A DNA stretch of 60,203 nucleotides, taken from positions 1-60,203 of IMG/VR virus record IMGVR_UViG_3300044624_002303; one strand, given 5' to 3'. Numbering within the stretch: the first letter of the stretch is position 1; every line of letters starts with the position of its first letter. This DNA is from a virus. The notes beneath the pieces are model-generated. The model had not been told where the DNA came from. It saw nothing but the letters and a program-made list of their open reading frames with translations, and did no database searches. The translations under genes and the position numbers were made by a program. This document shows, piece after piece, positions 1 through 60,203 of the stretch.

Positions 1-13
1 CTCAACACCAACC

Positions 14-952
14 ATGTCAACTCAAACCCAACTCGAACTCAACGCGGCGCAAGCGGCGATCTACACGCGGTCAAACATCCGGCGTGCGTTCCAGGATTTT
101 GATGACACTGAAGTCTCCGGCATTTATCTGCGAGGTGACGATTGCCTTGTGGTGCATCGCGATGGTAGTGAGCAGACTTACAACAGGGAACTAATCAAGG
201 TTGCCCATACAAACTACACCCACCGTCTCAAAGATTTCTTTTCCTATCTTGGTCCTAATTATCGTGGCCCTAGTGTATGGCACAACAATGCTTACGTATT
301 GTTTAAAGGATGGAACTACTCGCACGCACTCGGACACCTGACATCTAATGCAAAACTCCAGGCGCATTGGGCTGACAAATTTATACATGTATCAGACACC
401 AACAAAGTCCTCCATCTCCTCCAGTCCGACCAAACGGATATTGGACATTTGGTTGCACCAGACGGATTGCGGCTTCCGAATCGGCCCATTGATTTTGACA
501 GCGACATGGAAGCTGACCAGTCCACACCTGTCGTGGGTGAACCTTGGTGTTCGTGTGGGTCGTATCAGCGTCAGCTCAGCAACGTATCTGACTTTGCGGC
601 CGAGATCGAAGGATTCAAACCCTGGTGCATCCACCTGAGTTGGTTCAACAAGTACAGGGAACTGCTGTGCAAGCGCACCGAAGCACGGAATGCTAGCCCC
701 AGTGGTACACCTGAGAAGTGTGTTGCCTGGTGGTACGCACCACCCGCTGATCACATCAGTGATGGACGCTTTGTATTGTTGTATACAAACTCAGGAGCAC
801 AAGCTCCGCTTAGTCATTGGCGTACCTACAAACCGAAGGAGATCTTTACCCAGCATGATGCATGGGATCTGTTCTTTAATATGATGGAGGCTGGGTATGT
901 ACCATTTCCTGGTACTGCCTTGCCACAACTCAAGTCTGCTATCAAAAAATGA
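14..952 (+). CDS. SWIM zinc-finger protein, function unknown
   Basis: 312-residue protein with no family recognised over most of its length. Around residues 179-208 it carries CSC followed 25 residues later by CIH, the CxC-x(n)-CxH signature of the SWIM zinc finger, a module that binds DNA or protein. The ATG follows an A/C-rich leader (CAACACCAACC) instead of a Shine-Dalgarno sequence. It overlaps the next gene by 4 nt (ATGA), so the two are likely translationally coupled. A regulatory or nucleic-acid-binding role is inference. Confidence 0.8.
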   Translation: MSTQTQLELNAAQAAIYTRSNIRRAFQDFDDTEVSGIYLRGDDCLVVHRDGSEQTYNRELIKVAHTNYTHRLKDFFSYLGPNYRGPSVWHNNAYVLFKGWNYSHALGHLTSNAKLQAHWADKFIHVSDTNKVLHLLQSDQTDIGHLVAPDGLRLPNRPIDFDSDMEADQSTPVVGEPWCSCGSYQRQLSNVSDFAAEIEGFKPWCIHLSWFNKYRELLCKRTEARNASPSGTPEKCVAWWYAPPADHISDGRFVLLYTNSGAQAPLSHWRTYKPKEIFTQHDAWDLFFNMMEAGYVPFPGTALPQLKSAIKK

Positions 953-1179
953 AGGAGGCAATCATTGAAGTCAGCCATGACATTCTTGAATACGCACGTC
1001 AACTTGCAACTCAACCTCTCATGACAAAACCTACGCGTTACGATCTCGATCTCCCAGAAGACACACACTGGGAGCTTGTAAAGTTAGCTGCTGAACTTAA
1101 GATGCATCATGAAGACTACGCACTAAACGTACTAATTGGTCATGTCGAATCTGAGTTGGATCGAAAAGTTCAAGCTTGA
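949..1179 (+). CDS. small hypothetical protein
   Basis: 76-residue acidic, mostly helical protein with no family I recognise. The start ATG overlaps the stop of the SWIM-finger gene (ATGA) and its 3' end overlaps the next gene by 38 nt. Such tight overlaps are typical of a phage early operon and support real coding despite the small size. Confidence 0.65.
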   Translation: MKEAIIEVSHDILEYARQLATQPLMTKPTRYDLDLPEDTHWELVKLAAELKMHHEDYALNVLIGHVESELDRKVQA

Positions 1180-1360
1180 ATGCATTGACGAAGAGGATGG
1201 CACCATGACCATCCACATCGAGTGGGATGAGAATGATCCTGAACTTGCCTATTGGACTTCTTTGGGTCCACAAGGTCAAGAAGAATTTATTTTGACTGCA
1301 CTACGAGAGGCTTGTGCCCCTTACACTGACACCGAAGTTTTTGATGATCATGTCGATTGA
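1142..1360 (+). CDS. small acidic hypothetical protein
   Basis: 72-residue acidic protein beginning MSNLSWIEKF. The frame is open from a TTG at 1136, but the ATG two codons later is the more likely start. It overlaps genes on both sides (38 nt and 11 nt). No family recognised. Confidence 0.6.
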   Translation: MSNLSWIEKFKLECIDEEDGTMTIHIEWDENDPELAYWTSLGPQGQEEFILTALREACAPYTDTEVFDDHVD

Positions 1361-1766
1361 CACCTACGGCCTTTCTTCTGAGCAGTACACCGAGTTCTTC
1401 CACAAGAACATTCGTGCTGCTGCCAAGCTTTACCTTGATACCTGCAACATTTTGAGCAGCGAAGGGGTCGGCAATGTTGACTTCAAAACTGTCTCAGAGA
1501 TGTACCAAGAAGCTGTGTACACTACCAACGATGATTGTCGGCGGTACCAAAAGAGTAACAATCCTGAAGCCTTGAAGGAAAACGACATGTATGGTATGGT
1601 TCCTTCTCACCAGGAAATCATTGACATGGTTGAAACCTTGGTGACCTACACCGAAGCTCTTGACGCCAAGCTCCAGGCGCTGACCGACTACGTCAGTAAT
1701 CTGGTCACGATTACCACGGCAGGTCTCGAAGGGATCGCCACTACCCTTGACGATACGGTAGACTGA
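1350..1766 (+). CDS. hypothetical helical protein
   Basis: 138-residue protein read from the ATG at 1350, which overlaps the previous stop. The open frame extends back to a GTG at 1314, but the upstream residues would lie inside the preceding gene. The C-terminal third (from about residue 90) looks like amphipathic helix or coiled coil. Its stop codon lies inside the foot of a hairpin (see 1763-1799). No family recognised. Confidence 0.65.
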   Translation: MSIDTYGLSSEQYTEFFHKNIRAAAKLYLDTCNILSSEGVGNVDFKTVSEMYQEAVYTTNDDCRRYQKSNNPEALKENDMYGMVPSHQEIIDMVETLVTYTEALDAKLQALTDYVSNLVTITTAGLEGIATTLDDTVD

Positions 1767-1799
1767 GCAGGCAAGTTTGTTTCATCGGCTTGCAGTCAA
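1763..1799 (+). promoter_or_regulatory. hairpin overlapping a stop codon
   Basis: GACTG (containing the first bases of the upstream TGA stop) can pair with CAGTC about 33 nt later, with an inner CAAG/CTTG helix. A second small hairpin, GGTCA/TGACC, follows at about 1807-1832. There is no T-tract, so this is not a standard terminator. It recalls the better-supported stop-codon-overlapping elements near the right end of the window. Confidence 0.35.
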
Positions 1800-1847
1800 C
1801 CGTCCTGGTCATGACGCAAAACTGACCACCCATCTCAATACCACACC

Positions 1848-1961
1848 ATGTTTGAATCCTTGTTTGCCGCCGTACTTCCGGTGATGAAAGACTTGCTTTG
1901 GGCAGCGGCTGGCATAGCGCTGACCTATCTCTTCAACAAGTTTCAAACTCAATTCAACTAA
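1848..1961 (+). CDS. 37-aa single-pass membrane protein
   Basis: Very short ORF beginning MFESLFAAVLPVMKDLL. Residues 5-29 are hydrophobic and would span a membrane once; the C-terminus is polar (NKFQTQFN). The ATG is preceded by AATACCACACC, the same A/C-rich leader seen before other plus-strand genes here, and it ends 3 nt before the next ATG. Function unknown; a holin-like or host-membrane role cannot be excluded. Confidence 0.55.
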   Translation: MFESLFAAVLPVMKDLLWAAAGIALTYLFNKFQTQFN

Positions 1962-1964
1962 ACC

Positions 1965-2678
1965 ATGACTCAGATCACACAAGCTAAACTCAAGGACTTA
2001 ACTGTCATCAAACTCTACGAGCACTACAATGCTCTTGAAAAATCACTGCCTTTACTTACTCCTGAGTCCCAGGAGCTGGCGAAAGCTGAGCTTGAAAGTT
2101 GTGCCAACCTACGCTCAGAAAAGATTGATCGTATCTATTACGCAATGGCGTCCCATGAGGATGCATTGGAACGCATCAAGAAAGAAGGTGACCTAATTAC
2201 GCAGTCCAAGCGGCACCACGAATCCCAACTGCGATCACTCAAAGGCCTGCTAAATTATTTGCGTCGGGTCCTACCACTGGACTCGAACAAAATCACCGGT
2301 CGCAATTACCAGTTCACCCTTGTTAAAAAGAAGGAACTTACAGTCGAGGTCTCATCGGACCCGGAGTTTTGGCACACTACAGAAAGAGAACTTTATTGCG
2401 TTACAGAAGAAATCACCACAACCAAACGAGTTGTATTACGATCAATGTCAGGAGAAGTTCTTGACGAAAGAACAGAACCTAAAACAACCACTAAAGTCCT
2501 CCCTAACCTCGATGCCATACGCAGCGCCTATCAAGAAGGTCGACAGCTCCCACACGGTGTCAAAGTCGTCCAAGAATACTCAGTACGATCCAAGCGCATC
2601 TTTGGAGAGCCAAGGGTGGAAATGGTTTCATCCGAGTATCCAAGCGAGTTTTTACGAGAAGATTCCAGCGCCGACTGA
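1965..2678 (+). CDS. Gp157-like phage protein
   Basis: 237 residues. The central part (about residues 55-120) contains a long heptad-rich helix followed by a short beta segment ITGRNYQFTLVKKKE, the arrangement of the siphovirus Gp157 family (proteins of unknown mechanism, first noted in streptococcal phages in connection with phage resistance). The Lys/Glu-rich coiled coil and position in an early-gene cluster agree. The C-terminal 100 residues are not covered by that similarity. Assigned by eye from the motif only. Confidence 0.6.
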   Translation: MTQITQAKLKDLTVIKLYEHYNALEKSLPLLTPESQELAKAELESCANLRSEKIDRIYYAMASHEDALERIKKEGDLITQSKRHHESQLRSLKGLLNYLRRVLPLDSNKITGRNYQFTLVKKKELTVEVSSDPEFWHTTERELYCVTEEITTTKRVVLRSMSGEVLDERTEPKTTTKVLPNLDAIRSAYQEGRQLPHGVKVVQEYSVRSKRIFGEPRVEMVSSEYPSEFLREDSSAD

Positions 2679-2700
2679 TTGTGATGACGCTCGTATCAAG

Positions 2701-2925
2701 ATGAGCTGTCATGATCACGCCATCAAAGACTTTGATCTTCAACTGGAGATGAACGGTCTACAGCTAGACATGCTCAAAGAAAACGGAGAGGTTATTCCTT
2801 ACCACCTTGATGAGCATAGTGATCTTGAGGAAAAGAAACTCAAGCTTCTTGTTGGTAAACGGTTTCACCAAAATTCATCCAATGCATATTGGTACTACCT
2901 CCAGCGGGAAAAGTCAGCTAAGTAA
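2701..2925 (+). CDS. small acidic hypothetical protein
   Basis: 74 residues from the ATG at 2701. The same frame is open back to 2320, but that part lies antiphase inside the Gp157-like gene and is probably not translated. It is rich in Asp, Glu and Lys and begins MSCHDHAIKDFD. No family recognised. Start choice is uncertain because no Shine-Dalgarno sequence is visible. Confidence 0.5.
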   Translation: MSCHDHAIKDFDLQLEMNGLQLDMLKENGEVIPYHLDEHSDLEEKKLKLLVGKRFHQNSSNAYWYYLQREKSAK

Positions 2926-2959
2926 ATGCCTGTACAATAGGTAAAGCTGTAGGAGTCTC

Positions 2960-3223
2960 ATGGGTGGCGATCAAGTTCTTAATAAGTTGATTGCTGGTTT
3001 CACCAATGATGGGACTCCTCTTTCTGCAACAATTGGTTCCAAGATGGAGCATGGTGTTGTCATCTTGACAGCAGCCATGCTTTCTAATGAAAACCTTGCT
3101 GCATCAATGCATGCAGAAGAAATGGTTGATGCCGCAATTAACTATTACAACATTATCCAACAACGTCTTGGTTACTACCAGCAGGATCAAGCGCATTCAT
3201 TAGAAAGGCTTCTAGGAAGTTAA
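2960..3223 (+). CDS. small hypothetical protein
   Basis: 87-residue protein preceded by GTAGGAGTCTC, a usable Shine-Dalgarno (GGAG) 6 nt before ATG. It starts a new cluster after a 34-nt gap that contains TACAAT (2933-2938), a plausible -10 box. Predicted mainly helical, no family recognised. Confidence 0.7.
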   Translation: MGGDQVLNKLIAGFTNDGTPLSATIGSKMEHGVVILTAAMLSNENLAASMHAEEMVDAAINYYNIIQQRLGYYQQDQAHSLERLLGS

Positions 3224-3259
3224 ATTCCTGCTAAGGTAAGTAAGTCTTTATTCCAAGGA

Positions 3260-3469
3260 ATGAAAACCGTTCCCGTTCCCAGATTGACCTTGTCATTTGA
3301 GGTTGACATTGAAGTTGAGTACAACTCTTTTGGCGGCAAAACTGCCGATGAAATTGCAGAAGCCCTTCAAGATGAACTCCATAACCTTGTCTTTGAGTTA
3401 GATCAGGTTATCGGGATGGACTCCCACTGCACATCCATTGCACCTTACAACCAACATGATGAATTCTGA
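3260..3469 (+). CDS. small hypothetical protein
   Basis: 69-residue acidic protein with AAGGA 5 nt before its ATG. The N-terminal third is predicted beta (LTLSFEVDIEVEY) followed by a helix, a small alpha/beta fold. It overlaps the next gene by 14 nt. No family recognised. Confidence 0.65.
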   Translation: MKTVPVPRLTLSFEVDIEVEYNSFGGKTADEIAEALQDELHNLVFELDQVIGMDSHCTSIAPYNQHDEF

Positions 3470-3701
3470 TTACCTTGCCGGCTGGGACGTTAACGCTGAG
3501 CAACGCAAGGCTGATTTTATGGAGCACATGTACCAATGCAGCGGGCGTGCCAAGGCTGCTCCCGGTGTTGTTGGTCTTTACACTGGTCTATGGGAAAACT
3601 TCTGTCTTCGGGAAGCTGGTCCCATCATGCGGGATCGGTACTTTGAAATGATGGAAGCTGTCCGTCTTTACGAGGAAGGCAAGCTCAAACCTGTTTCTTA
3701 A
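3456..3701 (+). CDS. small hypothetical protein
   Basis: 81 residues from ATG 3456 (or 3459; the first two codons are both ATG), preceded by ACAACCAAC, the local A/C-rich leader. The frame is open from a TTG at 3438. Helical, mixed charge, with no family I recognise. It is the last gene before the intrinsic terminator at 3730-3761. Confidence 0.65.
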   Translation: MMNSDYLAGWDVNAEQRKADFMEHMYQCSGRAKAAPGVVGLYTGLWENFCLREAGPIMRDRYFEMMEAVRLYEEGKLKPVS

Positions 3702-3729
3702 GGTTTACACTGAACACACTTTTGTTGTT

Positions 3730-3761
3730 GGACGTGCCACACTAGTGGTACGTCCCTTTTT
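3730..3761 (+). terminator. rho-independent terminator
   Basis: GGACGTGCCAC and GTGGTACGTCC form an 11-bp stem (one G-T pair) around a 4-nt loop, followed by CTTTTT. It closes the 1-3.7 kb plus-strand gene cluster. Confidence 0.85.
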
Positions 3762-3765
3762 ACTT

Positions 3766-4128
3766 ATGGACACCACACAAGAACCTATAGACAGCGTTAA
3801 AAGCTGGCAAGATTGGTACCGCAAACACCGTATTGTTGCTCAAACGGACAAACCTTTAGAAGCCAAAGACTTACGCGAAAACATGCACGACACCACCAAC
3901 GCAGTTGAGACTTTGATCGACACTGATCCAAAAGCAATGTGGATTGAAAAAGCACGTGAGCATTTTGCTGACACACTTGCTGAATACCAATACGAATTGA
4001 GTGGTAAAGACTTCTACAAAGCTTTTTACCAGGCAGCAGTAGAAGCAATGGGCTATTCAGAAAAAGAATATCAACGCACCAAAGAACTGGTTGATATGCT
4101 GCGCTATCATCACCTTGGTCAAGACTGA
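3766..4128 (+). CDS. hypothetical protein
   Basis: 120 residues from ATG 3766; the frame is open from 3745 but that would start within the terminator stem. Mostly helical, charged, beginning MDTTQEPIDSVKSWQDW. The stop overlaps the next start (TGATG). No family recognised. Confidence 0.65.
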   Translation: MDTTQEPIDSVKSWQDWYRKHRIVAQTDKPLEAKDLRENMHDTTNAVETLIDTDPKAMWIEKAREHFADTLAEYQYELSGKDFYKAFYQAAVEAMGYSEKEYQRTKELVDMLRYHHLGQD

Positions 4129-4367
4129 TGTCACGTGCGAATGATTCTGAATATCCGCAGTGGATCTGCCATTGCTGTGGTGAGAACTATGGCACGTGGT
4201 ACAAGCGTGGTACCTATGTAGGACCGCCGCATCACTATGCCACCTACCACCAAGGTACGTGTGGTGTGTGTGGTGCTGTAGATGTATCTGTCACTGAACC
4301 TCGTGATTATGGACATCTACGCGCCAAGTGGCGTAGTGAGATAATAAAGAAAGGAAATAAGAATTAA
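4128..4367 (+). CDS. zinc-ribbon protein
   Basis: 79-residue protein with two CxxC knuckles (CHCC near residue 14 and CGVC near residue 45), the layout of a zinc ribbon, plus several aromatic residues. Coupled to the previous gene through TGATG. A DNA- or RNA-binding role is likely for the fold but cannot be made more specific. Confidence 0.65.
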   Translation: MSRANDSEYPQWICHCCGENYGTWYKRGTYVGPPHHYATYHQGTCGVCGAVDVSVTEPRDYGHLRAKWRSEIIKKGNKN

Positions 4368-4371
4368 TGCA

Positions 4372-5691
4372 ATGCCAGTATATAGAGAAGCGGGTGAACC
4401 CCTTCTATATGAAGTCGTAAAAGTACAGACTTGCAGTGGTCAACCCCTTGAGGTAACTACTGCAAGTGGTAATACTGTTTATACGCAACCTGCAGGAATG
4501 GCAGGAGATGCATTTGGAAGAACACGTGTATCAGCACCTCTGACCCTATTTGATTCAAGCCATCGTTATAACGACAATGGATTGTGGTCTACCTCCAGTG
4601 GTGCTGGTGGTACGTTTGCATTCAACGCAAACCAAGGTCTTGTTGATCTCAACGTAACCACTACATCTGGTTCTGAGATCATCAGGGAAACCAACAAGGT
4701 CTGTTCATATCAACCAGGGAAATCCTTGTTGTTTATGTCGACCTTTGTGATGAATGCTCCAAAAGCTAACCTGCGGCAACGTGTTGGTTACTACGGTGCT
4801 TCTAATGGTTTGTATCTAGAGGTTAGTGGTACCACGGAACCTGCCCTTGTTGAACGTAGTGCTGTAACTGGAAGCGTTACTGAAACACGAGTAGCACAAG
4901 CTAACTGGAACATTGACAAACTAGATGGCAATGGACCCTCAGGCTTTACGCTTGATCTCACCAAGGCTCAAATCCTTTGGTTTGATATTGAATGGCTTGG
5001 CCTTGGTACTGTACGTGCAGGGTTTGTCATCAACGGTGCATTCATTCACTGCCATTCATTCCATCACGCTAACCTAATCACATCCACTTATATAACAACG
5101 GCATCTTTGCCGTTGCGTTATGAAATTACTAATGTAGATACTACGGCAAGCAGCAGTACATTAAAACAAGTTTGTTCGACAGTCCTATCGGAAGGCGGAT
5201 ATGAACTGCGTGGAGCACAGTCTGCCATTGGTACTCCGATTGCATCACCACGTGATTTAACAGTCATCTCCACTGAGTACCCTGTCATTTCTATTCGTCT
5301 TAAATCAACCCGTCTTGATGCAATTGTTATTTTGACCGCCTTATCAATCATGGGTATTACTAACAATTCAAACTACAACTGGAAAGTAATTGTTGGGGGT
5401 ACAACCACAGGGGGATCATGGGATACCACTGGAACAACTTCTTCCGTTGAATACAACATCACTGGCACTTCCTTTACCATGGGAACAGGACGTGTGTTGG
5501 CAAGTGGTTTTGCCACTGGTTCTAACCAAGGATCAACCGTTATTGACATCTTGAAAGAAGCATTGTTTGCATTCCAGTTGGAACGCAATGGTCTTACCAG
5601 TACTGCCACGGAATTAACCTTGGTATGCAGCAGTGCCCAAGCTGGAGCTGATGTCCTTTCTTCCATGGACTGGGAGGAAATTTCAAGATGA
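4372..5691 (+). CDS. putative virion structural protein
   Basis: 439 residues, rich in Thr, Ser, Gly and beta-prone segments. The N-terminal FGRTRVSAPLTLFDSSHRY resembles a motif I know from structural proteins of marine cyanophages and pelagiphages (recalled similarity, not searched). It lies apart from the late structural block and on the opposite strand. No catalytic motif seen. It could be a tail or host-recognition component. Confidence 0.65.
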   Translation: MPVYREAGEPLLYEVVKVQTCSGQPLEVTTASGNTVYTQPAGMAGDAFGRTRVSAPLTLFDSSHRYNDNGLWSTSSGAGGTFAFNANQGLVDLNVTTTSGSEIIRETNKVCSYQPGKSLLFMSTFVMNAPKANLRQRVGYYGASNGLYLEVSGTTEPALVERSAVTGSVTETRVAQANWNIDKLDGNGPSGFTLDLTKAQILWFDIEWLGLGTVRAGFVINGAFIHCHSFHHANLITSTYITTASLPLRYEITNVDTTASSSTLKQVCSTVLSEGGYELRGAQSAIGTPIASPRDLTVISTEYPVISIRLKSTRLDAIVILTALSIMGITNNSNYNWKVIVGGTTTGGSWDTTGTTSSVEYNITGTSFTMGTGRVLASGFATGSNQGSTVIDILKEALFAFQLERNGLTSTATELTLVCSSAQAGADVLSSMDWEEISR

Positions 5692-5710
5692 GTCGTTAAT
5701 ACGCTATAAT
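5682..5710 (+). promoter_or_regulatory. possible sigma-70-type promoter
   Basis: TATAAT at 5705-5710 is a perfect -10 hexamer; TTCAAG at 5682-5687 is a weak -35 at 17 nt spacing. It would drive the HNH/AP2 nuclease gene and the Dps-like gene. Confidence 0.45.
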
Positions 5711-5735
5711 TTACAGGCGCGTTACCGCTTGTTTT

Positions 5736-6293
5736 GTGTCCATCCTCTTAAAAAACAGGCTTTCCCTAAAAGCCCATCGTACTTTGATTGAAGGACGTTT
5801 CTACATTTGTACAGAATCCCCCAGTGGATTGCGGTATAAAGTAAACTTACGTGGCTCTGCCAAAGCAGGTGCTGTTGCAGGTTCTTGTAATCACAACGGT
5901 TATTGGCAAATTGGTATCCGCATAAATGGAACATATAAAAAATTTCAAGCACATCGTATTGTTTATTTTCTTCAAACAGGTACAGATCCCGGTGAGTTAA
6001 TTGTTGATCACGCACAAGGAGTTGAAAACCCGCTTGATTTAAGGGGAGGTACTCAAAGCGATAACTTGGGTAACGCAAAAAAAAGATTGTTGGTAAATGG
6101 TAAACCAACAACAAGCAAATACAAAGGAGTTAGTTGGTTTACTTCCACACAAAAGTGGCGAGTTGAAATAAGACATCAAGGTAAATCAATTCATCTTGGT
6201 TATTTTGACGATGAAGTTACTGCTGCTTTGATGTATGATGCAAAAGCATTTGAGTTACGTGGAGACAAAGCACGTTTAAACTTTCCGCATTAG
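5736..6293 (+). CDS. HNH endonuclease with AP2 domain
   Basis: 185 residues. Residues about 70-115 carry an HNH_3-type nuclease core (AHRIVYFLQTG, then VDH and a downstream SDNLGNAKKR segment). Residues about 123-183 (SKYKGVSWF through KARLNFPH) match the AP2 DNA-binding domain. This HNH-AP2 pairing is a common free-standing homing endonuclease type in phages. The start is a GTG with no clear Shine-Dalgarno. It probably invades phage DNA and plays no role in the phage cycle. Confidence 0.88.
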   Translation: MSILLKNRLSLKAHRTLIEGRFYICTESPSGLRYKVNLRGSAKAGAVAGSCNHNGYWQIGIRINGTYKKFQAHRIVYFLQTGTDPGELIVDHAQGVENPLDLRGGTQSDNLGNAKKRLLVNGKPTTSKYKGVSWFTSTQKWRVEIRHQGKSIHLGYFDDEVTAALMYDAKAFELRGDKARLNFPH

Positions 6294-6326
6294 CCGCTGA
6301 TAAACTAGAACTATTGATTAAAAGCT

Positions 6327-6890
6327 ATGTATACCCCTGGTCCTCAAACGCAACAACCACCCCAGATGAGGGTAGAACCACTCAATTCTGGGGTGACTCC
6401 AGAGCCTCAAGCAAAGCCCAAGGCTCCTGGTAAATCAAAGAATGGTGACGTCGGGGCCTTCATCCAGCAATGCATCTCCCTTTCCTCCTACCTCAAGGAA
6501 CTTGAGACACAAGCCCATCTCATTCACCTGAACATAGAAGGTGCAAACTTTCTTGGTCTCCACGGGTTCCTTAAAGGTCAGTACGAAGCTCATTTGGAAC
6601 AGTTTGATACGTTGTCTGAATTTATTCGGTCAATGGACTACCTGCTTCCACTTTGTAGCAAAGGTTTAGCAGATGCTAGCCCAAGAATACAACATTGTAC
6701 CAGCTACAAAAACACAGATATGCTTACTGTGTACTATAAAAATCTTGAAGAGCTGGGAATGAAAACCAAAAAACTAGAACCTATTGCGGCTAAGATTGGC
6801 GCAATTGACATTCAAAACTATATGGCTGATCTTTGTGGTCAGGCTTTTAAAGCCGCATGGATGATTAAAGCGACTCTTCGTAATTCTTAA
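6327..6890 (+). CDS. Dps-like ferritin-family protein
   Basis: 187 residues. After a Pro/Gln-rich N-terminal tail (residues 1-40) the protein has the Dps helix pattern, with H67 (HLNIEGANF), H79 (LHGF), D94 and E98 (FDTLSEFI). The spacings 12, 15 and 4 are exactly those of the E. coli Dps ferroxidase ligands H51, H63, D78 and E82; the position equivalent to D67 is Lys. Dps proteins bind DNA and oxidise Fe(II) with H2O2, protecting DNA. A role in shielding phage or host DNA, or in iron handling, is inference. The gene converges on the endonuclease VII-like gene and overlaps it by 26 nt. Confidence 0.72.
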   Translation: MYTPGPQTQQPPQMRVEPLNSGVTPEPQAKPKAPGKSKNGDVGAFIQQCISLSSYLKELETQAHLIHLNIEGANFLGLHGFLKGQYEAHLEQFDTLSEFIRSMDYLLPLCSKGLADASPRIQHCTSYKNTDMLTVYYKNLEELGMKTKKLEPIAAKIGAIDIQNYMADLCGQAFKAAWMIKATLRNS

Positions 6891-7326
6891 GATAAAGAAT
6901 TGCTGTCTCAAAATATTGAATGTTATCTTCTAACATCCCAAGGGCTGTATTGCATTTTTTACAAAGCAGCCCTCTTACTTTTCCTGTTCTATGACAATGA
7001 TCAACTGATAAATTTTGTCCTGAACTACATTGTTTTTTGCAGATTAAACAAAGACCGTTTTGTTTCTTAAACATAATTTCATATTCTTCTTTACTTAAGC
7101 CATATCTTTTAAGCCAAGCAGTGTGCCGTTTGGCTTCACTACATTTGTTCCAATATTTTGAACTTGCTTTTCTGTAAACTTCTGGATTTTGAGTCCGATA
7201 TTTGGCGGTTGCTAATCCATGACAAATTTTGCATCTGCGCATATGACCATCTTTGACTCGACTTTCTTTGTAAAAAGCTTCAAGTGGCTTTAGTTTTTTG
7301 CAAGAGCTGCAAATTTTTTCTGTCAT
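6865..7326 (-). CDS. endonuclease VII-like HNH nuclease
   Basis: 153 residues from the ATG at 7326 (MTEKICSSCKK). An N-terminal zinc-ribbon (CSSC...CKIC) precedes the recombination endonuclease VII signature: YGLSKEEYEIMF, CLICKK, then DHCHRTGKVRGLLCKKCN with its HNH-type DHCH and CxxC residues. T4 gp49 of this family resolves branched DNA; many shorter relatives are free-standing homing enzymes. Either role is possible. The 3' end overlaps the Dps-like gene on the other strand. Confidence 0.85.
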   Translation of the reverse strand: MTEKICSSCKKLKPLEAFYKESRVKDGHMRRCKICHGLATAKYRTQNPEVYRKASSKYWNKCSEAKRHTAWLKRYGLSKEEYEIMFKKQNGLCLICKKQCSSGQNLSVDHCHRTGKVRGLLCKKCNTALGMLEDNIQYFETAILYLKNYEESL

Positions 7327-7351
7327 TACGAAAATTTTAATTACGAATATC

Positions 7352-7606
7352 CTAGCACTGCCAGTGCTCAAGCCTATGACAGTTGCAGCATAGCGGAATA
7401 CATTTACTGATCTCTTCCTCTACCCTGCTCCAGGCGTAACCATGGTTGACCATGGATGAGATGTTATTGTCCTTGTCACCTATGTGGTGGAACTCAAGGA
7501 CACGATGATCATTCAACCCACACTTCTTGCACTGCAAAGTCTTCTTGTACTCCAGAAGCTTTTGTCGATTCTTATCGATACGTTTTTTAGCAGTGTCCCA
7601 GGTCAC
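7352..7606 (-). CDS. small HNH endonuclease
   Basis: 84 residues beginning at a GTG. CKKCGL, then EFHHIGDKDNNISS and IPLCCNCHRLEHW form a compact HNH core (CxxC ... HH ... CxxCH). A common phage free-standing nuclease. It lies next to the endonuclease VII-like gene and immediately downstream (on the minus strand) of the tRNA cluster, a frequent site for homing nucleases. Confidence 0.78.
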   Translation of the reverse strand: MTWDTAKKRIDKNRQKLLEYKKTLQCKKCGLNDHRVLEFHHIGDKDNNISSMVNHGYAWSRVEEEISKCIPLCCNCHRLEHWQC

Positions 7607-7680
7607 GTATAGTTTTTGTGCACGTGTACCTATAATTTATCAGTTTTCTCAATAAACGTGGTTTATTGAGATTCTTAATA

Positions 7681-7756
7681 GCACCTGGGTAGGAGTCGAA
7701 CCTACATCGTCCTGCAGCGGCAGTAACCGTCTTATCCAATTAGCTCGGACCAGGTG
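7681..7756 (-). tRNA. tRNA-like gene, isotype uncertain, abnormal anticodon arm
   Basis: A 7-bp acceptor stem (CACCTGG/CCAGGTG), a perfect T-arm (GTAGG-TTCGACT-CCTAC) and a D-loop with TTGG are present over 76 nt. The anticodon arm does not fold into 5 bp plus a 7-nt loop: the best pairing has a bulged A and a 6-nt CCGCTG loop without U33. The D stem is also only 3 bp. Overall it most resembles Arg-type tRNAs. It may be a decaying tRNA or one kept for a non-decoding role. Confidence 0.55.
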
Positions 7757-7757
7757 A

Positions 7758-7829
7758 TCGGGAATGCAGGGATCGAACCTGCGACTTTCTGCTCCCAAAG
7801 CAGACGCGCTACCGCTGCGCTAATTCCCG
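7758..7829 (-). tRNA. tRNA-Pro(UGG)
   Basis: Complete 72-nt cloverleaf: acceptor CGGGAAT/ATTCCCG, D-arm GCGC/GCGC, anticodon stem TCTGC/GCAGA with loop TTTGGGA (anticodon TGG after U33), T-arm GCAGG-TTCGATC-CCTGC, discriminator A. CCA is not encoded. One nucleotide separates it from the tRNA-like gene downstream, so they are probably co-transcribed from the minus strand. Confidence 0.95.
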
Positions 7830-7918
7830 GTGTTAGGGCAAGGATGTCCGCCTACGATGATCTACGATGCGGCCGAGGGGATCCTTTGTTTAATACAACG
7901 TTCCTTGTTGCACCCTGA

Positions 7919-7990
7919 TCGGTCGTGCTGGAATCGAACCAGCTTTCTCGTGCATTGTCTGCCCGTCCTTACCAATAGACTACCGACCGA
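7919..7990 (-). tRNA. tRNA-like gene, isotype uncertain, abnormal anticodon arm
   Basis: Acceptor TCGGTCG/CGACCGA, D-arm with TTGGTAA and T-arm GCTGG-TTCGATT-CCAGC are canonical, with D-arm sequence like Glu/Gln-type tRNAs. The anticodon arm can only form a stem with a G-A mismatch around loop AGACAAT, which lacks U33, or a 5-nt loop GACAA. It therefore cannot be given an anticodon. Like the first tRNA-like gene, it may be degenerate or non-decoding. Confidence 0.5.
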
Positions 7991-7993
7991 GTG

Positions 7994-8077
7994 ACCCCCT
8001 GGTTTGTGCATCATCCTGAAAACCATTTTGGTGACGTCAACAAAATGGTCTACGTATAGGAGCTAAGCATAGGGGGT
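7994..8077. repeat. nested inverted repeat, possible structured RNA
   Basis: ACCCCCT (7994-8000) pairs with AGGGGGT (8071-8077). Inside, ACCATTTTG (8022-8030) pairs perfectly with CAAAATGGT (8041-8049) around a 10-nt loop that itself contains the palindrome TGACGTCA. There is no T-tract, and no T-arm is present, so it is neither a standard terminator nor a tRNA. It could be a structured RNA on either strand. Confidence 0.5.
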
Positions 8078-8285
8078 GTTGTTAATAGATGGATGCAGTG
8101 TAACTGGCTTACCGACAATCGGGCTGTGAGTTAACCAGGCGTATCCAGACAGTGACTGCACCTCTATCTTGGGCTCTCCTTCTAGGCTATCTGCCTAACG
8201 AGTCACCCAGCCTTCGCGCTTGCCGAATGGGTCCCCGGCGCATCAGCGGCCAACTGAGCCCCATCAAAAGAGAGGGGGAACAAAA

Positions 8286-8915
8286 TTATTCTACATGCTT
8301 TACCTCATACATGTAATGGTCTGATGTCTCCAGCTTCCTTTTGTTTTCTACCGAATACACCGTCATATCAATCTCATACCCTGGGTTCTGTTTGATACGG
8401 TTAAAGGTCCAGGCGTTGTCATACCAAATGATTCGGTTGTTGGGATACGCATAGTAATTACCGCTGTCCATCTTGAAAAGATGGGCGCACTTATGCTCGG
8501 GTGTCTCTGAGAAATTAAAGTCGGTCGTACCCTTGTTTTCCCATGACCAATCAAGCGTAAACATGTAGGAGCCAAGAGCCTTCTCACCGCTGGGCTTGAT
8601 CAATTCAGCTTGCAACCCGGCAAGTCGTGCACGTTTCTGAACGTCAATATAAGGTGAGAAGCAGTCCCAGTACATCACGTCTTCCAACGGCTCAACGGGT
8701 GCATCAGGCTTCCAGCAGAACGCATGTAGGGGACGCCGTGTCCAATTCACGCCATTCTCAAGGAAGGCTTCAAAGAGAGGTACACGCTTCTCAATACTGG
8801 CAACGCAGTGCACATCACACTTGGTCACCTCGCCATGACCTTGCTTGTGGTTGTAAAGAAACTCGTTGCGGATGTAGCACGACCAATCGGGAAGGTTGTG
8901 ATTCAAATACGCCAC
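8286..8915 (-). CDS. hypothetical protein
   Basis: About 209 residues, rich in aromatic residues, Cys and His, with no recognised fold. The only candidate starts are GTG 8915 or TTG 8921. Both lie directly against the T-tract of the hairpin at 8920-8946, so either the leader is an attenuator or the gene is expressed from a very short or leaderless message. No other gene in the window resembles it. Confidence 0.65.
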   Translation of the reverse strand: MAYLNHNLPDWSCYIRNEFLYNHKQGHGEVTKCDVHCVASIEKRVPLFEAFLENGVNWTRRPLHAFCWKPDAPVEPLEDVMYWDCFSPYIDVQKRARLAGLQAELIKPSGEKALGSYMFTLDWSWENKGTTDFNFSETPEHKCAHLFKMDSGNYYAYPNNRIIWYDNAWTFNRIKQNPGYEIDMTVYSVENKRKLETSDHYMYEVKHVE

Positions 8916-8919
8916 GTAC

Positions 8920-8946
8920 AAAAAATCCCGGTTGTTATACCGGGAT
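8920..8946 (-). terminator. intrinsic terminator or attenuator at a start codon
   Basis: Reading the minus strand, ATCCCGG and CCGGGAT form a 7-bp stem with an 8-nt loop followed by six T residues. The T-tract ends 5 nt before the GTG start at 8915. It would stop transcription coming from the upstream minus-strand genes, or work as an attenuator for the gene below. Confidence 0.7.
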
Positions 8947-8998
8947 CATACTTCCTTCCCACTCAGACTGTTGCTAAGCACTACGTTCGTAACGTGAA

Positions 8999-9036
8999 GG
9001 AGCTTTCGACTATTAGCTCCGGAGCGGTATTGCTCC
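8999..9036. promoter_or_regulatory. four-armed GGAGC/GCTCC repeat with alternative hairpins
   Basis: Four 5-mers, GGAGC (8999), GCTCC (9016), GGAGC (9021) and GCTCC (9032), can pair 1-2 and 3-4, or 2-3 as a palindrome. Mutually exclusive hairpins of this kind are typical of attenuators. It lies upstream of the terminator at 8920-8946 in the same minus-strand transcript. Confidence 0.4.
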
Positions 9037-9052
9037 GTATGTCAGGATATCA

Positions 9053-9217
9053 CTATTTTTTCTTTTTTGCGGCTGCGGCTTTCTTTGCTTCGATCATTGC
9101 TTTGAACTTGTCGCGGGCAGCAGCTTGCTTGTCGGTGCCACCTGCTTTGCCTTTATCCGGAGCTTTTTTACCCTTGGGAGGAACAGCTTTACCTTTAGGC
9201 GGAACTGCTTTAGCCAT
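9053..9217 (-). CDS. small Lys/Ala/Pro-rich basic protein
   Basis: 54-residue ORF starting MAKAVPPKGKAVPPKGKK and ending in KKAAAAKKKK. It contains a tandem repeat of K(A)VPPKGK and is strongly basic, like the tails of histone-like or nucleic-acid-coating proteins. TATAAT (complement of 9239-9244) lies 22 nt upstream. Short, but its compositional bias fits the two basic proteins encoded just upstream. Confidence 0.65.
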   Translation of the reverse strand: MAKAVPPKGKAVPPKGKKAPDKGKAGGTDKQAAARDKFKAMIEAKKAAAAKKKK

Positions 9218-9238
9218 AATCGTTAAGTATCTTTATTG

Positions 9239-9244
9239 ATTATA
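9239..9244 (-). promoter_or_regulatory. TANAAT box (TATAAT)
   Basis: Perfect TATAAT on the minus strand 22 nt before the ATG of the basic 54-residue protein; no -35 hexamer evident. One of a recurring set in this window. Confidence 0.4.
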
Positions 9245-9247
9245 AAG

Positions 9248-9448
9248 TTACTTACCTTGTTTATAACGACGGGCGGCACGTCCGGCTTTTTTGGCACGTT
9301 CAGTGTTAGCTACAAATTGTTTACCTTCTCTACTACCAGTTCTTTTCTTTTGGTCAGTCTCCTCACGTTCTTCTTTAGACAGTGAAGCCCACGCTTTCTC
9401 TGGTAAATAACGCTTAGTGTATCCTTTTTGAATTGCTTTGTCTGCCAT
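9248..9448 (-). CDS. basic protein, C-terminal half of DUF5872-like domain
   Basis: 66 residues. TKRYLPEKAWASLSKEEREETDQKKRTGSREGKQFV resembles the second half of the DUF5872-type domain I recall from cyanophage and algal-virus proteins, where it usually follows a YKGGKG...KW segment in one chain. Here that first half is the separate upstream ORF, whose stop overlaps this ATG by 1 nt (TAATG). The two products may assemble together. Function unknown. Confidence 0.65.
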   Translation of the reverse strand: MADKAIQKGYTKRYLPEKAWASLSKEEREETDQKKRTGSREGKQFVANTERAKKAGRAARRYKQGK

Positions 9449-9732
9449 TATTTGCTTTCCTTGTACTTCTTAGCAGCTGATTTAGCTTTTTCACGTTTCT
9501 CATACTCATCTTTGGTCTGCCACTTTTCTTCGCCCCATTTCTCCAAATCTTTTTGCTTCTCACCTTTGCCGCCTTTGTATCCACCACCAGCTTCTTTGTA
9601 TTCACTGGCAACAAGCTGAGCTTTACGTGCAGACCACTGACCAGGCTTACCACCTTTGGAGCCAGCCATCACGCGATCTTTGATTCGTTCACGTAACTCA
9701 GGTTTTGAGTACTTGCTATCATCCTGCGCCAT
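9448..9732 (-). CDS. basic protein, N-terminal half of DUF5872-like domain
   Basis: 94 residues. PELRERIKDRVMAGSKGGKPGQWSARKAQLVASEY followed by GGGYKGGKGEKQKDLEKW is the characteristic first half of the DUF5872-like proteins I recall. The C-terminus becomes Lys-rich coiled coil and then stops where the family normally continues; the rest is supplied by the next ORF, joined by a TAATG overlap. The split may reflect a lost fusion or an old frameshift. Confidence 0.7.
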   Translation of the reverse strand: MAQDDSKYSKPELRERIKDRVMAGSKGGKPGQWSARKAQLVASEYKEAGGGYKGGKGEKQKDLEKWGEEKWQTKDEYEKREKAKSAAKKYKESK

Positions 9733-9886
9733 CAGGATCTTTATTACGTTCTTTTAGTATTTTAGCCCACTTACATGGACGTGATAATACTTGCTCTAGC
9801 TCCTTGTCAGTTGGGCAAGGAATAGGAAGACTGAACAAATATTTTTCGAGGCGTTCAGCCTCGGTAATGATTCGTCTTTTCGTCAT
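9719..9886 (-). CDS. small hypothetical protein
   Basis: 55-residue ORF beginning MTKRRIITEAERLEKYLF. It overlaps the following basic-protein gene by 14 nt and the preceding gene by 32 nt. Basic N-terminus, helical. No family recognised; support comes mainly from its place in a compact minus-strand operon. Confidence 0.5.
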   Translation of the reverse strand: MTKRRIITEAERLEKYLFSLPIPCPTDKELEQVLSRPCKWAKILKERNKDPDGAG

Positions 9887-10067
9887 CCCTCTTGGCAAAT
9901 TGCTGCATCAAATCATCGACCTGCTCTAAAGATTCCAAGCGGCACAAAATATCAGAGATGGTGGTAATCGTAACAGGATGCTCCGTACGCGCAGCAAACG
10001 CCAATGCATCACGCATGCAATTAGACGCTTGTTCAATGGACTCCTTAACTTGAGTGGAAAGAGACAT
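9855..10067 (-). CDS. small hypothetical helical protein
   Basis: 70 residues from ATG 10067 (MSLSTQVKESIEQ); the frame is open from 10103. Two predicted amphipathic helices. Overlaps the downstream small ORF by 32 nt. No family recognised. Confidence 0.55.
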   Translation of the reverse strand: MSLSTQVKESIEQASNCMRDALAFAARTEHPVTITTISDILCRLESLEQVDDLMQQFAKRDDEKTNHYRG

Positions 10068-10164
10068 TTCGGAGCTACGGGGTCCTCTTACTATAGTAAA
10101 CATAACAGCTTTCTGAGCTGTTTATATTATGGGGCAAGACAAAATCCTTGGAAAGTACGGATAT

Positions 10165-10746
10165 CTAGTACCAGATCCAACCAATTTGATAGGAATCAAA
10201 CCATGGTTCAATGCCAATTGACTGCATAAGTTCGTAGACAAGACGCCCTTTGCCGTGACGACGTCCATCTGGAGCTTTGATATTGTCGTCAACAACGATC
10301 AAAGTCCCTGGAGCAAGCAAAGAATGTGCTGCAAACATCTCTTTGAGATGGTGGGCAGCCGGTGCCCAGTCATTGTTCCAATCTGTAATGTTGTAAGAAT
10401 CCAGGTAGAGGAGGTCGCATGTACCAGTAAAGGTATCAAGTGCTTCTACGGAATCCGATTCAATAACATCGGCATGCTTGGTGGTTTGCCGAGCCAAAGC
10501 GCAAGCACCTGGATCGATGTCAATTGAAATCAGCTCGCCTTCTCCACGGATGTCGATGTAGTTATCGAACAGAAGTGTTGAGCAGCCATCGCCCGTGTAA
10601 TTGTTTTCTTCTCGATATGTACCAGTTTCAATGATGACTGGATTACTGCGTTCATCTAGGTACTTAAAAACCTTTTGGAAGGTATGCTGACGTGCACCCA
10701 GCTTGTTTTTAATGGGTTTGAAGTAATCGTCCCAGGTACGTGTCAT
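10165..10746 (-). CDS. class I SAM-dependent methyltransferase
   Basis: 193 residues. IETGTYREE... (motif I, IExGT form), then LISIDIDPGACALAR (acidic residue after beta-2) and CDLLYLDSYN (motif IV) fit the Methyltransf_24/cephalosporin-hydroxylase-like branch of class I methyltransferases. Such phage enzymes often modify glycans or small molecules, but the substrate is unknown. ATG start; neighbours are a small ORF and the HLIP gene on the same strand. Confidence 0.75.
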   Translation of the reverse strand: MTRTWDDYFKPIKNKLGARQHTFQKVFKYLDERSNPVIIETGTYREENNYTGDGCSTLLFDNYIDIRGEGELISIDIDPGACALARQTTKHADVIESDSVEALDTFTGTCDLLYLDSYNITDWNNDWAPAAHHLKEMFAAHSLLAPGTLIVVDDNIKAPDGRRHGKGRLVYELMQSIGIEPWFDSYQIGWIWY

Positions 10747-10748
10747 TG

Positions 10749-10910
10749 TTATAAGTCGACTCGAGTGTAAGGAATCTCCTTGGATTGTAGCTCTATTTCG
10801 TAAACGTCTGCCTCAATGGTTTCAACATCTTCAAAAGCTAAGCCTTCAAAGCAACCGGTACGACATTCGTCATCAAATTCAAAATAAAAGCGCGTTAAGT
10901 TTGACATCAT
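10749..10910 (-). CDS. small acidic hypothetical protein
   Basis: 53-residue acidic ORF beginning MMSNLTRFYFEFDDEC. Its 5' end overlaps the HLIP gene by 32 nt and it ends just before the methyltransferase start, so it fills the gap in the operon. No family recognised. Confidence 0.55.
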   Translation of the reverse strand: MMSNLTRFYFEFDDECRTGCFEGLAFEDVETIEADVYEIELQSKEIPYTRVDL

Positions 10911-11121
10911 GGGTTGTGCACCAGATGAAGAGGAAGGTCAGTGCAAGCATGGCGAGACGACCATTGACACGTTCGGCATACCAAAGGTGATCATCAAGGT
11001 TTGTATGCCACTTCCAGAAGCGAAGGTCAGGTGACATCTCTAGGATCCACTCCCAAAGAGCAGGAAGAAGCCAGCCAAAACACGACGCATAACCCTGGAT
11101 GCCAAGAAGGAATTTGTTCAT
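10879..11121 (-). CDS. hli: high-light-inducible protein (HLIP)
   Basis: 80 residues. WYAERVNGRLAMLALTFLF near residues 47-65 is the single transmembrane helix of the Hli/chlorophyll a/b-binding family, with the conserved E, N and R that bind chlorophyll. HLIPs protect photosystems from excess light; cyanophages carry them to keep host photosynthesis running. A shorter form could start at M29. The ATG overlaps the stop of the small membrane ORF upstream (ATGA), so the two are coupled. Confidence 0.85.
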   Translation of the reverse strand: MNKFLLGIQGYASCFGWLLPALWEWILEMSPDLRFWKWHTNLDDHLWYAERVNGRLAMLALTFLFIWCTTHDVKLNALLF

Positions 11122-11240
11122 TGACGAGATGCAACTTCCATAAAGAACAAGTAGGCATCCATGCTAATCACGACGAGCATGGCGCCAAGGATTGAGGCGA
11201 TTGCGTAGTTGAATCCGTCCATCACACGTAGTTGACTCAT
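11118..11240 (-). CDS. 40-aa membrane protein coupled to HLIP
   Basis: ORF beginning MSQLRVMDGFNYAIASILGAM with one hydrophobic segment (about residues 12-34) and a short polar C-terminus. Its stop overlaps the HLIP start (ATGA). A small thylakoid-directed partner of the HLIP is an attractive inference, but the sequence matches no photosystem subunit I know. Confidence 0.5.
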   Translation of the reverse strand: MSQLRVMDGFNYAIASILGAMLVVISMDAYLFFMEVASRQ

Positions 11241-11273
11241 CTGCTAAGCTAGCAGCAATATACAAAACCATCA

Positions 11274-12128
11274 ATGGTTGCTAAGATAAATACATCGGAT
11301 CCTTGGATTAAAGCCAAGGAAGAGCAACCTGAGATGATGCGGTCACTCAATCGGACCGCAGCCAGAATTACGCTTAACGGCAGACGTCACTATACAACGC
11401 CGTTACCCACTGGACCTGCGCCGTCCGTAACTACTATTATTGGTGAGACAGCTTCCGAAGCAAATAAACGGAAGCTCGAAATGTGGTCAAAAGCTAACCC
11501 AGGTGTTAAAGAAGCTGCTGCCGAAAGAGGTACTGCCATCCACTATGGCATGGAACAGTACCTTAAAGGGAATAAAAACCCTGAAATCAAGGAGGAATAT
11601 GCGGACTTTTGGGCAGGTATGCCGCCAATTCTGGATCAATTTGACGAGATCCTTTGGGCCGAGTCGCCTGTTCTGGATAAATTTAACTTTACTATTGGTT
11701 CTGATGACGTTGCTCGCGTATGGGGCTGTGACTCAGAAGGTCGTGCTTGGGCTGGTGCTCCTGATATTATTGCTGTTGCCAATAACAAACTGACGCTTGC
11801 CGACCTAAAGACCAGCGTCAAACCCTACAGCCGCAAGTGGCCTAAAGATTTGGAGAAGGGGTCCCAGGAGTGGAGGGATCTTTTGAGTGGCCACCTTAAA
11901 TTTAAAAAGACCTGTAAACAGTTGGCTGCCTATGACATCGCTATTGAGCAGACTCTTGGTATGACCGTACAGCAGGCCGCCATCCTGGTGTCAACTCCTC
12001 TACGTACTCAGATTTTTAAAATCTCCAGGAGATTCTTAGATTCTTTACGGGAAGATTGGTATGCGATTGTTGCCGAATACTATTCGCAAATTGAAAATTG
12101 TAATGTGTACGACGCAGATCTGATCTGA
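11274..12128 (+). CDS. PD-(D/E)XK nuclease (RecB/Cas4-like exonuclease)
   Basis: 284 residues. RGTAIHYGMEQYL (motif with conserved H), AGAPDIIAVANNKLTLADLKTS (the D...DxK catalytic core) and KTCKQLAAYDIA (QxxxY motif) are the classic RecB/Cas4-type signatures. Likely a DNA exonuclease in replication, recombination or degradation of host DNA. It starts the plus-strand replication cluster after ACAAAACCATCA-ATG. Confidence 0.85.
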   Translation: MVAKINTSDPWIKAKEEQPEMMRSLNRTAARITLNGRRHYTTPLPTGPAPSVTTIIGETASEANKRKLEMWSKANPGVKEAAAERGTAIHYGMEQYLKGNKNPEIKEEYADFWAGMPPILDQFDEILWAESPVLDKFNFTIGSDDVARVWGCDSEGRAWAGAPDIIAVANNKLTLADLKTSVKPYSRKWPKDLEKGSQEWRDLLSGHLKFKKTCKQLAAYDIAIEQTLGMTVQQAAILVSTPLRTQIFKISRRFLDSLREDWYAIVAEYYSQIENCNVYDADLI

Positions 12129-12165
12129 TTGGGGCCAGGGGGGTCTCTCCTGCCTTGGTAAACTA

Positions 12166-12354
12166 ATGGCTTACAACCCCCAAGGAAAGATGGAGTGCCG
12201 AAAGCGGCTAGCTTGGACGATCGCCTGTGAACGGGCCGTCGTCACAAAAGAAGATGCAGTCCAGATCTACAACAAGGTAATGAAAGAATTTGAAACAATA
12301 GATAAGCGGCAACAATACAAAGAGCGTGAGTCTAATAAGACTCAGCTAACTTAA
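12166..12354 (+). CDS. small basic hypothetical protein
   Basis: 62 residues, charged and helical, beginning MAYNPQGKMECRKRLAW. No family recognised. It lies between the PD-(D/E)XK nuclease and the primase-helicase and is probably co-transcribed with them. Confidence 0.6.
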   Translation: MAYNPQGKMECRKRLAWTIACERAVVTKEDAVQIYNKVMKEFETIDKRQQYKERESNKTQLT

Positions 12355-12421
12355 TAATCTCTTGATGGGCTTCATGGGTTGGGAGCCGTAGGATAAGAAG
12401 ACACACAACCAGGCCCTCCCC

Positions 12422-12607
12422 ATGGACGTACACGTCGGCTTGGGTGAGTGGACTTACAGTCTCATGAGTCGCATGATGAATGCGATGGACGGGGATTGTT
12501 TTGTTCTGCCCACCCTCATGCATCTTCATGCGTACACAATCTTAAAAGAGGCCTCCTTCCCCGATCGGGACTTTAAAGTAGTAATCAAGAACTCCACAGA
12601 AGTATGA
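12422..12607 (+). CDS. small hypothetical protein upstream of the primase
   Basis: 61 residues beginning MDVHVGLGEWTYSLMSRM. Its stop overlaps the primase ATG (TATGA), which would couple them. An antisense ORF of 65 codons lies at 12332-12529, so the coding strand here is uncertain; gene direction on both sides favours plus. Confidence 0.45.
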   Translation: MDVHVGLGEWTYSLMSRMMNAMDGDCFVLPTLMHLHAYTILKEASFPDRDFKVVIKNSTEV

Positions 12608-15258
12608 CGAACCAGAATTTGAAAGCTCTTAAGCCAGGTGAAATCCGACTAGATTACATCCCACTTGATTGGCCCCTTACTCCCCTTGGACCCAACAAAG
12701 ATCCCTACATCCAGGGCTGGCAGAACAAACCATTCAGTGTTCGTGAAATTGAAGAGGAGCTGGCAACAGGTGACTGCCAAGCAATTGGGTTACTTGGTGG
12801 TCCTGCCTATAACCATCCCTATGGCTTGGTCTGGGTTGATGTTGATGGACCTAGTGTCTACCCACTCATTGAGCAAATCTCCGGCCTTCCCCTCCAAGAC
12901 GCGCTGCCTGCCACCCTTACCATCTTCAGTGGTAAAGTCGGCCGCGAACGGAAGCTCTACAAATTAAACCGCGATAAACACAAGCATTTCCTACGCAACA
13001 AGTACACCTGGCACGGGGAAGAAAACAAAGAAAAGCTTGAGATCCTTTGGAAAAAGCACCAAGGTGTTTTGATGGGTGTTCATCCAGAGACGGATGGATA
13101 CTACACCGGTGAAGAGCTGGGATTTGAGTGGTCCGACAACCTGCCTGAACTGCCGGAATGGATCCTCAATAACATCATCACCAAAAATGCCAAGCAAGGT
13201 AAGCCTGCCCAAGAAGTATCACGTGTGATCGGCGGGAACTTCGCCATCCAAAGTGTCGTTGGGTTGGATCGTGATATCCAACTTGCGTCCGAAGCAATGT
13301 GGGGTATGCCTCCAGAAGCGACGGATGACTATGACATCTGGATCATGGTTGGTCAGTCGCTCCATAGCTTGGATGAATCGCTGCTGGATGAATGGGATGA
13401 ATGGTCCAAGCAAAGCGATAAGTACAAAGATGGTGAATGCCACAGGCGTTGGCTCTCCTTCAGTAAAGGTGGTGGTCGTGGTATTGGCTCACTAATCCAT
13501 ATTGCCCAAGAAAATGGATGGAAGCCATCACAGGACTATCGCGTACAAAGCGTTGATGACGCAACACTAGAGGCAATTGCTTCAATCTTACCCAACCTTG
13601 AAGGCGACACATTAGAGCACATGGAAAGAGTATTAGCGCAAAATGCGGAAACACTTCAAACATCTAAGAATCCTGTAAAAACAAAACCATCAACGCGCAG
13701 CAGGAAAAAAGAAACGGATGGAGAAGAACCTAAGGATGCCAGGGGGCACAACAGACCATCTCATGAGATAGCTGATCAATTGCTTGTTGCGTACGCAGGT
13801 GATTTGTTGTTTAGTCAGCCCCACAACCAGTTCTTTCTCTATGACAAGAGGAAGGGTCTATGGGAGAAAAAGACCAAGATCGAGATGTATGGCAGCATCA
13901 GGGATAACCTGAAAGATCTTGCTGCTTCTGGTTGGTTGCCCAGGGGGTTTAACCACAACCTGATGGAGGACATGTACAAGCAGCTCCAAGCGTTGGTGCC
14001 ATTTGATGACTGGTATGACGAAACGGACTACCTGCTCTTTACCAATGGTTTGTTAGATGTTGGTACCAGGGAATTGCTTCCCTTCCAGCGAGAACTACAT
14101 GTAACGCAACAGATGCCGTATGAATATGATCCATCGGCTACCTGTGAAGAAATTATTAAATGGCTGAAGCATACGCAACACAATTCGTGGAATCGCACTC
14201 AAGTGCTGAGGGCATGGCTCAGGGCAACACTGCTTGGTAACTACGAAATCCAGAAGTTCTTGGAGATTGTGGGTCCAGGTAAGTCAGGTAAGTCCACCTA
14301 CGCAAACCTCGCCGTGGCATTGGTAGGACGCAGTAATACCTATTCCACAGACTTTGAGAACATGGAGAAAAACAGGTTTGAAGCAGCGGCCTATATGGGT
14401 AAAAAGCTCCTCCTGTTCCAGGATGCTGATCGTTGGGGTGGTTCCGTATCCAGGCTAAAAGCAATCACCGGTAATGACTGGATTCGTTCTGAGCGCAAGT
14501 ACCAAGGGGAAGCATTAGATCCATTTCAGTACCATGGGATGGTCATCATCACAGCTAATGAAGCTATTCAGTCCACCGACTATACTTCTGGTCTGGCTCG
14601 TCGCCGTCTCACCATTCCGTTTGACCGTCCATTTATGGGTGGACAAGCAGAACAAAAAGAGCTGATCAAGTTTGATAACAAAGGAAATCCAGAAGGTGAG
14701 TTTGCGTCTCTGCTACCAGGGCTTGTGAACTGGCTGCTGGATATGCCGGAAGCTGACATGCGTTCTTACCTCATGGAAACCGCACAACATGTGGACTTCT
14801 TCCAGAAGTATGAGAAGGAGCAAAGCCTGCGTTCCAACCCACTGTTGGATTGGATGAGCCAGCATCTTGTTTATGATCCGGGCATGTTCTCGTACGTTGG
14901 TACTTGCAAGAATGCTATGGGGTCAAGCAACTTCTACCAAGAATGGGAAAGATGGTTGTACCCAAGCTATGCAGAGTTCTGCCGTAGCTGTAATGTTGGC
15001 TTTGTGGGACGTGCTCGATTTGAAGTGCTGTTTTTTGATATCTGTAAGCACCAGCTCAAACTCAATGTTTTCAACAGGAAAACAAATGTTGGCTTGCAAG
15101 TGTTTAACGTCATCGTTAGGGGTTCAAACGCTAAGTACAAAGACTATCCTTCCGTTGTTGAAGTAGCAGCTAACCCGCAGGAATTTATCCAGCTATACGG
15201 AGTGGACATTAGTGCGCCTACCAATGCGACAATGGAGAATATTGCGGAAGTCATGTGA
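12604..15258 (+). CDS. primase-helicase (PrimPol-like / D5-type SF3 helicase)
   Basis: 884 residues. The N-terminal part (to about 200) looks like an AEP/bifunctional primase-polymerase: VWVDVDG near residue 76 is the hhhDhD metal-binding motif. Residues about 225-290 (YDIWIMVGQSLHSL...WDEWSKQSDKY) match PriCT-type linkers. The C-terminal half is a phage/plasmid P4-D5 type SF3 helicase with Walker A GPGKSGKST near residue 557, LLLFQDADRW as Walker B, and a conserved arginine region (GLARRRLTIPF). It would unwind the origin and prime replication. GTGA overlap with speD. Confidence 0.9.
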   Translation: MTNQNLKALKPGEIRLDYIPLDWPLTPLGPNKDPYIQGWQNKPFSVREIEEELATGDCQAIGLLGGPAYNHPYGLVWVDVDGPSVYPLIEQISGLPLQDALPATLTIFSGKVGRERKLYKLNRDKHKHFLRNKYTWHGEENKEKLEILWKKHQGVLMGVHPETDGYYTGEELGFEWSDNLPELPEWILNNIITKNAKQGKPAQEVSRVIGGNFAIQSVVGLDRDIQLASEAMWGMPPEATDDYDIWIMVGQSLHSLDESLLDEWDEWSKQSDKYKDGECHRRWLSFSKGGGRGIGSLIHIAQENGWKPSQDYRVQSVDDATLEAIASILPNLEGDTLEHMERVLAQNAETLQTSKNPVKTKPSTRSRKKETDGEEPKDARGHNRPSHEIADQLLVAYAGDLLFSQPHNQFFLYDKRKGLWEKKTKIEMYGSIRDNLKDLAASGWLPRGFNHNLMEDMYKQLQALVPFDDWYDETDYLLFTNGLLDVGTRELLPFQRELHVTQQMPYEYDPSATCEEIIKWLKHTQHNSWNRTQVLRAWLRATLLGNYEIQKFLEIVGPGKSGKSTYANLAVALVGRSNTYSTDFENMEKNRFEAAAYMGKKLLLFQDADRWGGSVSRLKAITGNDWIRSERKYQGEALDPFQYHGMVIITANEAIQSTDYTSGLARRRLTIPFDRPFMGGQAEQKELIKFDNKGNPEGEFASLLPGLVNWLLDMPEADMRSYLMETAQHVDFFQKYEKEQSLRSNPLLDWMSQHLVYDPGMFSYVGTCKNAMGSSNFYQEWERWLYPSYAEFCRSCNVGFVGRARFEVLFFDICKHQLKLNVFNRKTNVGLQVFNVIVRGSNAKYKDYPSVVEVAANPQEFIQLYGVDISAPTNATMENIAEVM

Positions 15259-15605
15259 GCAATGGCCGGCACCTGATCCTAGATCTTTATGGTTGTACCA
15301 GGGAGTCTCTGGATGATTATCAATACCTAGAGCAAATGCTCCAGACTGCAGTACGTATGTCTGGAGCAACCCTTTTGCGTATTACAGGCCATAAATTTGA
15401 GCCGGAGGGGGTTACTATTCTTGCTTTATTGGCTGAATCACACGCCAGTATACACACATGGCCATCACAAAAATATGCCGCCGTTGACTTGTATACATGC
15501 AACCCAGATGGTATAAAGGCGCAAAAAGCTGCAGATTTTATTAAACACAAACTACAAGCTCAAGATATTGAAGAGCAAGAAATAGAACGCAAGGTCCAAA
15601 AATAA
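15255..15605 (+). CDS. speD: S-adenosylmethionine decarboxylase
   Basis: 116 residues, the usual length for class 1b bacterial AdoMetDC. The self-cleavage site is present as ESHASIHTWP: S62 would become the pyruvoyl group, with H67 and C82 matching the catalytic residues of the Thermotoga enzyme (S63, H68, C83). It makes decarboxylated SAM for spermidine synthesis; cyanophages are known to carry speD. GTG start overlapping the primase stop (GTGA). Confidence 0.9.
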   Translation: MSNGRHLILDLYGCTRESLDDYQYLEQMLQTAVRMSGATLLRITGHKFEPEGVTILALLAESHASIHTWPSQKYAAVDLYTCNPDGIKAQKAADFIKHKLQAQDIEEQEIERKVQK

Positions 15606-15619
15606 TTGTTAAAATTTAA

Positions 15620-15646
15620 GGGCAGCGGTGCGTCAACACCCTGCCC
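15620..15646 (+). promoter_or_regulatory. strong hairpin after speD without T-tract
   Basis: GGGCAG/CTGCCC and GGTG/CACC form a 10-bp stem with one bulged C and a 6-nt loop. No U-run follows, so it is more likely a 3' stabiliser or a leader structure of the nuclease gene than a terminator. Confidence 0.45.
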
Positions 15647-15670
15647 ACGGCAACCAACATCACTGGTCAC

Positions 15671-16342
15671 ATGGACATCCTACCTGGTTTTAAGCTCTGC
15701 CGCAAAGGCTTGCATCAATACAAGCCAAGTGGTAATGGACGCGGCTGCCCTGAATGCATAAAAGCGTACGCACGAAACAAATACCAATCAGACCCTGTGT
15801 ACCGCAGTAAACGAATAGCAAGTGCACGAGAACAAGAACAAAAAAACCAAGAAAAATGTAACGAAAGAAAACGAAACAAATATAACAACGATCCGGTATT
15901 TAGAGAAAAACGCAAACAACAAATCAACAAACAAAAACGTCAACTCTGGCAAGAAAACTCTGTATGGAAAGAACGCAAAAAGGAACAAACAAAAAATTGG
16001 GTGCGTAATAATCAAGGCAAAAGAAACTACTACGAAAAACTAAAAAAGGCAAAAAGAAAACAATGCATCGCAGGTTGGGCAGACAAAAGAAAAATAAAAG
16101 AGTTTTACCAAGAAGCTTTTTGTTTATCCTCTCAGGGTGGCCTTAAGTACCAAGTTGATCACATTTATCCTTTGGTGTCACATTTTTTGTGTGGTTTACA
16201 TGTAGAAACAAATTTACAAATTTTAACAGCCCAAGAAAACGCATCAAAGGGTAATCGTAAATGGCCCGGTCAACTCGACTGCCAAAAGGGCTCAGTTTAC
16301 GATATATTTCCTAAAGAACTCACGGATCTCCTAGATGACTAA
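15671..16342 (+). CDS. HNH homing-type endonuclease
   Basis: 223 residues. An N-terminal zinc knuckle (CRKGLH...CPEC) is followed by a long Lys/Asn/Arg-rich, A-rich-coded segment (residues about 45-140). A C-terminal HNH core reads YQVDHIYPL, GLHVETNLQIL and NASKGNRKW. The Lys/Asn-rich middle has a base composition unlike the neighbours, a sign of recent acquisition. It sits between speD and the glycosyltransferase and overlaps the latter by 8 nt. Confidence 0.8.
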   Translation: MDILPGFKLCRKGLHQYKPSGNGRGCPECIKAYARNKYQSDPVYRSKRIASAREQEQKNQEKCNERKRNKYNNDPVFREKRKQQINKQKRQLWQENSVWKERKKEQTKNWVRNNQGKRNYYEKLKKAKRKQCIAGWADKRKIKEFYQEAFCLSSQGGLKYQVDHIYPLVSHFLCGLHVETNLQILTAQENASKGNRKWPGQLDCQKGSVYDIFPKELTDLLDD

Positions 16343-17612
16343 AAAGACTAAAGTGCTTTGGGTTGCAGATTTTGCAGCAATGACAGGGTTTGGTCGTGTA
16401 TCAAGTGGCGTGCTGCCGCGTTTAAAAGACGATTTTGAATTTATTGTCTTGGCTTGTAACTGGCATGGAGATCCTACGCCAGAACAAAAAGACTTCAAAA
16501 TGTATCCGGCATCTAATCGTTTTCAACAAGCGCCATTTGGTGAACAACGTATTCGTGAGATTGTTGAGCGTGAACAACCAGACATCGTGTTTAGCCTCAA
16601 CGATCCTTGGATCGTAAGTGAACAATACCGACAAATCGAAGACCTACATAAAGCCGGTAATTTTAAATTTGTCGGCTATCTCACAATGGATAGTTACAAC
16701 TGGATTGGAGGCATTGATCCACACATCAACGCTTGGGATGCGGTAGTTGCTTTTACAGAGTTTGGTGCTTATGAATTTGCAAAAGCAGGTATTAATCGAC
16801 CAATTGCTGTCATTCCACATGGAATTGATTGCAACTTGTTCTATCCAGTTGATCGTGATGAATGCCGCCGCAAGCTTGGATTAGAAAAAGATTTGTTTAT
16901 TGTTTTTAACGGAAACAGAAATCAATTCCGGAAACGGATTGATATTACAATCCAAGGTTTTGCCAAGTTTGCAGTTGGCAAGCCGGAAACCAAGCTTTAT
17001 CTCCATATGGGCCTGAAAGATCAAGGGTGGGACGTAATGGGTATATTTGCCAGGGAAATGTCCAAAGTTGGTTTGGACCCAAACAATCGCATCATTATGA
17101 CTACGCAGACGGATGGCCCTCCAAACGTATCGGTAGAAATGCTCAACACCATCTACAACGCATGTGATGTAGGCGTTAATACAACCAAAGGGGGTGGTTG
17201 GGAGCTTGTCAACTTTGAACACGCTGCCTGTGGTGTGCCGCAGGTAGTGCCTGACCATACGTCATGCAAAGAGATTTTTGAGGGCTATGGCGAACTGATC
17301 CGTTGTGACCACATCGATGTGGACACCAACTACGCACGTGAGATGCCATGCCCGTCCTCTGACCACCTTGCTGAGATCTTGGAGTACCTGTACCAAGACA
17401 AAGGCATTCGTGAATGGGTTGGCACACGCTGCCGGGAACGTGTGATGGATCCACAGTTCTCATGGGACACAGTTGCGTCTCAATTTGGCGGCATCTTTGA
17501 GGATGTCATGAACCAGGTTGATCATTCAGTCCCGGTTGAGATCAGTGAGAAGCCACGGAAACGGAAGAAAAGCCGGACTCTGCGGAAAGAGATGGCAGCC
17601 GCTGTAAGCTAA
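16335..17612 (+). CDS. glycosyltransferase family 4 protein
   Basis: 425 residues with a GT-B layout: N-terminal ADFAAMTGFGRVSSG, mid-protein VIPHGIDCNLFYP (nucleotide-sugar domain entry), and GWELVNFEHAACGVPQVV with the E-x7-E-type motif of GT4 retaining transferases. The C-terminus is basic (KPRKRKKSRTLRK). It probably transfers a hexose to phage DNA, virion or host surface glycan; the acceptor cannot be told. Followed by a strong terminator. Confidence 0.85.
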   Translation: MTKKTKVLWVADFAAMTGFGRVSSGVLPRLKDDFEFIVLACNWHGDPTPEQKDFKMYPASNRFQQAPFGEQRIREIVEREQPDIVFSLNDPWIVSEQYRQIEDLHKAGNFKFVGYLTMDSYNWIGGIDPHINAWDAVVAFTEFGAYEFAKAGINRPIAVIPHGIDCNLFYPVDRDECRRKLGLEKDLFIVFNGNRNQFRKRIDITIQGFAKFAVGKPETKLYLHMGLKDQGWDVMGIFAREMSKVGLDPNNRIIMTTQTDGPPNVSVEMLNTIYNACDVGVNTTKGGGWELVNFEHAACGVPQVVPDHTSCKEIFEGYGELIRCDHIDVDTNYAREMPCPSSDHLAEILEYLYQDKGIREWVGTRCRERVMDPQFSWDTVASQFGGIFEDVMNQVDHSVPVEISEKPRKRKKSRTLRKEMAAAVS

Positions 17613-17631
17613 TCAGGTCCAAGGGGACCAG

Positions 17632-17658
17632 GCCTCTGCATCTAGCAGGGGCTTTTTT
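17632..17658 (+). terminator. rho-independent terminator
   Basis: GCCTCTGC and GCAGGGGC form an 8-bp stem (one G-T) around ATCTA, followed by TTTTTT. It ends the 11.3-17.6 kb plus-strand operon. Confidence 0.9.
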
Positions 17659-17742
17659 GTGTCCACAAGAAGGTATGTGCGGCAAGTGAGGGAGTCAACC
17701 GCCTTGTATAAGGGAGACTACCCCCGTATTTACCATAAGGAA

Positions 17743-17860
17743 GTCGTGAGCAGTTTTTGTCGGAAAGTGTCTCTAATGAGAATGGCTCTCAGTATTAAGT
17801 GAGACGCAAATGAGACAAAACTAAGAAGTGAGACACTTTTCAAGAAAAACAGCTCACGAC
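17743..17860. repeat. 31-bp inverted repeat around a 56-nt loop
   Basis: GTCGTGAGC (17743-17751) pairs with GCTCACGAC (17852-17860) and AAAGTGTCTC (17764-17773) with GAGACACTTT (17830-17839). The 12-nt middle segments, with T5 opposite A5, pair with a few mismatches. The loop contains a smaller hairpin, TGAGA-ATGGC-TCTCA (17777-17791). It is a candidate structured RNA, origin or recombination site, not a simple terminator. Confidence 0.7.
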
Positions 17861-17967
17861 TCTAATATAGTAAATAAGTATGTAGACACCTTTAAATACC
17901 CCGCCACTACAGGTTTCTACCTGGGTAACGGTGTATACTTTCCTTGTTCAGCACCTCTCTATCCCTA

Positions 17968-18399
17968 GTGGCACGCACTTATCACGAAATGCCGCCCCTG
18001 TGGTGGCTACAAGAGCACCTAGAACTCACCTCTGACTACCTTTCCGGTCTCAAGTGGAAGACAGCCGGCCGCCTTCATGAACCCGGTGATCAAGCTGGAG
18101 TACTTCGCCCTGACGGCAGGTTCTATACCATCTCCTTGCTGGGTACAAAATATCCAGCGCATCGAGTGGTGTACTACTTGCGTACTGGTACAAATCCGGA
18201 GAATGCAGACGTACTACACGATAAGGACAACAACGCTCGTGACAACCGCCTAAAGCTGACCCTGTATCAACGCAGAACACTTCCTGCACCCAGGTACCGT
18301 CGCCGTGTCAGGAATGAAGAAGGCAACCTTGTTTTCAGAGATCCATACACCAACTACTCCTTTGTTTCCAAAAACCCAACTGAGACTCAACATGGCTGA
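17968..18399 (+). CDS. HNH endonuclease (HNH_3 type)
   Basis: 143 residues from GTG 17968; the frame is open from a TTG at 17944. PAHRVVYYLRTGTNPENADVLHDKDNN followed by ARDNRLKL is the HNH_3 core, closely like that of the HNH/AP2 protein at 5736-6293 but without the AP2 domain. The 3' end overlaps the next gene by 8 nt. A free-standing nuclease. Confidence 0.8.
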   Translation: MARTYHEMPPLWWLQEHLELTSDYLSGLKWKTAGRLHEPGDQAGVLRPDGRFYTISLLGTKYPAHRVVYYLRTGTNPENADVLHDKDNNARDNRLKLTLYQRRTLPAPRYRRRVRNEEGNLVFRDPYTNYSFVSKNPTETQHG

Positions 18400-19132
18400 C
18401 ATCACCAAGCAACTCATCAACGCTGCCAAATTAATTTCTATTGTTCCGTACATTCCTGACATCAATGAAATAGATGCTGATGAATTGGCATCACACGGTT
18501 TTTATCGTGGTTACTACTGCGTCCACGGCCATCGCATACGCCATAAAGAACAGCAGTGGTGTTATGAATGTGTACGTAAGATCCAAAGCAATGCCTGTGG
18601 TTTTGACATTAACTATCTCAACAAGAATTACAAAGCCAGACTATTGGGTCTCTGGAACCAGATCGCTGTTGGTGCGTGGGATGAGTGTTGGGAGGTTCCT
18701 TGGTTGGGAGGCAAACGCATACGTTTCCCTTCGTACCGCACGTTATATAACAACAAGACTAATGACAACATCAGTGTTCACAAAGCGATTTACCAATGCG
18801 CCTGGGGTGATGTTGGCAAAATGTTTGTGACACGCACATGCAAAAACAAAGCCTGTCTCAATCCTCTCCATCTAGTCTCAAGTTGGAATCGTACTTTTCC
18901 ACCTAAAACTATCCACCCATTTTGCGTTGAGTTTGATCCAGCAAAGTCAATGCATTATGCGCAAAATCAACTAAGAGATAAACCTCTCCCTATTATTGAA
19001 CAACAATACAAAAACACCATTCAACATCCGTTGGTACACAAAAATACCCCGGATTATGATGAAGAACAGGAGTTGTATTACGGTTCATATGTCCAGGAGT
19101 TCGGTAAGTCAACCACAAAGAACTCAGAATAA
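18392..19132 (+). CDS. HNH-like zinc-finger nuclease
   Basis: 246 residues from ATG 18392; the frame is open from 18305 but that part overlaps the upstream gene. A zinc knuckle (YCVHGHRIR...WCYEC) is followed by VHKAIYQCAWG and CKNKACLNPLHLVS. C-x2-NPxHL is the beta-beta-alpha metal finger of HNH_3-type nucleases. Probably another nuclease or a DNA-binding derivative. It overlaps the next gene by 44 nt. Confidence 0.65.
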   Translation: MADITKQLINAAKLISIVPYIPDINEIDADELASHGFYRGYYCVHGHRIRHKEQQWCYECVRKIQSNACGFDINYLNKNYKARLLGLWNQIAVGAWDECWEVPWLGGKRIRFPSYRTLYNNKTNDNISVHKAIYQCAWGDVGKMFVTRTCKNKACLNPLHLVSSWNRTFPPKTIHPFCVEFDPAKSMHYAQNQLRDKPLPIIEQQYKNTIQHPLVHKNTPDYDEEQELYYGSYVQEFGKSTTKNSE

Positions 19133-20006
19133 TCCTTTAAGTCTTGGTACGTTCAGTCAAACCTCACTGCGCTACCTTAAGGGAACTCTTGGACCACAGT
19201 GGAAAGTTGTTGGGCGTGCTGATACCAACCAAACATCTAATGGTGGTATTGGTGGAGGCACGTTCAATCATTGGTTTGTTGTCACACTTGCGGAACCTGG
19301 TTGGATCATTCTTACCAAGGGACCACCGCGTCCTAAGTACATTCAAGTTTCTGCCTATGACTTAGAAAAAAATCCAATCCAAGGCAATCCGATCTTTGAT
19401 GCGGATTCTGTTCAGATAGATACCAACGGTTCAACTTACATCCCGTATTTAGATACGGTGATGAGTGCGCAGTCTGATCTTTACAACACGTACATGCGCA
19501 ATCGCCTGGATCGAGGCGATGATCGTTACTATCCACTGAGTGCCGGTAGCTATCTCATCTGTGTTTCATCCACACGCAACGAAACACTTGAGTATGAACT
19601 TGGTGTTGTTATTGAATTCCCAGTTGACGAAACGTTTTTTGAGCTAGAAGATGTTGACGGTTCTGTTTGTTTACAAGAAACTGAAATTGATGCCCCAAGT
19701 ATTAATAGCCCTGTCTCTTCTGATATCCTTATTCCTCTTGGCGCCAATGCTTTTACTCAAACAAGTTGCACAATTGAAGCAGGTGTTACTGTAACCGTTT
19801 CCAATGGCTCTACATGGCTCATTGGTGAACGCATTCCAGTTGGTGATTTTGACAACTTTAAAATCATTCTTGAGGTAGGAGATGATGCGTATTACGACAC
19901 AATCCATGATCATTCACTGTCAGAATGGCAAGATGCATGGGAGAGGGAACACCAAGACACTGATCGCTTCCCTGAACTCTTTGTACCTTTGACTAACAGA
20001 CCATGA
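19089..20006 (+). CDS. putative virion structural protein
   Basis: 305 residues from the ATG at 19089 (MSRSSVSQPQ); the frame extends to 18996 inside the previous gene. Beta-rich and Gly/Asn-rich with no catalytic motif, for example SNGGIGGGTFNHWFVVTLAEPGW. I recall similar proteins from cyanophage structural sets, without certainty. Its stop overlaps the next ATG (ATGA). Confidence 0.55.
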   Translation: MSRSSVSQPQRTQNNPLSLGTFSQTSLRYLKGTLGPQWKVVGRADTNQTSNGGIGGGTFNHWFVVTLAEPGWIILTKGPPRPKYIQVSAYDLEKNPIQGNPIFDADSVQIDTNGSTYIPYLDTVMSAQSDLYNTYMRNRLDRGDDRYYPLSAGSYLICVSSTRNETLEYELGVVIEFPVDETFFELEDVDGSVCLQETEIDAPSINSPVSSDILIPLGANAFTQTSCTIEAGVTVTVSNGSTWLIGERIPVGDFDNFKIILEVGDDAYYDTIHDHSLSEWQDAWEREHQDTDRFPELFVPLTNRP

Positions 20007-20125
20007 TCAAACAACTACTTGCTTTGTTTCGCAAAAAACCACCTAAGCATTATCCACGTGTTGCGTGGTTGCGTTATTGTATAGAAAACCCTGACGCTCC
20101 AGGGTGTCGTATCTATGATGTCTAA
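20003..20125 (+). CDS. 40-aa protein ending CRIYDV
   Basis: Short basic N-terminus (MIKQLLALFRKKPPKHYPR) then AWLRYCIENPDAPGCRIYDV. Overlaps the preceding stop (ATGA) and the next start (TAATG). The Cys-x7-Cys C-terminal motif looks conserved-type and may be a small virion or assembly peptide, which is inference. Confidence 0.55.
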   Translation: MIKQLLALFRKKPPKHYPRVAWLRYCIENPDAPGCRIYDV

Positions 20126-20253
20126 TGGAACCAGAAAAGAAACCTGAGGTCAAAGAACTTAAGCCAAGGCCTGTTTACACGGAAGCAACTGAAAAAGACT
20201 GGGAAGACTTCTTTGCTGTGCAAGAAGATCTTGACAATTTATTTGATCGATGA
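20125..20253 (+). CDS. 42-aa acidic protein
   Basis: Begins MEPEKKPEVKELKPRP and ends DDL-rich. Coupled to the 40-residue ORF by TAATG. Disordered N-terminus, acidic C-terminus. No family recognised. Confidence 0.5.
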   Translation: MEPEKKPEVKELKPRPVYTEATEKDWEDFFAVQEDLDNLFDR

Positions 20254-20261
20254 CATCCAGT

Positions 20262-20267
20262 CTTACA
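20262..20267 (+). promoter_or_regulatory. TANAAT box (TACAAT)
   Basis: TACAATAAA 23-28 nt before the ATG at 20290, the plus-strand equivalent of the boxes seen before many minus-strand genes. No -35 hexamer evident. Confidence 0.35.
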
Positions 20268-20289
20268 ATAAAAGAAACGGGAAATACCC

Positions 20290-20454
20290 ATGCATTCCTT
20301 TAATCAGTATTTAGAAGTAGCACTGGCTATTCATGCTGCTTGTTCTGCTATCTGCGCTTTAACCCCGACACCTAAAGACGATAAACTTGTACGCAAGCTT
20401 TATCGGATCATTGAAATTGGTGGTCTTGTTATTGGTCGTACTAAACAGCGTTGA
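20290..20454 (+). CDS. small conserved-type hypothetical protein
   Basis: 54 residues. HAACSAICALTPTPKDDKLVRKLYRIIEIGG resembles a short protein I recall from cyanophage genomes; its function is unknown. The hydrophobic first half might associate with membrane. It converges on the minus-strand endolysin region. Confidence 0.6.
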   Translation: MHSFNQYLEVALAIHAACSAICALTPTPKDDKLVRKLYRIIEIGGLVIGRTKQR

Positions 20455-20616
20455 TTAATCAGGCAATGCCTGAAACCAAAATACGCACCCGCCTTGTTCT
20501 TCTACCCAATCTCTGGTTTCATATGCGTGCTCCTTTGGTAGGGTCACGCATTTTTTATCGTCTCCAATTTGCCAGCACATATTGACCCTTATGCGGGGCT
20601 CCTTGTATTTTTTCAC
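20455..20616 (-). CDS. small hypothetical protein
   Basis: 53 residues from GTG 20616, which falls 1 nt after the endolysin stop; the frame is open to 20688 inside the endolysin gene. Ends in WVEEQGGCVFWFQALPD. Probably the last gene of the endolysin transcript. No family recognised. Confidence 0.5.
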   Translation of the reverse strand: MKKYKEPRIRVNMCWQIGDDKKCVTLPKEHAYETRDWVEEQGGCVFWFQALPD

Positions 20617-20617
20617 G

Positions 20618-21628
20618 TCAGTAATCCCAGCGTACGCGTGGTTTGCCTTCTCTAATACCAAGATGCACGAATCCTTTTGGTGCACCATAGCCTAGCGAGT
20701 AAGGCCAGTTTTTGTCACACCAGTCTTGCACAGTGTAGACACTGACCCCATCAACGTAAAAGTCGATAGCTCCCTTGGAAGGAGCGCTGTAAGTGTGCTC
20801 ACTGTTTTTAGCACCTCCTACTTGTGCATTGATGGGTTCTGGACGAGAAGCACTGGTAATGATCAATGGCTTGTTACCAAACTGCTTACGTACTTTCTCA
20901 AGGAATAAACACAGTTCTTTTGCTGTGTCGCATTGATATTGCTTGGTAAAACGCCGAGCCTCCTGATTCAAAGTTAATTCACCGTACGTGATGTTAGGTG
21001 TGATCTTGTACGTGAATGGGCTCCAAGGATTGAAATTGTTGTTGTGTGGGTTGGCATCTTCTTTTTCTCCAATGTTTTGGAGTTGTCGATCCATGATCTG
21101 AATCAACTTGGTGGCGTAGTCAGGATCAGTTGCGTAGCCTTCTTTTACCAGTAAACGAGCGCATTCATTCCTGCTAGAGGCACGGTTTACGCCTTTAAAA
21201 CGCCCAAAGTCTTTGTACCAGCGATCAACAAGGTAACAAACACAGGTCTGTAGGTCGGGAAAATCAATAAAACCAGCTTTGATTGTGACCCATTGACCGT
21301 TGATGAATTCTTGAGTACTGACGTTAGAGCCCGATCCTTTTAAACCAAAGTAGTTGTTTTTACCAGATGTGTGTTTACCCCAGCCTGACTCAAGCGCCCA
21401 CTGTGCAGCAACACATTCAGGCCATTTAGCACCAGCTTGTTTTGCTGCTGCAAGAACACCATCCCAAGTGTTGGCGGTTTCTGGTTGAGGTTTTGGTTTA
21501 TTGCGGTATTTAACAGAAAAGAACTCCAGTGTCTCAGGTGTCAACTGAGATTGGAGCCATTCCCATGCGTCAATTTGATGCGGTTCTTCTACAAAAAACT
21601 TAGCAGCGTCCGTAAGTTTGATTGGCAT
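20618..21628 (-). CDS. two-domain endolysin: glucosaminidase + M15 peptidase
   Basis: 336 residues. The N-terminal domain (about 50-190) is a glucosaminidase: WPECVAAQWALESGWGKHTSGKNNYFGLKG holds the catalytic Glu, with YLVDRWYKDF and YATDPDYATKLIQIM further on. The C-terminal domain (about 215-336) is an M15-type peptidase: ITSASRPEPIN, VGGAKNSEHTYSAPSKGAIDFYV (zinc H and D) and FVHLGIREG (zinc H). It would cut both glycan and peptide bonds of peptidoglycan. A likely lysis enzyme, though no holin is adjacent. One of four wall hydrolases in the window. Confidence 0.88.
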   Translation of the reverse strand: MPIKLTDAAKFFVEEPHQIDAWEWLQSQLTPETLEFFSVKYRNKPKPQPETANTWDGVLAAAKQAGAKWPECVAAQWALESGWGKHTSGKNNYFGLKGSGSNVSTQEFINGQWVTIKAGFIDFPDLQTCVCYLVDRWYKDFGRFKGVNRASSRNECARLLVKEGYATDPDYATKLIQIMDRQLQNIGEKEDANPHNNNFNPWSPFTYKITPNITYGELTLNQEARRFTKQYQCDTAKELCLFLEKVRKQFGNKPLIITSASRPEPINAQVGGAKNSEHTYSAPSKGAIDFYVDGVSVYTVQDWCDKNWPYSLGYGAPKGFVHLGIREGKPRVRWDY

Positions 21629-21671
21629 ATCGACCTAGAGCTTTTGTATTACTCTAGATCAGGTCAATAAA

Positions 21672-22052
21672 CTACTTGGGGTTTACATAACCAATGCTGT
21701 ACGGCAATGGCGGAAGTGGATCGGGTGCGCCCCAGGGTAGTCCAAGCTCATGTGTTGGATGCAGAAGTTCTTGCAAGCGAGCTTCAATATCAGCTTCAAT
21801 TGCTTTTACTTCATCTGCACCTAGGGCATCACGGCACCAACCAACTGCAGTTTCCTTGTTAAGGCTGGTGTAAGGAACCCATTTCTTTGGATCTGCCGGA
21901 GAGAGCTCAACAATACCTGTTGTACTAACGGTATGTTTTCCTTCTGTTTTGTAGGCAGTCCAATGAATAGAAAAGACCTCACCACCTGGATAAGCAATGC
22001 TATCCGGCAGTTTACGGTCTAAGTTCCTAATACCCCACTTAACAGGATTCAT
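21672..22052 (-). CDS. DUF7936-like small protein, copy 1
   Basis: 126 residues. WGIRNLDRKLPDSIAYPGGEVFSIHWTAY, a central LSPADPKKWVPYTSLNKETAVGWCRDALG and a terminal HPTHELGLPW form the pattern of a small cyanophage family I recall as DUF7936. It is a paralogue of 22270-22593, separated from it by a 59-residue ORF, and has a Pro-rich C-terminal extension. Function unknown; proximity to the fibre genes suggests a virion accessory role. Confidence 0.7.
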   Translation of the reverse strand: MNPVKWGIRNLDRKLPDSIAYPGGEVFSIHWTAYKTEGKHTVSTTGIVELSPADPKKWVPYTSLNKETAVGWCRDALGADEVKAIEADIEARLQELLHPTHELGLPWGAPDPLPPLPYSIGYVNPK

Positions 22053-22055
22053 TGA

Positions 22056-22235
22056 TCACTCTTCTGTTTCAACCTTTTCTTCAGCTTGAGTCTCTTCCTC
22101 TGGAGCAAACTCAATCGTGTCAATCAATTGACCGATAAGGTTTGCAGAAAAAGCAATGAGGTTGCCGTCACCAGTGGCACGTGCAGAACCAAAGGAATTA
22201 ATGGCGCTAACTAGCTGAGACTTTGTGCAAGCCAT
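22056..22235 (-). CDS. small conserved-type hypothetical protein
   Basis: 59 residues beginning MACTKSQLVSAINSFGSAR and ending with an acidic tail. The first 40 residues look like two helices (LVSAINSF, LIGQLIDTIEF). I recall short cyanophage proteins of this type between fibre and DUF7936-like genes. Its stop lies 3 nt before the next ATG. Confidence 0.65.
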   Translation of the reverse strand: MACTKSQLVSAINSFGSARATGDGNLIAFSANLIGQLIDTIEFAPEEETQAEEKVETEE

Positions 22236-22269
22236 AATGAACAGATAACTTCAAAGAGTATAACAAAAA

Positions 22270-22593
22270 TCACCAGGGAACGCCAGATTCAGAAGTTGGA
22301 TGCAGTTTGGCTTGGATTTGGTTGTGCAATGCTTCTTCAATCGAAACAACTTGATCAACGCCAAGTGCTGCCAAGGTCCAGTTCACTGCTTCTTCTTTAG
22401 TGAGTTCACTAAAAGGAGTGAAGTTATCGGGGTCGGGTTCACCAAGGCCAACGCTGCCGTAACAACTGGCGGTTTCACCGTCTTCCTCGAGGGATGCAGT
22501 CCAATGGACGGTGTATACAGCGCCATCAGGACAGGTGTCACCATCAGGAAGATGACGTTCGAGGTTAGCAATATCCCAAACAGTGTTAGCCAT
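22270..22593 (-). CDS. DUF7936-like small protein, copy 2
   Basis: 107 residues from ATG 22593. WDIANLERHLPDGDTCPDGAVYTVHWTA, FTPFSELTKEEAVNWTLAALG and HPTSESGVPW line up with copy 1 along the whole length, showing a local duplication and divergence. TAAAAT (complement 22614-22619) lies upstream. Function unknown. Confidence 0.7.
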   Translation of the reverse strand: MANTVWDIANLERHLPDGDTCPDGAVYTVHWTASLEEDGETASCYGSVGLGEPDPDNFTPFSELTKEEAVNWTLAALGVDQVVSIEEALHNQIQAKLHPTSESGVPW

Positions 22594-22613
22594 AATCAAT
22601 GATGTTTTCTTTT

Positions 22614-22619
22614 ATTTTA
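22614..22619 (-). promoter_or_regulatory. TANAAT box (TAAAAT)
   Basis: GGTAAAATAAAAG on the minus strand 21 nt before the ATG of DUF7936-like copy 2. Member of the recurring box family; no -35 box. Confidence 0.4.
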
Positions 22620-22642
22620 CCAGGTGTGATTAGTGAGTAGGA

Positions 22643-24751
22643 CTACGAGGCTTCAAGAGCTGCAACGCGATCTTTCAGAGATGCGATCTCAGCGATAGCT
22701 TCCTGCAACGCAGCCGTCAGCAAGGGCACCAGCTTGGACTGGTCGATGCCTTGGTAGACGGGATTGCCGTCATCATCCACTTCATCCTTGGTGCCAGTGA
22801 CGCACTCGGGAACAACGGCTTGTGCTTCGTGAGCGATGAAGCCGTCGACGGTTTTGTCCGGATCCGCGATGAAGTTGAAGCGCTTCACTTGAAGCTGATT
22901 GAGGCGATCAGCAGCGCCGGTCAGCTGGACAACGTTTTCCTTGAGGCGATAGTCGGAAGAGGTGTTGTAGGCGGTGGCGGTGGTGGTGATGGAGATGGTG
23001 CCAACAAGCGTGCCGCTTCTGTAAAAGCCCGTAGATGCTCCGTCACTATTTCTATTGACAAATAGCGAGCTTCCATCACCCCTAGACAAGAATATGGCGC
23101 CGTTTGCAGGCTCTATACCGATACCTACGGTTGTATTCGATAATCCTGGTGTATCTGTTGTGGTTTGCCCAATCCTGAACGATCCGTTTGCTCCAATCCT
23201 CATCCTCTCCGTCGGGCTGCTTGCTCCATCGGCGGTAGTGGAGAACACTAAACGGCCCGGCATATCCGATGCACCAGTTCCTCCATCTACAGACGACGAA
23301 ATAGAAGCTGCATCACGCCAAGTACTACCATCGGCCCCACGGAAGACCAACGCGCCTAAACGATCTCCGTTTTCTACTTTGGTGAACGAGCCGTCCGTAG
23401 TTCCTCTAGAACGACAAATATCAAGGTTTGGCGCTGCATCACCTAAGCCAGTGCCGCTGTATCCAGCAAATGTAGCGCCTCCATACGTTGAATCTCCGGT
23501 AACAACAAAAGACGCATTTTGTTGAAACCTTATGTTAGAAGTCGAAGTCGTGCCAACTAAGAGCCTGCCGGAGCTGTCGATGCGGGCAACTTCACTAGCG
23601 CCGATATTGGCAATAAACGGTGCATTGCTTGCGTCTGCAGTAAACGTTGCGGTCCGTGCTTGGCTAATGTTAAGCGCAGTGTTTCCTGCGGCATTTACTA
23701 TTGAGAGCCCATTGGTGCCGTTTTGGTCAATGTCGTTGATAATTGACCAACGAGGGGTGGTAGTGCTGGATACCCTGTTGTAAAGGTTGACGCGTGCTGC
23801 CCTGTTGCTAGTGCCAGAACCTGCGGAAATGTGTAGCTGGGCTTGTCCAGTTGTGCTGTTTTCTACTTTGAGGACAACATTTACATCGCCGCCAGAGCTT
23901 TTAAGTAAATGCAAATCCGAATCTGGGCTAGTAGTGCCAATCCCTACACGGTCTGACGAATCAACAAAAATAGGTGTTGTTGCGCTTGTGAATCCGTTAG
24001 TTGTTCTCTGTAAGGCAAAGGTTCCGTTATTGTTCAGTGTCCACCTGAAGCCAGTGCCGCCTGCCGCTTGAAGGGCTGTTAGTTGGCCAAAAGGAGTGAC
24101 GGAAGCAATGCCTCCTGCTGCTTGAAACAGAAAGTCAGGGCTAATAGTCCCCAGACCTAGGCGGCCATCGGAAGTAAATCGAGCACGCTCGGAACCATCA
24201 ACACGAATGTCAATATATGATGCGCTAGCAACATTGCCTTCATCAGCTCGAATGGAGAGTGCTCCGTTGTTATTAAGTATTTCGGCGTAGGAGTTATCTG
24301 TTGTATCGCGCAGCCTTGCGATAGGCAAAGCAGAAGTTATTTCAAAATCAGAGCTTGGCGAACCTCCAATTCCTACTTGTCCAGTTGCATTAATGAACAA
24401 CCGCCCAGTGCCATTAGTCGAGATGGCTACTTGGTCTGCGCCGGGGGAGTATAGTCCAGAATTTGCGTCCCCGCTGAAACTAATTGATGGGTTGGAAGCA
24501 CTACCTAATGCAAATACACCTGAAGTAATTGTGGCAACACCACCGGTAACCGTGGTAAAAGCTGCAGCACCACCAGTGATTGTTGCACCAGATACTGTTT
24601 GGCCTCGAATCGTATTACCAGAAACAGTGCCAGTTACCGTAATATTGCCGCTAAAAGTCGGGTTCTGAACTAACCCAGAAATTGTAACGCTCTTATCAAC
24701 ACCAGCATCGGTGAAAGTAATCGTATCTACTTTAATAGTGCCGTAAGCCAT
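22643..24751 (-). CDS. tail fibre/spike with C-terminal S74 chaperone
   Basis: 702 residues. The N-terminus (1-80) has SGATITGG-type repeats shared with the next fibre gene. The middle is beta-rich with several RVGIGTTSP or GRLGLGTISP blocks, as in fibre stalks. The C-terminus has SDYRLKENV near residue 600 and GFIAHEAQAVVP, the intramolecular chaperone auto-processing domain (peptidase S74) with the Ser-Lys dyad, followed by a terminal coiled coil. S74 domains trimerise fibres and then cleave themselves off. Host-receptor binding is the likely role. Confidence 0.88.
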   Translation of the reverse strand: MAYGTIKVDTITFTDAGVDKSVTISGLVQNPTFSGNITVTGTVSGNTIRGQTVSGATITGGAAAFTTVTGGVATITSGVFALGSASNPSISFSGDANSGLYSPGADQVAISTNGTGRLFINATGQVGIGGSPSSDFEITSALPIARLRDTTDNSYAEILNNNGALSIRADEGNVASASYIDIRVDGSERARFTSDGRLGLGTISPDFLFQAAGGIASVTPFGQLTALQAAGGTGFRWTLNNNGTFALQRTTNGFTSATTPIFVDSSDRVGIGTTSPDSDLHLLKSSGGDVNVVLKVENSTTGQAQLHISAGSGTSNRAARVNLYNRVSSTTTPRWSIINDIDQNGTNGLSIVNAAGNTALNISQARTATFTADASNAPFIANIGASEVARIDSSGRLLVGTTSTSNIRFQQNASFVVTGDSTYGGATFAGYSGTGLGDAAPNLDICRSRGTTDGSFTKVENGDRLGALVFRGADGSTWRDAASISSSVDGGTGASDMPGRLVFSTTADGASSPTERMRIGANGSFRIGQTTTDTPGLSNTTVGIGIEPANGAIFLSRGDGSSLFVNRNSDGASTGFYRSGTLVGTISITTTATAYNTSSDYRLKENVVQLTGAADRLNQLQVKRFNFIADPDKTVDGFIAHEAQAVVPECVTGTKDEVDDDGNPVYQGIDQSKLVPLLTAALQEAIAEIASLKDRVAALEAS

Positions 24752-24771
24752 TTTGTTGTCTCTTTTTGTTT

Positions 24772-24777
24772 ATTTTA
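24772..24777 (-). promoter_or_regulatory. TANAAT box (TAAAAT)
   Basis: CTAAAATAAAC on the minus strand 21 nt before the S74 fibre ATG. Confidence 0.4.
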
Positions 24778-24787
24778 GCGGAAAAAA

Positions 24788-26578
24788 TTAAGGCAAAATA
24801 ATTAACGGCCCTTGAATTACAAAGCCGCTTGCGCTACCGGAAACAACGCCAGAACACACGATGGCTGGGGTTGCTCCAGATGGTGTGGTTATCCTAAGCG
24901 TGCTCCCAGTGATGTTTGTAAACGTACCGGTTGCACCAGTGACCGTTACACCAGAAACAGTTGTAAATGTTGCAGTTACACCTGTGGTTGTTGTTCCTGT
25001 TAATGAAGTAAATGTCCCGGTTGTTGCCGAGGTTGTAACCGATTGAACCGTAGTACCTGTAATTGTTGTGCCACTAAGAGTACCAGTGATCTGGACACCA
25101 GAAGCAAAGAAACCAGAACCAAGGACGTTAAGGTTGCCTGATACTGTCGTATTAGTAAAAGCAAGGTTAATTGCCGCAAGTGTTTGGAAAACACCTGTTG
25201 TTGCATTGACTGTTGTTCCTGTGTACGTCGTACCACTAAGATTAGTAAAGATGCCAGACGTGCCTTGGATCGTATTACCAGTGATTGTGGCCCCAGAAAC
25301 ACTGGTAGTGAAAACGCCTGCGATACCGGTCAGATTCGTGAAGCTGCCAATGTCTCCTGTGACAAGCAGACCGGAAACACGTGTGGTAAATGTACCGGTT
25401 GCCCCCGTCAAAGAAGTAAAGGTACCGATGTTACCGGTAACGGTTGCGCCTGAAACTTGAGTGGTAAATGTACCGGACGTACTCGTCAGGTTTGTAAAAA
25501 CACCTGAGGCACCGGTAATTGTGGTGGCCGATAGCTGACTAGTAAAGACACCGGATACACCAGAAACAATCGTTGCGGCAACTGTGTTACCAGTGACTGT
25601 TGCACCAGAAACTGTGGTGAATGTACCGGATACACCAGTCAGTGTCGTGTATCGTCCGGTGTCACCAGTAATGACTGCACCCGAAAGAAACTGTGTAAAA
25701 ACGCCAGAGATACCAGAGACGTTACCAAAAGCACCCGTATTACCTGTTACGGTTGCACCAGAAATCCTCGTTGTGAAAGTACCGGAAACACCGGTGATAT
25801 TAGAAGCTTGTACCGTATTTCCGGTAATGGTTGCACCAGATAACTGTGTTGTAAAAACACCAGATACACCAGTGACACTTGTGAATTGTGCCGTAGATCC
25901 AGTTACTGTTGTTCCAGATAATGTTCCTGTGACCTGAACACCGTTACTAAATTGAGCAGTGCCAGTAACCGTCAGTCCGCTAGCAACGGAAAGATTACCG
26001 TTTACATCCAAGACAGGTGTACCTAACTCCTGGAACGTACCTGTGGTTGCTGCAACGGTAGTACCAGTGATTGTGACACCGCTCAGATTGGTGAATACAC
26101 CAGATGGCGAGCGGACAATACCACCTGTAATCGTGGCACCTGATAGGTTTTGGTAAACGCCAGATGTAAAAGCGCTTGTCGTACCGGTTGCGGTCGTAAC
26201 CGTGGCAGTAACTGCGTTGACGTTGGTGCCTTGTACGTTGGTTCCTGTAATGGTCAGACCACTGACGGTACCACTGACAACCGCATTGTTTTGAACGACA
26301 ATCCCACTGAATGTACTAGATCCAGAAGCTGTAATTGAATTGAATGAGCTAGTGCCAGAAACCGTTAAGTTCCCTGAAATTGTGACATTACCACTGAAGG
26401 TTGCGCCACTAGCAGGTGCGTAATACTCATTGAGATATTCTTTGAATTGAGTAAAGGTAATTTTTTTGTTGCGTAAAGTGGGGTCAACCTCGAAGACATG
26501 GACGAGCGTTAGCAGGTCCTGTTCATCGATCTCGCCCCCACTGATGGCAGGGAATTCACTGATCCTACGGTTTGCCAC
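24788..26578 (-). CDS. repetitive fibre protein (SGATVTGNT repeats)
   Basis: 596 residues. The N-terminus (ISEFPAISGGEIDEQDLLTLVHV) looks like a virion-attachment region. From about residue 55 to 570 the chain consists of about 20 tandem units of roughly 17-25 residues, built on SGATVTGNT and GVSGTFTT, rich in Thr, Ser, Gly and Val and predicted all-beta (long beta-helix or stalk). Unit number may vary between strains. It lacks an S74 domain, which the neighbouring fibre has, so it may be a shaft that joins the S74 fibre to the virion. Confidence 0.8.
   Translation of the reverse strand: MANRRISEFPAISGGEIDEQDLLTLVHVFEVDPTLRNKKITFTQFKEYLNEYYAPASGATFSGNVTISGNLTVSGTSSFNSITASGSSTFSGIVVQNNAVVSGTVSGLTITGTNVQGTNVNAVTATVTTATGTTSAFTSGVYQNLSGATITGGIVRSPSGVFTNLSGVTITGTTVAATTGTFQELGTPVLDVNGNLSVASGLTVTGTAQFSNGVQVTGTLSGTTVTGSTAQFTSVTGVSGVFTTQLSGATITGNTVQASNITGVSGTFTTRISGATVTGNTGAFGNVSGISGVFTQFLSGAVITGDTGRYTTLTGVSGTFTTVSGATVTGNTVAATIVSGVSGVFTSQLSATTITGASGVFTNLTSTSGTFTTQVSGATVTGNIGTFTSLTGATGTFTTRVSGLLVTGDIGSFTNLTGIAGVFTTSVSGATITGNTIQGTSGIFTNLSGTTYTGTTVNATTGVFQTLAAINLAFTNTTVSGNLNVLGSGFFASGVQITGTLSGTTITGTTVQSVTTSATTGTFTSLTGTTTTGVTATFTTVSGVTVTGATGTFTNITGSTLRITTPSGATPAIVCSGVVSGSASGFVIQGPLIILP
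24850..26420. repeat. coding tandem repeats in fibre gene
   Basis: On the plus strand, ACCAGTxACxGTTGCACCAGAxAC-like units recur at irregular 45-75-nt spacing across the gene. They are the DNA form of the SGATVTGNT protein repeats and a likely site of unequal recombination. Confidence 0.7.
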
Positions 26579-26605
26579 CTACTAACTACGCAATTCCTTC
26601 TCTAC

Positions 26606-26611
26606 ATTATA
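26606..26611 (-). promoter_or_regulatory. TANAAT box (TATAAT)
   Basis: CTATAATGTAG on the minus strand 28 nt before the repetitive fibre ATG. Located between the fibre gene and the membrane-protein gene. Confidence 0.45.
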
Positions 26612-26622
26612 GATCGGCTTAT

Positions 26623-26943
26623 TTAGCGCACCTTAATCTCAACACGTGGCAAAACATTCGTTACAATGTTCCAGGACCATTGGATTCCTGTGACAATCCC
26701 ACAAGAAAGCAAGATAACCAACAGGATTTCAGCGACTGTTAAATTGCGTCGCACATAAACAACCTGAGGTTGCTGCTGTGGAATTGCTGCTTGTTGTGCA
26801 ATGGTTTGTTGGATGGCAAGTTCACGCGCCCTAGCCTTCATCTGAGCAAGCATCTCAGGTGTGATTTGCCCTTCTAGTGTTTGGGGCATTGGTGGCTGAC
26901 TAGGGGGAATCTGCTCTTCCATGGTCGCAAATTGTTTTCCCAA
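26623..26943 (-). CDS. single-pass membrane protein
   Basis: 106 residues: Pro/Gln-rich cytoplasmic N-terminus (1-68), VVYVRRNLTVAEI, then one transmembrane helix (about 70-92, ILLVILLSCGIVTGI) and a short basic end. A similar architecture is common in cyanophage proteins next to fibre genes. Possible roles include lysis (spanin or holin-like) or host-envelope interaction; neither is proven by the sequence. Confidence 0.65.
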   Translation of the reverse strand: MGKQFATMEEQIPPSQPPMPQTLEGQITPEMLAQMKARARELAIQQTIAQQAAIPQQQPQVVYVRRNLTVAEILLVILLSCGIVTGIQWSWNIVTNVLPRVEIKVR

Positions 26944-26973
26944 AGACTAACATATAAACAAAGGATGTGCAGT

Positions 26974-27384
26974 ATGCAGTACGGACTACGCAAAAGCTTA
27001 GAGGATATTGCATACGAGCTAAAAGGAATTAAGAATATCCTTGGTTCGATGTGGCACAGCCGTTATTCAACTGGGGAAACGGACGCATTAAATCCAGAGG
27101 CTTTTGCCGATGAGTACATCTCGACAGAAGAATGTGGTAAACGCCTGGGCGTCTCAGACCAAACCATCCGTAACTGGATTTCTATCGGAAGAAAAACACC
27201 AGATAAAGGCTGGGTAGAGGGCATCCATTATGTCAATGTTTCTCCTGATGTACACCGCAAAGCAGTCCTCCGGATCCCTTGGAATCGACTGATCCAATCC
27301 TTTGCCAAGAACGAAAACCTTGATTTAAAAAATCTACGGGCACATTATGACCAATACAAAAACAATCGGGGCTTCCTTGAATAA
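26974..27384 (+). CDS. helix-turn-helix DNA-binding protein
   Basis: 136 residues from ATG 26974 (AAAGGAT lies 8-14 nt upstream); the frame is open from 26881 on the other side of the divergent gene. ISTEECGKRLGVSDQTIRNWISIG is a MerR/excisionase-type helix-turn-helix followed by a basic wing. Likely a transcription regulator of this divergent region. Its stop overlaps the next ATG (TAATG). Confidence 0.7.
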   Translation: MQYGLRKSLEDIAYELKGIKNILGSMWHSRYSTGETDALNPEAFADEYISTEECGKRLGVSDQTIRNWISIGRKTPDKGWVEGIHYVNVSPDVHRKAVLRIPWNRLIQSFAKNENLDLKNLRAHYDQYKNNRGFLE

Positions 27385-27851
27385 TGGCTCATCGTTTCCA
27401 GGGAATTGATCTTGGTTCTGTAACGGTTGAGAACCATGAGGAGATGCTGCCCGAATCGTTGATCAGGCAAGTGGAGATGTTCTTGCCACCCATTGGATCA
27501 TTCGATGATGGTTGCTTGCGCAGGTACTTAGAAAACCTAAAAAACTACGAAGAAGAGGACGCCAACTCTGGCATGACGCTTGCCAATCGATTACGTCTTG
27601 CATTCCATGATCTAAACGCAGATACAATCTGTGGCAAATTCCCGCAAGCAGAACTGCCTTTAAAAAGAAGGTTACGTTGCGTAGCCGAATACCTTATCCG
27701 GTCTGGAGAATTTGATAAGGTAAGGGATGAAAACGGAAAACTTGTTAAAAAACGTGGAGTACTAGGCAAATTAGTTGTACTGTACCAACCAACGCCTAAG
27801 CTTCTGGAATCATTACACCGCCAAGGATTATTAAAAGATGGATCGACGTGA
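27384..27851 (+). CDS. hypothetical protein
   Basis: 155 residues, helical, with a basic C-terminal half (LPLKRRLRCVAEYLIRSGEFDKV and a winged-helix-like end LLESLHRQGLLKDG). It overlaps both neighbours. Could be a small DNA-binding partner of the HTH protein; no family recognised. Confidence 0.65.
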   Translation: MAHRFQGIDLGSVTVENHEEMLPESLIRQVEMFLPPIGSFDDGCLRRYLENLKNYEEEDANSGMTLANRLRLAFHDLNADTICGKFPQAELPLKRRLRCVAEYLIRSGEFDKVRDENGKLVKKRGVLGKLVVLYQPTPKLLESLHRQGLLKDGST

Positions 27852-28221
27852 AAAACTAATTGCTTCTGTGATTGGACCAGAGCTTGATGAAAAGAAAGCC
27901 AAGATGCTTGATGCAACAATCAAGTTAATTCTTGGTGATATGGGTGAGCAGTACTGCAAGATGTGGGAGGTGGAAGGTCCAGGTGTCATGGTGTTCCAGC
28001 CACGAAACAAAGAACGCTCTATGTTCTTTTGGACGTTGAAAGAAATCCATGCAGCACAAGAAGACTGCGAGCGGAATAACGACGGTGATCTAGCCGAAAC
28101 TTTTAGGCGCATCCTTGGAGCAGCACAAAAGATTGATCCAACGGAAAAAGCTGGTTATGTCATCAATGATGACGAAGGTATGCGTTATTTCGAGATTGAT
28201 TACAACAAGACTGCAGGGTAA
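27838..28221 (+). CDS. hypothetical protein
   Basis: 127 residues, beginning MDRREKLIASVIGPELDEKK. Mixed alpha/beta, no recognised motif. Overlaps the preceding gene by 14 nt and is joined to the next by TAATG, so translation of this cluster is probably coupled. Confidence 0.65.
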   Translation: MDRREKLIASVIGPELDEKKAKMLDATIKLILGDMGEQYCKMWEVEGPGVMVFQPRNKERSMFFWTLKEIHAAQEDCERNNDGDLAETFRRILGAAQKIDPTEKAGYVINDDEGMRYFEIDYNKTAG

Positions 28222-28817
28222 TGGCTGAAAAAGGCGTACGTGGCGTTGCAGCTCGCAATGAAGGCGTCGAGTTGATCACTAATAAAGACTTGGTACTTGC
28301 TGCCAACGAGCTGTTGGGTGGCATCACTCTTGATGTGGCAAGTTCCAAAGTTGCCAATGAGTATATCGAAGCAGAGAACTATTACACACCAATGGATGAT
28401 GGCTTGAATGCACAACAATGGTACGGAAGTTGTTACCTGTTTCCACCAGCGGGTGCTTACTTTTGGGATCAAAAGCATGAAAAATGGAAGATGACAAGGG
28501 CTTCTTCGTTGACCCTGACATCGTCCCATGCCGTTTGGTTCCGCAGAATGTACCATGCATGGCTTTCAAAAGAAATAAAACAAGGTCTTTATTTCAGCAA
28601 CTGCCCTGACATGATTCGTTACGAGCCCAAGATCTTTAAGTTCCCGATGTGCATTTTAAGAAGTGCACCTTACGTCATGTGCCACAAAGATGGAGAGGTA
28701 AATAGGAAACGCACATGCACCTCATTTCTTGTGTACCTGCCACCACAGGATTCCTCTGGTGATGCTGTGGATTCTTTCGTAAAAATTTATGGGGAGCGCG
28801 GACACCTTCTTGTGTAA
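28221..28817 (+). CDS. Dam-like adenine methyltransferase homologue, altered motif IV
   Basis: 198 residues. LITNKDLVLAANELLGGITLDVASSKVANEYIEAENYYTPMDDGLN matches the N-terminal pattern of the phage DNA N6-adenine methyltransferase (Dam) family. The expected catalytic NPPY/DPPY is replaced by FPPA (LFPPAGAYFW, near residue 73). It may be inactive, bind DNA without methylating it, or use a changed active site. I recall similar variants in cyanophages. Function uncertain. Confidence 0.6.
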   Translation: MAEKGVRGVAARNEGVELITNKDLVLAANELLGGITLDVASSKVANEYIEAENYYTPMDDGLNAQQWYGSCYLFPPAGAYFWDQKHEKWKMTRASSLTLTSSHAVWFRRMYHAWLSKEIKQGLYFSNCPDMIRYEPKIFKFPMCILRSAPYVMCHKDGEVNRKRTCTSFLVYLPPQDSSGDAVDSFVKIYGERGHLLV

Positions 28818-28850
28818 TCTCTGTAGACTGAAGGACGATTACAGGGATTT

Positions 28851-29438
28851 ATGAGCGTCCTGGCCGACTGGGAGATCAAGCAACTGGCGGAAGACGACCA
28901 GATGATCGAACCCTTTGTGGATCATTTGGTCAACAAAGAAGATGGACGCAAGCTTCTTAGCTATGGTCTTAGCTCTTACGGCTATGACATCCGTTTGTCT
29001 CCTGCACAATGCCTGATCTTTGGCAAGGTACAAGCTGGTGATTGTGATCCAAAGAACTTTGATCCTGACATCCTGAAGCCTGCAGATCTTCTGGAGGATG
29101 AACGCGGTCAGTATTTCTTGCTTCCTCCGTACGGCTATTGTCTTGGCGTTGCTCAAGAACGTTTAAAGCTTCCTCGTGATGTCACCGTCGTTGCCGTTGG
29201 TAAATCTACTTACGCACGTTCGGGTATCCTGGTCAACATTACGCCAGCCGAAAGTGGATGGGAAGGTTACCTGACGCTTGAAATCAGTAATTGCACTGGG
29301 CTCTTCAATCGCATCTATGCAAATGAGGGGATCACGCAACTGCTGTTCTATCGTGGTAATCCTTGTCATACCACGTACCAAGATCGGAAAGGTAAGTACC
29401 AAGACCAACCAAACAACGTGGTCTTTTCTCAGGTTTAA
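28851..29438 (+). CDS. dcd: dCTP deaminase
   Basis: 195 residues. SSYGYDIRLS, VGKSTYARSGI, NITPAESGWEGYLTLEISN (catalytic Glu region) and YANEGITQLLFY with TYQDRKGKYQDQ follow the Dcd pattern closely. It converts dCTP to dUTP to supply dTTP during phage DNA synthesis; a bifunctional deaminase/diphosphatase cannot be excluded. ATG start. Convergent with the following minus-strand gene (4-nt overlap). Confidence 0.9.
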   Translation: MSVLADWEIKQLAEDDQMIEPFVDHLVNKEDGRKLLSYGLSSYGYDIRLSPAQCLIFGKVQAGDCDPKNFDPDILKPADLLEDERGQYFLLPPYGYCLGVAQERLKLPRDVTVVAVGKSTYARSGILVNITPAESGWEGYLTLEISNCTGLFNRIYANEGITQLLFYRGNPCHTTYQDRKGKYQDQPNNVVFSQV

Positions 29439-29761
29439 CCAAAGGCTTTACCAAACTGTTCTTTCGGTTTACGGGCGTAGCCAATAGATCCGGCACGCCC
29501 ACCCGAATCACCTGCCGTTGCACTGGTCGGTTCACGCACTAAGTTGCGTTTTTGGTATTCACCAGCGGTTTTTGCAGCACGCATGTAGCGTCCTACACGT
29601 CTCTGCTCATCGTTGACTGATTCGGCTGAGCTACGTGAGTCTTGCGAAAGACGTCGCAAGTCAGTGTCATATGCCTGTTCCGGATTAAGATCTGATACCT
29701 CAGCTCCAGAAGTACCAGAGTCGACGCCTGGATCGTAAGTAGGTCTAAATCGGTTAGCCAT
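29435..29761 (-). CDS. hypothetical hydrophilic protein
   Basis: 108 residues, rich in Arg, Ser, Gly and Gln, likely disordered (DSGTSGAEVSDLNPEQAYDTD). TACAAT (complement 29768-29773) lies 7-12 nt upstream of the ATG. It is the only minus-strand gene in this plus-strand stretch and could be a small virion protein. Confidence 0.6.
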   Translation of the reverse strand: MANRFRPTYDPGVDSGTSGAEVSDLNPEQAYDTDLRRLSQDSRSSAESVNDEQRRVGRYMRAAKTAGEYQKRNLVREPTSATAGDSGGRAGSIGYARKPKEQFGKAFG

Positions 29762-29767
29762 CTTATC

Positions 29768-29773
29768 ATTGTA
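29768..29773 (-). promoter_or_regulatory. TANAAT box (TACAAT)
   Basis: TTTTACAATGATAAG on the minus strand, very close to the ATG at 29761, so any transcript would have a very short leader or be leaderless. Confidence 0.35.
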
Positions 29774-29799
29774 AAAGGACTAAATCGATTAAAGCCGTG

Positions 29800-30141
29800 A
29801 TGAATTCCGCTGCAGGTTTCTTAGACGCATTTGTACAAGACGAGGTAAAGTGCCGCTGTCTTGACGAAGAAGATTTTGGCGCACCCCTCGATAACGAACA
29901 AAATGATGTACCATTGTATGACATGTACAATCGCGGTCTAGTAGCATGCGAGCAGGGGCTAGAAAGGAATCCGTTGAATCTCGAGGGACAACGGCCTGGA
30001 ATGACGGGCTATATCCCCTCAATGGAGCAGGGTTTGGCGATGGGAGCATCTCCGAAGCCAAGGACTCTGGTGTTGGAACTGGAGGAACCGGACGAGAAGG
30101 AACGGATGCTGTCAGCAAAACGTCGTGGTTTGCTCCGGTAG
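29800..30141 (+). CDS. hypothetical acidic protein
   Basis: 113 residues from ATG 29800 (a GTG directly precedes it). Acidic, low complexity in the second half. An overlapping frame from 29946 continues into the DUF3310 gene, but the domain there begins only after this gene ends. No family recognised. Confidence 0.55.
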   Translation: MNSAAGFLDAFVQDEVKCRCLDEEDFGAPLDNEQNDVPLYDMYNRGLVACEQGLERNPLNLEGQRPGMTGYIPSMEQGLAMGASPKPRTLVLELEEPDEKERMLSAKRRGLLR

Positions 30142-30146
30142 AAGAA

Positions 30147-30437
30147 GTGAGTGACTGCCCTGGAGGTGTTTGCCCAGTGCCCTGGGCCATCAAAGAAGAG
30201 CCTCCTGTGGTCCAAGAGGATGTGGTCAATCACCCCACTCACTACACAGATGGCGGTATTGAGTGCATTGAAGCCATTGAAGCAGCTTTAACCGCCGAAG
30301 AATTCCGTGGTTATTGTAAAGGCAACAATTTAAAGTACACCTGGCGTGAACGCCACAAAGGCGGTACAGAATCACTAAAGAAAGCTCAGTGGTATCTGGA
30401 CCGCCTCATTCAACTTGACGAAGCTCAGAAGGGCTGA
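30147..30437 (+). CDS. DUF3310 protein (T7 gp1.7-like family)
   Basis: 96 residues from GTG 30147, 6 nt after the preceding stop; the frame is open back to an ATG at 29946. VVNHPTHYTDGGIECIEAIEAAL ... FRGYCKGNNLKYTWRERHKGGTESLKKAQWYLDRLI is the DUF3310 signature. T7 gp1.7, of this family, is a nucleotide (dTMP/dGMP) kinase with an unusual fold. A nucleotide-metabolism role next to dCTP deaminase fits. Convergent overlap of 13 nt with the NblA-like gene. Confidence 0.82.
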   Translation: MSDCPGGVCPVPWAIKEEPPVVQEDVVNHPTHYTDGGIECIEAIEAALTAEEFRGYCKGNNLKYTWRERHKGGTESLKKAQWYLDRLIQLDEAQKG

Positions 30438-30730
30438 AGTTCATCGTCATCATCCTCGTCGTCGTCTCGATATCCACAGGCGGCGGCGAGTTCAGCTAAT
30501 TCGAGATCGGTTGGATGATCCCAGTCGATCTCAATGTTTTCTGACGCCATAATGTCTTTGATGGCATGCCACTCCATCAAACGTTGGTGGTAGAGACTTA
30601 ACAAAGCAAAACGCAACTCTTCCCAAGTCATCTCCTCGGACTGGAGTTCAGCTTTGCGCATGGCAAATTGAAGCTCAAGAGGAAGTTCAAACTCCCGTGG
30701 CTCGACCGAACGCTCCATTCCACTCTGCAT
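30425..30730 (-). CDS. NblA-like phycobilisome-degradation protein with acidic tail
   Basis: 101 residues. FELPLELQFAMRKAELQSEEMTWEELRFALLSLYHQRLMEWHAI (about residues 13-56) aligns by eye with the two-helix NblA core (ELxLEQQFxLR, M-S/T-x-E, LYxQxM). NblA links phycobilisomes to Clp protease; phages are known to carry it. Unlike cellular NblA it has a 40-residue extension with a D/E run. TAGAAT (complement 30746-30751) precedes the ATG. Confidence is limited because the match was not searched. Confidence 0.6.
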   Translation of the reverse strand: MQSGMERSVEPREFELPLELQFAMRKAELQSEEMTWEELRFALLSLYHQRLMEWHAIKDIMASENIEIDWDHPTDLELAELAAACGYRDDDEDDDDELQPF

Positions 30731-30745
30731 TTGCTAGTTGCAATT

Positions 30746-30751
30746 ATTCTA
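30746..30751 (-). promoter_or_regulatory. TANAAT box (TAGAAT)
   Basis: CATTAGAATAATTGC on the minus strand 16 nt before the ATG of the NblA-like gene. Confidence 0.4.
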
Positions 30752-30754
30752 ATG

Positions 30755-31414
30755 CTAGCCGTTAAATATCAGATCGACGGACTCATCGGCAAAGTCCTGC
30801 CATCGGTCGTCATCAATACGAAAACTGTTGGCAAACTCAGACAGGATGTAAGGATTGATGCGTTCCTCCAGGGCACGGATTGCGCGTACTTCGTGGGGAG
30901 CAGCACTGTAATTACGGAAGGCGGTCAACAAGACTTCTGTTGATGCCCAAGGGCTGGTGTCTACATCACGGAGGAAAAGACCCATCTCTTCTCTCCTGCG
31001 TTCCAGGAGACCACCAACAACCTTATGGTTTTGGTCAAAGATCCAACGGCTCATTTCCGTGGTGGCACTAGCAAAATCCTCTGCTTCCACATGATCAATG
31101 ATGTGGCTGTACAAGAAGGACTCCCAACCAACGGAATGAATGAACGAGACTAGAGCCTGGCGCATGTTGTCGTCAAGTCCAAGGTTCTGGCGCTGGAGCT
31201 GGGACTCAATGACGCTGACCTCATGGAAGAGGTACTCAAGAGCTTTCTCCTGGCTGCAACGCTGACCTTGCTTGACAGGGGAACCATCGGGATAGAACTG
31301 GGTTCCAAACCCGATGGTGTATGGCTCTGCACCAGTGTACGGATCTGCGTATGCCTTTTCGTTAAACCCTTCGTATTTACGAATTAGGTTAATAGCACGC
31401 GAAAAATCCGACAT
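30755..31414 (-). CDS. GH24 phage lysozyme
   Basis: 219 residues from ATG 31414 (MSDFSRAINLIRKYEGF); the frame opens at a TTG at 31438. YEGF near residue 15 (catalytic Glu), YADPYTGAEPYTIGFGTQF (Asp and Thr) and the helical C-terminal lobe belong to the T4-lysozyme family, with an extension of about 60 residues beyond a minimal enzyme. It hydrolyses peptidoglycan glycosidic bonds. It may be a lysis enzyme or virion-associated; no holin is adjacent. Confidence 0.85.
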   Translation of the reverse strand: MSDFSRAINLIRKYEGFNEKAYADPYTGAEPYTIGFGTQFYPDGSPVKQGQRCSQEKALEYLFHEVSVIESQLQRQNLGLDDNMRQALVSFIHSVGWESFLYSHIIDHVEAEDFASATTEMSRWIFDQNHKVVGGLLERRREEMGLFLRDVDTSPWASTEVLLTAFRNYSAAPHEVRAIRALEERINPYILSEFANSFRIDDDRWQDFADESVDLIFNG

Positions 31415-31450
31415 GGAGATAACTATTGTTATCCCCAATATACATAATTT

Positions 31451-31573
31451 TTATTTACCTTGGCCCCTCATCTTTTTACGGCCGTGGCTAGGCAAGGAGT
31501 TTCTGCCCTGCCCTTGTCTGGTGCGCTTCGGTTTGGACTCAAGTCGAACTGTGGTTGATTTGGGTTTTGCCAT
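31451..31573 (-). CDS. 40-aa Arg/Lys-rich protein
   Basis: Begins MAKPKSTTVRLESKPKRTRQG and ends GRKKMRGQGK. Very basic and probably nucleic-acid binding; short proteins of this composition recur in cyanophage genomes (recalled). ATG start; no other ORF fills this gap. Confidence 0.6.
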   Translation of the reverse strand: MAKPKSTTVRLESKPKRTRQGQGRNSLPSHGRKKMRGQGK

Positions 31574-31609
31574 GGTGTTGTGGTAGCAACAGTAAGATTT
31601 TAACGCAAG

Positions 31610-31882
31610 CTACCAGGCTTTGCATGACCAGTAGCCAGCGGTTAACTTGCTTTTCTTTTCATCACAATTGTGTCTTGCACGAAAATTTTTACGCCTCTCT
31701 GGATTATCGCGTTTAATTTCCATATTGGCATCGCCAAAACGCACAATTTTTTCTTGTCCGTTTTCGCAAGCTTTTACAACGGATTTTTTACCTCCCTGTA
31801 TATCACGTCTTGGTTTATTGCACTCCATTGAGTCCTTATGTATCTTTGCTGCAGAAGCAGCTTTCTTGCGTTTATCTGCCAT
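31610..31882 (-). CDS. conserved-type basic protein, FRARHNC motif
   Basis: 90 residues. EKIVRFGDANMEIKRDNPERRKNFRARHNCDEKKSKLTAGYWSCKAW, here read in parts, matches a compact motif (RFGD..., FRARHNC, YWSCKxW) that I recall in cyanophage and algal-virus proteins of unknown function, sometimes fused to proteases. Two Cys and one His in the C-terminal half could bind zinc. Confidence 0.65.
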   Translation of the reverse strand: MADKRKKAASAAKIHKDSMECNKPRRDIQGGKKSVVKACENGQEKIVRFGDANMEIKRDNPERRKNFRARHNCDEKKSKLTAGYWSCKAW

Positions 31883-31887
31883 ATGTA

Positions 31888-34110
31888 CTAACCAAAGAGA
31901 GATCCAAAGCCACCGCCTGATCCCATATTAAAATAGGAAGGCGCACCTTCATCTTCTTCATCTGGGAAGTAATCAAAGAAACGTGAACGTGTGGGCGTAT
32001 ATGTTTCTTTTTTCTTTGTTGAATCATCTGCCATCATTTTATCAAGAGAGCCAATAGCAGCAAAAGGATCTGAAAAATCTGGCATGCTAAACCCCAGGAG
32101 GTTCTGCGCTCCTTTCGCAGTACTTGCTTTACCTACATCCGATGCCGAAAGATTTTTATCTTCTTCAGTTGCATCAGGGAAGAAATCTGTGTAAAACTCT
32201 GATTCACTTCCGCTATAACCTGCTTTCTGAAAGATATTAAACAAGGCACTGCCACCTGTAGGTGCTTCAACTTTCTCGTCTCCCTCTCTCTGGATATAAC
32301 CAAAACCTAGTTTTTCTTGCGTGGGCTTAATCCGTTGTTCATTCAGTTCTTTAATACGCTCTCGAATATCAATAGCCTGGTTGGTGCGCAAGATACCCAT
32401 CAAACCTTCTTTGACATCCTCTGTTGAATCTAGTTTTTCATTGATGCCTAACTTGTTAAGTTGCTTTTTCAAGTCCGCAGGCAACTCTGAAACATTTAAA
32501 GCATCAACAAATTGTTTTGCTTTTTGTTCTGCTGTGACAAAAGCAAGGAATACGGGATTACCAAACTCTGTCTTTTTATCTTGCAAGGCTTTTGTAAGAT
32601 CCTTTTGAATGAAATTAGCAAGATCTTGCCTGGTATACGTATCAGCAACGGGATCATAATTTTTGTCTTTACCAATTACTGAATAATGTAAACGGGCAAA
32701 GTCATTTTTATTTTCTAGGTCCACACCATATTCATAAGCAAGTTGCGCCCATGGTTTACCATCTTTTACTGCAACATCACTATTGCGTGAGTCCCATGCG
32801 CTTTGGACCGATTGTTTTTGTTGTTCATAGAGTGGCTTCTTGTTTGTAACATCAGTACCACTCAGTAACTCTGGATTCCAATAAAAGTTAGGATCAAATT
32901 CTCTTTGAAGGGTTTGACCACCTAACTGATTAATGAATGCTTGTGCTTGTTGTTTTGAAAAGTCTTTAAGTGCATTAGAGGCTAACTGCGTCTGTAAAAC
33001 GTTCTGCTCATTTTCTTTGACGTCCATATAACTGATAAATTCAGAAATAGATTTTGAGTTGTCAAAACGAGGTTTTAAGTAATCCTTTACAAAAGACTTT
33101 GCGAATGCTTTGTCGAGTTCATATGTTTCTTTCGCTTTTCCTGGCGTCGTGATCTGCGACATCTCTTCGTATCGCTTGGAAAGAGTTTCATCAAACCACT
33201 TTTGCCAATTGTATTGAACAGATGAACCAATCCCAAGGCTCTTATCAAGGGTTTTTGAAAGGCCCTTATCAAGATCAGTCTTGGAACCAAACCCAAGAAA
33301 TCCTCCCGCTCCCATGTCACCAAGAATGGCATTCTTGATGTCCTGCTTCATATTGTTAATATTGGGTACACCCATGCCCTGATAAAGATCAGCTCTCTGC
33401 TGCTCTTTTAGTGCTTTTGCATATTCATCCATCGTCTGCTTTAGGACGTCTGCTGACAAAGCACCAAAGACTTGCTCCCCTTGTTTGTCAACAATGCCCT
33501 GTGTTGCAAGCTCAGCCAATGACTGAGGTTTATCTGTTGATGTACCAAGAAGCGTCTCTCTGAGTACTTGACGTTCTTGGTTGGTAGGAGCACGAAGGGT
33601 TTCTTGGTATTGCTCCAGGGCTCTTGGCTTGCCTAATTTACCGCTCGGTGCGCCAACAAAGGTGTAGTCGGCGTGAAGGAAAGAATCAAGATCCGAATAC
33701 TTTTTTGTTACATCAATGTCTGGAATTTTTGTGCCGGCAAAAGAAACAGCTTTCGAGGCTTCATTCCACTTTGCAACTGAATCAGGTACCTGTCTCGAAT
33801 AAAACTTTGCATCAAACTTATTTATATCAACCCCTTGTTTACTGGAATCCCAGGGCTTCAATCCTGTTGCCTTGACGTAAAAGTCTTCAATTTCTTTTAC
33901 GGTTACGTCATCAATTGAATCTCTTGCGTTGCTGTTATTTTTTTGAAGCGCTTGATCAAGCGACTCCATCAAACTTTTGTAGTTTTCACCAGGGCCTTGG
34001 ATAGCGTTTAAACGTTGCGCAATTGTATCTGCTGCTTCTACTACGTCAGCGGTTGCGTCACTTGGTAGTACAGGCCGCAAAGAACCATTAACAACATTAA
34101 AACGAATCAT
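31888..34110 (-). CDS. large helical virion protein
   Basis: 740 residues, strongly helical, rich in Lys, Gln, Asp and Leu, with a Gly-rich C-terminal tail (FNMGSGGGFGSLFG). No catalytic motif recognised. Its size, late-block position and low-complexity ending fit an internal virion or ejection protein. It overlaps the HNH gene upstream by 4 nt. Confidence 0.65.
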   Translation of the reverse strand: MIRFNVVNGSLRPVLPSDATADVVEAADTIAQRLNAIQGPGENYKSLMESLDQALQKNNSNARDSIDDVTVKEIEDFYVKATGLKPWDSSKQGVDINKFDAKFYSRQVPDSVAKWNEASKAVSFAGTKIPDIDVTKKYSDLDSFLHADYTFVGAPSGKLGKPRALEQYQETLRAPTNQERQVLRETLLGTSTDKPQSLAELATQGIVDKQGEQVFGALSADVLKQTMDEYAKALKEQQRADLYQGMGVPNINNMKQDIKNAILGDMGAGGFLGFGSKTDLDKGLSKTLDKSLGIGSSVQYNWQKWFDETLSKRYEEMSQITTPGKAKETYELDKAFAKSFVKDYLKPRFDNSKSISEFISYMDVKENEQNVLQTQLASNALKDFSKQQAQAFINQLGGQTLQREFDPNFYWNPELLSGTDVTNKKPLYEQQKQSVQSAWDSRNSDVAVKDGKPWAQLAYEYGVDLENKNDFARLHYSVIGKDKNYDPVADTYTRQDLANFIQKDLTKALQDKKTEFGNPVFLAFVTAEQKAKQFVDALNVSELPADLKKQLNKLGINEKLDSTEDVKEGLMGILRTNQAIDIRERIKELNEQRIKPTQEKLGFGYIQREGDEKVEAPTGGSALFNIFQKAGYSGSESEFYTDFFPDATEEDKNLSASDVGKASTAKGAQNLLGFSMPDFSDPFAAIGSLDKMMADDSTKKKETYTPTRSRFFDYFPDEEDEGAPSYFNMGSGGGFGSLFG

Positions 34111-34463
34111 GACGCTTCTTTAAAATCTCTTAAGTCAATGACCTTGGGATAGGACAAATCCATCCAGGCTTTAATTCTATCCAGCTTATCTTCTGAAAAG
34201 TACTCTTGTTGTTTGTACCAGGTCTCCATATCACTTGATGCTTTGTTTGCATTGCATTTTTTACAGGCTGGAACTAGATTATGACGATTAGAACAACCAG
34301 ATTTAAAACGTGGAATAATGTGATCAAGGCTCGTGGCAGCCTCGCCGCAATAACCACACTTATGATCCCAGGCTTGATATATACTTTCTCTAAAACGTTT
34401 CTTGGCAAGCTTTGGTGTTAATTCAACTAGCAGGGCGAGGGGCTCGTGCTGGCTGCAAAACAT
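34107..34463 (-). CDS. HNH endonuclease
   Basis: 118 residues. CGYCGEAATSLDHIIPRFKSGCSNRHNLVPACKKCNANKAS is a canonical HNH core (CxxC, DH, N, CxxC). Position between two structural genes with an ATGA overlap suggests a free-standing homing nuclease inserted in the late operon. TAGAAT (complement 34486-34491) precedes it. Confidence 0.85.
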   Translation of the reverse strand: MFCSQHEPLALLVELTPKLAKKRFRESIYQAWDHKCGYCGEAATSLDHIIPRFKSGCSNRHNLVPACKKCNANKASSDMETWYKQQEYFSEDKLDRIKAWMDLSYPKVIDLRDFKEAS

Positions 34464-34485
34464 GCTCTTCGATTGCCGTTAATTT

Positions 34486-34491
34486 ATTCTA
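34486..34491 (-). promoter_or_regulatory. TANAAT box (TAGAAT)
   Basis: AAATTAGAATAAATT on the minus strand 23 nt before the HNH ATG. Confidence 0.4.
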
Positions 34492-34599
34492 ATTTCCCCA
34501 TACAGTTTCATGGTCACAGCAAAGAGATAAAACTTTTCTTAAGACCGTTGACGCCGTCTTGACTTGCGGTAAGTTGTATGGGTAACGACTGCCAAACCA

Positions 34600-34818
34600 A
34601 TGGCTAAGCACCCTGGCTGGGTCTCTGCTCAGCAACTTGAAGAACTCCTTGGAATCGATCGCAAGACGCTCTTCAAGTACCGCGACGACGGCACCCTGAA
34701 GCTAGGTCCACACTACGCCGCATTCCCGGAGACCCGTTCCAGGGATAGCTACCGTTGGAATGTATCTGCAGTCAGACGGCACCTTACAAAGAACGGCATG
34801 ATGCCTGTTGCCGCATAA
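34600..34818 (+). CDS. small helix-turn-helix protein
   Basis: 72 residues. WVSAQQLEELLGIDRKTLFKYRDDGTLKLGPHYAAF is an excisionase/MerR-like winged helix-turn-helix. A single plus-strand gene embedded in the minus-strand late block, followed by its own terminator; ACTGCCAAACCA precedes the ATG. Possibly a regulator of late transcription, which is inference. Confidence 0.75.
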   Translation: MAKHPGWVSAQQLEELLGIDRKTLFKYRDDGTLKLGPHYAAFPETRSRDSYRWNVSAVRRHLTKNGMMPVAA

Positions 34819-34840
34819 CCACATCAAACAATGTGTGAAG

Positions 34841-34865
34841 GCTCTGCAAAATGCAGAGCTTTTTT
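34841..34865 (+). terminator. rho-independent terminator
   Basis: GCTCTGC/GCAGAGC 7-bp stem, AAAAT loop, then TTTTTT. Closes the HTH transcript and overlaps the last codon of the opposite structural gene. Confidence 0.9.
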
Positions 34866-36414
34866 ATGGCGTGTAAGGTAGGCCATTCTTATCAAACATT
34901 GTGAAGTTTTGGATTTCAATGCGATCAGTCGCAAAGTTAAACAAACGTTGCAGCATAGGAAAGATCATTGGTGATTGACTGTTGTAAGGCGGTACATCCA
35001 TTTTCGACAACGCTCTTTTTGTTTCGTTGAATTCACGCAAGCTTTGTTGTTCTTTTTCTGCTTTTGCTACAAGTGCTTGTTCCCAAGCTGCCATGCTTCC
35101 AATGCCAACAGGAAAATCAGAAGGCTCTGGTGGAAACAATCGATCTTTAAACTTAAGTGCGTAGATATGTTTGCAGTATCGCAATTCATCTAACAATGGC
35201 GTCCAACTATCATCCACTGCTGTAATTGTAATTTGTTCAATGGAGTCCGTATCAGTAAGCTGCGTTACAGACGAATAATCGTTAAAGCCTGGAATTCCTT
35301 CTGACCTAGAACCTGCGACGGCAATGTCACTTGTGCTCCTGGTGTAAGTGGAACCAAACTCTCTGTAGACTCCAGGGTTATCTCTTGCTGAATTAAAGCT
35401 TCCTACTGAATCATTTGTGACTTGATAACCAAGCTCAAAGCCTTCCGGCGAAATAACTTCAAGAGATCTGTTTTGATCGTTGCGTGTCATTGCGTTGTTG
35501 TCAAGGATGCCATCTCGTTTGGTTAACTCAAAACGCCCAGGTTTAATACTGGAAACACCAGTGCGCGGGAATTGTTTTTTGTTGCTTTCACCAGTGGTAG
35601 ACAAGAAGGAATAATCTCTGCGCGTGAAGTCTTGACACGTACAGGAGTATCTTGATCCTGTGATAAGGAATCGCCCAGGTGTAAACCCTATTGGTGAGGG
35701 GGTAACAAATACACCATCCGGCGTTACTTGCACTGAACCTGCTTTTTTAAATGTCAAGATTCCAGTGTCTTGATTAATTGCAATTACAACTGCTTGAACG
35801 TAGCCGTACCTAGTCTGTGTTGCAGGATTAATGGTGTCTTTGTTTATGATGTCGCCATCAACCGTAATAATACGGTCTTCAAAAATCTCTGTGTTTGCAG
35901 GTTTTAGGCCGTCAGGTTCCCCTGGGACTGGAATATAAAAAGGTGACGGAAGTGGGTTGGTTGAGCTCCAGGTACCCGCTAGCTTCACATACCAGTTATT
36001 AGCGTCTTCTGTTACTGATTCAATGAATAGTTTTTGGGTGCTGACAGGATCAGTTAATTTATCGCACCGAACAGAGCCTGCGTAACGCCAGATGGCCCAG
36101 TGCATACCAAGGTCTTTATTGGTCGTCGGGTAACCGACAAAAGCACCTGAGACTACAGGCGATGGATTCCCACTTGTTGTGGCGTTAGGAATGTCGTAAC
36201 GAAATTGGTATGTGTAGTCGTTATTGTGTGTCGTTGCAGTTGCAAGCTCGTAGCCTCTACGCCAACGAGCCCAAGCCGATTCTCTGTTAATCGTGTAGAT
36301 GGAATCAGGTACTGACCCTTTGGAGAACTCAGTCGTGATCGGTTTAACCGGCCTCGGGTCAAAGACTTCAGACCGGTTGAAATTACCAAAAGAGCTTCCA
36401 CTCTTTTTGGCCAT
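34864..36414 (-). CDS. virion protein with split SWIM-type zinc motif
   Basis: 516 residues, beta-rich in the first half, with a Pro/Arg N-terminus. YSCTCQDFTRRD near residue 256 and YCKHIYALKF near residue 413 form a CxC...CxH SWIM signature interrupted by an insertion of about 150 residues. SWIM fingers bind DNA or protein; in a virion protein this could mediate contact with DNA or another structural subunit. I recall cyanophage structural proteins with the CTCxDF motif. A 2-nt gap precedes it. Confidence 0.65.
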   Translation of the reverse strand: MAKKSGSSFGNFNRSEVFDPRPVKPITTEFSKGSVPDSIYTINRESAWARWRRGYELATATTHNNDYTYQFRYDIPNATTSGNPSPVVSGAFVGYPTTNKDLGMHWAIWRYAGSVRCDKLTDPVSTQKLFIESVTEDANNWYVKLAGTWSSTNPLPSPFYIPVPGEPDGLKPANTEIFEDRIITVDGDIINKDTINPATQTRYGYVQAVVIAINQDTGILTFKKAGSVQVTPDGVFVTPSPIGFTPGRFLITGSRYSCTCQDFTRRDYSFLSTTGESNKKQFPRTGVSSIKPGRFELTKRDGILDNNAMTRNDQNRSLEVISPEGFELGYQVTNDSVGSFNSARDNPGVYREFGSTYTRSTSDIAVAGSRSEGIPGFNDYSSVTQLTDTDSIEQITITAVDDSWTPLLDELRYCKHIYALKFKDRLFPPEPSDFPVGIGSMAAWEQALVAKAEKEQQSLREFNETKRALSKMDVPPYNSQSPMIFPMLQRLFNFATDRIEIQNFTMFDKNGLPYTP

Positions 36415-36416
36415 AA

Positions 36417-37208
36417 TCAGAAGAATCCGCCTTGAGCAGTGACGTGAGCACCTGGGATGTAACCAGAGCTATTGGGGCCGTCAGGAAACACACCAACGTA
36501 AATACGGTCGCCTCGTTCCAGGTAGATGCCCTTGTTGCGTAGGGGAGCAGTGGAACCTAATCCAGTGGTGTTACCAGCCTGTGCAACGGGAGCGGCAAGT
36601 TGCGGCATTAGGTCGGAGCAGTCGACAGTGCCACTGTTAGCTGGAAGAGTCTTGGCAAAGAGTACTTTGTAATCACCAGAAGCTGGGATAGGTACGGTCG
36701 TACCACGAGTCTGGTAGAACACGATAGTTACCGCTGGCTGATAACCATAGGCAACACCGTTGTACGAAAAACCACTGGCGGTTCCACCTGAATAAACTAA
36801 TGCGGTATTAACGCCCGTAAGAGTTGTTGCTCCCGTGTAAGTGTAATAACCGTAACCACTGCCGGGAGCAGTAGCTAAGACCCCAGTGGCAGCAACAAAC
36901 ACAATCTGACCACTGACAAGAGATATAACAGTACCAGAAGTCGACGCATTAACGGTGTAATCTGGGCCACGATAAAAGTCATTACGACTGATGGTAATGG
37001 AATCAACAACGCCGCCACTATTGTTATCTTCTTGCAGAGCAGCGTCCATATCCACCAAAATCGATGGAGCTTGTCCGCCCTGCACAAAGAGAGTATTGGC
37101 AGTAGAACTACCAACAGTCTGAGTCGTTACCCGAACCGAATCAAATAACGGCCGGTCAATAAGCAGGGGTTGCTTGTTCGTGCTAGTACTAGATATTTGA
37201 CTAAACAC
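36417..37208 (-). CDS. virion structural protein
   Basis: 263 residues, beta-rich, Ser/Thr/Gly-rich, with no enzyme motif. GTG start at 37208. A GGAGG lies 25 nt upstream, and a 7-bp hairpin fills almost the whole distance between them. Position just before the SWIM-motif virion protein suggests a tail or neck component. Confidence 0.6.
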   Translation of the reverse strand: MFSQISSTSTNKQPLLIDRPLFDSVRVTTQTVGSSTANTLFVQGGQAPSILVDMDAALQEDNNSGGVVDSITISRNDFYRGPDYTVNASTSGTVISLVSGQIVFVAATGVLATAPGSGYGYYTYTGATTLTGVNTALVYSGGTASGFSYNGVAYGYQPAVTIVFYQTRGTTVPIPASGDYKVLFAKTLPANSGTVDCSDLMPQLAAPVAQAGNTTGLGSTAPLRNKGIYLERGDRIYVGVFPDGPNSSGYIPGAHVTAQGGFF

Positions 37209-37238
37209 CCTGTCTACGCTAGTTTGACAGGGGCCTCC
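37208..37238 (-). promoter_or_regulatory. hairpin between Shine-Dalgarno and GTG start
   Basis: On the minus strand GGAGG (complement 37234-37238) is followed by CCCTGTC - 11 nt - GACAGGG, whose last G begins the GTG start. Folding would bring the ribosome site next to the start, as described for T4 gene 38; partial occlusion of the start is equally possible. Confidence 0.45.
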
Positions 37239-37251
37239 AAAAACTTCTCTT

Positions 37252-37257
37252 ATTCTA
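37252..37257 (-). promoter_or_regulatory. TANAAT box (TAGAAT)
   Basis: CATTAGAATAAGAG on the minus strand, 44 nt before the GTG at 37208. Shared intergenic space with the plus-strand nuclease remnant. Confidence 0.35.
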
Positions 37258-37509
37258 ATGGCACAAACAACTTTTCAGTGTGCTTGTTGTGGTAAGTTTT
37301 ACGAACGCCAAGGAAATACCGCAGCTTGGCATCGAAAGCGTTTGCGAGATAGGGGGTATGTCTATTGCTCAAAGAACTGCGCTTCTTTTAAACATGGTGG
37401 AAACAGAGATAAAACACCAGAATACGGTTCATGGTGTGCAATGAAAAGCCGCTGCAATTGTATTGGTACAACTCATCTAACGTGGTTTAACCATATGGAT
37501 TCATGTTGA
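37258..37509 (+). pseudogene. truncated homing-endonuclease remnant
   Basis: 83-codon ORF. Two CxxC/CxxH-type zinc knuckles (CACCGKFY, VYCSKNC) precede TPEYGSWCAMKSRCNC, the start of the motif (YxxWxxMKxRC) found in phage HNH homing enzymes. The nuclease domain that should follow is missing; the frame runs out after SRCNCIGTTHLTWF. Its end overlaps the GH104 gene on the opposite strand. Either a decayed invader or a zinc-finger fragment still expressed. Confidence 0.5.
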
Positions 37510-38191
37510 GCAACATTTGAAATGGGTTCATAGCAAGAGGTTGTGCAGGCGTCAACAAAAGCTCCCCTACCAACTGTTCTTTAAACAATTCACCAAAAGA
37601 TTTATCTGTTGGTTTACTGCCCTCCATTGCCGATAAGAAGCCTTGGAGGAAACCGGTAGAAGATGTTTCCTGTCCTGTGGTTGCTCCTTGTGCTTGTTCG
37701 CCGGAGAGAGGTTGCCTTCCTTGTTGATAGGTTTTCTGTAATTCAGAATAACTTTTAACGGGTTGACCGTAATAACTCTTGCCTTCTTTCGTAGGAAGTG
37801 ACGCCCACTCAGGTGCAAGAGCAGCAACAAACTCAGGTGTTAAACCTTGTTTCTGTAAATAAGAAAGGCCGCCAAGACCCATGGTACGTTGGCGTGCAAG
37901 ATCAAGTGCAGCAATGTCTTGCTCAACCGGACCAAAAGAGCCTAAGCCAAGTTTCTTCTGTTGTTGTTGCCAGGTTGGTGTAAGGAATTGATAAGCACCG
38001 GCAGCGGTACTTCTTCCTTTCATTACTTTGTCTGGGTGTTGCTTGAGATCTGGCGCAAGCGATCCACCAAACATGACTCGATATGAGTCTTGACCACCAC
38101 GTTCTGTTCCTTCCGCAAAACGCAACATACGCAAAAGACCTTGCGCTTCCGGCGTTTGTCTAAACTTTTCGTAAAAGGAACGATCTGCCAT
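37487..38191 (-). CDS. GH104 lambda-R-like muramidase with C-terminal virion tail
   Basis: 234 residues. LRFAEGTE (E27 catalytic), YRVMFGGSLAPDLKQHPDKV, STAAGAYQFLTPTWQQQQKKLGL and QDIAALDLA follow lambda endolysin R (GH104 lytic transglycosylase) closely through residue 150. The last 55 residues (FLQGFLSAMEG ... LLTPAQPLAMNPFQMLLN MNPY) are not part of that family and resemble the end of the M23 protein at 39831-40478. A virion-associated wall-penetrating enzyme is likely. Confidence 0.82.
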   Translation of the reverse strand: MADRSFYEKFRQTPEAQGLLRMLRFAEGTERGGQDSYRVMFGGSLAPDLKQHPDKVMKGRSTAAGAYQFLTPTWQQQQKKLGLGSFGPVEQDIAALDLARQRTMGLGGLSYLQKQGLTPEFVAALAPEWASLPTKEGKSYYGQPVKSYSELQKTYQQGRQPLSGEQAQGATTGQETSSTGFLQGFLSAMEGSKPTDKSFGELFKEQLVGELLLTPAQPLAMNPFQMLLNMNPYG

Positions 38192-38195
38192 GGTG

Positions 38196-38312
38196 TTATG
38201 CTCCTACCCAATTTGAACTTGCTCTAAGACCAGGGATAAAAACAGCTTGTAATGCAACAACAAGACTGAGCTTGGTCGTGAGGCGTTTAACAAAATTGGG
38301 ACAAAGGATCAT
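38196..38312 (-). CDS. 38-aa hydrophobic protein
   Basis: Begins MILCPNFVKRLTTKLSLVVALQ and ends GLRASSNWVGA. One hydrophobic stretch (residues 15-27). ORF fills the 206-nt gap between two virion genes but has no Shine-Dalgarno sequence; no family recognised. Confidence 0.45.
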   Translation of the reverse strand: MILCPNFVKRLTTKLSLVVALQAVFIPGLRASSNWVGA

Positions 38313-38397
38313 GGGTCTAAAGCAACAACACTGGCTCCCGTGAATCAAAGATTCGTGTCCAGTAGGCTGGGCTTACATGCTAAGCAATGCCAGGGTT

Positions 38398-39327
38398 TTA
38401 TTTCTTGACTAACTTAAGAAGCTCTTCAAACTTAGCAGCATCCATTACATTGGGCTGACCAAATACAGATGTTGTAGCTGTACCAAGGGGAGCTGCGCCT
38501 AAACCTGACAATTCAGATGTTGGTTTAATCGTGGAGTAAGGAGGTGGCGTCTGTGCTCCAGGGGCAAGGTTAGAGGTTACACCAAAGCCTGTGGAGTAAC
38601 CAGTGCCTGTCGGTAAACCAGGAACTTGTGTCGGGAAGCCTTGCGGTGTTGGCACAAGTTGTTCGGTAATACCAAAGCCTTGTCCTGCACGCGCCATGTT
38701 ACCGGCAAGAGTGCCTTGAATTGCTTCGTAGCCAGACTGTCCGGCTTTGACTTTGGCAGCAAGGGTGGGATTGGCTTTTGCCCACATCTGCATGCCGATA
38801 TCTTCTGCAGATTGCACTTGTTCTGCTGTTGCACCAGGTGCTACGGCTTTTAGACGAGCGGCTTCATAACGTTGAAGCTCAGGGTCTTGAGCAGTTAACT
38901 GAGCAACACGAGAAGTCTCTGCGGCTTGGGCACGTTCTCCTGGTGTGCCACCAAAGGGACGAAAACCAGGATCTGAATAGCCTGCGTTACCACCACCTCC
39001 ACCGCCGCCGCCGGGTCGTGTTTTAGCAGGATAAAGAAGACGCCCGCTTACCGCGTCATAAATATTTCCTTGGGCATCTGCATAAGAAGGTTGGCTATAA
39101 GGCTTACCGTTACCCGTTCTGTAACGAAAATTACCGCCTGCAGGATGATAAGCAGTTCCAAGCATCCCCCATGATTTATTTATTTTTTCTCTACCTGTTA
39201 AAGGAGTTCCTCGGGTGCCAATGCCCGCTTGATTTAACAGATTTGCAGCGCCCTGAAGAACATTTTGACCGCCACGAAAAAGCTGCCCAAGTGTAAATTG
39301 ACTGGCATAATTGTAAAGATCAGCCAT
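38398..39327 (-). CDS. virion protein with poly-Gly linker
   Basis: 309 residues from ATG 39327 (MADLYNYASQFTLGQLFRGG). Contains an 8-Gly run near residue 112 linking an N-terminal part to an Ala/Gln-rich helical part and a Pro/Gly-rich C-terminal tail. Overlap with the upstream stop is 2 nt. Structural role inferred from position; no motif recognised. Confidence 0.6.
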   Translation of the reverse strand: MADLYNYASQFTLGQLFRGGQNVLQGAANLLNQAGIGTRGTPLTGREKINKSWGMLGTAYHPAGGNFRYRTGNGKPYSQPSYADAQGNIYDAVSGRLLYPAKTRPGGGGGGGGNAGYSDPGFRPFGGTPGERAQAAETSRVAQLTAQDPELQRYEAARLKAVAPGATAEQVQSAEDIGMQMWAKANPTLAAKVKAGQSGYEAIQGTLAGNMARAGQGFGITEQLVPTPQGFPTQVPGLPTGTGYSTGFGVTSNLAPGAQTPPPYSTIKPTSELSGLGAAPLGTATTSVFGQPNVMDAAKFEELLKLVKK

Positions 39328-39329
39328 AA

Positions 39330-39791
39330 TTACCTCCAAACCTCATGTAAATAAATGCGTGAACCAACACTGGTGTCGGCAGGGCCAGGTAAAGCCTGGA
39401 TGAATTCAGCACCAGAGCGTTCGTAACGATACCTGGCTTGGAACGGATCCTTGTAGTTAGGAACGTAAAGGATGCCGGCTAAACGGTTGGTTTCGTAGAG
39501 ATAAATCTCATCCCAAACCTTAAGCGCCTCTTTGGCATTACTGGATCTGATCGTACGATCAACGTCACCAACAATGTTTTCGATGCGCGTAGAGGGTGAA
39601 GTAGCAACTTCAGTCCTCTTTTCAGCAGTGTCGCAACGTCCAATTTGGATAGCGATTTTGTCATAGAAGTATGAATCCGGAACGGTATTCATAGCTTCTT
39701 CAAGTCGGGCATAGTCACCCGCCGGCACGGAAACCGTGAAGTAGCCTAGGTGATACCTGACTCTACTCTTGTCAAAATCGCTGAGCTGCAC
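39330..39791 (-). CDS. putative head-completion or neck protein
   Basis: 153 residues from GTG 39791. VRYHLGYFTVSVPAGDYARLEEAM ... PNYKDPFQARYRYERSGAEFIQALPGPADTSVG closely recalls a hypothetical virion protein common to cyanosiphovirus-type phages. Its place between M23 and GH104 enzymes fits an adaptor or neck role. Identity is by memory of motif only. Confidence 0.62.
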   Translation of the reverse strand: MQLSDFDKSRVRYHLGYFTVSVPAGDYARLEEAMNTVPDSYFYDKIAIQIGRCDTAEKRTEVATSPSTRIENIVGDVDRTIRSSNAKEALKVWDEIYLYETNRLAGILYVPNYKDPFQARYRYERSGAEFIQALPGPADTSVGSRIYLHEVWR

Positions 39792-39813
39792 AGCTTATTT
39801 CCGTATGTTCTCA

Positions 39814-39819
39814 ATTATA
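39814..39819 (-). promoter_or_regulatory. TANAAT box (TATAAT)
   Basis: TTTATAATTGAG on the minus strand 23 nt before the GTG at 39791. Confidence 0.4.
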
Positions 39820-39830
39820 AATGCAGTGAA

Positions 39831-40478
39831 TTAAACGGCGTATGGATTAGGAAGGCTGGCTAGTAACTCCATGGGGTTGATTGTTTGAGCGGGTTGCAAT
39901 AATTGTTGGACAAATTGACGTTTCATCTTCGTTGCACTACTTTCTTTTGGTTCACCCGCAAAGCCAGTGCCAAGCAAGTAACCCATTAAAAACTCTTTAG
40001 GATCTGTACCTGCACCAGAAGGATCGGCTACTTTCGTACCTGTTAAATCAGCGGCTTCGCCTAAGGACTGCATATGTCCTAAACGAATCTTGTATTTATT
40101 ATCTCCCGTGACAAACGTAGACAGGTTTCCGTAAGCACCCTGATTTGCTAAAGGAACATATTTACCCGCTCCTTCATAAAAGACTGGCGTTCCCTCTGGC
40201 AGTGCCCAATCCTCACCTTGGTGTTGACGCCCTCCACGGGGGCCAAATTTAGAAGTGACTGTAATACCAGCCTCTGGATTAAAAGCAAATTTACCTTCCG
40301 GAGTTTGTATTAAAGCCGGAACTCTTTTTTCACCAATACGTAAACCAGCAAGAGGAGTACGTATTGTTTCCGGATTTATACGAGCACCTGTCGCAAGATC
40401 TTCTACTTCAACATGTAAATGTGGACCAGTTGATCTACCGGTAGAACCAACACGTCCTTTAAATGTGATGCCAGCCAT
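39831..40478 (-). CDS. circularly permuted M23/LytM peptidase with C-terminal virion tail
   Basis: 215 residues. The M23 hallmark GSTGRSTGPHLHVEV, normally at the C-terminal end of the domain, is at residues 11-25 (H20, H22). The usually N-terminal part, SKFGPRGGRQHQGEDWALPEGTPV (H86, D90), then YGNLSTFV and LGHM (H135), follow it. All four zinc or catalytic positions are present in a permuted order. The last 55 residues resemble the GH104 protein tail. A zinc endopeptidase carried in the virion for cell entry is likely. Confidence 0.82.
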   Translation of the reverse strand: MAGITFKGRVGSTGRSTGPHLHVEVEDLATGARINPETIRTPLAGLRIGEKRVPALIQTPEGKFAFNPEAGITVTSKFGPRGGRQHQGEDWALPEGTPVFYEGAGKYVPLANQGAYGNLSTFVTGDNKYKIRLGHMQSLGEAADLTGTKVADPSGAGTDPKEFLMGYLLGTGFAGEPKESSATKMKRQFVQQLLQPAQTINPMELLASLPNPYAV

Positions 40479-40495
40479 ATTACTGTTTATTTTTA

Positions 40496-40501
40496 ATTGT
40501 A
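40496..40501 (-). promoter_or_regulatory. TANAAT box (TACAAT)
   Basis: CTTACAATTAAAAATAAAC on the minus strand 18 nt before the M23 ATG. Confidence 0.4.
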
Positions 40502-40506
40502 AGACT

Positions 40507-40530
40507 AAAAAACCCCTGGTTTCCCAGGGG
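40507..40530 (-). terminator. rho-independent terminator
   Basis: On the minus strand CCCCTGG/CCAGGGG 7-bp stem with a 4-nt loop is followed by TTTTTT. It separates the HHH gene from the M23 gene. Confidence 0.85.
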
Positions 40531-40550
40531 CATAGTTTGGAGATGAGTAA

Positions 40551-40979
40551 TCAAACCCTGATCAGGTCCGCAGCAATCACCGCATCCCAGTCAACTCGCT
40601 TGATTTGTTTTAACTGTTCGAGATTGTTGAACCTTTCACCCGATAAGGACATCTGAAGATCTTTAATCTCTCGGGCTGTTTTCAATCCAATGCCCTTAAT
40701 ATGATCAGCGATCATCTGGGCGGTAGCTGAATTGATATTTAAACGGTTGTCCGGGGGGAAAGTACGTGGCTCTTCCTGAGCAGCTTTATCTTTTACTTGA
40801 AGCGTCTTTACCGTTTTGGTAGCAGCTTCATCAGGTGTAAGTTCAGTTCTGTAAGCGGTATAAAGGCGACCGTCCTGATCTTCGACCATGTACCAGTCGC
40901 CGTTATCCCATTCGCTTACAATCTTGACTCTTGCACCTGTTTTTTTGTGCTGATAAAGCATTGCTGCAGTGGTTGACAT
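40551..40979 (-). CDS. helix-hairpin-helix protein
   Basis: 142 residues. An N-terminal beta domain (VKIVSEWDNGDWYMVEDQDGRLYTAY) and a C-terminal ComEA-like HhH motif: LNINSATAQMIADHIKGIGLKTAREIKDL (about residues 80-108). HhH motifs bind DNA non-specifically, so this may package or coat DNA, or be a minor virion protein. A hairpin covers its leader and start (40979-41003). Confidence 0.72.
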   Translation of the reverse strand: MSTTAAMLYQHKKTGARVKIVSEWDNGDWYMVEDQDGRLYTAYRTELTPDEAATKTVKTLQVKDKAAQEEPRTFPPDNRLNINSATAQMIADHIKGIGLKTAREIKDLQMSLSGERFNNLEQLKQIKRVDWDAVIAADLIRV

Positions 40980-41003
40980 AAGACCAGTTACTTACTGGTC
41001 TTA
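40979..41003 (-). promoter_or_regulatory. 10-bp hairpin overlapping a start codon
   Basis: TAAGACCAGT and ACTGGTCTTA (40979-40988, 40994-41003) form a perfect 10-bp stem with a 5-nt loop; the final A of the transcript-sense stem begins the ATG of the HhH gene. It could act as a terminator of the 41015 gene or limit translation. Confidence 0.5.
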
Positions 41004-41014
41004 GTTTAACCTAA

Positions 41015-41818
41015 TCAGCTAACAGTGCGGCCCAGGAGGTAGCCATCGATATCTTCGTAGCCAGGTGCTTCATCAGGTTGGATGTAGCAGCACTCAACAA
41101 CGAGGTAACCAACGCGACCACCGCTTGCATCACCGCTGGAGATGTAGAAGCCACCGGAAGTAGCAGTGCTATTCGCGGTTTCTTTTGCAAACACCTTCAG
41201 GGTGGTGGCAGCGGTAGCAGCATAGTTCACGTTACCGGCGGTCACACCGGCTGCGCCGGATGCAATCAGGAACGGATTGGTGCTGTAAGCAGCGGAACCA
41301 GCAGCGAAGTAGATCTCGCCAGCCTGGGTACCAGACACGGTGGAAGTTAGGTTGGCCTGGATCACACCTTCGCCAATACCGGAGGCAGCGGTGGGGCTAC
41401 CACCATTGCTGCGACCGAAGGAGATCACGTTACCAGTGGCTGCATAAACACCAGAGGAAACACGACCATCACCCCAACCAGAAGCAACGGAGATGGTGGA
41501 GCGGTACACATAAGCAGGCAGGGTGCTGCTACCAGAAATCACCATGCCGGTGATGTCGGGGCGAGTATCGTCCTGGCGGTAAGGCGAAGGAACGATCACA
41601 TCGGCTGCAGCCACAGGACCGCTACCGGAAGTTGCGGTAACAGGCACGTAACCGCGCTGCTGGAAGTAACGGTAGCCAGGGAGAGCCAGCACGGAAGTGG
41701 GGCCGCCCTTAGAGCCTTCATTGGTACCATCGCCATTGTTGTCGATGTTTTTGTACCAGCCGTTCAGAGGTTCTGCCCAGTTACCTGGGAAGATTTTTTT
41801 AGCGGACAAATAGGTCAT
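41015..41818 (-). CDS. capsid-associated or tail structural protein
   Basis: 267 residues, beta-rich and Ala/Gly/Ser/Thr-rich, starting MTYLSAKKIFPGNWAEPLNGW. AGGAAAAGATAA-ATG gives a fair Shine-Dalgarno. Directly downstream of the major capsid gene, the usual place for a head decoration or capsid-cement protein. No sequence family recognised. Confidence 0.6.
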   Translation of the reverse strand: MTYLSAKKIFPGNWAEPLNGWYKNIDNNGDGTNEGSKGGPTSVLALPGYRYFQQRGYVPVTATSGSGPVAAADVIVPSPYRQDDTRPDITGMVISGSSTLPAYVYRSTISVASGWGDGRVSSGVYAATGNVISFGRSNGGSPTAASGIGEGVIQANLTSTVSGTQAGEIYFAAGSAAYSTNPFLIASGAAGVTAGNVNYAATAATTLKVFAKETANSTATSGGFYISSGDASGGRVGYLVVECCYIQPDEAPGYEDIDGYLLGRTVS

Positions 41819-41854
41819 TTATCTTTTCCTATGTTGTGTTTTATACGTTAGTTA

Positions 41855-43018
41855 TCAAACAGTGCCGTCATCTTGCACAAAGCTGTAAGCAGTGGTCACG
41901 AAGTCCTTGTTGAGGATCTCGAAACCAGCGTACAGTTGCCAAATCAGGATGATGAAACGGCTGAAGTCATCGTTGTTGTTGATGAGCACCTGAGCGTTCG
42001 GGCCGCCGATACCAACACCAACAGACTGAGGACCGAAGAAGAAGCCTTGGGCAGCTTCCCTGGAGGCATAGGTGGAACCACCATCAAAAGAGGCACTCAC
42101 ACTCTTGGTCGGGAAGTTAGTCGACTCGAAGAACTTCACGCCTTCAAACTGAACGCCAGTAGGCATTACAGGTTCACCAGCCAGGAAGTAGCCTTGGCCA
42201 GCCTGGGGACCCATGTAGAAGCTGGCGTTGTTAGGCATCATGGGATTACCCATGTACATGCCTTGGCCAGGGTTACCGGAGTAACGCGCAATCTCACGGA
42301 AGTCAGGATCACGACGCAGGTGCATCATGAAGGTAGGATCGCAGATGCAACGATACAGACCATCAGCAAAGGTCGGAACGTTACGCTTGCGCAGATCCTT
42401 AACAACAGTCAGCAGGTCAGTACGCACCTGGAACTGCTGAACTTCATTACCGTATTCGGTAGTGGTGTAGCTGACACGACCAGAGGAATCTTTGATCTTG
42501 TTACCAGCGAAGTAGTAACCGCCTTGGGTAGTAGAAGCAGCACCGTTGGCTTCTGCTTTCGACAGTTCGTCAATAAAGACGCGGTCACGCCAACGGCGAT
42601 AGTCGTCAAGCAGCGTCAGGCTACCGATCGACTGGTGGAACATATTCAGGTTGCCCGAATCCAGAAGCAGGCGCTGGGCCGTGATCAGGGTTTCACGAGC
42701 AATCTTGAAGGTCGAAGGCTGAGTCGGATCACCCGGATCGGCAGGACCAGTGTATTCCTTAAGCACCACCAGGACTTTCTCCTTGGTGATGTTACGGCTG
42801 TTAGCGGTACCGATGGTTTGGTCGGCAATACGCTCACGGCTGTCCTTAGTACCAGGGGTACCCCAGAACTTATAGCGATCAAGCTGAACAGTTTGACCAG
42901 GCTGACGAGTGAAGTCGTGAACAACTACAGGCTCGACTGCCATTTCTGCGATATACGCAGGGTGGGGACGGTAAAGTTCCGCACCCAAAATCTTTGGAAA
43001 GTCGTTATCAATGAACAC
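41855..43018 (-). CDS. major capsid protein
   Basis: 387 residues. Beta/alpha composition, a segment FKIARETLITAQRLLLDSGNLNMFHQSIGSLTLLDDYRRWRD in the spine-helix region, and a position after scaffold and portal genes identify it. The sequence recalls capsids of cyanosiphovirus-type phages. GTG start with GGAGG (complement 43029-43033) 10 nt upstream, the strongest ribosome site in the late block. The 413-codon antisense ORF over it is a shadow. Confidence 0.85.
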   Translation of the reverse strand: MFIDNDFPKILGAELYRPHPAYIAEMAVEPVVVHDFTRQPGQTVQLDRYKFWGTPGTKDSRERIADQTIGTANSRNITKEKVLVVLKEYTGPADPGDPTQPSTFKIARETLITAQRLLLDSGNLNMFHQSIGSLTLLDDYRRWRDRVFIDELSKAEANGAASTTQGGYYFAGNKIKDSSGRVSYTTTEYGNEVQQFQVRTDLLTVVKDLRKRNVPTFADGLYRCICDPTFMMHLRRDPDFREIARYSGNPGQGMYMGNPMMPNNASFYMGPQAGQGYFLAGEPVMPTGVQFEGVKFFESTNFPTKSVSASFDGGSTYASREAAQGFFFGPQSVGVGIGGPNAQVLINNNDDFSRFIILIWQLYAGFEILNKDFVTTAYSFVQDDGTV

Positions 43019-43028
43019 TTTGTTTTAT

Positions 43029-43033
43029 CCTCC
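43029..43033 (-). promoter_or_regulatory. strong ribosome binding site of the capsid gene
   Basis: GGAGG 10 nt before the GTG start; it decides the start at 43018 since no ATG is near. Confidence 0.7.
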
Positions 43034-43097
43034 AGTGTCGCAGGAAGTGTTTTATCGGGTGAAAGATTCAGACATGAATATGTCTTATCTAACACAA

Positions 43098-43103
43098 ATT
43101 TTA
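43098..43103 (-). promoter_or_regulatory. TANAAT box (TAAAAT)
   Basis: GCTAAAATTTGTG on the minus strand 80 nt before the capsid GTG, inside the 103-nt capsid leader. It could give the capsid gene its own transcript. Confidence 0.4.
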
Positions 43104-43121
43104 GCAGTCCGTAATTTAATA

Positions 43122-43667
43122 TTACATGTACTGCGTAGATGCATACGGAGTTACACCGTATTTGGCACTTGCAGTGTTGCTAGACCCAGGGGATTCTGGA
43201 TCAATCGCCATGCCTTGTTGGAATCCTGGCACACCCATAGAACCAGGGATAGCGCCAAGAGCAACGCCACCGAGTCCGGCGGTAAGAGCAGCAGCGGGAA
43301 CTAAACCTGCAGCGGCAACTTTTCCAGCGCCCCTTGTAAACGCGGCTTCAGAAGGAATGGGTAAGCCAATGGATTTATCAGCTAAACCAAGAAGAATAGA
43401 TTCCTGTCGAGAACCTGCAGGCATTTTAATAGCTGACTTAATCAGCTCTTCTTCACCAGCGACCTTACCTTGTTTAGCAGCTTTTAAAAGACTAGGAGAA
43501 TACTTGCCAGCAAGCTGACGGGCAGCCAAAAGACCGCCACCTGCACCAAGAGCGCCAGCACCTGCAGCAAGAGCAGCAGATCCAGGATCTTCACCTTGAG
43601 AAAGGGCGTACCCACCAACGCCTAAAGCAGCGGCAGCAGGTACACCGTATTTAAGAGCGCCACGCAT
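43122..43667 (-). CDS. Ala/Gly-rich hydrophobic protein
   Basis: 181 residues; two long hydrophobic Gly/Ala-rich segments (residues 5-50 and 110-145). The composition is like ejection or pore-forming virion proteins and like the proteins at 53-55 kb. Lies between scaffold and capsid genes. No family recognised. Confidence 0.6.
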   Translation of the reverse strand: MRGALKYGVPAAAALGVGGYALSQGEDPGSAALAAGAGALGAGGGLLAARQLAGKYSPSLLKAAKQGKVAGEEELIKSAIKMPAGSRQESILLGLADKSIGLPIPSEAAFTRGAGKVAAAGLVPAAALTAGLGGVALGAIPGSMGVPGFQQGMAIDPESPGSSNTASAKYGVTPYASTQYM

Positions 43668-43671
43668 GGCC

Positions 43672-44625
43672 TCACTCCATCACAAACAGTTTGTTGGCAA
43701 CAACTTGAGGCTGAGCTTGGTTAAGGAGGCGCCAGGCTTGTGCAGGATCCACATCCATTTGTTGCTTGAAGCTACCCCAGAAGTTTTCAGGTTGCTGAGG
43801 AGCGGAGGCAGCAGGGGGTGCAGGGAATTGACCCATATAGTTCTGGATCGATTCCGTAGGATAACCACGGGTTTCCAGTTGGGACTCATCCTCATACACA
43901 GGGTACGGACCTTCAGGACCAAAGAACTTCAGCGTGTAATCGCTGAGTACATCAGGATTGGTCAGGATTTCGTTGTAAGCCAGGTTCTCTTGGTGCTCGG
44001 CAACAGAGAAATCGGCATAACGATGAAGGACCTCTTGTGCTTTGCTGCCCCAGGCAACAGCACTGTCAAGCATGGCTTCCAGTTGGAGGCCGTAATTATT
44101 TAGGATTGCGGGTGCTTCTACCCCGTACGCGCTTACCACTTGACGCGTTTCCGGGCTCCACTCGAGGAGATTCGCCACGTCCTCCAAGGATTGAACCGAG
44201 TAGGTTTGGGAAGAGTTGGGCGAGGAGATCTGGTTGGGTGACCAGGTCTGCGGAGCCGATTGTTGCGTAGCTGGGTTGCTGTACTGCTGACCGTAGTTGG
44301 CCGGTGCGTACTGGGTCGGAATCTGTGAGGGTTGACCCTGGAACGGGGATTGAACTGGACTGCTCAGCAGATTCACCACCTTGTTGAACGCCGATTCCCA
44401 CGGATTGCTGTTCGCTTCCGCTTGGTATTGGGGGGCGTACTGAGTAGGGGCTGATTGGTAATTGGGGGCCGCCTGAGGCACCGCTTGGGGGTAGCTGGTA
44501 CCCACCTGATACGCCACTGGAGCTTGGGGTACTGGAGCCTGGGCTGGTACCACGTAGCTGCTTGGAGCCACCGCCACTGGTGCTTGGCTCGTCTGTGGGA
44601 TCGATTGGACGGTAGCGTCCTGCAT
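43672..44625 (-). CDS. scaffolding protein
   Basis: 317 residues. Pro/Gln/Ala/Tyr-rich disordered N-terminal half (1-145) and a helical, acidic C-terminal half with a coiled-coil-like segment, located between portal and capsid genes as in most tailed phages. The ATG at 44625 has AAGGAG 7 nt upstream, an excellent ribosome site, yet it lies inside the portal frame: the two genes overlap by 530 nt in different frames. Confidence 0.72.
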   Translation of the reverse strand: MQDATVQSIPQTSQAPVAVAPSSYVVPAQAPVPQAPVAYQVGTSYPQAVPQAAPNYQSAPTQYAPQYQAEANSNPWESAFNKVVNLLSSPVQSPFQGQPSQIPTQYAPANYGQQYSNPATQQSAPQTWSPNQISSPNSSQTYSVQSLEDVANLLEWSPETRQVVSAYGVEAPAILNNYGLQLEAMLDSAVAWGSKAQEVLHRYADFSVAEHQENLAYNEILTNPDVLSDYTLKFFGPEGPYPVYEDESQLETRGYPTESIQNYMGQFPAPPAASAPQQPENFWGSFKQQMDVDPAQAWRLLNQAQPQVVANKLFVME

Positions 44626-46372
44626 AACTCATCTCCTTTTGTAGAGCTTCTAATGTTCGATACAGATATGGAGTTAAATCCAATCTTGGATCCGCAGCCA
44701 TCGGAAGATCCGGTGCTTGCGGGTGGGGAGTCTGCATCATTCCCCCCACTAAGCGAGCGAATTGAGAGTATGCACCCTGTAACTCGTTCACCATCCTGAA
44801 AGGGAACCCAGATAACATCTCGGCCCTTTCCTCATCCGTCTTAGACGGGAAGAGGTATTTCAGTGCTTCAATGCTATCAACACCTAACTCCTGGAGGTTC
44901 CGTACCACGATGGAGTTGTTGAGGATGTCTTGGGTGGAGTCCTCATAAACAGGACCCATCCAACGCCACAAAATAGTTAAATCACCGTCCGGAATAAGAC
45001 CAATAACCTTGGGTGGAATCTGTTGGGTCTCCACACAAGCCATCATAAGTTGTTTGAGTTGGTCATTGTATTGCTTCATTGCTTCTTCATATGCCATCTC
45101 TTCTTCTGGGGAAGCACCGTCAGGTAGATCCACGGGCTTTTCCAAGCCTGCTGCCATCGCAAGCGTAGTCTTGAAGAGTTGTTCTTCCTGGTAAATAATC
45201 AACTCAAGGCAACGACAGATGCCATGGGTGTAAATAGAATTTGCTTTCTTCTTGGATGTAGCAGCTACGCGACCAAACAGTGATTTGTACTCTGTTGCAG
45301 TCACGCCGGCAGAGATGGACAGTTCATCAACACCACCAAGTGCTGTACGGATCTCTTCTCGATACTGACGTGCAAATGCGTTTTGGTCGCCCGTAATTGC
45401 ATCGGGAACAATGTAACCAACACGGTCGTTTGGCTCCAGGTTTGCGATGACTCTTGGTACACGGATCTGTCCATCAACACCACGGCTGACAGGATCTGCT
45501 TTGAACGTAGAGCGACTCAAGGCAGCAGGACTTGTGAAGCCAGAGTTTGCTGCAATAGAAGGTCGCTGAACGCTCATGTCCCCACCTGCTTCCATCAGGT
45601 CTGTCTTGGGACGTGACGAAAGCAGTGTTGGGTTACCAAAGAAAGTGATGTTCTTGCGCATGGTGCGCATCAATTCATCATGCGTGCAAATGTGATTAGC
45701 GACTGCATCAAACTCACCAGAGCCTTCATTTGAAAAGCCTTGAGTGTTGTTGATGATCTCAACGCAAGGAATAAAGCCAAGACTATTTTTAAGCGTTTTG
45801 GTATTACCTGTTAACGCATAGGTTGGCATGTCAAAATTCAGCTCCGAATCGGAGTGCGTCTCTTCAATTTCTTTTGGTTTAATTGATAATCGGATATAAC
45901 GTTTAGCACCAGGATTGTATGTGCTTTGCGATCCAGTGATATTGACTGTATTAATTTGATCGCCAAAGCCATTGCCACGGCGCACCTTGTAGCTGTAGAT
46001 GATTACGACTTCGTCAAGCTCACCGTCAACGTTGTAATAGGCACGATATTCATGTTCACGGAAATAATAAAGCCTATAGCTTTGCTTGGTAGGACGAATG
46101 TAAAAAAGTCCTTTACCATCACACAAAAAGTATTCCCAGATGGAATCCAAACGGGTATCCATCTTGTTGTACTTAAGGACCCTGTCGATAAAGTCTTTGC
46201 GCTGAGCGCCAAAGTTATCTTGTCCTGGAAAAAACTCAACTCCTTGGCGAATACCAAAGAGTTTCATCTGTGCAATATGAGACGCAACAATACCCGTATC
46301 TACAACAATGTCACTGTTTTTATCCAGGTAGGCATTGATGATTTCGTGGAGTCGGGCTTTAGCGTCAGCCAT
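44096..46372 (-). CDS. portal protein
   Basis: 758 residues. Long mixed alpha/beta protein between terminase and scaffold genes; it contains the typical portal-type N-terminus (residues 60-160 with WEYFLCDGKGLFYIRP) and a helical hub. From about residue 582 the C-terminal 177 residues are low-complexity (Ser/Gly/Pro/Gln) and overlap the scaffold gene in another frame. They may be a true tail that dual-codes with the scaffold N-terminus, or readthrough of a shorter portal; no earlier stop exists. ATG start with AAGGTG upstream. Confidence 0.82.
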   Translation of the reverse strand: MADAKARLHEIINAYLDKNSDIVVDTGIVASHIAQMKLFGIRQGVEFFPGQDNFGAQRKDFIDRVLKYNKMDTRLDSIWEYFLCDGKGLFYIRPTKQSYRLYYFREHEYRAYYNVDGELDEVVIIYSYKVRRGNGFGDQINTVNITGSQSTYNPGAKRYIRLSIKPKEIEETHSDSELNFDMPTYALTGNTKTLKNSLGFIPCVEIINNTQGFSNEGSGEFDAVANHICTHDELMRTMRKNITFFGNPTLLSSRPKTDLMEAGGDMSVQRPSIAANSGFTSPAALSRSTFKADPVSRGVDGQIRVPRVIANLEPNDRVGYIVPDAITGDQNAFARQYREEIRTALGGVDELSISAGVTATEYKSLFGRVAATSKKKANSIYTHGICRCLELIIYQEEQLFKTTLAMAAGLEKPVDLPDGASPEEEMAYEEAMKQYNDQLKQLMMACVETQQIPPKVIGLIPDGDLTILWRWMGPVYEDSTQDILNNSIVVRNLQELGVDSIEALKYLFPSKTDEERAEMLSGFPFRMVNELQGAYSQFARLVGGMMQTPHPQAPDLPMAADPRLDLTPYLYRTLEALQKEMSYAGRYRPIDPTDEPSTSGGGSKQLRGTSPGSSTPSSSGVSGGYQLPPSGASGGPQLPISPYSVRPPIPSGSEQQSVGIGVQQGGESAEQSSSIPVPGSTLTDSDPVRTGQLRSAVQQPSYATIGSADLVTQPDLLAQLFPNLLGSILGGRGESPRVEPGNASSGKRVRGRSTRNPK
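44633..44638 (-). promoter_or_regulatory. ribosome binding site internal to the portal gene
   Basis: AAGGAG on the minus strand, 7 nt before the scaffold ATG. It supports real translation start of the scaffold within the portal gene. Confidence 0.75.
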
Positions 46373-46417
46373 TATTCACCTTGTCTTTATAAGATACTAA
46401 CAGTTTTAGCAGTGATT

Positions 46418-46597
46418 TCAAATAAAACCAGGTCCTTTTTGTCCTGGATAAATAAAGACTAAAGGTTCAGGTGGTCTATTTGGTCTGGGTGCTGTAAGTC
46501 GAGCAAAATTCCCAAATACTGGTTGAACAACCGGGGTCTTTGGTAAAGGCTCTATGGCAGCAAGAGAACCCTTTAGATAACGTCCTGCTATTTCCAT
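46418..46597 (-). CDS. 59-aa Pro-rich protein
   Basis: Begins MEIAGRYLKGSLAAIEPLPK, ends FIYPGQKGPGFI. Start overlaps the preceding stop by 1 nt. Pro-rich, possibly an extended binding peptide for the portal or terminase. No family recognised. Confidence 0.5.
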   Translation of the reverse strand: MEIAGRYLKGSLAAIEPLPKTPVVQPVFGNFARLTAPRPNRPPEPLVFIYPGQKGPGFI

Positions 46598-46995
46598 TAT
46601 CGGTTATACAACAGTTCGTTAATCATTTCTTCTTGCTTGCGGTTTCTTTCATTGATTTTATTTACCGTGCCTTGTGCTTCTTTTAAAAAACCAAAAGGAT
46701 TTAAAAGTGCACCTAAATACTTTTGCAAAAGACCTTGTGCATTGTTTGTAGACTGTGCAATCATTGTGCCGTCTCCATTAAAAGCACCTCCGTAATCGGA
46801 CAGCTCAGAAGAACCCATCTTATATTTTTGGGTTGGCTCAGGACCTCTAAAATACTCACGTCCGGGAACATCGCCAGGTACCAACGGGCCGCCGCCCCAC
46901 ACTGGCGATAAAGGTGTGGTGTACAAAGGAGATTGCGCTTGAAACGCACCTGCATTGCCCATGTCCACAGGCTGGCCGCCGTATACTCTAATCAT
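46597..46995 (-). CDS. hypothetical virion-region protein
   Basis: 132 residues. N-terminal Gly/Pro-rich half (VYGGQPVDMGNAG...) and a C-terminal coiled coil (FGFLKEAQGTVNKINERNRKQEEMINELL). TAAAAT (complement 47015-47020) is 20 nt before the ATG. Likely a small structural or assembly factor. Confidence 0.6.
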   Translation of the reverse strand: MIRVYGGQPVDMGNAGAFQAQSPLYTTPLSPVWGGGPLVPGDVPGREYFRGPEPTQKYKMGSSELSDYGGAFNGDGTMIAQSTNNAQGLLQKYLGALLNPFGFLKEAQGTVNKINERNRKQEEMINELLYNR

Positions 46996-47014
46996 TTTTA
47001 TGCTTCTTTTTTGT

Positions 47015-47020
47015 ATTTTA
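47015..47020 (-). promoter_or_regulatory. TANAAT box (TAAAAT)
   Basis: GAGTAAAATACAAAAAAG on the minus strand 20 nt before the ATG at 46995, overlapping the last codon of the AbrB-like gene. Confidence 0.35.
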
Positions 47021-47200
47021 CTCTTCTATAACTTCATATCCAGCTGCATCATTGACCTTGGAAATGATGATGCCAGTACCACGAACATCCCAGTTAAGTA
47101 CGTCGCCTTCTTGCCAGCAAAGCTCTTCTATTACCTCATCGGGAAGAACAATGTACTGATCTCCGTTCTCGTCCTCCTGGACCTCGAGGATGTAACTCAT
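47018..47200 (-). CDS. AbrB/MazE-like transcription factor
   Basis: 60 residues. DQYIVLPDEVIEELCWQEGDVLNWDVRGTGIIISKV is the swapped-hairpin AbrB fold pattern (beta, LP-x2-h motif, GD, beta). Likely a dimeric DNA-binding regulator; cyanophages often carry such a gene. ATG overlaps the preceding stop. Confidence 0.75.
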   Translation of the reverse strand: MSYILEVQEDENGDQYIVLPDEVIEELCWQEGDVLNWDVRGTGIIISKVNDAAGYEVIEE

Positions 47201-47493
47201 TTGGATTCAAGTAATTTCTCAACTAGCTTATCAAGCTTTGCATTGATTTGATTGAAGTTATCATGCATTTGCTGGATCTCTCTCAGGAAGTCAACCTTGA
47301 GAACGTACTCTAAAGGCATACGTTTTAAATCGTCTTCCAAGACGTCAATCCTTCGCTTTTGCGAACCGATGTAATTAAAAGCTTGTTGGATCTGGTCGTT
47401 TTGCCTGCCAAGGATCTTGCCTGCGACCCAACTGCCACCGGTAATAGCGGATACAACGGCCGTCAAACCGATAGCAATGTATTCAGGCCCCAC
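47197..47493 (-). CDS. membrane protein with coiled coil, holin-like candidate
   Basis: 98 residues from GTG 47493 (MGPEYIAIGLTAVV); the frame opens at TTG 47499. One N-terminal transmembrane segment (residues 4-24) and a long amphipathic coiled coil, the layout of phage XhlA-type or other accessory holin-like proteins. Located just after terminase; holin function not shown by sequence. Confidence 0.6.
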   Translation of the reverse strand: MGPEYIAIGLTAVVSAITGGSWVAGKILGRQNDQIQQAFNYIGSQKRRIDVLEDDLKRMPLEYVLKVDFLREIQQMHDNFNQINAKLDKLVEKLLESK

Positions 47494-47514
47494 GACCAAA
47501 TTCGCTTTTTTCTA

Positions 47515-47520
47515 ATTCTA
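47515..47520 (-). promoter_or_regulatory. TANAAT box (TAGAAT)
   Basis: CCTTAGAATTAG on the minus strand 22 nt before GTG 47493. Confidence 0.35.
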
Positions 47521-47524
47521 AGGT

Positions 47525-49051
47525 TTAGTAATCAAGTTGGAGTTTCCCCTTCTTCATAAGACCATTAATCATCCAGACAAGGGCATCTACACAGTCATCA
47601 TGACTACTAACACCAAAGTTAGTCAGTTCTTCAAACATCGCGGTAAAGTTGCGATAGCGATTGAAGATGATCTTACGGTCCTCAAAAAGTCCCATACAAC
47701 CACGGAAGCGTGCCAATTTGTCTGCACGGAATCCTTTGACGGGATGCCAATTCAAGTTGTAAAGACTTTCGTTGTTTAAACACACACGCTTAAAGTCGGC
47801 TTCAAGAGAAGCCTGGTACTGCACGGCTTCTGAGTAAATGTCACACGTGGAGTAGGTCGGAAAATAATTACCGCTTTCATCGCAGCCAAGTATCGACCAA
47901 TCATTAAGCAATTCTTTAAGAGCATCTAGTTTTTCTAGGTTGCCCATCACACGCAAGCGGCGGTAATCAATGACGTGAATCTGATCTCCGATGCGTCCAC
48001 CAAGTACCATGACAGTATAGTCATTCTTTTCTTTCGTACCAGCGGATAAGTCAACCCCCACAGCAAGCGTGTCGAACTCTGTTGCAATCTCCGCTTTAAC
48101 GATCAGCTCTGGAGCCAACGACAATTCATTTTGCCTGATGACTTGATTCATGTACTGGAACGAAAAAGCAATAGGTGCTTGTCGTTTCTTTTCCTTCAAA
48201 TAATCCAATGACCACATTTCTGGCCAATAAGACTGCTCATCCCCAGACTTAGGATCTTGCAAGATTGCGGACAACACAATTTGCAACCAGTTGTTTTGTG
48301 TATTAAAGGTTGTGGAATGAATGTCATCATGTCTGAAGCGGGTACCAAGGCAGATAGCCCGTGCCCCTTCAAACATGGTGGGCGCAATCACCGCATTCCA
48401 GTTGTCCTGCATCTGTTTACGGATGTCAGGGTTGGAGATGTCCGCCGCTGATTTAATGGCGTCATCAATGATAACAAGGTGTGAACGCTTGGAGGTCACC
48501 GAACCTTTAAGGCCTGCTGCGCAGAGCGTGAATTGTTCTTCACCCGTGGTATCAATGCCCGCGAACTTATGGTCAATCGACCAGTACTCATTACTGGTGA
48601 CGTTCTTAAGAAGGCGTACTGTTGGGAATACTTCTTGGTATCGTTTGCTTTCAATGATGCGTTTGATGGTTGCCGACTTGGAACGTGCGATATCAACCGT
48701 GTAAGACAAGTAGAGGATCTGTAGCGGCTTCTTGGCTTGTGTGTGGATACCAATGGCCCAGGCAGTAAACAGACCAAGGACCGTGCTTTTGGCGGAGCCC
48801 CTGGGCGCCAGTAGATCGACGTTAGGTCCAGCAATCTTCAAGAGACAAGTGCTGTCCTGATCGGTTACAAAGTGACGATGCCACTCCTTGTGGTGTTGAG
48901 CAGGAGGTTTATCAGCTACATACTCACAAAAGAAACCAAAATCTTCCCTTGCTTTCTGAAGAGATTCAAGGTTTCGTGGAATACGAATTTGTTGCTTGCG
49001 TGCAGCAGCTTGTGCGTTACGACGGTAGGCAAGATGCTGGTACGCAGGCAC
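47525..49051 (-). CDS. terL: terminase large subunit
   Basis: 508 residues. The ATPase domain has LLAPRGSAKST (Walker A, near residue 83), LVIIDDAIK (Walker B) and a downstream coupling region. The nuclease domain has VGVDLSAG (first Asp) and SSHDDCVDALVW (catalytic Asp pair). It cuts and packages phage DNA through the portal. GTG start; no Shine-Dalgarno sequence. Confidence 0.93.
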   Translation of the reverse strand: MPAYQHLAYRRNAQAAARKQQIRIPRNLESLQKAREDFGFFCEYVADKPPAQHHKEWHRHFVTDQDSTCLLKIAGPNVDLLAPRGSAKSTVLGLFTAWAIGIHTQAKKPLQILYLSYTVDIARSKSATIKRIIESKRYQEVFPTVRLLKNVTSNEYWSIDHKFAGIDTTGEEQFTLCAAGLKGSVTSKRSHLVIIDDAIKSAADISNPDIRKQMQDNWNAVIAPTMFEGARAICLGTRFRHDDIHSTTFNTQNNWLQIVLSAILQDPKSGDEQSYWPEMWSLDYLKEKKRQAPIAFSFQYMNQVIRQNELSLAPELIVKAEIATEFDTLAVGVDLSAGTKEKNDYTVMVLGGRIGDQIHVIDYRRLRVMGNLEKLDALKELLNDWSILGCDESGNYFPTYSTCDIYSEAVQYQASLEADFKRVCLNNESLYNLNWHPVKGFRADKLARFRGCMGLFEDRKIIFNRYRNFTAMFEELTNFGVSSHDDCVDALVWMINGLMKKGKLQLDY

Positions 49052-49086
49052 TGTAGGTATCGTTCAGTGTATTACTGAATACTACC

Positions 49087-49251
49087 CTATTTGTTATCGT
49101 CTTTGTTTCTTTTGCTTGCTTGATATTTACGTGCTTTATCTAGGGCTGCTTTTCTTTTCTCTTTATCCGACATCTCACTTCCGTCTTCGTTCTTGGCTTC
49201 TTTTTTCTTGAAATGCTCCAAGAGTTCAGGCGGCATTTTATTTTTGTTCAT
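49087..49251 (-). CDS. 54-aa basic helical protein
   Basis: Begins MNKNKMPPELLEHFKKKEAKNED, Lys-rich, coiled coil; overlaps the upstream stop by 14 nt. No family recognised. Position beside terminase suggests a packaging accessory (inference). Confidence 0.55.
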   Translation of the reverse strand: MNKNKMPPELLEHFKKKEAKNEDGSEMSDKEKRKAALDKARKYQASKRNKDDNK

Positions 49252-49435
49252 TCTGTTTCTTCTGCATTAATGCATTCATAACTTCTTGGCCTTGTGCAAC
49301 ATTCTGCGCAAGGGCAGTTGGACGAGTGACAGCAGCCCCTGACTCTCGATTTTTTTGGAGTTGACGAGCAACTTCAAACAAACGTCCGGCAATATCTTCA
49401 CCGAAAACAGGAGGTTGCGGAGGTGGCTTTTGCAT
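49238..49435 (-). CDS. small hypothetical protein
   Basis: 65 residues, Pro-rich start (MQKPPPQPPVF) and helical Gln/Arg-rich remainder. Between the possible small terminase and terL. No family recognised. Confidence 0.55.
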   Translation of the reverse strand: MQKPPPQPPVFGEDIAGRLFEVARQLQKNRESGAAVTRPTALAQNVAQGQEVMNALMQKKQNEQK

Positions 49436-49453
49436 AGGTCTAGTCTAATTTAT

Positions 49454-50038
49454 TTATTCTTCCATTTGCATATGAGACCATACGCTCATCGATGCTTCTT
49501 CCAGGGGAACTTCAATAGGGTCGTCTTTGAAGATGGTCAGTAACTCACGTATGGCGCGGTCAGCACCAGCCATTAGCAAGCCCTTGCGATCTTTGTTGCC
49601 CGTAAACAGATCAATCTGGGCGATGGTGCCACGGAGTTCTTTTTGCATGCTGGCGATCCTTGCAACGCCAGAATCACGTTTGACAACACTGTTATCAATG
49701 TCTTCTCGAAGCTTGCGGATGTCCTCCTGCATAGCTTCAATTTCATTGATCAAAACCTTGCGGTGATCAGGCTTTGGATAGTTGTGTTGGAGCCAGAGAT
49801 CACAGCCTGTGATGCATCCGTTATAACGCAAGAAGCGAGCATACAGATAACATTCGATTACCGAGAAGTTCTCCGCACAGAATGCCCTATATGCTTGCTC
49901 TGTTGGTGCGTCTAGATTATCGACCCACTGGTCGAAGATCTCAATATCGATATGCTCTTTGGGACTGAGCGTAATCCCTTGCCTCGTCGCTTTCGCTGAA
50001 GCCCTGGGCTTGAGCTGCAGACTTTCTTTGTTCTTCAC
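49454..50038 (-). CDS. possible small terminase subunit
   Basis: 194 residues from GTG 50038 (TTG 50050 also possible). A helical domain (APTEQAYRAFCAENFSVIECYLYARFLRYN) is followed by a coiled coil (EIEAMQEDIRKLREDIDN), the usual order in TerS: DNA-binding part, then oligomerisation. Position upstream of terL supports it. No clear HTH signature, so the call is tentative. Confidence 0.5.
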   Translation of the reverse strand: MKNKESLQLKPRASAKATRQGITLSPKEHIDIEIFDQWVDNLDAPTEQAYRAFCAENFSVIECYLYARFLRYNGCITGCDLWLQHNYPKPDHRKVLINEIEAMQEDIRKLREDIDNSVVKRDSGVARIASMQKELRGTIAQIDLFTGNKDRKGLLMAGADRAIRELLTIFKDDPIEVPLEEASMSVWSHMQMEE

Positions 50039-50225
50039 CTGAGGTTCCAATAGAGAGACGTTCTTGTGTGCCGGCTTCTTTCATCTTCTCTTTGGAAGAA
50101 CCAACGGAAACGTCCTGGAAGATTTTAACGGCAGACGCAGCTTTACGTGCTTTGTCCTCATCAAACAACAAATCATAAGAATTTAAATCCTTATTATCGT
50201 CGTAATAAAAATCTTCGTCGTTCAT
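49941..50225 (-). CDS. hypothetical acidic protein
   Basis: 94 residues: acidic N-terminus (MNDEDFYYDDNKDLNSYD) and Ala/Ser/Gln-rich remainder, probably disordered. Overlaps the next gene by 98 nt. I recall similar short proteins before cyanophage terminases. Confidence 0.55.
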   Translation of the reverse strand: MNDEDFYYDDNKDLNSYDLLFDEDKARKAASAVKIFQDVSVGSSKEKMKEAGTQERLSIGTSGEEQRKSAAQAQGFSESDEARDYAQSQRAYRY

Positions 50226-50392
50226 GGCCGTTCCGTTTCCTTGATGTCTTCTTTGACATCAGTTTCTTCTTTATTCAGTTTATCTGAAGGTTGCTCTTTG
50301 TTAAGGCGGCTTTTGGCGTATTTATACGCAACATCTGCCGCCTGGCGATAACGACCCAGTTCTGCGGAAGTATCGGCAGAAGAGTCCTGCAT
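50222..50392 (-). CDS. 56-aa hydrophilic protein
   Basis: Begins MQDSSADTSAELGRYRQAADVAYKYA; ends TERP. Start 2 nt after the preceding stop; its own stop overlaps the next ATG (ATGA). Highly charged. No family recognised. Confidence 0.55.
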   Translation of the reverse strand: MQDSSADTSAELGRYRQAADVAYKYAKSRLNKEQPSDKLNKEETDVKEDIKETERP

Positions 50393-50393
50393 C

Positions 50394-50666
50394 TTAGAAG
50401 TTGCCCATCATGCTGGCAAGGCCGCCAGCAAAGGTATCACGTTGACGTGCACGGTTAGACTGAGCAGCCTGACGCATCTTGGAACCTTCAAGGCGGCCAA
50501 TGAGGGATTCAAAATCCTGCAGCTCCGCAGCCGACATACCGCCGCCGTACTGGCGAGAAAGATTAGCGTCTACGAGCTGCTGTGCTTCAGCATCAGACAT
50601 GCCATCAGCCATGAGCTGAGCTTTGGTCCGAGTATTACGGGCAGGGGTGCTAGTGGAAAAAGACAT
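50394..50666 (-). CDS. hypothetical protein
   Basis: 90 residues, Gln/Ala/Arg-rich, helical, ending MMGNF. First gene of an operon with TAAAAT (complement 50693-50698) 27 nt upstream. No family recognised. Confidence 0.6.
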   Translation of the reverse strand: MSFSTSTPARNTRTKAQLMADGMSDAEAQQLVDANLSRQYGGGMSAAELQDFESLIGRLEGSKMRQAAQSNRARQRDTFAGGLASMMGNF

Positions 50667-50692
50667 TTACTCAAAAGTTTGACTCTACAAGT

Positions 50693-50698
50693 ATTTTA
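50693..50698 (-). promoter_or_regulatory. TANAAT box (TAAAAT)
   Basis: TACTAAAATACTTG on the minus strand 27 nt before the ATG at 50666. Confidence 0.4.
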
Positions 50699-50709
50699 GT
50701 ATATTCAAT

Positions 50710-51456
50710 TTAGAAATTGAACATACTCGTAACGTTGCGAACCATTTCCGTTCCTCTTTCAATGTTGGCAATATTTTTATAGCCAGCGTTAACGATAGCC
50801 TGCAAGTCTAATTTACCTTTTGACTCAGCTTGTATTTCTGGAATACGATTATCGACTTCATACTTTAATCGCTCTGTAGCACCAGCTTGACGGATTCGTT
50901 CAACATTTTCAAGACCTTCGTTTTGAAGCCTAGCCTGGAGAGTTTCACCAAACAGATCATATTCTGAGTATGGAATCTGGCTCTCGCCAAAAACATCTCC
51001 GTAGCCTGCATCTGTAGTAGTAGTAGTAGTAGTCGTATCAGGTGTGCCTATTGCAGTAGGAGCAGCAGGAATAAAAAGATTCTTGGCACCGGTAGCAAGC
51101 TTAAAATCTTTATTCTCGGCTCGGTTTTGAATCTGTTGAAGAGTCAGGCCTTTATCTAAAAGCTTTTGTACTTCTCCCGCATTTAATTTATTACCGATCT
51201 GTACGCCGGCAATAGAACTACCTGCTTTTTTATTGTTATCACTACTAGATCTAGAAGTGCTTGAACTAGACGTAGTAGGACTACTAGGTGGAGCAACTCT
51301 AGCGACTATATTTTGAGCTGCAGAAGCGCTAACACTTGTTTTATTTTCAATCCTATTTTGGATTTGAGCAGCAGACTTTCCTTGGTCTGCCATTCGCTGA
51401 GCTATTTGCTTGGCTTCCTGTCTAGCTTCTTGTTTAGCTGCTTGTTTTTTACTCAT
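50710..51456 (-). CDS. helical protein with duplicated IQNR-ENK motif
   Basis: 248 residues. N-terminal Gln/Lys/Arg coiled coil, two similar segments (AAQIQNRIENK near residue 30 and LQQIQNRAENK near residue 102) suggesting internal duplication, a Ser-rich linker and an eight-Thr run encoded by a short trinucleotide repeat (around 51014-51035). Probably virion or assembly protein; no family recognised. Confidence 0.6.
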   Translation of the reverse strand: MSKKQAAKQEARQEAKQIAQRMADQGKSAAQIQNRIENKTSVSASAAQNIVARVAPPSSPTTSSSSTSRSSSDNNKKAGSSIAGVQIGNKLNAGEVQKLLDKGLTLQQIQNRAENKDFKLATGAKNLFIPAAPTAIGTPDTTTTTTTTDAGYGDVFGESQIPYSEYDLFGETLQARLQNEGLENVERIRQAGATERLKYEVDNRIPEIQAESKGKLDLQAIVNAGYKNIANIERGTEMVRNVTSMFNF

Positions 51457-51509
51457 GGCATTTTTATTCTCTTTAATAAAGTCTAATGCGTGGTCATGTT
51501 AACAATAAA

Positions 51510-52103
51510 TTAAATACTAGACATGCTGGAAGAAATATTGATATTACTAGAAAGCACACCTTTTAGATCACTGGCCATACGCTTGAAGCGTTCAGGGTCA
51601 AAAGTGACCATGCCACGCTGAAGATTGCCTTGTGCATCCCTTTGCATGTTGCCATACATAGACTGCCATTCGCGATCAGCCTGTGTCATGATTTTATTTG
51701 GATTACGCAAAGCAATCTGTTCATTCAACAAAGATTGGAAAGCGTATGGATCCCTTACGTTTAAAGATCTTGCATAGTCAGTTGCTTGATCCCAATCCGC
51801 CTGATCAATATCACGTCCTAGTAAACTCTGGAAAGCAGAAGAAGCAATTGGTTTAAATTTTTCATAGTCTACAGGGCGAGCCATGAGCTTGCCCATCAAG
51901 CGGTCAGGCCGGAAATTTGTATAACCGCGTTGACTTGCTAGATATGAAATGGCATCACTTGGGCTTTGCTCAAAAAGAGACTTAGCAGTAGCACGAATAC
52001 CTTTCCTTTCTTTACCAGAAAGCCTTGCCGCTTTTGCAGGGTAGTCTTCAAACATCGACATCGATGTATGATGACCTTCACTCGGCTCAGTACCAAAAGC
52101 CAT
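51510..52103 (-). CDS. helical virion-region protein
   Basis: 197 residues. KRKGIRATAKSLFEQS and repeated YAR/LNEQ helices; many Asp/Gln. TAAAAT (complement 52127-52132) precedes its ATG by 24 nt. No recognised domain; likely internal virion protein from position. Confidence 0.58.
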   Translation of the reverse strand: MAFGTEPSEGHHTSMSMFEDYPAKAARLSGKERKGIRATAKSLFEQSPSDAISYLASQRGYTNFRPDRLMGKLMARPVDYEKFKPIASSAFQSLLGRDIDQADWDQATDYARSLNVRDPYAFQSLLNEQIALRNPNKIMTQADREWQSMYGNMQRDAQGNLQRGMVTFDPERFKRMASDLKGVLSSNINISSSMSSI

Positions 52104-52126
52104 ATTATCTAGAACGAGTTATTTTT

Positions 52127-52132
52127 ATTTTA
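52127..52132 (-). promoter_or_regulatory. TANAAT box (TAAAAT)
   Basis: GGTTTAAAATAAAAATAAC on the minus strand 24 nt before ATG 52103. Confidence 0.4.
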
Positions 52133-52144
52133 AACCAGGGAATA

Positions 52145-52582
52145 TCAACGGAATCTAGATGCCATTGCGGTTAAGTACGGATCAAGACCATATTTTCCAG
52201 ACAACATGAATGCTTGACGGAAGTCTTGTCCTTGGTTCTGCTGGGAAGTTGGACTTTGCATGAAATAATGCCCCTCACGCAGCGCTGCCATTTGATTGGC
52301 TTTATCTCGATCTTGGGAATAAAGATCAAAGCCCCATCCCCTCACAATATTTTTATTTGCTTCTTCTCGCGCTTTATCTGCAGACGTCTGGCCCATCACA
52401 TTGCCGATGATCCCAGACAAGCCTTGAATACCTGCAGATGCTGCCATCCACGGTCCTAATGCCATTGATCCTGCTCCTGTTGCTGCTGAAGTGGTTGCCG
52501 CCGAACCAGCGGCTGACATTGGTGCGCCGGCCCCGAAAATATCAGGGAAAAACTGACTAATTGAACCTGTGCTTCCTGCCAT
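52145..52582 (-). CDS. Ala/Gly-rich membrane-active-type protein
   Basis: 145 residues; residues 20-70 are Ala/Ser/Gly/Met-rich and hydrophobic (GAGAPMSAAGSAATTSAATGAGSM). One of several such proteins in the 52-55 kb block. May take part in DNA ejection by inserting into the host envelope (inference). Confidence 0.55.
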   Translation of the reverse strand: MAGSTGSISQFFPDIFGAGAPMSAAGSAATTSAATGAGSMALGPWMAASAGIQGLSGIIGNVMGQTSADKAREEANKNIVRGWGFDLYSQDRDKANQMAALREGHYFMQSPTSQQNQGQDFRQAFMLSGKYGLDPYLTAMASRFR

Positions 52583-52590
52583 ATTTTATT

Positions 52591-53058
52591 TTACCGGACA
52601 AAACCATAGTAGTTAGGTCTAGTACCGCCACGGGGCTGTAATTCCATGGCGCGACCTGCAAATGCAACTTGCTCGGGAGTGTAACGCTGTCCCTGTGAAA
52701 AAGCTGCAGGAATGCCCTTGATGGCATCTACAAATGAGCCAATGGCTACATTGCGTATGCCCATTTCGTTTGCTTTTTGTGCAGCGCGTTCTTGATAGGC
52801 TAAAGCTTTATCAAACATTGCTTCAGATCGACGAGCAGATTCTGCATCACGCAAATTAAGCATTCCGCCCATTACAGCAAAACCACGAAGATCTTCCGGC
52901 AAGCTTGAAAGTGCAGGGTTAGAAGCAAAACCAATCAACTCAGATATGTAACTATTGCCAGCAAGAGGCATTGTCCCAGGGGTTTGTTCCCCACCAAAAC
53001 GCATTTGATCCCAGACTGGACCACTGCTAAAGGGTTGGCCTTTTACAAAAGAGGTCAT
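52591..53058 (-). CDS. virion-region helical protein
   Basis: 155 residues, beginning MTSFVKGQPFSSGPVWDQMRFGG. Mixed helical with Ala-rich segments; stop lies 8 nt before the 52582 ATG. No family recognised. Confidence 0.55.
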   Translation of the reverse strand: MTSFVKGQPFSSGPVWDQMRFGGEQTPGTMPLAGNSYISELIGFASNPALSSLPEDLRGFAVMGGMLNLRDAESARRSEAMFDKALAYQERAAQKANEMGIRNVAIGSFVDAIKGIPAAFSQGQRYTPEQVAFAGRAMELQPRGGTRPNYYGFVR

Positions 53059-53064
53059 TAGTGA

Positions 53065-53934
53065 TTACCCGAAACGAATCTGAGGAGCTTGCATCACAGA
53101 GCCCGCATACGGATTGTTCTGCAATGCGGTATTAGTAAGTTGAGCAACATTCTGCTGTGCGCCAAGAGCCAGAGAACCAGCCGTTGCAAGTACGCCTTGT
53201 TGCATATAGCCTTGGTTCTGGGTATTCATCAATGCTTGTTGACGAACCAAGTCAGCGTTCTTGAGTTTGTTAATTAAAGGAATATTACGTTGGAGGTTGA
53301 GATATTCTTGATCGGAATATGCTTTGCTCAGATCTGTAAGACTACTGGTATACACACCCATGTTGTCACGGTATTGTGTAGTGCCAAGTTCAGCAAGCTG
53401 TTTATTGATCGCCATCTGGGTGCTAAACTCACCCTCCTTGCCCTTAGTGGGCTTACCTGTTGCTGATTGATACGCCGAAGAAGCGGCTGATGAAGTGATG
53501 CCAGGGAGAATAGCGCCTAGACCCATAAGGCCCAGGCCGATAGCGCTACCAACAACACCGCCTTTACCAATCATTGCCTGTCCCGTACGACCAAGCATGG
53601 CCGCACCACCTGCGGATAAAGCAGCAGGGGCAAGCGCTCCTAAAGCACCAAGGGGACGGCCTGCTTCAATTTCTTGGAGAGTCTCACCAACTGCTGGCAT
53701 TACACCAACAGCAAGAGCTCCGGCCGGTAAAGCGTATTTACCGTAACGTCCAAGAAATTGTTGTGCGGCATCTGCACCCTGCTTTAAGCCTGCTTTGCCT
53801 TGCTCAAGCATTTGTGCGCCGCGCTGACGGTAGCCTGGACCGGGAGCTGATCCCATTACTTCACGCACGTCCCCAGTAGCTGGATCGCCTTCGTAGGTCT
53901 TGCCAGTCGTCGGATCGGTAAAAATACGTGCCAT
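53065..53934 (-). CDS. Gly/Ala-rich hydrophobic virion protein
   Basis: 289 residues. Begins MARIFTDPTTGKTYEGDPATG, then residues 60-150 form two hydrophobic Gly/Ala segments (GALAVGVMPAVGETL..., AAMLGRTGQAMIGKGGVVGSAIGLG). Helical Gln-rich C-terminus. TAGAAT (complement 53960-53965) upstream. A pore-forming ejection protein is a reasonable inference. Confidence 0.6.
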   Translation of the reverse strand: MARIFTDPTTGKTYEGDPATGDVREVMGSAPGPGYRQRGAQMLEQGKAGLKQGADAAQQFLGRYGKYALPAGALAVGVMPAVGETLQEIEAGRPLGALGALAPAALSAGGAAMLGRTGQAMIGKGGVVGSAIGLGLMGLGAILPGITSSAASSAYQSATGKPTKGKEGEFSTQMAINKQLAELGTTQYRDNMGVYTSSLTDLSKAYSDQEYLNLQRNIPLINKLKNADLVRQQALMNTQNQGYMQQGVLATAGSLALGAQQNVAQLTNTALQNNPYAGSVMQAPQIRFG

Positions 53935-53959
53935 TTATTTAATTACCTTTATAAAATAA

Positions 53960-53965
53960 ATTCTA
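53960..53965 (-). promoter_or_regulatory. TANAAT box (TAGAAT)
   Basis: GTGATAGAATTTATTTTATAAAGG on the minus strand 26 nt before ATG 53934; a second AT-rich TATAAA lies between. Confidence 0.35.
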
Positions 53966-54928
53966 TCACTGCATTATTTCATACTGACCAACGGTCGGTA
54001 ATTTTTGCTCGGTTGCTTTTGCGGCAAGTGCAGCATTAGCTAAGTTACCAGCAATAATGCCAGCACCCGTACCCAACGCAGCACCACCTAAACCACGCCT
54101 GAAGGAACCTCCCAGCTTGGGAGCAGTACGTATCGCGGTTGCAGCACCGGCGATACCACCAACAGCCGCAGTAACAGATGGAATAGTGATTGGATAACCA
54201 AGCATGCGAGCCTCTGGTACCCCCTCAAGATTTTCAGGTGTTGCTTTAATAAGGCCAAGAAATCCTTTGTCTTGATAGTAATTACGTAGATAATTACCGT
54301 AACGTTCAGGTGTTAAGGAAGGAATATCTTTTTGTGCTTCTTCATAAGCAAGGGGACGTCCAGTACGGCCAAGGAAGAAACGCTCAAATAGTTCAGGAAC
54401 AGGTTGCGTTGTTTCCCTGCGATCCTCTGATCCTTCCGCTGCATAAGCCTGGGCAAAACCCTTTGGCCTGAACATCTCACCAGGATTCAAGATGTTGTAA
54501 GCGCCAGCAACGGCTGTAACGGGGACGGCAATACTGGCGGTGATAAGACCTGTCTTTGTAGGCCCCAGGGCTTCGTATGCTTTCTCTCCAAGGGCAGTCT
54601 TGGCGCCTGCCTCAAGAATGGCTAGTGGGTGGTTGTAACGCCAATAGATGCCACGTGTGCCGTCATTAGTGAGGTCCGTCATCAGACGGGTGGCAAAAGC
54701 AGCGGTTGCCTCGACGGGTGTCTCTTTAAAAGAAACGCCTAATTTTTCTAGGTTTTGATGGTACTGCTGTCGAGTGATGTTTTTAATGCCAGGTGCTTCT
54801 TTAAGAATCGTTGGATTACGTTCCCCTTGAAGGTATGCAAGACGACTAGCTTCAGCACTTTTGCTTGCACCTGTAGCTAGCTTTTGCTTTACCTCACCTA
54901 CTTGATTGAGAAGTTGTTGAAAGCCCAT
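53966..54928 (-). CDS. hydrophobic Ala/Gly-rich virion protein
   Basis: 320 residues from ATG 54928 (MGFQQLLNQVGEVKQKLATG). Central polar segment with GSEDRRETTQPVPELFERFFLGRTGRPLAYEEA and YITIPSVTAAVGGIAGAATAIR in a Gly/Ala-rich C-terminal third. I recall related internal proteins in cyanophages (YxxHPLAI, FERFFLGRxGRPL). Candidate ejection protein. Confidence 0.6.
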   Translation of the reverse strand: MGFQQLLNQVGEVKQKLATGASKSAEASRLAYLQGERNPTILKEAPGIKNITRQQYHQNLEKLGVSFKETPVEATAAFATRLMTDLTNDGTRGIYWRYNHPLAILEAGAKTALGEKAYEALGPTKTGLITASIAVPVTAVAGAYNILNPGEMFRPKGFAQAYAAEGSEDRRETTQPVPELFERFFLGRTGRPLAYEEAQKDIPSLTPERYGNYLRNYYQDKGFLGLIKATPENLEGVPEARMLGYPITIPSVTAAVGGIAGAATAIRTAPKLGGSFRRGLGGAALGTGAGIIAGNLANAALAAKATEQKLPTVGQYEIMQ

Positions 54929-55476
54929 CACCCTGCACCTCCTAGCGTTTGCCGAATCAACGCTTGATCTTCAGGACTCAAGTACTGCTGCCAACCACCA
55001 CGTTGATTTAACAACTGTTGGAAATCCTGTGGATCTGGTAAACCAGCCATCTGGAAGTTGGTACCTTCAGACAAAAGCTGAGGTGTTTGCAGGTGATTAA
55101 CTAACGCGCGTTGTTCAACTTGTTGTGCAATCTGCTGTGGTTGTCCTGTTCCATAGATAAGTGGAGAGGTTACATAGCCGGCACCAATAGACGCAGCAAT
55201 GTTGAGTGGCGTCTCAAAACGGTGAGTTCCTTGTACAACCGTTTCTTCTCCTGTATCTAAATTTCTTGTCCTAATAGGTTTGTACGCATTAGGCCGGAGC
55301 GCACGCAAACCACCTAAAGCAATAACATCTGCTCCAACGTCTACAGCACCAGAGGCAAGTGCTTGCAGGGGAGTGGCGCCACTAAGTAAAGACAGTCCGG
55401 TCGCAAGGCCGCCACTCATAAGGGCCGGTTTAGCGACATCTTTTAATAGTTGTGCAAAACCTGCCGCAGACGCCAT
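54928..55476 (-). CDS. Gly/Ala-rich hydrophobic virion protein
   Basis: 182 residues; residues 5-60 hydrophobic (GFAQLLKDVAKPALMSGGLATGLSLLSGATPLQALASG), C-terminal Gln/Gly/Pro tail. Stop overlaps the next start (TGATG). TATAAT (complement 55494-55499) 18 nt upstream of ATG. Similar design to 53065 and 53966 proteins. Confidence 0.6.
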   Translation of the reverse strand: MASAAGFAQLLKDVAKPALMSGGLATGLSLLSGATPLQALASGAVDVGADVIALGGLRALRPNAYKPIRTRNLDTGEETVVQGTHRFETPLNIAASIGAGYVTSPLIYGTGQPQQIAQQVEQRALVNHLQTPQLLSEGTNFQMAGLPDPQDFQQLLNQRGGWQQYLSPEDQALIRQTLGGAG

Positions 55477-55493
55477 GGTATTGTTTTTCTTTT

Positions 55494-55499
55494 ATTATA
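55494..55499 (-). promoter_or_regulatory. TANAAT box (TATAAT)
   Basis: TCTATAATAAAAG on the minus strand 18 nt before ATG 55476. Confidence 0.45.
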
Positions 55500-55510
55500 G
55501 ATGGCCTGAT

Positions 55511-56086
55511 TTAAGCCTTCTTAACGTCTTCATTATTACGTTTAAAGATTTCTGCTTTATCTTCTGGCGTACTAGACATTAGCTGAGCAACAGACTTATC
55601 GCCTTCTGCTTCTTTCAATGCACGCTGCTCTGCTGCTGCCATCATGTAACCCTTGGGATCTGGGTTATTGACACGTGGCATTGGATTGGAAGCACGCTTC
55701 TCTGGCTTGACGGTTGGGCTAATGCGATAAGCTTCGACCCAGATGGGAGAAAAACCTGGCTGATCTTCTGGACGCAACGCAGTATTAGGCCTGCCTTCCT
55801 CAAAGTTGTAGCCTTCTTTACGTGTGAAGCGACCAATATTAGCAAACACTTCGTATTCTTCTGGTGAATTACCAACGAAGTTAAGACCTGGGTTCAGTTG
55901 TAACTTACGTGTTTGTACGCGACGCAATAGGTCATCTTCTGTAAAGCGGCTTGGCATCCATGGTGCTTTGCCTGTAGATGGCTTTGATGAAAATGAATCA
56001 TCAAAATCAACTTTACGTTTTACCAGGAAAGGATCCTTGGTGAAGTCAATATAACGATCTAGTGCCAGGCGATGATCTTTTGCCAT
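55511..56086 (-). CDS. hypothetical virion-region protein
   Basis: 191 residues, charged, beta-rich middle, helical C-terminus; FTRKEGYNFEEGRPNTAL and PGFSPIWVEAYRISP stand out. No family recognised. Coupled to the 72-residue ORF. Confidence 0.55.
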   Translation of the reverse strand: MAKDHRLALDRYIDFTKDPFLVKRKVDFDDSFSSKPSTGKAPWMPSRFTEDDLLRRVQTRKLQLNPGLNFVGNSPEEYEVFANIGRFTRKEGYNFEEGRPNTALRPEDQPGFSPIWVEAYRISPTVKPEKRASNPMPRVNNPDPKGYMMAAAEQRALKEAEGDKSVAQLMSSTPEDKAEIFKRNNEDVKKA

Positions 56087-56304
56087 TACTTCTTATCTTT
56101 TTTCTTTTTTAATCCTACCAACGTTTGACGCAAGCGTGCTTGTTTAACAGTTTTGTCATCGTAGTCATCTGGGTTAGAAAGGACATTTTCCTGCAGTTGA
56201 GCAGTGGTAATGCCTTTGCGTTTTGCTTTAGCAGTGAAGGCACCCTCCTTCATCTCCATGCCTTGAATCCATTTTTTGTCTTTCTTTTTCTTTTGTTCAG
56301 CCAT
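56086..56304 (-). CDS. Lys-rich small protein
   Basis: 72 residues. Between Lys-rich ends (KKKKDKKW, LKKKKDKK) lies GMEMKEGAFTAKAKRKGITTAQLQENVLSNPDDYDDKTVKQARLRQTLVGL, a motif type (EGAFTAKAKRxG ... NPxDYxxxTVxQA) that I recall from phage and algal-virus proteins of unknown function. Likely nucleic-acid binding given the charge. Confidence 0.62.
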   Translation of the reverse strand: MAEQKKKKDKKWIQGMEMKEGAFTAKAKRKGITTAQLQENVLSNPDDYDDKTVKQARLRQTLVGLKKKKDKK

Positions 56305-56306
56305 AA

Positions 56307-58514
56307 TTAAAACAGACGCGGTTGAATAACAGCTTGTGAAGTAAGAGGGGTTGAACGTCCTCTTTGCAGCTTACTCATATAAGCCTCTAATTGATTAGCG
56401 GCTATGTCTGCTGGTGATTGACGTTGTCTTGCCGCATACCCCGTAATGCCTTGCAAGCCAAGCTGACTTGGAGGAAGAGAAGATGCCGAATAAGGGTCAC
56501 GCGCTCGATAAGAAGTTTCTTGAGGCTCTAAAGTCTCCATTTGCCTGCGAATAGTAGTAAGTTCATCGGGCAAAACACCTCCTCTTGGATTGCGTTCTGA
56601 AGCAATTCTGTTTGCACGTAAAACAGCTTCTGACATACGAACAGAAGACAAAGCTTGTTTTTGCCGTCCCAGGGCTTCTGTCTCTCCTCGGTAACGCAAA
56701 ACATTTTCTGCTTCTTGCGCGGCTGCAAGACTTGTAGGATCACCTGCAGCTTGTCCCATGAGAACCATCTCATTTAAAGCATTGTCATCTAAGTCAGACA
56801 ATGCACTAACAGTCAATTGATTGACTGTTGGCGTTTGTGCTCCACGGGTAGCAATACGTTGTCCTTTTTGCGTGCCTCCGTAACCTGTGCCAAAAGTTAA
56901 AACATCTTCAGGGGATTCAATATATCCGCCTCCTTCAGTAAGAACATCAGTTGGACGCCTACGTGCAGCAGCTGTATTTGGCAAAACTACACCTTTGGCA
57001 ATGCCACTACGTACTACATCACCAGGAGTACCAGGTCTGATGGCGCCTGCAGGCCGTCCTTCCGTCTCCATACCGTAAATACCTACACCTCCTTTAGGAT
57101 CATTGCGCATGTATTCACGTTGTTGTCCACCAGTGGCCAGTTCAAATTTAGGCTCTTCAACAAAACCACGTCCTCCTTTTCCGCGAATAGATGTACCGCT
57201 TGCGGCTTGAAGAATAGGCGAAAGCCCACTTCCTACATCTGGTTGATAAACAGATTGTCCAACGTAAGATGGTGTTTCTAAGTTAAGAACAGAAGGGCGA
57301 TAACCAGGACGAATTTCTACGCTAGCTGGAATAGGTTGAAGAGTTGTCGGATCTTGTTCAAAGAAAATACGCGATCCCTCTTCAATATTTGGGCGAAGAG
57401 ATGTTGGCCATTCTTTATCAATTGTCTGTTGAGCCCAGCGTTGAGCACCCGCCAGACTGCGTTCTGGTTTGACCAGATAGTTATACCTGACACTGTTAAA
57501 GGTATCGGTAAGATCTTCTAACTCCTCTTGAACGCCTTCAATTTGCATTTGGCGTGCACGACGTTGAACAGGGTCTTTCTCTTGTTGTGCAGCATATTGA
57601 AGCATTCCCAAATCTTCTTCGCGTAAACCAATTTGATTGCGTACGTCATCCAGCTGCATGGCACCTGCTTCTGCTTTTGCTTCTTTTGCGAGACGTATAT
57701 CCCTCACAAATTCACTAATGTTTTCTTGTCTGGGTAGACGGCCTAACGCAACTTCTTCAGTAATATATTTTTGTTTAAACTCAGAAACAGGAATCGGCAT
57801 TCCTGCAATTTCAACGGTGTCCGCTTTTACATTGGTAAACAGGTCGCCACCATAAGTAGCACCAAGTTGCAGTGCATTTTTTCTGCGAGTATAACTAGAG
57901 CCATAGGAACTAGCTTCTGCCCCAAGGCGATTAGCTAATTCGTTTTCAATAAGAGTAGGTGTAGGAATGATTCCTTCTTCTAAAAACTCATCTTGAATTA
58001 AAGCTCTTTCATTTTGCATCCAGCGGCCAGCGGACGTGGAAGCCAAGTCCAAGTCTTCGTTACGTTGAAGCTGTTGTGTGATTTTTCCTTCTTTCTGGCG
58101 CAATCCAGTATCAAGTGTTTTAGAAGCCTGTACCTGAACCAGGGGATCAGTCTGTGCTTTAACGGTGGTTAAATCAACGGTTGATTGTGGAATTGCGGTT
58201 GATTTTTTATAAGAGGCTTTAGAAATTGTCGCCATGCTTTCTGGATTAACAGCAGCACGTTGAACCGATTGATCAGCAGTTTTACGAGCTTTATAAAAGT
58301 TACGTCCTAAAACAGCGGCGCCTAAAACACCCAGGCCTGCTGCTGCGGCACCCAGGATGCCGGGTAAATTTGACTCCTCTTGCGGCGCACGCAGCTGATT
58401 ACGGCGGAATTCAAGGACATCTGGTGCTAACTCTGCCCTTTCTTCCGGATCTTCGGGGTATGGGGTCCCAGTGGCACGGCTGTATGCAGCAAAGTCGGCG
58501 GGAGACAGGGCCAT
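56307..58514 (-). CDS. large internal virion protein
   Basis: 735 residues: N-terminal hydrophobic segment (about 49-72, LPGILGAAAAGLGVLGAAVLGRNFY), then Gln/Glu/Arg/Pro-rich helical and disordered regions with a Pro/Gly C-terminal part. No catalytic motif. Resembles internal or ejection proteins in size and composition. TAAAAT (complement 58552-58557) 38 nt upstream of ATG; this is the first gene of the block. Confidence 0.6.
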   Translation of the reverse strand: MALSPADFAAYSRATGTPYPEDPEERAELAPDVLEFRRNQLRAPQEESNLPGILGAAAAGLGVLGAAVLGRNFYKARKTADQSVQRAAVNPESMATISKASYKKSTAIPQSTVDLTTVKAQTDPLVQVQASKTLDTGLRQKEGKITQQLQRNEDLDLASTSAGRWMQNERALIQDEFLEEGIIPTPTLIENELANRLGAEASSYGSSYTRRKNALQLGATYGGDLFTNVKADTVEIAGMPIPVSEFKQKYITEEVALGRLPRQENISEFVRDIRLAKEAKAEAGAMQLDDVRNQIGLREEDLGMLQYAAQQEKDPVQRRARQMQIEGVQEELEDLTDTFNSVRYNYLVKPERSLAGAQRWAQQTIDKEWPTSLRPNIEEGSRIFFEQDPTTLQPIPASVEIRPGYRPSVLNLETPSYVGQSVYQPDVGSGLSPILQAASGTSIRGKGGRGFVEEPKFELATGGQQREYMRNDPKGGVGIYGMETEGRPAGAIRPGTPGDVVRSGIAKGVVLPNTAAARRRPTDVLTEGGGYIESPEDVLTFGTGYGGTQKGQRIATRGAQTPTVNQLTVSALSDLDDNALNEMVLMGQAAGDPTSLAAAQEAENVLRYRGETEALGRQKQALSSVRMSEAVLRANRIASERNPRGGVLPDELTTIRRQMETLEPQETSYRARDPYSASSLPPSQLGLQGITGYAARQRQSPADIAANQLEAYMSKLQRGRSTPLTSQAVIQPRLF

Positions 58515-58551
58515 GGGACTAACTATTACCTATTGTTTGCTTGTTATTTGT

Positions 58552-58557
58552 ATTTTA
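58552..58557 (-). promoter_or_regulatory. TANAAT box (TAAAAT)
   Basis: GCCTAAAATACAAATAAC on the minus strand 38 nt before ATG 58514, in the divergent intergenic region. Confidence 0.4.
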
Positions 58558-58626
58558 GGCCATGAAATGCGAAAGATTGCAGTAAAGTAGTATGAAGACA
58601 ACAGGAATTGGGTTGTAAGTACCAAG

Positions 58627-58836
58627 ATGAACCCCAAAGATAGAGCTGCTCGCATCACTGCGTTAGACACAATTGCAGATGAGGCCGAAAACCTTGTAAA
58701 AACTGGGGCAGATCCTATTTCAGTGCAGCGATTTGCAATTGGCGCACGGAAAGAACTGGCAAAACAAAAGCCTGATAAGGAATCGCACGTAGAAGCAGCG
58801 ATTAAAGCAAAAAAAGCAAAAGATTTATACAGTTAA
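58627..58836 (+). CDS. small hypothetical helical protein
   Basis: 69 residues, Ala/Lys/Asp-rich helices, beginning MNPKDRAARITALDTI. Preceded by TAAGTACCAAG-ATG. Ends 25 nt before a strong terminator. No family recognised. Confidence 0.65.
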   Translation: MNPKDRAARITALDTIADEAENLVKTGADPISVQRFAIGARKELAKQKPDKESHVEAAIKAKKAKDLYS

Positions 58837-58861
58837 AACACAAAATAATTGCATTAACACA

Positions 58862-58888
58862 GCCGGGGCTTAAAACCCCGGCATTTTT
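58862..58888 (+). terminator. rho-independent terminator
   Basis: GCCGGGG/CCCCGGC 7-bp GC stem, 7-nt loop, then ATTTTT. Confidence 0.9.
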
Positions 58889-58964
58889 GTTTGTATTTTT
58901 GGGCAAAACCCTTGATACTGCTACACATTTTAGGTGTTATGTACATCTTGATACATAAGACCGG

Positions 58965-58974
58965 CCCTATAGGG
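58965..58974. promoter_or_regulatory. CCCTATAGGG palindrome
   Basis: 10-bp perfect palindrome within GGCCCTATAGGGACC; resembles the initiation half of T7-class phage promoters (CTATAGGGA) but lacks the upstream T7 recognition bases. No phage RNA polymerase gene lies in the window. Confidence 0.3.
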
Positions 58975-59122
58975 ACCAAAAAAGGAGAAAAAATTTACTG
59001 ACGCTTCTCCAACACCCCACGCGACATGAATTGCGTATAGAAAAAAAGAAAGGTGGGATGGGTTGAAAGTATATCGGGGGCTGCGCATCCGTATCACGCA
59101 GGTTACCACCGCATCCAACACC

Positions 59123-59407
59123 ATGCGAATCCACCAGACACCTCGTATTGAGAAGTCCTGGAAGTATGACTGGCGTTACCACGCTGCAGTCGACGGCAAT
59201 GCTGCCGTTGAGAAGGAGTTTGTCGAGTATGCGACTGGAGTACTCCAGTTGCTGACGACATGCGACAGCGTAGAGTTGGTTAACATACCAACAACGCCGA
59301 GGCACTTGCTGTACTGGTTGCTCCACAAGAGCGACAAGAAGCTAGGGCTGACAGTTTATACCGACGAGCAAGGACTTCGTATAACGAAGGTATCTGTTAT
59401 CCGTTGA
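59123..59407 (+). CDS. hypothetical protein
   Basis: 94 residues from the ATG at 59123, preceded by ATCCAACACC, the A/C-rich leader; a TTG at 59063 would extend it. Alpha/beta, beginning MRIHQTPRIEKSWKYDW. No family recognised. Followed by a GC hairpin at 59420. Confidence 0.6.
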   Translation: MRIHQTPRIEKSWKYDWRYHAAVDGNAAVEKEFVEYATGVLQLLTTCDSVELVNIPTTPRHLLYWLLHKSDKKLGLTVYTDEQGLRITKVSVIR

Positions 59408-59419
59408 CGGTTACCTCTT

Positions 59420-59442
59420 CCCCTGGTGAGAGCCAGGGGTTT
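59420..59442 (+). terminator. probable terminator
   Basis: CCCCTGG/CCAGGGG 7-bp stem, 6-nt loop, then a short TTTAT tract; weaker T-tract than the others. Confidence 0.6.
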
Positions 59443-59499
59443 ATGCAGCCCTCAATCCCTACATTCCCCACCTAATTACCGTACAATCCTTGTCAATTC

Positions 59500-59535
59500 A
59501 CTAGGTATTTATACCCACGACTAGGTATTTATACC
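59500..59535. repeat. two tandem 20-bp repeats with GGTAT-TT-ATACC dyads
   Basis: ACTAGGTATTTATACC occurs twice at exactly 20-bp spacing (59500-59515 and 59520-59535). Each copy is an imperfect palindrome; the 20-bp period is close to two helical turns, so a dimeric regulator could bind both on one face. On the minus strand each copy reads TATAAATA. Located 115 nt before the 59650 gene. Confidence 0.6.
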
Positions 59536-59649
59536 TCGTGCGCGACCCCATTTAGGCTACAGCCGCCTGTTGGTCTTACAGAACAGTTACCAGGATCTTT
59601 CGTCGAGCTGGACGTTAAACGTAGCAACGTTTACACATTACACAACACC

Positions 59650-59829
59650 ATGACTCAACGCATTGCAACCTACGTGATCATCGCTGCTTCCATCATGGGT
59701 ATTGGTGGGCAAGCCGTTATCTACTTCACAGATAAGGCAACTGCTCACCAATGCATTAACCATGACTGGCCTAAGGAGCATGACACACTCCACCGTAACT
59801 GGTGCATCACCAACGGTTACGACATCTGA
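59650..59829 (+). CDS. small membrane protein
   Basis: 59 residues, one transmembrane segment (residues 7-25, TYVIIAASIMGIGGQAVIYF) and a Cys/His-rich C-terminus. ACAACACC precedes the ATG. Its stop codon forms part of the first structured RNA element. No family recognised. Confidence 0.65.
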   Translation: MTQRIATYVIIAASIMGIGGQAVIYFTDKATAHQCINHDWPKEHDTLHRNWCITNGYDI

Positions 59830-59895
59830 GTCCGTTTAAGCGGCGTTCCAGGGTGCAATCCCCTGGTTCAGACTTGCCTACAGCAGAGATAGGCA
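59825..59895 (+). ncRNA. structured RNA element, copy 1
   Basis: Four helices. P1 is TCTGA/TCAGA (59825-59829, 59868-59872), containing the upstream TGA. P2 is CCG/CGG in GTCCGTTTAAGCGGC. P3 is CCAGGG/CCCTGG with loop TGCAATC, of T-arm shape. P4 is TGCCTA/TAGGCA (59875-59880, 59890-59895). It lies between two small genes, ending 19 nt before the next GTG. Covaries with copy 2. Confidence 0.72.
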
Positions 59896-59914
59896 CTGCA
59901 TACACGGAGTAACC

Positions 59915-60112
59915 GTGGACTATACCGTCAACATCATCGAGCGTAACGGTCAGTACTTCCTCCAAGAAGTCTTTGCAGTTACTGAGTTCCAGTATGTGGA
60001 ACAAGTGACTGCAGGTCCGTTCCAAGCTCGATGGCAAGCGGACGTGCAGCGCTCACAGGAGTACCCGGCATACCGGGGACTAACCGATGAGTACTGCCGT
60101 CTGCAACACTGA
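59915..60112 (+). CDS. small hypothetical protein
   Basis: 65 residues from GTG 59915 (CACGGAG upstream). Beta/alpha small protein, MDYTVNIIERNGQYFLQEVF. It lies between the two copies of the RNA element, whose second copy starts inside its last two codons. Confidence 0.6.
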   Translation: MDYTVNIIERNGQYFLQEVFAVTEFQYVEQVTAGPFQARWQADVQRSQEYPAYRGLTDEYCRLQH

Positions 60113-60175
60113 GTCCGTATAAGCGGCATTGGCAGGTGCAATCCCTGCCTTCAGTATTGCCACAACTCAGTGGCA
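60108..60175 (+). ncRNA. structured RNA element, copy 2
   Basis: P1 ACTGA/TCAGT (60108-60112, 60151-60155); P2 CCG/CGG in GTCCGTATAAGCGGC; P3 GGCAGG/CCTGCC with the same TGCAATC loop; P4 TGCCAC/GTGGCA (60158-60163, 60170-60175). P1, P3 and P4 differ from copy 1 by compensatory base changes. The next ATG follows 17 nt later. Confidence 0.72.
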
Positions 60176-60191
60176 TCTCACAACACTACCC

Positions 60192-60203
60192 ATGACTTAC
60201 TAC
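60192..60203 (+). CDS. start of a gene cut by the window end
   Basis: ATG after CACAACACTACCC, the A/C-rich leader, with four codons (MTYY) before the window ends. Only position and leader support it. Confidence 0.45.

Follow-up and report, generated by a model that had tools for sequence, protein, structure and literature searches.

Genomic context

The window, i.e. the whole stretch of 60,203 nucleotides analysed here, belongs to the lineage of the freshwater Synechococcus phage S-EIV1, with which it shares a primase that is 56% identical over 98% of the sequence. Since relatives in this lineage are about 80 kb long, the window is probably a fragment. The region of interest is an intergenic segment between a glycosyltransferase gene and an HNH endonuclease gene, on the distal side of a small group of genes that begins with that of a primase-helicase (Table 1). 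The S-adenosylmethionine decarboxylase gene (AdoMetDC), which overlaps the primase stop codon, stays beside the primase gene in most relatives. The distance between the palindrome described below and the primase gene is 1.3-3.3 kb in most loci. The upstream terminator that an earlier note, made from the sequence alone, had placed at 17632 is indeed present and belongs to the glycosyltransferase gene; similar hairpins occupy the same place in relatives.

The immediate surroundings vary among loci. In L127, L130, L147 and L128, and also in L078, an extra ORF with a cupin/sugar-phosphate isomerase-like reading lies between the glycosyltransferase gene and the palindrome region, in the 350-600 nt that follow the stop codon of the former. 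Elsewhere in the window, a tRNA-Pro (7758-7829) and, more weakly, a tRNA-Cys with anticodon aca (7917-7990) are predicted on the minus strand; the first alone reaches the Rfam cut-off.

Table 1. Coordinates of the genes and structural features of the locus in the window
Feature	Position	Strand	Remarks
Primase-helicase gene, proposed initiator	12604..15258	+	Prim-Pol + PriCT_2 + D5_N + DUF5906 (SF3-type helicase) + C-terminal winged helix (residues ~745-873)
S-adenosylmethionine decarboxylase gene	15255..15605	+	Pfam AdoMet_dc, 2e-36; between primase and palindrome
Endonuclease VII-like gene	15671..16342	+	PHROG 1035; missing from some relatives
Glycosyltransferase gene	16335..17612	+	PHROG 2170; directly upstream of palindrome
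Intrinsic terminator of the glycosyltransferase gene	17632..17658	+	GCCTCTGC-ATCTA-GCAGGGGC-T6; separate from palindrome
Imperfect palindrome, left arm, 65 nt	17709..17773	.	Pairing and two-sided changes in relatives
Inner left arm (earlier note)	17743..17773	.	Terminates in AAAGTGTCTC (17764-17773)
Central loop (56 nt)	17774..17829	.	TGAGAatggcTCTCA at 17777-17791; TGAGAC boxes at 17800, 17811 and 17829
Imperfect palindrome, right arm, 65 nt	17830..17894	.	Pairing and two-sided changes in relatives
Inner right arm (earlier note)	17830..17860	.	Begins with GAGACACTTT
Least stable duplex, AT-rich	17860..17900	.	TAATATAGTAAATAAG; z ~ +3 versus genome; candidate unwinding element, right arm
HNH endonuclease gene	17968..18399	+	GTG start; downstream; optional neighbour

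A long imperfect palindrome

The earlier note described a 31-bp imperfect inverted repeat in this intergenic region, with a loop of 56 nt. The repeat is real, with 27 of its 31 positions matching, and the perfect runs of 9 bp at the outer end and 10 bp at the inner end are as described, as is the exact length of the loop. The middle 12 bp, said to be nearly perfect, do match for the most part, but at 8 of 12 positions they fall somewhat short of that description. The full length of the structure was understated: it is an imperfect palindrome with arms of 65 nt that are 75% complementary. The loop contains the reported TGAGA/TCTCA mini-hairpin (17777-17781 and 17787-17791) and the GTGAGAC-type repeats, represented by TGAGAC boxes of which the last overlaps the arm, and no T-tract follows the inverted repeat on its 3' side. 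The arms also share the words AAAGTGT/ACACTTT (at 17764 and 17833), other copies of which are few in the window.

A chance origin of the palindrome is excluded by shuffling. Its ungapped score is 25, compared with 11-15.5 for the best palindrome in each of eight shuffled genomes, and its gapped score is 63.1, whereas 2000 shuffles of the intergenic region that preserve dinucleotides gave 16.4 +/- 3.6 and never more than 35.1. It is the top-scoring palindrome of the 60-kb window, in which the runner-up reaches 36.7. The corresponding palindrome ranks first in all six genomes scanned, with best and next scores of 63 and 37, 134 and 37, 56 and 35, 74 and 52, 58 and 34, and 54 and 35.

Conservation of position and pairing

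IMG/VR scans in which the glycosyltransferase and the primase served as queries yielded 155 further loci, and removal of near-duplicates left 71 non-redundant glycosyltransferase-downstream regions. A palindromic score of at least 39 was obtained in 58 of these 71 regions, compared with at most 30 for shuffled sequences and at most 29.5 for control windows of the same loci. With the addition of L099, in which the palindrome is displaced, a long palindrome is found in 59 of the 71 non-redundant relatives. The remaining 12 regions are below the score threshold and a long palindrome was not found in them at any position, some of them seemingly carrying a reduced form. The arms measure 65-115 nt and exceed 100 nt in some relatives. 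The palindrome sequences range from near-identical to unrelated and are usually quite different from that of the window: it is the structure that is conserved and not the sequence, as in the pRN1-type origin. A DNA search of annotated phages with the palindrome region gave no match.

The earlier note had proposed conservation of pairing as the test on which its own reading should stand or fall. When the window is aligned with eight of its near relatives, pairing proves to be conserved and compensatory changes are present: two-sided changes occur in 30 of the 65 arm pairs, and 69 cells are compensatory, compared with 32 +/- 4 in shuffled alignments (0 of 500 shuffles as high). Covariation between the arms is 0.330, and at most 0.150 when the partners are slid. 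Columns of the loop are conserved in this alignment too, namely TGAGAA, CTCTC and GAGAC-type columns.

Weak duplex, word content and a second dyad

In 50 of 58 loci, the right arm, which is the one farther from the glycosyltransferase gene, contains the weakest 30-nt stretch of duplex, often CTTATATAAAGATAAAA-like in sequence. The most enriched words of the palindromes are of the TGACACTTT type. This enrichment and the locus L120 suggested an iteron array as a general design, a possibility that was rejected: most loci are not above chance, repeated 7-mers within a half-region reaching p<0.05 in 7 of 116 halves, which is about the chance level. L120 itself is a clear exception, few other loci being above chance, and 7 of the 9 ATGACACTTT copies of this locus are inside the palindrome; its array is situated about 130-410 nt 3' of the glycosyltransferase stop.

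A second and shorter dyad, GTCTCA-N(0-4)-TGAGAC (with C/T or A/G permitted at one position per half), occurs in 25 of the 71 glycosyltransferase-downstream regions, to be compared with a total of 34 copies over the whole 1.2 Mb of loci. It lies in the palindrome loop in some loci and outside the palindrome in others; in the S-EIV1 record it is found at 7998. In S-EIV1 (L002), an extra copy of the palindrome's ATCTTACATATCCACTT word coincides with a promoter-like TATAAT some 340-360 nt beyond the glycosyltransferase stop codon, immediately 5' of the next gene.

The putative initiator

Pfam assigns Prim-Pol, PriCT_2, D5_N and DUF5906 domains to the primase. An AlphaFold model of its last 143 residues, based on an alignment of the window protein with those of the fetched loci (the S-EIV1 row being left out), has a mean pLDDT of 85.9. 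The top match of this model in a Foldseek search of the PDB is 1ka8, the origin-binding domain of phage P4 (probability 1.00, TM 0.67 on the target, 21% identity, E 0.006), and phage primases and helicases are among its hits in a set of viral models. A profile search of PDB sequences with the primase C-terminus found nothing, so that fold comparison, at a modest E-value, is the basis of the P4 match. The protein has the make-up of pRN1-type initiators, namely a prim-pol, an SF3 helicase and a C-terminal winged helix, the last of these being taken from the model.

The similarity of palindromes between loci tracks that of the SF3 domain of the primase (rho 0.43) more closely than that of the flanking genes, glycosyltransferase (0.17) and endo2 (0.23), and the partial correlation of SF3 domain and palindrome is 0.37 (p ~0.001). 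The correlation is almost as strong (0.39) for the AdoMetDC gene beside the primase. Because the co-variation is driven by close relatives, is lost when only distant pairs are considered, and is shared by AdoMetDC, it is taken as supporting evidence only.

Alternative explanations

Besides a replication origin, the earlier note had listed a structured RNA and a recombination or attachment site. A small RNA or a 3' UTR element issued from the intergenic region would be in keeping with the strong fold predicted for the palindrome region on either strand and with the covariation of the arms. An RNA stem tolerates G·U and rejects A·C on its own strand. Among the arm mismatches of 53 loci, however, G·T and A·C are equally common (339 versus 343, p = 0.91), with no bias on the transcribed strand, so that a constraint on the DNA is the best reading of the symmetry. 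The palindrome has no match in Rfam, whose only hit in the window is a tRNA elsewhere, and the terminator lies upstream of it; a function as RNA appears very improbable. We consider it at least as improbable that the palindrome serves a site-specific integrase for attachment or recombination, or that it forms an invertible segment. Its inverted repeat with an asymmetric centre has the expected appearance, but tyrosine integrases (PF00589) are present in only 2 of 19 genomes and in neither the window nor S-EIV1, while serine recombinases or resolvases are found in none of the 19. Moreover, the loop centre keeps a single orientation in the close relatives aligned, and the exact arm pattern is absent from a collection of bacterial and archaeal genomes. 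Equally little weight is given to a packaging (pac/cos) site or to a target tied to the adjacent nuclease. The HNH gene does lie directly downstream in the window, but at least 10 loci with the palindrome, S-EIV1 among them, lack this gene, and in L099 it lies on the opposite side of the palindrome, which it displaces; in the window, some 30 kb separate the palindrome from the large terminase gene. An HNH-linked element was rejected because the palindrome persists where the HNH gene is absent.

Some weight, although still a small one, must be given to another kind of DNA dyad, such as a replication terminus or fork trap, a dimer-resolution or partition site, or the operator of a phage regulator: in short, a site that a dimeric protein would bind, close to the convergence of the two halves of the transcription map. 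DNA-level symmetry without RNA bias would be expected of such a site, and the second dyad is concentrated in the same intergenic region. Genes on both sides point to a spot about 3 kb beyond the palindrome, and the S-EIV1 gene map converges about 3.5 kb away from it; a terminus or some different DNA site would be equally in keeping with this convergence. The GC-skew profile, suggested earlier as a check of the origin proposal, gave no signature of an origin: in the five genomes studied (S-EIV1 and four long metagenomic relatives), cumulative skew has no extremum, and in particular no minimum, at the palindrome, bearing in mind that phage skew also follows gene direction. GC and TA skew were consequently discarded as origin markers for lack of usable signal, TA skew following gene direction. 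On the other hand, arms of this length far exceed ordinary operators, and a serine recombinase is found in none of the 19 genomes. Neither the polar AT-rich stretch nor the association with the primase over the flanking genes is predicted by a dyad of this kind.

A predicted replication origin

We propose that the palindrome is probably the DNA replication origin (ori) of the S-EIV1-like cyanophage lineage, served by the prim-pol/SF3 initiator. It occupies a conserved position, its pairing is maintained by compensatory changes under a DNA-level constraint, it is the one outstanding site of each scanned genome, and it is accompanied by a polar region of weak duplex and by a protein with the domain make-up of an initiator. 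Of the three possibilities raised in the earlier note, the origin is the best supported, although GC skew lends it no support. Other points that speak against an origin are the convergence of genes beyond the palindrome, its distance from the primase gene, the general lack of iterons, the 12 regions below the score threshold, and the irregular occurrence of palindromes near the primases of other phages.

The primase-helicase would use its P4-type origin-binding domain to recognise both inverted arms and would assemble on the dyad as helicase hexamers, perhaps aided by the extrusion of the long arms as a cruciform when the DNA is supercoiled. The AT-rich stretch of the right arm would then be melted by the same protein, and its Prim-Pol domain would lay the first primers for the phage DNA polymerase, which in S-EIV1 is of family A; replication would accordingly start at the palindrome. 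A limited search of the literature found no described origin for the S-EIV1 lineage of freshwater cyanophages. The combination of a single precise candidate site and a named initiator makes the start of replication directly testable.

A bolder version of this proposal, possible but doubtful, is that the origin is recognised by its shape and not through fixed binding sites: a cruciform of 65-115 bp, selected for pairing alone while its sequence turns over, would load the prim-pol/SF3 initiator. If true, this would define a widespread class of iteron-less origins in double-stranded DNA phages, resting on a principle common to the archaeal pRN plasmids, in which the site may lie kilobases from the initiator gene.

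Comparison with known systems

The crenarchaeal plasmid pRN1 carries a 100-bp stem-loop (21-nt stem and 58-nt loop) downstream of its initiator gene (PMC4234260). This stem-loop is essential and still functions at another location, and its shape is conserved while its sequence is not (PMC4234260, PMC3869888). The same type of origin was proposed by the pRN1 authors for the Bordetella phage BIP-1 (PMC4234260). The cyanophage palindrome seems to resemble the pRN1 origin in its working and is a candidate member of this type. Both systems have an initiator composed of a prim-pol, an SF3 helicase and a winged helix, a single large downstream stem-loop (with a 31-nt inner stem and a 56-nt loop in the window), structure that is kept while sequence is not, and a general absence of iterons. 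They differ in that the cyanophage arms are longer (65 nt, and more in some relatives) and in that the palindrome is one to three genes away from the initiator gene instead of directly 3' of it. An AT-rich stretch in the right arm of most relatives is a further difference, as are the cyanobacterial hosts of the S-EIV1 lineage and the middle domain of the primase, which is PriCT_2, as in BIP-1, and not pRN1_helical. The idea of a stem-loop origin, until now confined to a plasmid family and one phage group, would thereby come to cover dozens of phage genomes, in which DNA-level pairing has statistical backing.

Other origins share part of this arrangement. In the Streptococcus thermophilus phages Sfi21 and Sfi11, a palindromic noncoding region adjoins the gene of a D5-type primase. 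For Sfi11, the putative rep_origin annotated just 3' of this gene reaches 75.6 in the palindrome test used here; its counterpart in Sfi21 has been reported to function as an independent replication origin (PMC6356513). Unlike the cyanophage palindrome, the Sfi11 origin abuts the primase gene on its 3' side and has a central AT-rich tract, and its DNA polymerase/primase and D5-type protein are encoded by separate genes. Origins of the PICI/SaPI elements also lie 3' of a primase-initiator gene and have initiator sites adjoining an AT-rich region; however, two iteron sets flank the AT-rich region of PICIs (PMC6092414), whereas iterons are not general in the cyanophage lineage. The origin-binding winged helix of the phage P4 alpha protein is the closest solved fold to the cyanophage primase C-terminus, but alpha has a Toprim-type primase and the P4 origin (ori/crr) contains protein-bound repeats (PMC4234260).

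Not every other phage has a palindrome near its primase: the Paenibacillus phage LincolnB and the satellite Javan586 do, and several other phages do not. Some phages carry palindromes elsewhere as well. The Morganella phage Henu15 (L180) has a strong palindrome (score 82.9) about 4.7 kb after a primase-like gene and not adjacent to it, and the Enterococcus phage IME-EF4 (L185) has one (score 98.8) that does not adjoin the primase gene and is located at the start of the locus.

Follow-up and report, generated by a model that had tools for sequence, protein, structure and literature searches.

The window analysed here, that is, the whole stretch of 60,203 bases of one virus record, encodes terminase, major head, primase and endolysin genes, and within its last ~550 bases a row of small + strand genes begins and continues past the contig end. 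Two small ORFs of this row are each followed by one copy of a structured RNA element (Table 1), as an earlier note made from the letters of the DNA had described, and ATG 60193 may be the start of a third gene, cut off by the contig end. The first ORF had no PHROG match and no Pfam match above the cut-off, leaving it with no confident family, and the second matched neither PHROG nor Pfam. The first small gene of the array has, ~115 bp ahead of it, a tandem 16-bp repeat, ACTAGGTATTTATACC (window 59500–59515 and 59520–59535), with a near-palindromic core, resembling an operator or promoter region. Far from the array, on the − strand at 7686–7757 and just beyond tRNA-Pro, there is an extra tRNA-like T-arm (near 7702) with an acceptor; it was called by neither ARAGORN nor Rfam and is possibly a third tRNA or a fragment.

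The earlier note had based its case for a conserved structure on changes between the two copies, all of which we could reproduce. Helix P1 changes from TCTGA/TCAGA to ACTGA/TCAGT (one compensatory pair), P3 from CCAGGG/CCCTGG to GGCAGG/CCTGCC (four compensatory pairs around an identical TGCAATC loop), and the downstream hairpin P4 from TGCCTA/TAGGCA to TGCCAC/GTGGCA (two compensatory pairs), and in both copies the stop codon of the upstream ORF lies within P1. Missing from that description was the fold of the linker common to both copies, which itself forms P2 (CCG, a loop U..AAG, and CGG). At 0 mismatches the linker occurs in the window only at the two copies, the other four of its six matches carrying 2–3 mismatches.

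Table 1 Features of the small-gene row at the end of the window
Feature	Position	Strand	Details
Small ORF, 59 aa	59650–59829	+	from the ORF list; stop TGA 59827–59829 within P1 of copy 1
Copy 1, core	59825–59872	+	R1 match 59825–59877, E = 7e-21 (own sequence in model); R2 E = 6.5e-9
Copy 1, P1	59825–59829/59868–59872	+	
Copy 1, P2	59832–59834/59841–59843	+	loop UUUAAG 59835–59840
Copy 1, P3	59848–59853/59861–59866	+	T-loop UGCAAUC 59854–59860
Copy 1, elbow bases	A59839-G59840 with G59855-C59856	+	
Copy 1, discriminator-like C then UU	59873–59875	+	position fixed in element family; predicted cut between 59873 and 59874
Copy 1, P4 hairpin	59875–59895	+	UGCCUA 59875–59880, loop 59881–59889, UAGGCA 59890–59895
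Small ORF, 65 aa, GTG start, between both elements	59915–60112	+	from the ORF list; stop TGA 60110–60112 within P1 of copy 2
Copy 2, core	60108–60155	+	R1 E = 1.3e-22 (own sequence in model); R2 E = 1.5e-13
Copy 2, P1	60108–60112/60151–60155	+	
Copy 2, P2	60115–60117/60124–60126	+	loop UAUAAG 60118–60123
Copy 2, P3	60131–60136/60144–60149	+	T-loop UGCAAUC 60137–60143
Copy 2, elbow bases	A60122-G60123 with G60138-C60139	+	
Copy 2, discriminator-like A then UU	60156–60158	+	position fixed in element family; predicted cut between 60156 and 60157
Copy 2, P4 hairpin	60158–60175	+	UGCCAC 60158–60163, loop 60164–60169, GUGGCA 60170–60175

An RNA family with a covarying fold

The element belongs to an RNA family present in many viral contigs, isolated cyanophages (e.g. 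P-SSP7) and Prochlorococcus-family genomes. Its fold combines helix P1 with P2, a mini D-arm, and P3, a T-arm, and both P1 and P3 covary strongly. Scanning viral contigs for exact patterns gave no fewer than 174 distinct sites, among them many relatives with different arms but also some tRNAs or chance matches. Fifty copies were chosen for alignment A1 by their T-loop motif, P2 core and the TT after the element, a choice independent of the pairing of P1 and of outer P3. In this alignment 92.9% of pair cells were paired, and 200 cells carried double changes, compared with a mean of 67.5 after shuffling and a maximum of 62 for slid alignments; all five pairs of P1 covaried across the 50 sequences, and RNAalifold, run unaided, returned nearly the same fold. 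A P4 hairpin of at least 5 bp starts 1–2 nt past the N of the N-UU that follows the element (a discriminator-like base, then UU) in 138 of 143 distinct phage tails; 50 shuffles averaged 27.8 such tails and never exceeded 41.

Covariance model R1, which includes both window sequences, matched 90 loci at E up to 1, with 156 matches in all. These included copies with canonical tRNA T-loops (L054:5578 and, at E = 0.011, L289:5848 in Syn5) and four partial matches in L114, so that the possibility raised in the earlier note, of a model search that would find only these two copies, can be dismissed. The hold-out model R2, made from 53 matches (43 distinct; 50 from cyanobacterial genomes and three viral, L411, L424 and L425) with zero window sequences, recovered both window copies, the next-best match in the window having E = 0.26, as well as P-SSP7 (7e-7) and S-TIP37 (5e-5). 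At E up to 1, R2 left Syn5, S-RIP2 and 9515-10a unmatched; S-RIP1 was detected by the pattern descriptor and not by R1, with only a partial R2 match (E = 0.1). By these comparisons between copies, the fold of P1, P2 and P3 is well supported. Pattern matches were also seen in L293 (1434–1463) and L296, two low-coverage contigs of a non-cyanobacterial MAG labelled Ktedonobacteraceae; the former has a plausible P1 and T-arm, and both may be misbinned phage DNA.

The earlier note could match the element to no riboswitch, tRNA or terminator, and searches of Rfam, tRNA prediction and inspection for U-runs agree. At the Rfam gathering threshold the element was unmatched in the window and in 16 loci, and permissive searches gave only a chance snoRNA match at the window end (E = 3.4) and none in six loci at E up to 0.1; the element has no Rfam 15 family. 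ARAGORN called no tRNA in the 16 loci with or adjoining the element, nor at the window copies, and in place of a cloverleaf with an anticodon arm there is a gap of only 2–4 nt between P2 and P3. Unlike an intrinsic terminator, P1 is followed by only UU in window, phage and host copies, and P4 in the window has no U-run. The glutamine-II riboswitch (RF01704) was unmatched at the element and in the window, and had matches elsewhere in 9 of the 16 loci. A Syn5-type promoter was considered and set aside: ATTGGGCACC resembles the ATTGG..CACC after P1, where P4 pairs and covaries instead. In the open-access literature a description of the element was not found, the passages used coming from PMC3950665, PMC2518516, PMC4810234, PMC7479834, PMC1242208, PMC10989914 and PMC9692554.

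Likeness to the tRNA elbow

The T-loop is 7 nt long, takes the forms TGCRANN, TTCRAYT and ATCRAAT, and alternates with canonical tRNA T-loops. The ATCRAAT type goes with the P2 loop GUGA in 11 of 12 cases (UUGA in one) and TTCRAYT with a GGUG-containing P2 loop in 9/9, in a comparison for which the non-TGC rows were tabulated and the 72 TGC rows counted only. Read as tRNA positions 18–19 and 55–56, the bases of the P2 loop and T-loop of 43 distinct model matches are AG/GC (29), GG/UC (10), AA/GU (3) and CG/GC (1), the AA/GU class (L310, L319 and L325) turning G19-C56 into A-U. These counts were taken from an ungapped table, some of whose GG/UC rows stem from a pattern search for all four loop combinations; writing 19–56 as a bracketed pair is uninformative, as in the alignment the loop base is spread across several columns. 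That search, across 400 genomes, gave 23 AAG+TGC, 29 AGG+TTC, three AGG+TGC and no AAG+TTC, or 55 matches in 53 of the genomes with only three and zero in the crossed classes. Independent changes of the elbow are few, because most AGG+TTC copies are near-identical. R1 did not match the crossed AGG+TGC copies L502 and L504, nor the uncrossed L500, L501 and L503.

Elbow scans of viral sequences yielded distinct matches of the types AG/TC (31), GG/TC (30) and GG/GC (six), which by eye are mostly tRNAs or chance, and a filter for P1, P3 and N-TT was passed by two GG/TC (L411 and L436) and one AG/TC (L446). The last resembles, by eye, a tRNA-Ser variable arm. L411, L424 and L425 are R1 matches at E below 1e-12; L436 had no R1 match at 0.001.

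The element also keeps a regular spacing, with 12 nt from the T-loop to the end of P1, as in tRNA. P3, junction and P1 have a fixed total length, and N-UU comes at exactly +12 from the T-loop in 194 of 212 sites (102 of 118 distinct). Four of the 16 distinct exceptions match R1 (L019:6778, L141, L182 and L258), and the rest resemble tRNAs or chance. Among rows retained for having TT at +11 to +13, N-UU stands at +12 in 119/120 of phage class A, 12/19 of class B, 10/12 of class C and 11/22 of the host rows.

Mimicry of a tRNA T-arm, one of the ideas in the earlier note, therefore gains support and can be extended: P3 covaries beneath a 7-nt T-loop that alternates with canonical ones, the mini D-arm provides counterparts of the 18–55 and 19–56 tertiary pairs that covary at 55/56, if through few independent events, and the 12 nt from the T-loop to N73, with CCA absent after it, match the spacing of an RNase Z substrate. 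Taken as a pattern of sequence change, this strongly supports a minimal tRNA-elbow mimic without an anticodon arm.

Gene context in phages

Window copy 1 had no blastn matches among phages. A marine copy matched 34 records, all named cyanophages or uncultured phages, seven of which covered at least 80% of the query; many others matched only the module downstream of the element. In P-SSP7, S-TIP37 and S-RIP1, the element is unannotated and stands before the major head gene, in its leader, and in Syn5 it lies at 19.85 kb, with the head gene at 20,017. S-RIP2 and 9515-10a, reached by the same blastn match, were rejected, the fold being absent from this slot and neither R1 nor R2 detecting an element there. 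Both genomes have a different long hairpin (L285 ~3970–4010 and L286 ~2970–3005, respectively) with the common loop sequence CACCTCAGAGTCGGA and the same downstream module. The cyanopodoviruses L284, L188 and L288 share the order glutamine-II riboswitch, YRG mini-ORF, element; in P-SSP7 and L188 the mini-ORF with the YRG motif was seen by eye to lie between riboswitch and element and to end inside the latter. What the riboswitch controls in these three loci seems to be no more than the tiny peptide gene that precedes the major head gene.

R1 found 1–4 copies in each of 18 viral records, as a single cluster in most. In L054, seven elements alternate with eight small genes, and by eye a terminator-like hairpin stands solely after the last gene; arrays with a structured element per small gene, at roughly 260–280 bp, occur in L023, the window and L054. 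Among 134 distinct class A copies, 117 have their longest upstream ORF ending at +2 to +12 of the element, 78 of them in P1 (+2/+3) and 39 at the P2 loop or adjacent to it (+10 to +12). This overlap is partly forced, as stops in two of the frames belong to the conserved sequence itself.

Host copies and transcription terminators

A genome scan gave nine stretches, five of them in Prochlorococcus single-cell genomes. Within the family of one of these Prochlorococcus genomes, R1 matched 37 of 151 genomes (30 at E 4e-6 or better), and in a draw of 244 genomes from the phylum it matched 19, partly the same genomes and mostly weakly; both searches used stricter filters, which lose weak matches. The upstream gene in 21 of 26 regular-expression core loci encodes a small basic protein (MSQLTIK...FNRRRKK...PARRARRA) for which there was no confident Pfam or NCBIfam match. 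This gene family occurs in 44 of 61 genomes; it is multi-copy (L380–L407 and related host loci), with up to five matches per genome.

Thirty loci of the family were examined. Thirteen carry the element: in 12 of them P1 starts 5–21 nt past the stop codon, whereas in L398 it falls within the end of the ORF, so that the stop codon within P1, which the earlier note had made part of the element, is usual in phages but not essential. An intrinsic terminator was found within 330 nt at 0/13 loci with the element versus 12/17 without it (p = 8.7e-5, ignoring relatedness and using a home-made terminator scan); eight of these 12 terminators lie 22–29 nt and four 83–89 nt after the stop. In a separate count, one of 21 host elements had a terminator within 300 nt. 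From this contrast, the element seems to stand in for the transcription terminator in this host gene family. The two are not always exclusive, because in L310, L319, L325 and L333, which have other upstream genes, a hairpin was seen by eye directly behind the element, and a T-run follows that hairpin in three loci and a second hairpin in L325. The element in L310, L319 and L325 precedes a gene whose product starts with MSHQF.SGVFLHSQ..WH, with terminator-like hairpins between, and these loci are perhaps mobile elements in picocyanobacterial genomes.

We also sampled host tRNAs. CCA is encoded in 0/34, and the trailers, anchored on the T-loop (n = 34), start with U in 25 and C in nine; the N-UU of the element is thus compatible with host trailers and stricter than them, as only 12/34 have UU.

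A proposed 3′-end signal and its alternatives

Comparison among copies supplies the fold, the covarying elbow, the fixed spacing and the missing terminators of the host loci, and the element probably marks an mRNA cut or end, because the same fold seems to replace a terminator after the host gene. For a role at mRNA 3′ ends as such, we see roughly an even chance. The fuller reading, that a tRNA-elbow mimic defines mRNA 3′ ends, most likely through RNase Z cutting before the UU, falls a little short of even, and the identity of the enzyme is its least certain part. An RNase processing site had been among the suggestions of the earlier note; terminator replacement in the host family favours a processing or 3′-end role, with cleavage itself a prediction.

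In the proposed mechanism, an acceptor-like P1 would stack on the T-arm P3, at 12 nt from the T-loop to the end of P1 and with the anticodon arm absent, while the loop of the very short D-arm P2 would dock into the T-loop as in a tRNA elbow. The element would show where an mRNA unit ends on its 3′ side: in hosts after individual genes that lack a terminator, and in phages between the genes of polycistronic arrays. Host RNase Z, the enzyme of tRNA 3′ processing, would recognise the elbow and cut after the discriminator-like base, directly before UU. The stop codon would then stay on the upstream mRNA, whose 3′ end would be a tRNA-like cap, possibly CCA-tailed; the downstream mRNA of phages would start with U and the hairpin P4; and mRNAs could thereby be separated or stabilised. 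In effect, mRNA would receive tRNA punctuation in the absence of any tRNA. Published passages describe RNase Z as cutting after the discriminator, being suppressed by C there and binding the elbow, and a passage of a review gives it as single-copy in cyanobacteria.

Some observations run counter to RNase Z cutting. P4 starts 1–2 nt past the predicted cut in phages, and a hairpin so near disfavours easy access of the enzyme. The element N-UU is more uniform than the trailers of host tRNAs, TT stands at +12 in only 11/22 of the retained host rows, and L019:6778, L141, L182 and L258 are without N-UU at +12. In podoviruses, the constant position of the element ahead of the head gene would be equally compatible with a role as a 5′ leader.

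The identical elbow and 12-nt ruler would serve RNase P too, which recognises an acceptor/T-arm stack and cuts on its 5′ side, as in MALAT1; the upstream mRNA would then end just before P1. P1 opens with a G-C pair in 21 of 43 distinct sequences, mostly of the host set, and the host stop lies upstream; in a set made up mostly of phage sequences, however, the first pair is G-C in only 4/50 and unpaired in 12/50, although a G1-C72-type first pair is not an absolute requirement for RNase P. Such a cut in phages would also remove the stop codon, given that 117/134 upstream ORFs end at +2 to +12, and would leave the conserved UU without explanation. A cut at N73^UU would keep the upstream stop codon, and we consider an RNase P site rather unlikely. 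An uncut structure, in which the fold and P4 would block exonucleases or bind a protein and so stabilise or separate mRNAs with no endonuclease, agrees with a stable fold at gene ends, with the adjoining P4 hairpin and with the four loci that have a hairpin and T-run directly behind; we judge it unlikely, as the 12-nt spacing, N-UU and covarying elbow are explained less simply by it than by a tRNA-processing enzyme.

The element could also act on the gene downstream, as a leader structure or by translation coupling or re-initiation after the overlapping stop. Its position in the head-gene leader of P-SSP7, S-TIP37 and S-RIP1 points this way, as do the overlap with the stop in most phage copies and the next phage genes close behind; but host copies follow one gene family while the downstream content varies, and terminator replacement points to the 3′ end of the upstream gene. 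We judge regulation of the next gene, another idea of the earlier note, improbable, though least so in the podoviruses. A DNA-level recombination site building small-gene cassettes, like integron attC sites, would suit the small-gene arrays with a structured element each at ~260–280 bp (L023, the window and L054). It is nevertheless highly implausible in view of the G-U pairs in P1, the single copies before podovirus head genes and after the host gene, and the tRNA-elbow covariation, which is an RNA signature.

More tentatively, and at less than even odds, the RNase Z reading may be generalised: in picocyanobacteria and their phages, an anticodon-less mini-tRNA within the mRNA would recruit tRNA 3′ maturation (RNase Z, perhaps CCA addition) in place of a terminator, and phage rows with the stop codon folded in would have their polycistronic transcripts cut into single-gene mRNAs.

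Significance and comparison with known systems

The polymerase of Syn5 transcribes over 37 kb from one promoter, according to a passage in PMC3950665. If the element is a processing or 3′-end signal, it would help explain how separate mRNAs come from such >37-kb single-promoter transcription, and bacteria would offer an example of the tRNA machinery producing mRNA ends. It occurs beside the major head gene of isolated T7-like cyanophages and in genomes of the Prochlorococcus family, yet has no Rfam model, and it gives exact predicted cut positions in well-studied phages, between nt 20680 and 20681 in P-SSP7 (NC_006882.2) and between 19884 and 19885 in Syn5 (NC_009531.1).

Viral tRNA-like structures, such as the TYMV 3′ end, imitate the D-loop/T-loop elbow (passages of PMC4810234), as the element appears to do. 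Structures of the TYMV type lie at the 3′ ends of RNA-virus genomes, whereas the element is internal, ~50 nt long and part of DNA-phage or bacterial mRNA, with no anticodon-like arm and no pseudoknot seen. A D/T-arm module is also found in the bacterial Y RNA YrlA, an RNA of bacteria and phages; the element, in contrast, is without any Rfam match, the nearby riboswitch being separate. That riboswitch, glutamine-II (RF01704), is a neighbour in the podovirus leader, an upstream element of its own with a different sequence. In mitochondrial tRNA punctuation, real tRNAs stand between the genes of a polycistronic transcript; tRNA-shaped intergenic signals are common to both systems, while those described here lack an anticodon arm and an ARAGORN call. 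MALAT1, an animal nuclear RNA with the tRNA-like mascRNA fold at its 3′ end, is cut first by RNase P. The element would likewise place a tRNA-like fold at the end of a transcript, and its overlap with the stop codon argues for a predicted cut on the 3′ side.
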